A stretch of DNA of 15,084 nt from Deltaproteobacteria bacterium (GTDB taxonomy: Bacteria; Desulfobacterota; Desulfobacteria; Desulfobacterales; Desulfobacteraceae), in the NCBI GenBank assembly GCA_019314105.1, contig JAFCZY010000118.1, forward strand, positions 1 through 15,084, read 5' to 3'. This document shows positions 1 to 15,084 of this stretch, piece by piece. The position numbers were made by a program, and so were the translations under genes. Position 1 is the first letter of the stretch; every line of letters starts with the position of its first letter. The notes under the pieces were generated by a model that saw only the letters and a program-made list of their open reading frames with translations, was not told the DNA's origin and ran no database searches.

Positions 1-226
1 ACCTTCCATGGGGCTGGCCCCTCTTCTTATGCTTGAAATGTTTGATGCATTAAATGAAATCAACAAATTAGGCACCACCATCCTGCTGGTTGAACAAAAT
101 GCCCGGCTTGCCTTAAAATTTGCTCAGAGGGGGTATGTAATAGAAAATGGCTTTCTTGTTCTTGAAGGACCTTCAGATGAATTACTTGATAACCCGGATG
201 TTAAAAAAGCGTATCTGGGTGCTTAA
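1..226 (+). CDS. livF: Branched-chain amino acid ABC transporter ATP-binding protein, C-terminal end (LivF type, partial)
   Basis: This is the last 74 residues of an ABC ATPase, open at the left edge; the reading frame runs from position 2. The fragment starts at the segment after Walker B (PSMGLAPL, matching the usual LivF DEPSxGLAP), then shows the LLVEQN stretch typical of LivF/LivG ATPases, where Q replaces the more common switch His, and the C-terminal G-x-x-x-x-LLxNxxVxxAYLG ending characteristic of LivF. In the family it is one of two cytoplasmic ATPases that drive high-affinity uptake of leucine, isoleucine and valine (sometimes other amides or amino acids) with LivH, LivM and a periplasmic binding protein. 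These partners would lie to the left of the window. The substrate cannot be judged from this fragment. A terminator follows 11 bases after the stop. Confidence 0.88.
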   Translation, partial: PSMGLAPLLMLEMFDALNEINKLGTTILLVEQNARLALKFAQRGYVIENGFLVLEGPSDELLDNPDVKKAYLGA

Positions 227-237
227 ATCAAATCTCT

Positions 238-274
238 AAAAAGCCTTGCCGGAAGTTTCTTTCAAGGCTTTTTT
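238..274. terminator. Bidirectional intrinsic terminator
   Basis: A perfect 11-bp stem (AAAAAGCCTTG at 238-248 pairing with CAAGGCTTTTT at 263-273) surrounds a 14-nt loop. It has a T-run on the right and an A-run on the left, so it can stop transcription in both directions. It sits between the end of livF and the end of the convergent leftward regulator gene. Confidence 0.85.
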
Positions 275-279
275 CCCTT

Positions 280-1647
280 TCAATATTTTTGCAATGGGAC
301 GTCCCATTTTTTCATATATTTCCACACAGAGGTTCGACTTTTTTGAATTCGTCGCCCCACTTCTGCCTTATTCCAATTGCACTCGTCGAGTAATTTTAAA
401 AGATCCGGTTTGGTCAGCTTTGCAACCTTATTTGTACTATATGAATACCCTTGGTCATTTCTGATCTCCACCGGCAGATCTTTGAGGTCAATCTGATTTG
501 AATCGCAAATAACAAACGCATGCTCAATAGCATTTTCAAGCTCCCTGATATTACCCGGCCAGGCATATTCCATTAATTGTTTCATCCCGTGTGCATCAAC
601 CCGTTCTATGGATTTTTTCTCCCTTTTATTTCCTTTTTTGATAAAATGACTGACAAGGATTGGGATGTCTTCACGGCGGTCTCTTAATGGAGGGATGTTG
701 ATGGGGAAAACCTTTAATCGATAAAATAAATCTTCTCTGAATTTCCCCTGTTTGGTCAGTTCATAAAGATTCTTATGAGTCGCAGCAATAATTCTGATAT
801 CAATTTTTCTCTTTTTTGAGTCCCCTACCCTTTCGATTTCTCTTTCCTGAAGAACTCTGAGCAGTTTTACCTGCATATAGGGGGTCAACTCTCCAATTTC
901 ATCGAGGAAAACAGTTCCCCCATCTGCTTCTTCAAACCTGCCTTTTCGATCTTTGTGAGCTCCGGTAAATGCGCCTTTTACATGGCCAAAGAGTTCACTT
1001 TCAAGCAAAGTTTCGGAAAGAGCGGAACAATTGACGATAATCAAAGGACCTGAGGTGCCGGCGCCTGTATAATGAATGGCTTTAGCAACCAGTTCTTTTC
1101 CTGTTCCGCTTTCACCCTGAATCAGAACGGTGGCCCGGCTGTTTGCTACTGCCTGTATCGCATGAAAGACATTTTGCATGATAGCACTTTTTCCAATAAT
1201 ATTTCCAAGACGATACGTTTTTTTAAGCTTTTTTTGAGCATCTTCAGCTGTTTTTTTTATTTTTTTTAATTCAGTCAGATCTGTAATCGTTTCAACAATT
1301 CCAAGAATCTGATCCTTATCATCCCTGGCAAGTCTTGCATTCTTTATTACGGCAACATCGTGTCCGTTCTTGTGTTTGATAGAACATTCTTTGGCTTCTG
1401 TTTTGCCATGCTTGATTACACCGCATTTTTGAACATCCGCTGGGCACTTTTTACCAAAACACTGGCTGCATTCAAGCAAACGACAGGTATTGCCGACAGC
1501 TTCCTGTTCAGAATAGCCCGTGATTTTTTCCATTGACTTGTTCCAGGAGGTAATGATGCCCTGGTCATCCAGAGTGAAAAGACCTTCTGCCATGGTATCA
1601 AGAATCTGGTTTAAAAAATTAACATTCCATAATTGATAGGTTTCCAT
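280..1647 (-). CDS. PAS-domain sigma-54-dependent transcriptional activator (enhancer-binding protein)
   Basis: This is a 455-residue cytoplasmic regulator. Residues about 10-125 form a PAS sensor domain with an unusual Cys set (C55, C60, C63, C68, C75, C88). Residues about 145-385 are the AAA+ domain that remodels sigma-54 RNA polymerase: Walker A GESGTGKE at 178-185, the sigma-54 contact loop GAFTGA at 225-230, Walker B GGTVFLDE at 243-250 and FREDLFYRL at 303-311. Residues about 412-447 are a Fis-type helix-turn-helix. There is no receiver domain, so the PAS domain is likely the direct sensor; the clustered Cys suggest a metal, Fe-S or thiol/redox signal (inference). Its ATG overlaps the TAA of the upstream small gene (TAATG) and has only a weak ribosome site, which points to translational coupling. 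It is co-transcribed with that gene from a sigma-54 promoter and probably controls it and the divergent thioredoxin operon. Confidence 0.93.
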
Positions 1648-1805
1648 TATGGTTTGTTTTCCGGTACTTTTTTTTGAATTTTTTTCTTGTCTGTCACCTG
1701 ACAGGCATCTTTCATTCAGGTGGATATACCCATTTTAGGAAGAATAACCACCTGTACCAGGATATAAATACCTAAAAAAATAAAAACATAAATCATCTCT
1801 TTCAT
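1647..1805 (-). CDS. Small one-helix membrane protein, probable selenoprotein (in-frame TGA at 1716-1718)
   Basis: From the ATG at 1803-1805, preceded by a good ribosome site (GTGAGGT, about 4-10 bases upstream), 29 codons run to a TGA. They encode a short charged start, one hydrophobic helix (about residues 4-22) and the ending LPKMGIST. Reading the TGA as selenocysteine adds 22 codons (MKDACQVTDKK...), giving a 52-residue protein with U30 and C35, a possible U-x4-C redox pair, and a Lys-rich tail. Three things support readthrough. The extended frame ends in TAA that overlaps the ATG of the regulator. A 5-bp hairpin with loop AGGU begins 11 nt after the TGA. The readthrough also fills the space exactly up to the next gene. 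The known alternative is a 29-residue peptide ending at TGA. I do not recognise a named family with certainty. The context (thioredoxin and a ferredoxin-fold protein under the same control region) suggests a membrane thiol/selenol redox partner. Confidence 0.68.
1691..1704 (-). promoter_or_regulatory. SECIS-like hairpin after the TGA of the small membrane protein
   Basis: On the minus strand the mRNA reads CUGUC-AGGU-GACAG, a perfect 5-bp stem with a 4-nt loop. Sixteen nucleotides separate the UGA (1718-1716) from the loop, and there is a G within the first two loop bases. Bacterial SECIS elements bound by SelB lie directly after the UGA with an apical loop roughly 16-37 nt away, so this is at the short end of the allowed range. 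The stem is short, so the call is moderate. Confidence 0.5.
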
Positions 1806-1880
1806 ACGTACCTCACGGTTAGAAGTTGATTTTATCATTATCAAATAAACAAAAGTGCAGTTTTGCTAATCTTCACTCAA

Positions 1881-1895
1881 GCAAAGGGTATGCCA
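1881..1895 (-). promoter_or_regulatory. Sigma-54 (-24/-12) promoter for the small protein-regulator operon
   Basis: The minus strand reads TGGCATA-CCCT-TTGC, a full match to the sigma-54 consensus TGGCAYR-N4-TTGC with the GG and GC pairs at the right spacing. Transcription would begin near 1869, leaving a leader of about 64 nt before the ATG at 1805. The operon encodes a sigma-54 activator, so autoregulation is likely. Confidence 0.8.
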
Positions 1896-1949
1896 TCTAA
1901 CCACACCTATTGTTTATATAATAAATATGATATGGTATTTGTCAAAAAA

Positions 1950-1986
1950 AACGTTACAAACCGAAACCGTTTCAAAAAGTAACGTT
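1950..1986. promoter_or_regulatory. Nested dyad, probable upstream activator site for the sigma-54 regulator
   Basis: Two inverted repeats share the same centre (C1968): an outer 8-bp pair AACGTTAC (1950-1957) / GTAACGTT (1979-1986) and an inner 5-bp pair GAAAC (1963-1967) / GTTTC (1969-1973). The centre lies about 87 bp from the -12 position of the leftward promoter and about 131 bp from that of the rightward one, the distance range usual for enhancer sites of sigma-54 activators. Binding by the adjacent regulator is inferred. Confidence 0.6.
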
Positions 1987-2056
1987 CCTTTTTTTAATTA
2001 CACTCATGCTGCAATGATATATTTAGATGATGTATATTATTTATTTTCAATAAGTT

Positions 2057-2093
2057 AGCATGCCTTTCGCTGAGAAAAAAAATATGGCATGCT
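2057..2093. repeat. 8-bp inverted repeat with following T-run in the leader of the thioredoxin operon
   Basis: AGCATGCC (2057-2064) is the exact inverse of GGCATGCT (2086-2093), separated by 21 bases and followed by TTTTT in total to 2097. It resembles a weak terminator for any transcript entering from the left, but its right arm also forms the -24 element of the sigma-54 promoter, so the two readings compete. It might insulate the promoter from readthrough. Confidence 0.4.
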
Positions 2094-2100
2094 TTTTGAT
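2085..2100 (+). promoter_or_regulatory. Probable sigma-54 promoter of the thioredoxin-ASKHA-permease operon
   Basis: TGGCATG-CTTT-TTGAT matches the -24/-12 consensus TGGCAYR-N4-TTGCW at every specified base except one (A for C at -12). Transcription would start near 2111, about 46 nt before the ATG at 2157. The divergent sigma-54 activator gene and the central dyad support it. Confidence 0.62.
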
Positions 2101-2156
2101 TGTAGTAAAATTTCATAATTGTTATTTTATTAAATCATTTATGGAGGGTATTAAAA

Positions 2157-2459
2157 ATGGGGACGGAACAATTTCAGGAAACCATAGAAAATGGTGTTAC
2201 ACTCGTTGATTTTAATGCAAGCTGGTGCGCTCCTTGTAAAGCTCAGGAGCCTATCATCAAAAAACTGATCGATACATACCAGAATCGTGCATCTATCATT
2301 GAAATTAATATTGATGAACACAGAACATTGGCTACAAAATATATGGTTCAGAGCATTCCTACTTTAATTGTTTTTAAGGATGGCAAAGAGATCAAACGGT
2401 TTGTTGGCCTTCAATCCGAAAATACCATTGCAAAAAGCCTCGATGAAGTATTATATTAA
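2157..2459 (+). CDS. Thioredoxin
   Basis: This 100-residue protein is a complete single-domain thioredoxin. The redox centre is WCAPCK (W23, C24, C27), and the cis-proline loop SIPT is at 66-69, followed by the usual FKDG turn (73-76) and a terminal helix. It has CAPC rather than the common CGPC. There is no signal peptide, so it acts in the cytoplasm reducing disulfides, using electrons from thioredoxin reductase in the classical case; no reductase gene is in view. The start is set by a strong ribosome site GGAGGG at 2143-2148. It is the first gene of a three-gene rightward operon, 31 bases before the ferredoxin/ASKHA gene, and probably serves as the dedicated reductant of that system rather than the general cell thioredoxin (inference from context). 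Confidence 0.9.
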   Translation: MGTEQFQETIENGVTLVDFNASWCAPCKAQEPIIKKLIDTYQNRASIIEINIDEHRTLATKYMVQSIPTLIVFKDGKEIKRFVGLQSENTIAKSLDEVLY

Positions 2460-2490
2460 CCAATTCAATACTATAAAATCGGAGGTTTAA

Positions 2491-4578
2491 ATGGGTAAAT
2501 GTATCAATCATCCTGACCGCGAAACCAGCTATATCTGTATGAAACACAACATTTATCTTTGCGAGGAATGTCTGGAATGTCGAGATCCTGATATATATTG
2601 CAAGTTCAGGTCCTCCTGCCCAATTTATTTTATTACCAAAAAAGGGTTTGATGCCCCAAAGAAAAAAACGATTGAGAAAGAACCCGTTAAAGAAAAATGT
2701 ACCGTCATTTTCGAACCCGAAGAAAAAAAAGTTGCTGTAACTTCAGGTACAAATTTATTGGAAGCCTCCCAAAAAGCAGATATTTATATTAATGCCTCCT
2801 GCAATGGTAAAGGATCCTGCGGGAAATGCAAACTGATCATAAAATCCGGAAAAGTAGAGTCAGAAAACACTTCTCTTTTAAGTGATAAGGAAAAAAAAAA
2901 GGGATATGTCCTTGCCTGCCAGTCAAAAATTCTTGAAGACATTATAGTTAAAATACCTGAAGAAACAATCGAAAAAAAATTAAAAGCAGCCGGGATGGGA
3001 GAAGCAGCCACAAAAAAGCTTTCCGGACTTGTAGAAAAGATAGAACCGATTGTAGAAAAAATTTCCTTTCAGCTTGACTCGCCCACCATGGAGGATACTG
3101 TCAGCGATCTTGACAGGCTGAAACGCCAGCTTAGAAAACGTGGGTATGATACGTCAAAAATGAGCACCAATATCAGGGTGATGCGTCAACTGACAGAGTC
3201 TGTCAGGAATGACCACTGGAAGGTCGTGGCTTCCATACTATGGAAAAAATGTTCTTCGGAAATCGTTGATGTCAGCCCTGCCAATGACCATATAAACTCA
3301 CTTGGTATGGCCATTGATCTGGGAACAACCTCTATTGTTGTTTACATTGTTGATATGGAGGATGGTGCCATACTAAGTGCTGCATCGGGCCATAACAGCC
3401 AGGCTGCATGTGGTGATGATGTCATCAACCGCATTGTCTGTTCTGAAAAAGACGGCGTGAAAAAACTAAAAAAAATGGCTCTTTCTACTATCAACAATTT
3501 GACTAAGAGAGCTTTAAATTCAATCAATGCAGACCATAAACAGATTGAAAATATTGTTATCTCCGGTAATACAACCATGACCCACCTGCTTTTGGGAATC
3601 GAGGCAAAATATATTAGACGTGAACCCTATATCCCGACTGTTTCTGAATTCCCCATTATTAAAGCCGGAGAAATCGGATTAAAAGCCGCATATTATGCCG
3701 GTGTTTTTGTTATGCCGGGACCAGCCAGTTATGTTGGCGGAGATATTGTGTCGGGTATATTATATACACGGTTTAATCAATTTGAAGACCTTACTCTTTT
3801 TATTGATATTGGCACAAACGGTGAAATTGTTCTGGGCAATGATGAATTTCTCATGACCGCAGCCTGTTCTGCAGGCCCTGCCTTTGAAGGCGGCGGTATT
3901 AGATGGGGCATGCGTGCTGAAGATGGCGCCATTGAAAAAATCACCCTTGATCCCAACACCTTTGAGCCGGATTATTCAACCGTAGAGAACAAGCCTGCAA
4001 GAGGAATCTGCGGATCAGGAATGATTGATCTTTTATCTGAAATGCTTTTAAAAAAAGTCATTGGCCAGGATGGTAAATTTCAGATTGATACAGATCATCC
4101 GCGATTTATCCTTTTTAATGAAGAACCTGCATTTATTATTGAAACTGCAGACAATATTGACTCAGAAGAAGATATTATCTTTACCCAGTCAGATATAAAA
4201 AGTTTGATTCTCAGTAAAGCTGCTATTTATGCAGGATTCACCATCCTTCTGGAACAGGTGGGAATGGATTTTTCTGCTATCAGTCAGATGATTATTACCG
4301 GAGGATTCGGGCAATATCTTAACATTGAAAAAGCAATCACCATTGGGTTGCTCCCGGATATTGAAAGAGAAAAATTTAAATATATGGGAAACAGTTCCAT
4401 TGCCGGAGCTTATATGGCATTGCTTTCCAATACCTATCGACAACAGGCCATTGCTATTTCAAATACAATGACCTATCTTGATTTTTCAAGTAACTATACC
4501 TTTATGGAAGAGTTCACAAGAGCTCAGTTCCTTCCCCATACCGATGCAAACTTATTCCCAAGCGTTCAAACAGATTAA
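2491..4578 (+). CDS. Zinc-finger/[2Fe-2S] ferredoxin/ASKHA-domain protein, RACo-like (DUF4445 family)
   Basis: This 695-residue cytoplasmic protein has three parts. Residues 4-44 carry a B-box-like Cys/His zinc finger (C4, H7, C17, H20, C25, C28, C31, C38, C44). Residues about 70-156 are a plant-type [2Fe-2S] ferredoxin domain with ligands C104, C110, C113 and C143. Residues about 270-645 are an ASKHA ATPase: phosphate loops IDLGTTS (275-281) and DIGTNGE (439-445), plus GICGSGM (505-511) and GGFGQY (604-609). The ferredoxin plus ASKHA arrangement is that of RACo/RamA-type proteins, which use ATP hydrolysis to drive low-potential reduction of Co(II) corrinoid proteins. The N-terminal zinc finger is an addition to that layout. 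No corrinoid protein or methyltransferase is visible nearby, so the target is unknown and may differ. The ribosome site GGAGGT is at 2481-2486. The downstream permease starts 20 bases after the stop, in the same operon. Confidence 0.87.
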   Translation: MGKCINHPDRETSYICMKHNIYLCEECLECRDPDIYCKFRSSCPIYFITKKGFDAPKKKTIEKEPVKEKCTVIFEPEEKKVAVTSGTNLLEASQKADIYINASCNGKGSCGKCKLIIKSGKVESENTSLLSDKEKKKGYVLACQSKILEDIIVKIPEETIEKKLKAAGMGEAATKKLSGLVEKIEPIVEKISFQLDSPTMEDTVSDLDRLKRQLRKRGYDTSKMSTNIRVMRQLTESVRNDHWKVVASILWKKCSSEIVDVSPANDHINSLGMAIDLGTTSIVVYIVDMEDGAILSAASGHNSQAACGDDVINRIVCSEKDGVKKLKKMALSTINNLTKRALNSINADHKQIENIVISGNTTMTHLLLGIEAKYIRREPYIPTVSEFPIIKAGEIGLKAAYYAGVFVMPGPASYVGGDIVSGILYTRFNQFEDLTLFIDIGTNGEIVLGNDEFLMTAACSAGPAFEGGGIRWGMRAEDGAIEKITLDPNTFEPDYSTVENKPARGICGSGMIDLLSEMLLKKVIGQDGKFQIDTDHPRFILFNEEPAFIIETADNIDSEEDIIFTQSDIKSLILSKAAIYAGFTILLEQVGMDFSAISQMIITGGFGQYLNIEKAITIGLLPDIEREKFKYMGNSSIAGAYMALLSNTYRQQAIAISNTMTYLDFSSNYTFMEEFTRAQFLPHTDANLFPSVQTD

Positions 4579-4598
4579 ACCACAAAGGAATTTATATC

Positions 4599-6146
4599 AT
4601 GTTGAAATTATTGTCAGTTATACAAAAGAACCTCGTCTGGGCTATCCCGATCTCTATGATGTTTGGATTAATCTATGGATATCTGTTTGATGCATCTGCC
4701 TTAAAACAATTTATTATCCCGATAACCTTTATCATGGTATATCCCATGATGGTGACATTAAATGTGAAAACCGTCTTTAAAGGCCATGATTTTAAACTGC
4801 AACTTATAACCCAGATTATCAATTTTATATTCATCCCTCTGCTTGTATTTTTTATTGGGAAACTATTTTTAACCGGTCAGGATCCTAAATTTGCACTCTG
4901 GGCGGTTGGTCTCTTTTTAATCGGCGTTCTGCCAACATCAGGAATGACCATTTCCTGGACTGGATTTGCCAAAGGCAATAAGGAAGCAGCCATTAAAATG
5001 GTGGTTTTCGGACTGGTGATCGGATCGCTTGCGGCTCCGATTTTTACCAAACTATTTATGGGCGCCACCATAGAAGTCAATATGCTTCATATGTTCAAGC
5101 AGATTGCTATTTTTGTATTTTTCCCCTTATTTGTAGGCCTTTTAACCCAGGCTTTAGGCATGAAAAAATATGGTAAAAAAATATGGAATGAAAGAATCAA
5201 ACCTAAATTCCCACCATTCTCTGCCCTTGGCGTTGTCTTAATAGCCTTTCTTGCCATGTCGCTTAAAGCAAAACATATCATTGCCAATCCTGGCGATATT
5301 ATTATTATTCTGATTCCTTTAACCGTTTTTTATCTCATCTCCTATGTGTTATTAACCATTGTCGGCAGGATTTTCTTTTCAAGAGAAGACGCTATCGCCA
5401 TGGTTTTCGGGGTGGTTATGCGGGATTTGTCCATTGCCCTTGCCATTGCCATGACAGCCTTCGGAAAACAAGGCATGACCATTGCCCTTTTGATTGCTCT
5501 TGCCTATATTATCCAGATTCAGTCGGCCGCATGGTATGTAAAATTTGTCAATTATATGTTTGGCGCACCCAAAGCAAAGGAGAAAGAGATATCTGAATTT
5601 GAAAAGGATGAAGCCTTCATCGTTCCAGAATTTGAAAAAAATGATTCCATGATAATTGATGTCAAAAAAATACTCTTTGCAACAGATTTATCTGAAACCG
5701 CCCGACATGCTGTTAAATACGCCTGTAGTATCGGGAATAAATACAATGCCCAGGTTCATGCCATCCATGTTGTTCCCGATGTGCTGGATGAATACTCTTC
5801 CGGGACAGGGATTAATTTGTCAGGGTCTATTGATAAAAAAAAATGGGGTGAATTTAACCAGAAAAATATTGAGACAGCAAAGAAGCTTATTCATGAAAGA
5901 ATGAAAATAACGTCACAAAAGGTTCTTGAAGAAATTCCCCATTGTCCGCTTTCGGAAAATCGCACAATTGTTACAGCAGGCAATCCGGTGAATGAAATCG
6001 TCAAAACCGCACAGGATAATAATTTTGATCTGATCATCATGGGAACCCATGGACATGGGGAATTTGAGGAATTTGTGCTGGGAAGTACTGCCAGTGGCGT
6101 TATCCTAAAATCCAAAGTCCCCGTGCTTGTAGCACGACCGTCATAA
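4599..6146 (+). CDS. SBF/ACR3-like permease fused to a universal stress protein domain
   Basis: In this 515-residue protein, residues 1 to about 320 hold roughly ten hydrophobic segments with the fold signature of the bile acid/arsenite (BART) transporter group. The segment LPTSGMTISW at 111-120 followed by AKGN aligns, as I recall it, with the ACR3 segment ARCxAMVxVWxxLAxGD, whose Cys is needed for arsenite transport; no Cys is present here. An acidic linker (about 325-350) leads to a UspA domain (about 353-513) with the ATP-binding motif G-2x-G-9x-G-S (GTHG at 482-485, GS at 495-496). The transporter would sit in the inner membrane with the USP domain as a cytoplasmic nucleotide sensor. Annotation as an arsenite pump would be unsafe; it may move another metalloid, thiol compound or organic anion. 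The start has an AAAGGA ribosome site at 4584-4589. It ends the rightward operon. Only a weak pure A/T hairpin follows. Confidence 0.82.
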   Translation: MLKLLSVIQKNLVWAIPISMMFGLIYGYLFDASALKQFIIPITFIMVYPMMVTLNVKTVFKGHDFKLQLITQIINFIFIPLLVFFIGKLFLTGQDPKFALWAVGLFLIGVLPTSGMTISWTGFAKGNKEAAIKMVVFGLVIGSLAAPIFTKLFMGATIEVNMLHMFKQIAIFVFFPLFVGLLTQALGMKKYGKKIWNERIKPKFPPFSALGVVLIAFLAMSLKAKHIIANPGDIIIILIPLTVFYLISYVLLTIVGRIFFSREDAIAMVFGVVMRDLSIALAIAMTAFGKQGMTIALLIALAYIIQIQSAAWYVKFVNYMFGAPKAKEKEISEFEKDEAFIVPEFEKNDSMIIDVKKILFATDLSETARHAVKYACSIGNKYNAQVHAIHVVPDVLDEYSSGTGINLSGSIDKKKWGEFNQKNIETAKKLIHERMKITSQKVLEEIPHCPLSENRTIVTAGNPVNEIVKTAQDNNFDLIIMGTHGHGEFEEFVLGSTASGVILKSKVPVLVARPS

Positions 6147-6166
6147 AAAAAATCCAGTTTTTTTAG

Positions 6167-6227
6167 TCATTTGACCATTATTCACTTGACATGTCCTCGT
6201 GACCGCATTATCATTATAGTCAAATGA
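6167..6227. repeat. Inverted repeat flanking the DUF134 promoter (possible operator)
   Basis: TCATTTGAC (6167-6175) is the exact inverse of GTCAAATGA (6219-6227). The pair brackets the -35/-10 promoter, with centres about 52 bp (five helical turns) apart. A related CACTTGACA overlaps the -35 box. The layout suits a looping or dimeric operator, perhaps for autoregulation by the DUF134 protein downstream. Confidence 0.5.
6186..6214 (+). promoter_or_regulatory. Sigma-70 promoter of the DUF134 gene
   Basis: The -35 box TTGACA (6186-6191, 6/6) and the -10 box TATCAT (6209-6214, 5/6) are separated by exactly 17 bases. Transcription would start near 6221, about 26 nt before the ATG at 6247. Confidence 0.75.
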
Positions 6228-6246
6228 TCAAAACAAAGGAAACGAA

Positions 6247-6606
6247 ATGCCTCGACCCAAAAGACCCAGATGTATCATGTCCCGACCGTTTATCAAAGAA
6301 TTCAGGCCATTGGGGGTGGAAGAAAGAGGAGAAATCACCCTCACTCTTGAAGAATTTGAAGCGATTCGGCATATCGATTTTGAAGGACTGGATCAGACCC
6401 AGGCAGCAGAAATTATGAACGTATCCCGCCAGACCTTTGGCAGGATACTGAAGGCCGGACGGTTTAACCTTTCAAACGCTCTTGTGAATGCATATCGTTT
6501 GAAAATAGACGGTGGGTGTTATCAGGTTCGTGCCCATGGTCATCATCACGGTCATCATCACGGTCATCATCACGGTCGAGGTCACGGAAGAAAAGGCAGT
6601 GTTTAA
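6247..6606 (+). CDS. DUF134 (UPF0251) family DNA-binding protein with His-rich tail
   Basis: This 119-residue protein starts with the family signature MPRPKRPRC, continues with LTLEEFEAIRHIDFEGLDQTQ and has a sigma-70 region 4-like helix-turn-helix at about 50-71 (AAEIMNVSRQTFGRIL). Family members are small DNA-binding proteins found mainly in anaerobic bacteria and archaea, often next to DUF5320 and NifX/NifB-like iron-cluster proteins; their targets are mostly unknown. Residues 97-113 are almost only His and Gly (three HGHH-type repeats), likely binding a metal ion such as nickel, zinc or iron, which suggests a metal-responsive regulator (inference). The ribosome site is AAAGGA about 8 bases before the ATG. 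Its promoter is flanked by an inverted repeat, and the DUF5320-like gene follows 43 bases later. Confidence 0.85.
   Translation: MPRPKRPRCIMSRPFIKEFRPLGVEERGEITLTLEEFEAIRHIDFEGLDQTQAAEIMNVSRQTFGRILKAGRFNLSNALVNAYRLKIDGGCYQVRAHGHHHGHHHGHHHGRGHGRKGSV
6538..6573 (+). repeat. Three tandem 12-bp units coding for the His-rich tail
   Basis: GGTCATCATCAC is repeated three times without change and encodes G-H-H-H units. The exact nucleotide identity suggests recent slippage expansion, so the tail length probably varies between strains. Confidence 0.85.
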
Positions 6607-6649
6607 ATTTGATTTATTTATACGCTGACACATTAACACAAACAAACCA

Positions 6650-6940
6650 ATGAATGAAGGGCCCATGACAGGCGGAGGAAGAGGCTATTGCACAGGTGCT
6701 GTCGATCCCGCTCAGGGATTTGCAGGAAGAGGAAATGCCATGGGAATGGGAAGACAACGCGGCAGGAGAGGATATCAGGCGGCACCTGGACAGGGAAGAG
6801 GGTTTTCCGGGTCTGGCCAGTGGAACATGCCCGCTCCTGCAACGGCCTCTACAACTCAGGCCACATTACAAAACAGGGCGAATATGCTTGAAGCGGAACT
6901 TGCAGCAATTAAAAAACAAATGAAAAATTTCTCTGAATAG
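6650..6940 (+). CDS. Small Gly-rich DUF5320-like protein with C-terminal coiled coil
   Basis: This 96-residue protein starts MNEGPMTGGGRGYC, matching the conserved GPMTGxGxGxC region of DUF5320 proteins, followed by a Gly/Arg/Gln-rich flexible stretch (15-60) and a short amphipathic coiled coil (about 68-93). Such proteins habitually accompany DUF134 regulators and Mrp/NifX-type proteins; their function is not established. The ATG at 6650 keeps the conserved N-terminus but lacks a clear ribosome site. The next ATG at 6665 has AAGGG just upstream and would remove MNEGP, so the true start is uncertain. It is probably co-transcribed with the DUF134 gene, and a strong terminator follows. Confidence 0.75.
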   Translation: MNEGPMTGGGRGYCTGAVDPAQGFAGRGNAMGMGRQRGRRGYQAAPGQGRGFSGSGQWNMPAPATASTTQATLQNRANMLEAELAAIKKQMKNFSE

Positions 6941-6970
6941 AGGAAATGATTCAAGGATAGGCCCTTTAGG

Positions 6971-7015
6971 AAAGAGCTGGATAATAAAAGCAAGCCATTA
7001 TCCAGCTCTTTTCTT
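6971..7015. terminator. Strong bidirectional terminator
   Basis: A perfect 15-bp stem (6971-6985 with 6997-7011) encloses an 11-nt loop, with T-rich sequence on the right and A/T-rich flanks. It lies between the convergent DUF5320-like gene and the flavodoxin gene, whose stop codon it touches, so it serves both. Confidence 0.9.
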
Positions 7016-7490
7016 ATAGTTTAGCAATAATTTGTTTTAAAGTAGATAAGTCCTCTTCATTGGGATGTCCGACAGCCTGATCTGCATCACCAATCCATAC
7101 AGGGGGTTCGGGTTTCTGTTTTACTTTTTCCAATACTTTGGGATTCACTTCTCCCTGACAGGTAAAAACACCAGCAATCTCTACTTCATTTGTAAGACCC
7201 CTGGCATGATTTATCGCATTTTCAACATGGTCTGATGATGATGATGCGCCATGTGTCGCAAATAAAAACAGGCGAGCGCCCTTCCCTATTTTCTCCAGAT
7301 ATTCACTGGATTTTGGATCGGGTTTGCCCGCCATCAGCCAGAATCCTATTGCAATTAAATCATATCCTTCTGAAGAAGGCGCTTTATCTATCGGGAATAT
7401 ATCCTTTTCACCTTCCAGATTTTCATAAATTGTATCGGCAAGTTTTTTGGTATTCTCTGTCTGGCTGGAATAGACAATTAATGATTTCAT
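7014..7490 (-). CDS. Flavodoxin family protein
   Basis: This 158-residue protein has the flavodoxin fold pattern. The N-terminal strand KSLIVYSSQTENTKKLA (2-18) carries the FMN phosphate-binding loop SSQTENT (8-14), in which the usual TGNT Gly is Glu. A second strand is YDLIAIGFWLMAGKPDP (43-59), and LFLFATHGASSSSDHVE (73-89) is the third loop region. It would bind FMN and carry electrons in the cytoplasm; its partner is not evident. The start is supported by GGAGA 8-12 bases upstream. It is a single-gene leftward unit between the strong terminator and a 115-bp gap. A small IR (TGGGA-aca-TCCCA, 7519-7531) upstream of the gene could be an operator. Rather than a housekeeping flavodoxin, this divergent loop suggests one of the broad flavodoxin-like subfamilies. 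Confidence 0.82.
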   Translation of the reverse strand: MKSLIVYSSQTENTKKLADTIYENLEGEKDIFPIDKAPSSEGYDLIAIGFWLMAGKPDPKSSEYLEKIGKGARLFLFATHGASSSSDHVENAINHARGLTNEVEIAGVFTCQGEVNPKVLEKVKQKPEPPVWIGDADQAVGHPNEEDLSTLKQIIAKL

Positions 7491-7605
7491 TTATTTTTCT
7501 CCATTATTTATTATTATTTGGGAACATCCCAGTAGTTGCCTGATACCATAAAAAGCAAAATACATACCAACATAATTTTTAAATGGTAAAAATATCGGGT
7601 TTTAT

Positions 7606-8934
7606 TTAAAAATAATATTTAATGGATAATACGACTTTGGCGTTGTTTATTTTCTCACCATATTCGGTTTTGTTCTTTCCGATAAGAAATCCTGTTTTTA
7701 AATCCACCGTTAAATTGGTCAAAGGAGAATAGGTGAGTTGGGGTGTTATGGACGCACTTTGATCCTCCATGTTATAAACAACCGTTATTGCCGGAACAAA
7801 ATATAAAATATCAAAGGGATCTTTTTGGGAAACCTTTAAATACAGATAGTCCCTCATGGCAGCCTGCTGATTATAATAAGCTGACATAGTTTTACTTTGA
7901 GAAATCAATGATTGACTTGATGTATTTAAATACTGATCAAACCCTCTTTCGATTAAAGAAAGATACGTCTCATATTCCCGAGCGGAATATCCCTGTCCAT
8001 TGTGGTAATATTCAAATATATAGGTCGTGTCCTGGCGTGAAAGATACCGCAGACCCAACAGAAAATTGAATACCGTGTCTTCCTGCTTACTCGTATTTCC
8101 GTATTCATCAATAATATATTGGTGATAATCTTTAACCAAAGCTGCATCCCCATGAATTTCAAGCGAAGGGGTAAGATTTTTAGAAAAATCAATACCAAAG
8201 TGGTTATTAAGATTATCACTGACTAAGAACATTAGATCAATATCTGTATCAAGGGTGAAAAAATAAAATTTTCCTCCCCAGATGAATTCATCTTTTGGAC
8301 CTATCTCATGATTAATATCTCTGTTAACCGGCATGAGAACAGGTGTGATGGCAATCGTCTGAAGAATACCTCCCCTGCTCTTGATATAATCAGCACTCAA
8401 GGAATAATACCCTTCCAAGGTTGCATCAGGATCATCAAGATTTTTTGGCCTGGAAAAGAATGCAGAAGGGCTGAAGGCATATCCTTTGCCCCATTTATGC
8501 ACTTTTTTCCCTGCGTCTATTGCCAGCGAAAAAGAAGGCTGAAAAGAGATATAAGCCTCTTCAACCTTTCTTTCAGATTCAAAATTTTCATCGTCGTTAT
8601 AATAAAGAAGGCCGTTGAAACGGCCATATAATTTAATAAAATCCTTCTGAAACTGCCCTTCTATTGTTAAATCAAGATCTGTCTGCCAGGCTGTGGCTTC
8701 ATTTTTTTTATCCAGATATCTTTGTTTGAATAAGAGTGCGTCCCTATCAAAAAATCTTATGGTTTCTTTTGTTTCAATATCAGCATTTATCGAATATGGT
8801 TTTTTTTCAACTTCCTCAATTTTAAAATCAAGATCCAGATCAATCAGATCGTCATCCGTGTTTTGTGAAACGGCTGTTCCGTAAAATGAAACTATCATAA
8901 ACCAGGCAGTTAAAAGGATAAAACCATGTTTCAT
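7606..8934 (-). CDS. Outer-membrane beta-barrel protein of a Lol-like ABC operon
   Basis: This 442-residue protein has a signal peptide (residues 1 to about 23, cleavage likely near AVS|QN), an acidic mature N-terminus, then many short alternating strands rich in Tyr, Phe and Asp. The chain ends in SIKYYF, the terminal aromatic residue typical of BAM-inserted barrels. I do not recognise a named family; it resembles the porin-like proteins that sit at the end of LolA/FtsX-type ABC operons. It starts 2 bases after the TAA of the LolA-like gene and has no strong ribosome site, so it is probably translationally coupled. As the last gene, it may be the outer-membrane target or exit of whatever the ABC and LolA-like proteins handle (inference). 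No convincing terminator was seen after it. Confidence 0.75.
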   Translation of the reverse strand: MKHGFILLTAWFMIVSFYGTAVSQNTDDDLIDLDLDFKIEEVEKKPYSINADIETKETIRFFDRDALLFKQRYLDKKNEATAWQTDLDLTIEGQFQKDFIKLYGRFNGLLYYNDDENFESERKVEEAYISFQPSFSLAIDAGKKVHKWGKGYAFSPSAFFSRPKNLDDPDATLEGYYSLSADYIKSRGGILQTIAITPVLMPVNRDINHEIGPKDEFIWGGKFYFFTLDTDIDLMFLVSDNLNNHFGIDFSKNLTPSLEIHGDAALVKDYHQYIIDEYGNTSKQEDTVFNFLLGLRYLSRQDTTYIFEYYHNGQGYSAREYETYLSLIERGFDQYLNTSSQSLISQSKTMSAYYNQQAAMRDYLYLKVSQKDPFDILYFVPAITVVYNMEDQSASITPQLTYSPLTNLTVDLKTGFLIGKNKTEYGEKINNAKVVLSIKYYF

Positions 8935-8936
8935 TA

Positions 8937-9668
8937 TTATCGCAACCCATCAATTTTATGCATATAATTCAAGGTGAATATTTCATCGGCAAGGTCTCTT
9001 TTTTTAACATTTGCAAATACAATATAAGATTTATAATCCTTATACAATGGACTGTCTGTTTCAATAAGTGCGGGACGGATGACCCCCTGACCAAAGTCCT
9101 TAATGTTTTTAAAATAAAGGTTTTTTATAAGCATCCCCGATGCAGCATAGCATTCAATCTTATAGGGAAGCAGTTTCTCAGAATCAATAAACATGGTAAC
9201 AGTTTCATATGCAACTGTCTTTAGTTTTGCCTTTAAATAGAGTGCATAGCCTGTATCTATGGTCTCTATTTTTTCGCAATTGTATTCAGCACTGTAATCC
9301 ACCCGCATAATATCAGAATTATTAAAAACGCCGCCGGTTACAGATTGAAGGCTTGTGATTCTGATGGGTTTGCCAACATTCGGAATATATAGCCACATAT
9401 TGTCTCCGATACGCAAGGTACTTCTTCCCTTTTCGCTGGCAGGTGAAAGGAAGACCGATGCTATTTTATCTTTGCCTTTTTTCACGGAAAACATGACAAA
9501 TTCTTTTTTAGTGCCATCCGGTTCTATATTTATCAGTTTCCGGTACATCTCAAAACTGTCAGGGTTCAGATTTCGATCGACTTGTCTGAGTATTTCATTC
9601 CCATCTAAAGCAAATGCCGATAGTGTTGAAAACAGACCCAGAAAAATAATAATTAATATTTTTTTCAT
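8937..9668 (-). CDS. LolA-like outer membrane lipoprotein-sorting protein
   Basis: The chosen start is the ATG at 9668, giving 243 residues that begin with a clean signal peptide (MKKILIIIFLGLFSTLSAFA, cleavage before LDG). AAAGG lies 8 bases upstream. The longer frame from 9782 would run into the permease gene and bury the signal peptide. The mature part shows features of the LolA-like (PF17131-type) family: an N-terminal helix with DGNEILRQVDRNLNPDS, then repeated amphipathic strands, a half-barrel fold that shelters lipid. It probably ferries a lipid or lipoprotein through the periplasm between the FtsX/ABC pair and the outer-membrane barrel encoded next. It lies 25 bases after the broken permease gene. 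Confidence 0.8.
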   Translation of the reverse strand: MKKILIIIFLGLFSTLSAFALDGNEILRQVDRNLNPDSFEMYRKLINIEPDGTKKEFVMFSVKKGKDKIASVFLSPASEKGRSTLRIGDNMWLYIPNVGKPIRITSLQSVTGGVFNNSDIMRVDYSAEYNCEKIETIDTGYALYLKAKLKTVAYETVTMFIDSEKLLPYKIECYAASGMLIKNLYFKNIKDFGQGVIRPALIETDSPLYKDYKSYIVFANVKKRDLADEIFTLNYMHKIDGLR

Positions 9669-9693
9669 TTTCATACCTTTCTTATCCTGTAAG

Positions 9694-10850
9694 TTAAACA
9701 TGTCCCAATGCATCAACCGGCTCCATTCTTGAGGCTTTATAGGCGGGTTGTAGACTGGCAAAAACAGAGATAAACAGAACAATGCCGGATACCCATAAAA
9801 GTTCAGTTAAATTTACTGAGGGAGCCAATAGCAAATTGTCCTGGCGACCAAAGGCAAATCTAATTTTATAAATATTTAATACCCCTATACCCGATAATCC
9901 AATGATATTGCCGATGATGGTACTGATAAGCCCTAATAAAAGTCCTTCAGCCAGAAAAAGGCTCATGATTTTTCCGGGAGACGTTCCGATTGCCGACATG
10001 GTTCCAATTTCTCTAACACGCTCATAGACAGACATCATCATCACATTTAAAATACTGATGAGTACAATGGCAATCATAATAATTTTCATTGCAATGGTCA
10101 TAAAATCTATCATTTTGGCAATATTGGAAAACGGAGAAAGCTTATCCCAGGTATGGATTTCAAATTCAGGCATTCCTTTTTTATTAATAAATCCGACTAA
10201 TTTTGAAGAAACCGCTGCATATACCTTATCAAGTTTGTCAAAATCATGGAGTCGGATGGCCACCTCCCGGCAATGGTAAAGTTCAACCCATTCACACTGC
10301 CGTCTTTATTGTTTGCAACCAGCACGATAGGGTCGCCAATTTTGAGTTTCATCCCTTTGGCCAATTTTTCCGGGATAATCACCTCACCTGGAGTTAACAA
10401 TTCCCCGGGCTCTCTTTTTTTATCAAATGTCATCCGGGTTCCCACATCCGGACAGACCAGTACTTCTTTTTCAGGACTTATGGCATTCAACCGGATATTG
10501 GTCGTATCGGTAAAATTGCTTAACATGGCATTAAGTTTAATTCTGGGGGCCCAGGCCAGTATTTCTGTATGACTTGAAAGCAATTCTTCAATTTTCTTGT
10601 ATCGCTTTATATCCAACGTCAGGTTTAACGGCATGGTATCAATTGAAGAAACATATCCTTTTTTATGAATCTGCATTTGTGCCAGATTTGAATCGGTGAT
10701 TTGCCCTATCATCATGGTTTTAAAAGAACCGGCGAGGCCGGAAAACAAAATCACCAGCACAATACCAAATGTAATTAAAAGAGAGGTTAACAGGGTCCTC
10801 CGCTTATATCTTAAGAGATTCCGAAGTGCAATTTTAAATATTCGAATCAT
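9694..10850 (-). pseudogene. FtsX/LolE-type ABC permease, disrupted by frameshift
   Basis: The gene lies in two overlapping frames. The first (10850-10197) has the cytoplasmic start and first membrane helix (about 20-45: TSLLITFGIVLVILFSGLAGSF) and most of a periplasmic MacB-PCD domain up to NFTIAG, then goes out of register and stops. The second frame picks up near 10263 (no ATG; VAIRLHDFDKLDKV) and contains three membrane helices with the FtsX signature YERVREIGTMSAIG and the family ending ASRMEPVDAL. Compared with the relatives I remember, roughly 25-35 residues of the periplasmic domain seem absent at the joint. The shift is equivalent to a loss of 3n+1 bases, so a short deletion is more likely than a simple sequencing slip. 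If real, the transporter is dead. The ribosome site AAAGGAG precedes the ATG at 10850, 18 bases after the ATPase gene. Confidence 0.8.
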
Positions 10851-10868
10851 TTTCTTATCTCCTTTTGT

Positions 10869-11540
10869 CTATGCCAGTTTTCCGTCAACAAGTGTATGTA
10901 TGATTTCTGCCTCTTCCATAATTCGCGGATCATGGGTGGAAAAGATAAACGTAGTACCAAACTTATCTTTCATATCCCGCATCAGTCGAATGACATTTAT
11001 GGAAGATGCCTTATCAAGGTTTGCCGTAGGTTCATCTGCCATCACCAGCTTGGGTTGAGTAACCAACGCCCTTGCAACGGCAATTCTTTGTTTCTGCCCC
11101 CCTGATAATTGATCTGGAAATTTATCTTTCTGGTTCAGCATGTCTACAGAATCGAGAACATTAAGAATCATTTCTTTCCTTTTATTTTCGGGTTCATTCT
11201 TGATCATGACCAGCGGATATTCGATATTCTCAAAAGCGGTCAATACCGGAAATAGATTAAAGGACTGAAAAATAAAACCGATCACATCGCCCCGGAATAC
11301 AGCCCTCTCTTGTCGGTTAAAATTACCCACCTGTCTGTCGTCAACAAGAATCTTTCCCTGGGTCGGCATATCAAGACACCCTATCAAATTTAACATGGTC
11401 GTCTTTCCGCTTCCTGAAGGGCCTACAAAGGAAACAAATGATGATTTTTCTATGGACAGGTTAATATCGCTTAAGGCAGCAACCTCAACTTCACCTGTCT
11501 GATATATTTTTGAAACATTTTCGATTTGAACCAGAGCCAT
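10869..11540 (-). CDS. ABC transporter ATP-binding protein, LolD/MacB type
   Basis: This 223-residue protein is an intact ABC ATPase: Walker A GPSGSGKTT (40-48), Q-loop Q92, signature LSGGQ (145-149), Walker B VMADE (166-170), D-loop NLD and switch H203. Length and sequence (SKIYQTGEVEVAAL, GCLDMPTQG, STHDPRIMEEA) fit the LolD/FtsE/MacB group, which power FtsX-type permeases that act mechanically on lipoproteins, lipids or cell-wall enzymes instead of moving solutes through a channel. It is the first gene of a leftward operon with the permease, a LolA-like carrier and a barrel. The core Lol system usually has its own locus, so this is probably a paralogous system for a specific lipid or lipoprotein. 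All ATPase motifs are kept although the partner permease is broken. Confidence 0.9.
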   Translation of the reverse strand: MALVQIENVSKIYQTGEVEVAALSDINLSIEKSSFVSFVGPSGSGKTTMLNLIGCLDMPTQGKILVDDRQVGNFNRQERAVFRGDVIGFIFQSFNLFPVLTAFENIEYPLVMIKNEPENKRKEMILNVLDSVDMLNQKDKFPDQLSGGQKQRIAVARALVTQPKLVMADEPTANLDKASSINVIRLMRDMKDKFGTTFIFSTHDPRIMEEAEIIHTLVDGKLA

Positions 11541-11553
11541 AACTGCCCCCTTT

Positions 11554-11596
11554 AAAAGGAATGATTAAAATAGAAATTCCTTTTTTAAGATGTCAA
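11554..11596 (-). promoter_or_regulatory. Probable promoter of the Lol-like operon with an overlapping inverted repeat
   Basis: On the minus strand TTGACA (11596-11591, 6/6) is followed after 18 bases by TATTTT (11572-11567, 4/6). Transcription would start near 11560, about 20 nt before the ATG. A 9-bp inverted repeat (AAAAGGAAT at 11554-11562 / ATTCCTTTT at 11576-11584) spans the -10 box and start site and could be an operator. Confidence 0.45.
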
Positions 11597-11643
11597 TTTT
11601 TAAAGAATAATTTGGAGTTAATGCTTTGAACTGTATCAGAAAA

Positions 11644-11684
11644 AAGCCTGATATACCAGGTAAAATTACGAGTATATCAGGCTT
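11644..11684 (-). terminator. Terminator of the respiratory cytochrome operon
   Basis: A perfect 13-bp stem (AAGCCTGATATAC at 11644-11656 with GTATATCAGGCTT at 11672-11684) encloses a 15-nt loop. On the minus strand the stem is followed by TTTTC, a good T-run. It lies 26 bases after the stop codon of the cytochrome gene. Confidence 0.85.
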
Positions 11685-11692
11685 AAGATGGA

Positions 11693-11717
11693 ACGAATAA
11701 ACAAATTGTTTATTCGT
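11693..11717. repeat. 25-bp near-perfect palindrome over the cytochrome stop codon
   Basis: ACGAATAAACAA (11693-11704) is the exact inverse of TTGTTTATTCGT (11706-11717), around a single central base. It includes the TAA stop (11712-11710) and lies just before the terminator. In RNA it could form a second 3' hairpin protecting the message; in DNA it could be a protein site. Confidence 0.7.
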
Positions 11718-13731
11718 GTTTTTCATACCCCATGGGCATTTTTGTGAATCGACCCCCATGAATAATGGGATCACCTTTATATCCCAGTTTTTTAAAATTA
11801 ATATAATCGGTTTTATTGATCAAATGCTCCACATCCCTTCCCTGTGACTTCATATAGGAAAAGTCTGTTCCTTTATGAGCAATGTTCTTAAAATCAATGT
11901 TACGATTGTCCTGATGACAGCGATTACAGGTTTTATCCCCTTTAAGACTGTCATGACACTGAACACAGGATAAGGCCATTTCTTTCGGCATTACCTCGTG
12001 ATCCAGACGCCAGTACATCCAGGTTTCTTTCCACTTGTATGACCCGCTGTAGTCAAGACCAACTGCTTTCATCCCATCCTGGAACGCTTTTTCCCAGTCA
12101 AAATGTTTCCAGTAGGCTGTACTGTCTTCCTTGTTCCTGGGAAAAAGATGGGGGACAAGAATATAATCATTATCCGCATCAATGGCCTGGACAGCCTTCA
12201 TTATTTTAAAAGGAACAATTTTGGAAGCTGGATCCTTGATGGAACCTACAGGCTCGGTGATATTGATAACATCTGAATTTATATCCACCTTATCGCCTAT
12301 TAATACACGCTTCATATAACCTGAATCCCATGCGTAGGAAGGGACCACAGATTCGCCCCATTTAAATTCACCCTTTTTCTTGTTATAATCAGGCTTGCCG
12401 TATTTGTCTTTTTTGGACTTGCGGTTTTTGTCACCGGCCTTGGACCAGTCCCACCAGGTCTTGGTGGGTTTGCATTTTGCAAAAACCGGTGAATGGCAGA
12501 CATTACAGTCAAGTGTTTCCGCATGCTTATTTAAATGATGATCCAAAACGCTCCCGCAATAATGGGGTTCGTCTGAATGACAATCCTGACAGGTTACCTT
12601 ACCCTCGGCTACCGGTACGGATGAGCTTCTGCCCGAGATCTTGTGGTTTCTTGTTTGATGGCATTCGGTACAGGTAAAATCATACCCCCCCATGTGAACG
12701 TCACAGTTTCTGCTGGGTTCCAGGAGCTGCCTTGACAGATCCGCATGTTTGATGGCATCTCCACCGCCACCATTAAAGTGACAGGCACCGCAGCTGGCGC
12801 GGCTTGAATGCCCCACATTTTCGGCAACCAATTTCAAATCAACATCTTTTGCAGGCATGCCGGCTGCCGGCCCTGCTTTTTTATATTTGCCGGTGGTATC
12901 ATGGCACACCAAACAATCCATTTTTGTCTTATCGGTAAAATCAAAACTATTGTCTTTCCAACCATATCCTGCATGACAACTTGTGCAACGAGCCTCGTTG
13001 CTGATGGGACTAATTCAGTAGTTGTTCAGGGCCGTGCTCCCCTTGCCGTGCATGATGTCCTTTCTATGCCCGGTTGTATAGGGAGAAGGGCCCTTCCACA
13101 GCCAGTGGGCGGTGGTCAGCATATCTTCTGCCTGGGTATCATGACACCTCAGACATTCGGCCGTCACCTGGAATGCATCCGGGTTGTCCGGCAATTTTAC
13201 CAGTTCTTTGTGATCCGGAACATTCTGCAAATGACACCCTTTGCAGTCCACAGGCCCCTTGGCTTGTTCCTGGTGGCATTCAATACACTGTTGATGATAG
13301 GCAGCTTTAAGGCCGATCCGTTCCGGATGATCCGGATTAAAAGAGTCCTGATGACAGGCCGAGCACCGAGTTGTTTCCGATGCGGCTTTATCTTTTGGCC
13401 GGTAATGATGGCACTTACTACAGTCATTGGTTAAATTTGCATGGCGTTTATGGGAAAATCTGACAGGCCCGTAATGGTCTTCCCGGTCTTTGATAATGGG
13501 GCTGTCCATTAAAAAGTACACGTCTTGAACATCTTTTAAGGAAATACCGGCATCCATCAGAGATATCTTCCGGGCAATCTTATGGTCATCCTTGTATTCC
13601 TTAATAAAGGAGACGACCTCCTTAGCCCTTTCCTTTGCTTTCTCCTGATCAGGCGCTTTCCAGACATCTGCCATACACAGGGCAGTCGTCAGGGTCGCAA
13701 GGCCAACGAAGAAAATAATTTTCTTTATCAC
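11710..13731 (-). CDS. 13-CxxCH multiheme cytochrome c, octaheme tetrathionate reductase-like, probable selenoprotein (in-frame TGA at 13015-13017)
   Basis: Read through one in-frame TGA, this is a 673-residue periplasmic protein. It starts at GTG (13731), overlapping the stop of the membrane subunit (TAGTG), with a strong AAGGAGGTG ribosome site, and has a signal peptide (1 to about 21). Residues 104-167 hold four CxxCH heme sites in a class III cytochrome-like domain. From about 180 the sequence follows the OTR family: CLRCH at 193, HWLWKGP, NNY-U239, RCTSCHAGYGW (heme site 249), DCLVCHDTTG (273), then CxxCH at 314, 354, 381, 409, 589 and 602, plus the family stretch CDVHMGGYDFTCTECH. U239 replaces a Cys that, from memory, is conserved in OTR (NNFC) and lies near the active-site heme. 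A SECIS-like hairpin follows the TGA. The reaction may be reduction of a sulfur or nitrogen compound; the substrate is not deducible. A nonsense mutation is the alternative, but every other codon in the frame is intact. Confidence 0.85.
12985..13001 (-). promoter_or_regulatory. SECIS-like hairpin after the TGA of the cytochrome gene
   Basis: The minus-strand mRNA reads GCAACGA-GGC-UCGUUGC, a perfect 7-bp stem with loop GGC. It begins 13 nt after the UGA, and the loop lies 20 nt after it, inside the range for bacterial SECIS elements. The loop starts with GG, as SelB recognition favours. The stem lies wholly within codons for conserved residues (SNEARC), so its perfection is not forced by the protein sequence alone. 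Confidence 0.72.
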
Positions 13732-14930
13732 TACGACACCTCCTTGGGTGCCTGTAAAACAGGCAGATAGGTCACAACAAATCTATAGATAAACATCAAT
13801 GTTGCGATAAGCCCTAAAGTGACCAGAATTTCTCCGAATGCAGGGAAATATCCATTTTCACTCAATGGCGGTTTATATCCTACGATGAACACATTGATCC
13901 GGTTCAATACCACACCAAAGACAATCAAAGATGCGGCAATAAAAACACCTCTTCTCGAGTTTCTGACCCTGTCAAAAAGTAGCATTGTCCAGGGAATCAT
14001 CACGCCAAAAAGTATCTCCACAATGAAGGAATTGGTTTGATGGGTTCCGTCCAGAAGGTAAACATAGGTTCCCCTGTAAACCATATCCCCAAGTTTGAGG
14101 AACATATAAGTTCCCAAAATAAAAATGGTAATCCGTGTCAGGGGAGCCAGAATGTTCATTTCAGACTCCAGCTTAAATGAAGATGTAGCAAGGGTTGTTT
14201 CAAAAACCACCATGGGATACCCAACGGAAAAGGCCGAGGTAAGAAACAAAAGGGGTAAAATCGGTGTGTACCACAACGGATGCAGCTTGGTAGGCGCAAC
14301 CAGCATGAGTGATCCAAGACTGGACTGATGCATGCAGGATAGAACGATCCCTAAAATAATAAACACCCACATGACTTTACCGATGACGGCATCCCCCACT
14401 TTCAATATCGTGTCCACCAGCCCGTTGAGTGAGGAAAGGATACCCGGAAGGTTGACCCGGCCCTTGAACTGTTCTGCAACAATGGGGAAAAATTCAAAAT
14501 ACAGCACATGGAGATAAACCATCACACACATGGCCACTTCAAAAAGGACTGAATTGGTGTTCCAGTTAAATATGGGTTTCCAGATGGCCCAGGAACGTCC
14601 AATATCCACCAAAAGCCCCAGAACCACAAAGGTGTAACCCAAAACAGCCGTTAAAAGTGCCGGCCGGGTAATGGGTTCATAATAATGTTTCCCTGCAATA
14701 TGGGCCAGAGCAGCCGTGGTGAAACCGCCGGCAGCAAGGGCAACACCGGTTGCCACATCCACTCCAACCCAGAGCCCCCAGGGCCTGGCATTGGTCAAGT
14801 TGGTGACATAGCCGATACCACCGGTAAATCTTGCAAGAATGGAGATAGCGCCTGCAATCATAAAAACCAGCATCACCAGCACACCGGGTGTCCAGAATTT
14901 TCTATTTAAAGGAGTTGCTTTATGATCCAT
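13731..14930 (-). CDS. HybB/NrfD-type integral membrane quinone-interacting subunit
   Basis: This 399-residue protein has about ten hydrophobic helices and short loops, close to the length of HybB. Family marks include ARPWGLWVGVDVATGVALAAGGF (about 48-70), the helix with GRSWAIWKP (111-119), and SCMHQSSLGSLMLVAPTKLHPLWYTP (about 203-228), which is typical of HybB-like proteins of the NrfD/PsrC superfamily. These subunits exchange electrons and protons between the menaquinone pool and periplasmic redox partners without bound heme. Its ATG overlaps the stop of the HybA-like gene (TGATG) with GGAGG upstream, and its own stop overlaps the GTG of the cytochrome gene. The three are therefore tightly coupled and likely form one membrane complex linking quinone to the multiheme cytochrome. 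Confidence 0.92.
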   Translation of the reverse strand: MDHKATPLNRKFWTPGVLVMLVFMIAGAISILARFTGGIGYVTNLTNARPWGLWVGVDVATGVALAAGGFTTAALAHIAGKHYYEPITRPALLTAVLGYTFVVLGLLVDIGRSWAIWKPIFNWNTNSVLFEVAMCVMVYLHVLYFEFFPIVAEQFKGRVNLPGILSSLNGLVDTILKVGDAVIGKVMWVFIILGIVLSCMHQSSLGSLMLVAPTKLHPLWYTPILPLLFLTSAFSVGYPMVVFETTLATSSFKLESEMNILAPLTRITIFILGTYMFLKLGDMVYRGTYVYLLDGTHQTNSFIVEILFGVMIPWTMLLFDRVRNSRRGVFIAASLIVFGVVLNRINVFIVGYKPPLSENGYFPAFGEILVTLGLIATLMFIYRFVVTYLPVLQAPKEVS

Positions 14931-15084
14931 CAGGCGCCTCCTTTATTTTGTGGTTTTTCCTGAACTTTATTTGATTTGTACATAACCGCTCCTAAAACCC
15001 CAAAGAGTGCTATGGGTGACCATAGATAACTGAACAGCGAATGCTGTATGGTTTCGGAAAGTTTGGGTGAAGGTTTTTCCGATA
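14930..15084 (-). CDS. HybA-like membrane-anchored iron-sulfur subunit, C-terminal end (partial)
   Basis: Only the last 50 or so residues are in the window. They contain one membrane helix (SLFSYLWSPIALFGVLGAVM) followed by a charged, Gly-ending cytoplasmic or stromal tail and TGA at 14932-14930. A C-terminal membrane anchor directly upstream of a HybB-type gene is the pattern of HybA-like ferredoxin subunits with four [4Fe-4S] clusters and a Tat signal, but no cluster ligands are visible here, so the identification rests on context and the anchor. The stop overlaps the next start by one base. Confidence 0.65.
   Translation of the reverse strand, partial: SEKPSPKLSETIQHSLFSYLWSPIALFGVLGAVMYKSNKVQEKPQNKGGA

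Follow-up and report, generated by a model that had tools for sequence, protein, structure and literature searches.

In the octaheme tetrathionate reductase (OTR) of Shewanella, whose solved chain is 1SP3, Cys64 presumably lies beside a Lys-ligated heme, the ligand of which we take to be Lys153, and the title of one cited study reports nitrite and hydroxylamine. The accessible part of one source states that S. oneidensis OTR reduces tetrathionate (PMC10986466), and in the available portions of the OTR literature searched no mention of the chemistry of Cys64 was found. For TsdA, an excerpt of the published work shows that the enzyme is inactive once its active-site cysteine is mutated and that substrates modify this residue (PMC6879331). 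Hmc, Nhc and MccACD each unite an NrfD-like subunit, an Fe-S protein and a multiheme cytochrome, as does the operon described here; none of the complexes in the accessible part of PMC8076601 has an OTR-type cytochrome.

Selenocysteine (Sec) has been assigned to several cytochromes. ExtKL of Geobacter is an earlier predicted Sec-containing five-heme cytochrome (PMC5877670, in the part available; NF040886), thus like our query a multiheme c-type cytochrome with predicted Sec, but it belongs to a different family, and NF040886 was absent from the query's NCBIfam matches at E 0.001. A 2022 review has a Sec-containing 'cytochrome c family protein' in a table from its accessible part (PMC9312934). 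At least 31 Sec proteins are given for D. autotrophicum HRM2 in the portion of PMC2702500 available, which cites its Table S3, and that table may hold an earlier listing of an OTR selenoprotein. Table 1 of a May 2026 review, itself accessible in part (PMC13188914), includes a tetrathionate reductase family octaheme c-type cytochrome (TIGR04315, WP_331457571.1) annotated as a selenoprotein in GenBank. This entry shares its family with the query and has one Sec; the table gives the name, domain, Sec number and accession, while the c3-like domain and the hairpin are shown here for the query. Within the available parts of the literature searched, that row was the only published treatment of Sec in OTR. 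The claim in the original prediction that Sec in a multiheme c-type cytochrome would be a new use of selenium is therefore superseded by the older ExtKL and by the review table. The query is another Sec multiheme cytochrome, from an OTR family already listed as selenoprotein, and what is added here is the exchange between Sec and Cys, a hairpin that apparently dictates residue 247, and a probable relic hairpin in a Cys gene.

The window, i.e., the whole analysed stretch of 15,084 nucleotides, carries the cytochrome gene on the minus strand at 11710..13731 (read from 13731 to 11710). The gene starts with GTG, ends with TAA and is open over 673 codons with a single internal TGA at codon 239 (13015..13017, minus strand), as had been predicted, and its hydrophobic N-terminus resembles a signal peptide as judged by eye. 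Translation and family matches place the product in the OTR family as a multiheme cytochrome c with predicted Sec. A domain match and alignment locate a c3-like tetraheme domain (class III cytochrome c) at about residues 85-168 (13228..13479, minus strand; the domain match itself covers residues 85-167), fused to an OTR core at residues 173-595 (11947..13215, minus strand), which the TIGR04315 match and alignment show to be homologous to 1SP3; the cytochrome tested positive for the fold of 1SP3. The OTR-family model TIGR04315 runs straight across the TGA, over residues 186-595 (496.8 bits against a cut-off of 375), in agreement with the expected continuity of family sequence on both sides. The Shewanella oneidensis chain differs from the query in having Cys at the site of the predicted Sec and in lacking the c3-like domain. 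With 13 CXXCH motifs, a number shared by five full-length database relatives checked, the label 'octaheme' undercounts the hemes of this protein. Residue 239 aligns with Cys64 of 1SP3 (the position was counted by hand in the alignment), which agrees with the correspondence proposed earlier, and the nearly invariant Lys328 (12748..12750, minus strand) aligns with Lys153. The AlphaFold model contains no hemes and has pLDDT below 50 at residues 314-380, where several hemes sit.

The codon at the site was read at the DNA level in 110 genes, comprising 78 loci from named genomes, the 30 best-scoring order-wide loci, the window gene and its own-genome paralogue (L100); relatedness is ignored in these and all other gene and genome counts. 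TGA was found in 46 and a Cys codon in 64, and neither TAA, TAG nor any other codon occurred in the 110, so that position 239 is mixed between TGA, predicted to be Sec, and Cys among homologues. Of 80 named-genome loci, 78 cover the site (36 TGA, 25 TGC and 17 TGT), and the 30 order-wide loci, with the window locus (L101) and the paralogue set aside, contributed 9 TGA and 21 Cys. Forty-five other loci thus carry the TGA too, with Desulfocicer vacuolatum DSM 3385 (L037) and Desulfamplus magnetovallimortis (L043) among their sources; L054, also a TGA locus, shows a further stop at another place in its match. Metagenome-assembled genomes called Desulfobacteraceae bacterium and Desulfobacula contain the nearest named loci, and the nearest named relatives are sulfate reducers. 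The nine order-wide TGA genes encode short OTRs of 41-44% identity to the query, with one CXXCH before the TGA, seven after it and no c3-like part; these are true octaheme Sec forms, and TGA forms therefore occur with 8 as well as with 13 heme motifs. Matches to the OTR family were found in 270 of 389 genomes of the order, 221 of them above the cut-off.

Were the UGA a true stop, the gene would yield a cytochrome of 238 residues, containing five CXXCH motifs, and a separate 403-residue protein starting at the ATG at 12921, or it would be a pseudogene. Three proteins in the top 120 of 3503 database hits (P0065, P0091 and P0121) are indeed 403-residue fragments beginning downstream of the TGA, which suits this reading; they equally show how annotation breaks a TGA gene, as had been foreseen for standard annotation. 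Against termination, the site is TGA or Cys and never TAA or TAG in the 110 genes, and the stretch from the TGA to the next ATG (residues 240-270) is conserved and contains the heme motif CTSCH, while a product started at Met271 would presumably lack a signal peptide. In nine loci chosen from 36, dN relative to the window was 0.05-0.21 on the upstream side of the TGA and 0.06-0.13 on the downstream side, with dS of at least 0.5 where computable. Since dN is similar on either side and far below dS, both halves appear to be under similar purifying selection. Based on the codon survey and the low dN, a pseudogene or split gene was rejected, and we regard a genuine stop as extremely unlikely.

The other 117 of those best 120 database proteins cover the site, and there Cys (105 proteins) is joined by Leu (9), Ala, Thr and Met (1 each). 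The expectation that OTR relatives have Cys at this position thus stands for the genes read as DNA, all of which have Cys or TGA, but not for these 12 proteins (P0102, P0105, P0108, P0109, P0111, P0112 and P0114-P0119), which indicates that members of the OTR family can do without both Cys and Sec here.

A 7-bp hairpin with loop GGC, GCAACGA-GGC-TCGTTGC (12985..13001, minus strand), was identified by folding and conservation as a predicted bacterial SECIS element; it begins 13 nt after the TGA, where the original prediction had placed it, with its loop at 20 nt. The bSECIS model, as given in the accessible part of PMC13188914, has a loop of 3-9 nt, lying 16-37 nt away from the UGA, in which G occupies one of the first two positions, and an energy of -7.5 kcal/mol or lower. 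The 17-nt stem-loop agrees with this model, its -7.5 kcal/mol lying just at the limit; an Rfam search of the hairpin region returned no match to a SECIS family and one chance match of 14.4 bits. Compared with shuffled sequences, the hairpin (-9 kcal/mol, z = -0.27) is not unusually stable taken alone. It is its conservation that raises it above chance: a SECIS-like hairpin stands at the right distance in all 46 TGA genes, with all seven pairs in 45. Among the first 37 TGA genes, all seven pairs are present in 36, one of which (L055) has a G-U pair and only -5.4 kcal/mol, and the nine order-wide TGA genes carry the identical 17 nt. The 37th TGA gene (L094) has a different 7-bp hairpin with loop AGTT, which fits the bSECIS model, shares no sequence with the usual one and is possibly an independent SECIS origin. 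None of the 42 Cys genes in the first set reached -7.5 kcal/mol. The only one of 22 to do so in the second set (L131, genome G340) combines TGT at the site with the identical 17 nt, which probably survive from a Sec form that changed to Cys, and near-copies that look decayed were found in two other Cys genes (L122 and L128); the genomes of all three have selB. When 395 genomes of the phylum were sampled, 4 of them, including that of the window, had the exact hairpin motif after a TGA, each time in an OTR gene.

Codon usage in the hairpin also bears on how the UGA is read. The TGA group has 205 near-invariant residues with a synonymous choice, of which exactly five use a single codon throughout, namely Ser244, Asn245, Glu246, Arg248 and Cys249, all inside the originally predicted hairpin (3e-10 for falling there at random; L094 was left out by design because of its different hairpin, and L058 lacks those codons). 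A hairpin arising by chance was rejected on this ground. The frozen synonymous sites, the alternation of TGA with Cys codons and the presence of Sec machinery also speak against decoding of the UGA as Trp or Cys by a near-cognate tRNA, which would give a selenium-free protein. Read-through of UGA without SelB does occur in general, which lends this explanation some background, but we consider it very unlikely here. Among the 46 TGA genes, residue 247, the codon of which forms the loop, is Ala (41), Ser (4) or Cys (1) and never Pro, whereas 46 of the 64 Cys genes have Pro there (Fisher p 2e-16, relatedness ignored). With the codons GCT and TCT the loops read GGC and GUC, while a Pro codon would bring C into the position behind the first G, for which the model favours G or U. 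These loop demands, together with the residue 247 pattern, suggest that the RNA signal chooses the protein residue, i.e., that the SECIS hairpin appears to dictate residue 247.

The genome of the window encodes tRNA-Sec (76.5 bits), selA, selB and selD, all over their cut-offs, so that the complete set named for checking was found and a missing Sec machinery was rejected. The selD gene of this genome (L017, contig C186) has one in-frame TGA and may itself encode a selenoprotein. A selB over the cut-off was detected in 31 of 36 TGA genomes versus 12 of 42 Cys genomes; four of the five TGA genomes without it have tRNA-Sec over the cut-off, and in the fifth (G026, locus L046) neither was over the cut-off. 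All 14 order-wide genomes checked, chosen from the 30 order-wide loci (9 TGA and 5 Cys), were positive for selB. As the five Cys genomes among them have selB and L131 has the hairpin, the machinery and the TGA are not always found together. Taking these data together, SelB-driven insertion of Sec is highly likely on sequence grounds, and the overall best explanation, very probable in our judgement, is a 673-residue cytochrome with predicted Sec at position 239 delivered through the hairpin and SelB.

The tree of 128 rows requires at least 14 Sec/Cys changes, of which at least 8 are forced by well-supported branches. Two loci (L054 and L058) were left out as short, and 20 of the 120 database proteins were included, chosen by hand. 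The total of 14 counts P0109 (Thr), P0114 (Leu) and P0014 as Cys; the last has Cys in the alignment, and because it was trimmed at an earlier motif its row in the tree begins about 130 residues too soon. The own genome also holds the Cys paralogue L100 (contig C311), an OTR of 547 aa with 8 CXXCH motifs, TGT at the site and 35% identity to the query, in which a hydrophobic stretch near the C-terminus was seen by eye.

The function of the predicted Sec may be sought in two directions. It could be inserted and yet non-catalytic, guarding the site from irreversible oxidation or tuning the nearby heme, in which case the Sec and Cys forms would share one job and differ in their resistance to oxygen or sulfide. 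The repeated interchange of the two forms, the retention of so distant a Cys paralogue in the same genome and the homologues with neither residue are consistent with such a role, but the alignment with Cys64, presumably beside the Lys-ligated heme, favours catalysis, and we consider a purely protective or tuning function possible though rather doubtful. For catalysis, we conjecture by analogy that the selenolate acts as a nucleophile on a sulfur-sulfur bond with the heme as electron source, a proposal to which we give slightly less than even credence. In the sequence of events that we envisage, SelB would recognise the hairpin, the loop of which lies 20 nt past the UGA, and bring Sec-tRNA, and the chain would presumably be exported unfolded and fitted with hemes at the 13 CXXCH motifs. 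The Fe-S protein and the NrfD-like subunit encoded upstream would hand electrons from quinol to the c3-like domain, from which they would reach the OTR core. In that core the selenolate next to the Lys-ligated heme could attack the sulfur-sulfur bond of the substrate, or a bond like it, and the Se-S intermediate could then be resolved with electrons from the heme, in analogy to the TsdA cysteine. The full picture, of a quinol-linked 13-heme selenoenzyme that cleaves S-S or related bonds with a selenolate nucleophile beside the Lys-ligated heme, in which Sec and Cys were swapped many times and the hairpin dictates residue 247, is tentative, and we lean against its holding in every part.

The operon neighbourhood provides the proposed electron donors. 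Family matches identify an NrfD/HybB/HmcC-like integral membrane subunit (13731..14930, minus strand), the stop codon of which overlaps the GTG start of the cytochrome; such a gene adjoins the cytochrome in 31 of the 36 TGA loci, and in the available flanks of the Shewanella loci (L073-L078, L081 and L082) it was not found by tblastn at E 1e-8. Comparison with relatives indicates that the last 50 residues of a HybA/HmcB-like 4Fe-4S protein are encoded next to it at 14930..15082 on the minus strand, the gene being cut by the window end; its full-length relative in locus L024 (3891-4802) is above the HybA cut-off. A divergent gene for a sigma-54 activator, located some 3.2-4.2 kb ahead of the TGA (for instance at 2025-3404 in L024), precedes the operon in 17 of the 36 TGA loci and is perhaps its regulator. 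On the 3' side of the cytochrome gene, a terminator-like hairpin with a T run (11647..11660, minus strand) was identified by consensus match only, 7 such sites being found in 11500-15084 against 3.9 expected. Further downstream, an FtsX/MacB-type ABC transporter permease is encoded in two overlapping frames (9694-10850), where 97 bp are absent compared with L025.

These results have several implications for the OTR family. As OTRs are common in the order and TGA was found in 9 of the 30 best-scoring genes, a share of the seemingly broken cytochrome genes in databases are probably whole selenoproteins. The apparent hold of the hairpin on residue 247 would clearly illustrate how an RNA signal can shape a protein sequence, and the repeated natural swaps of Sec and Cys at a site presumably beside a heme offer a good test of the benefit of selenium to a heme enzyme.
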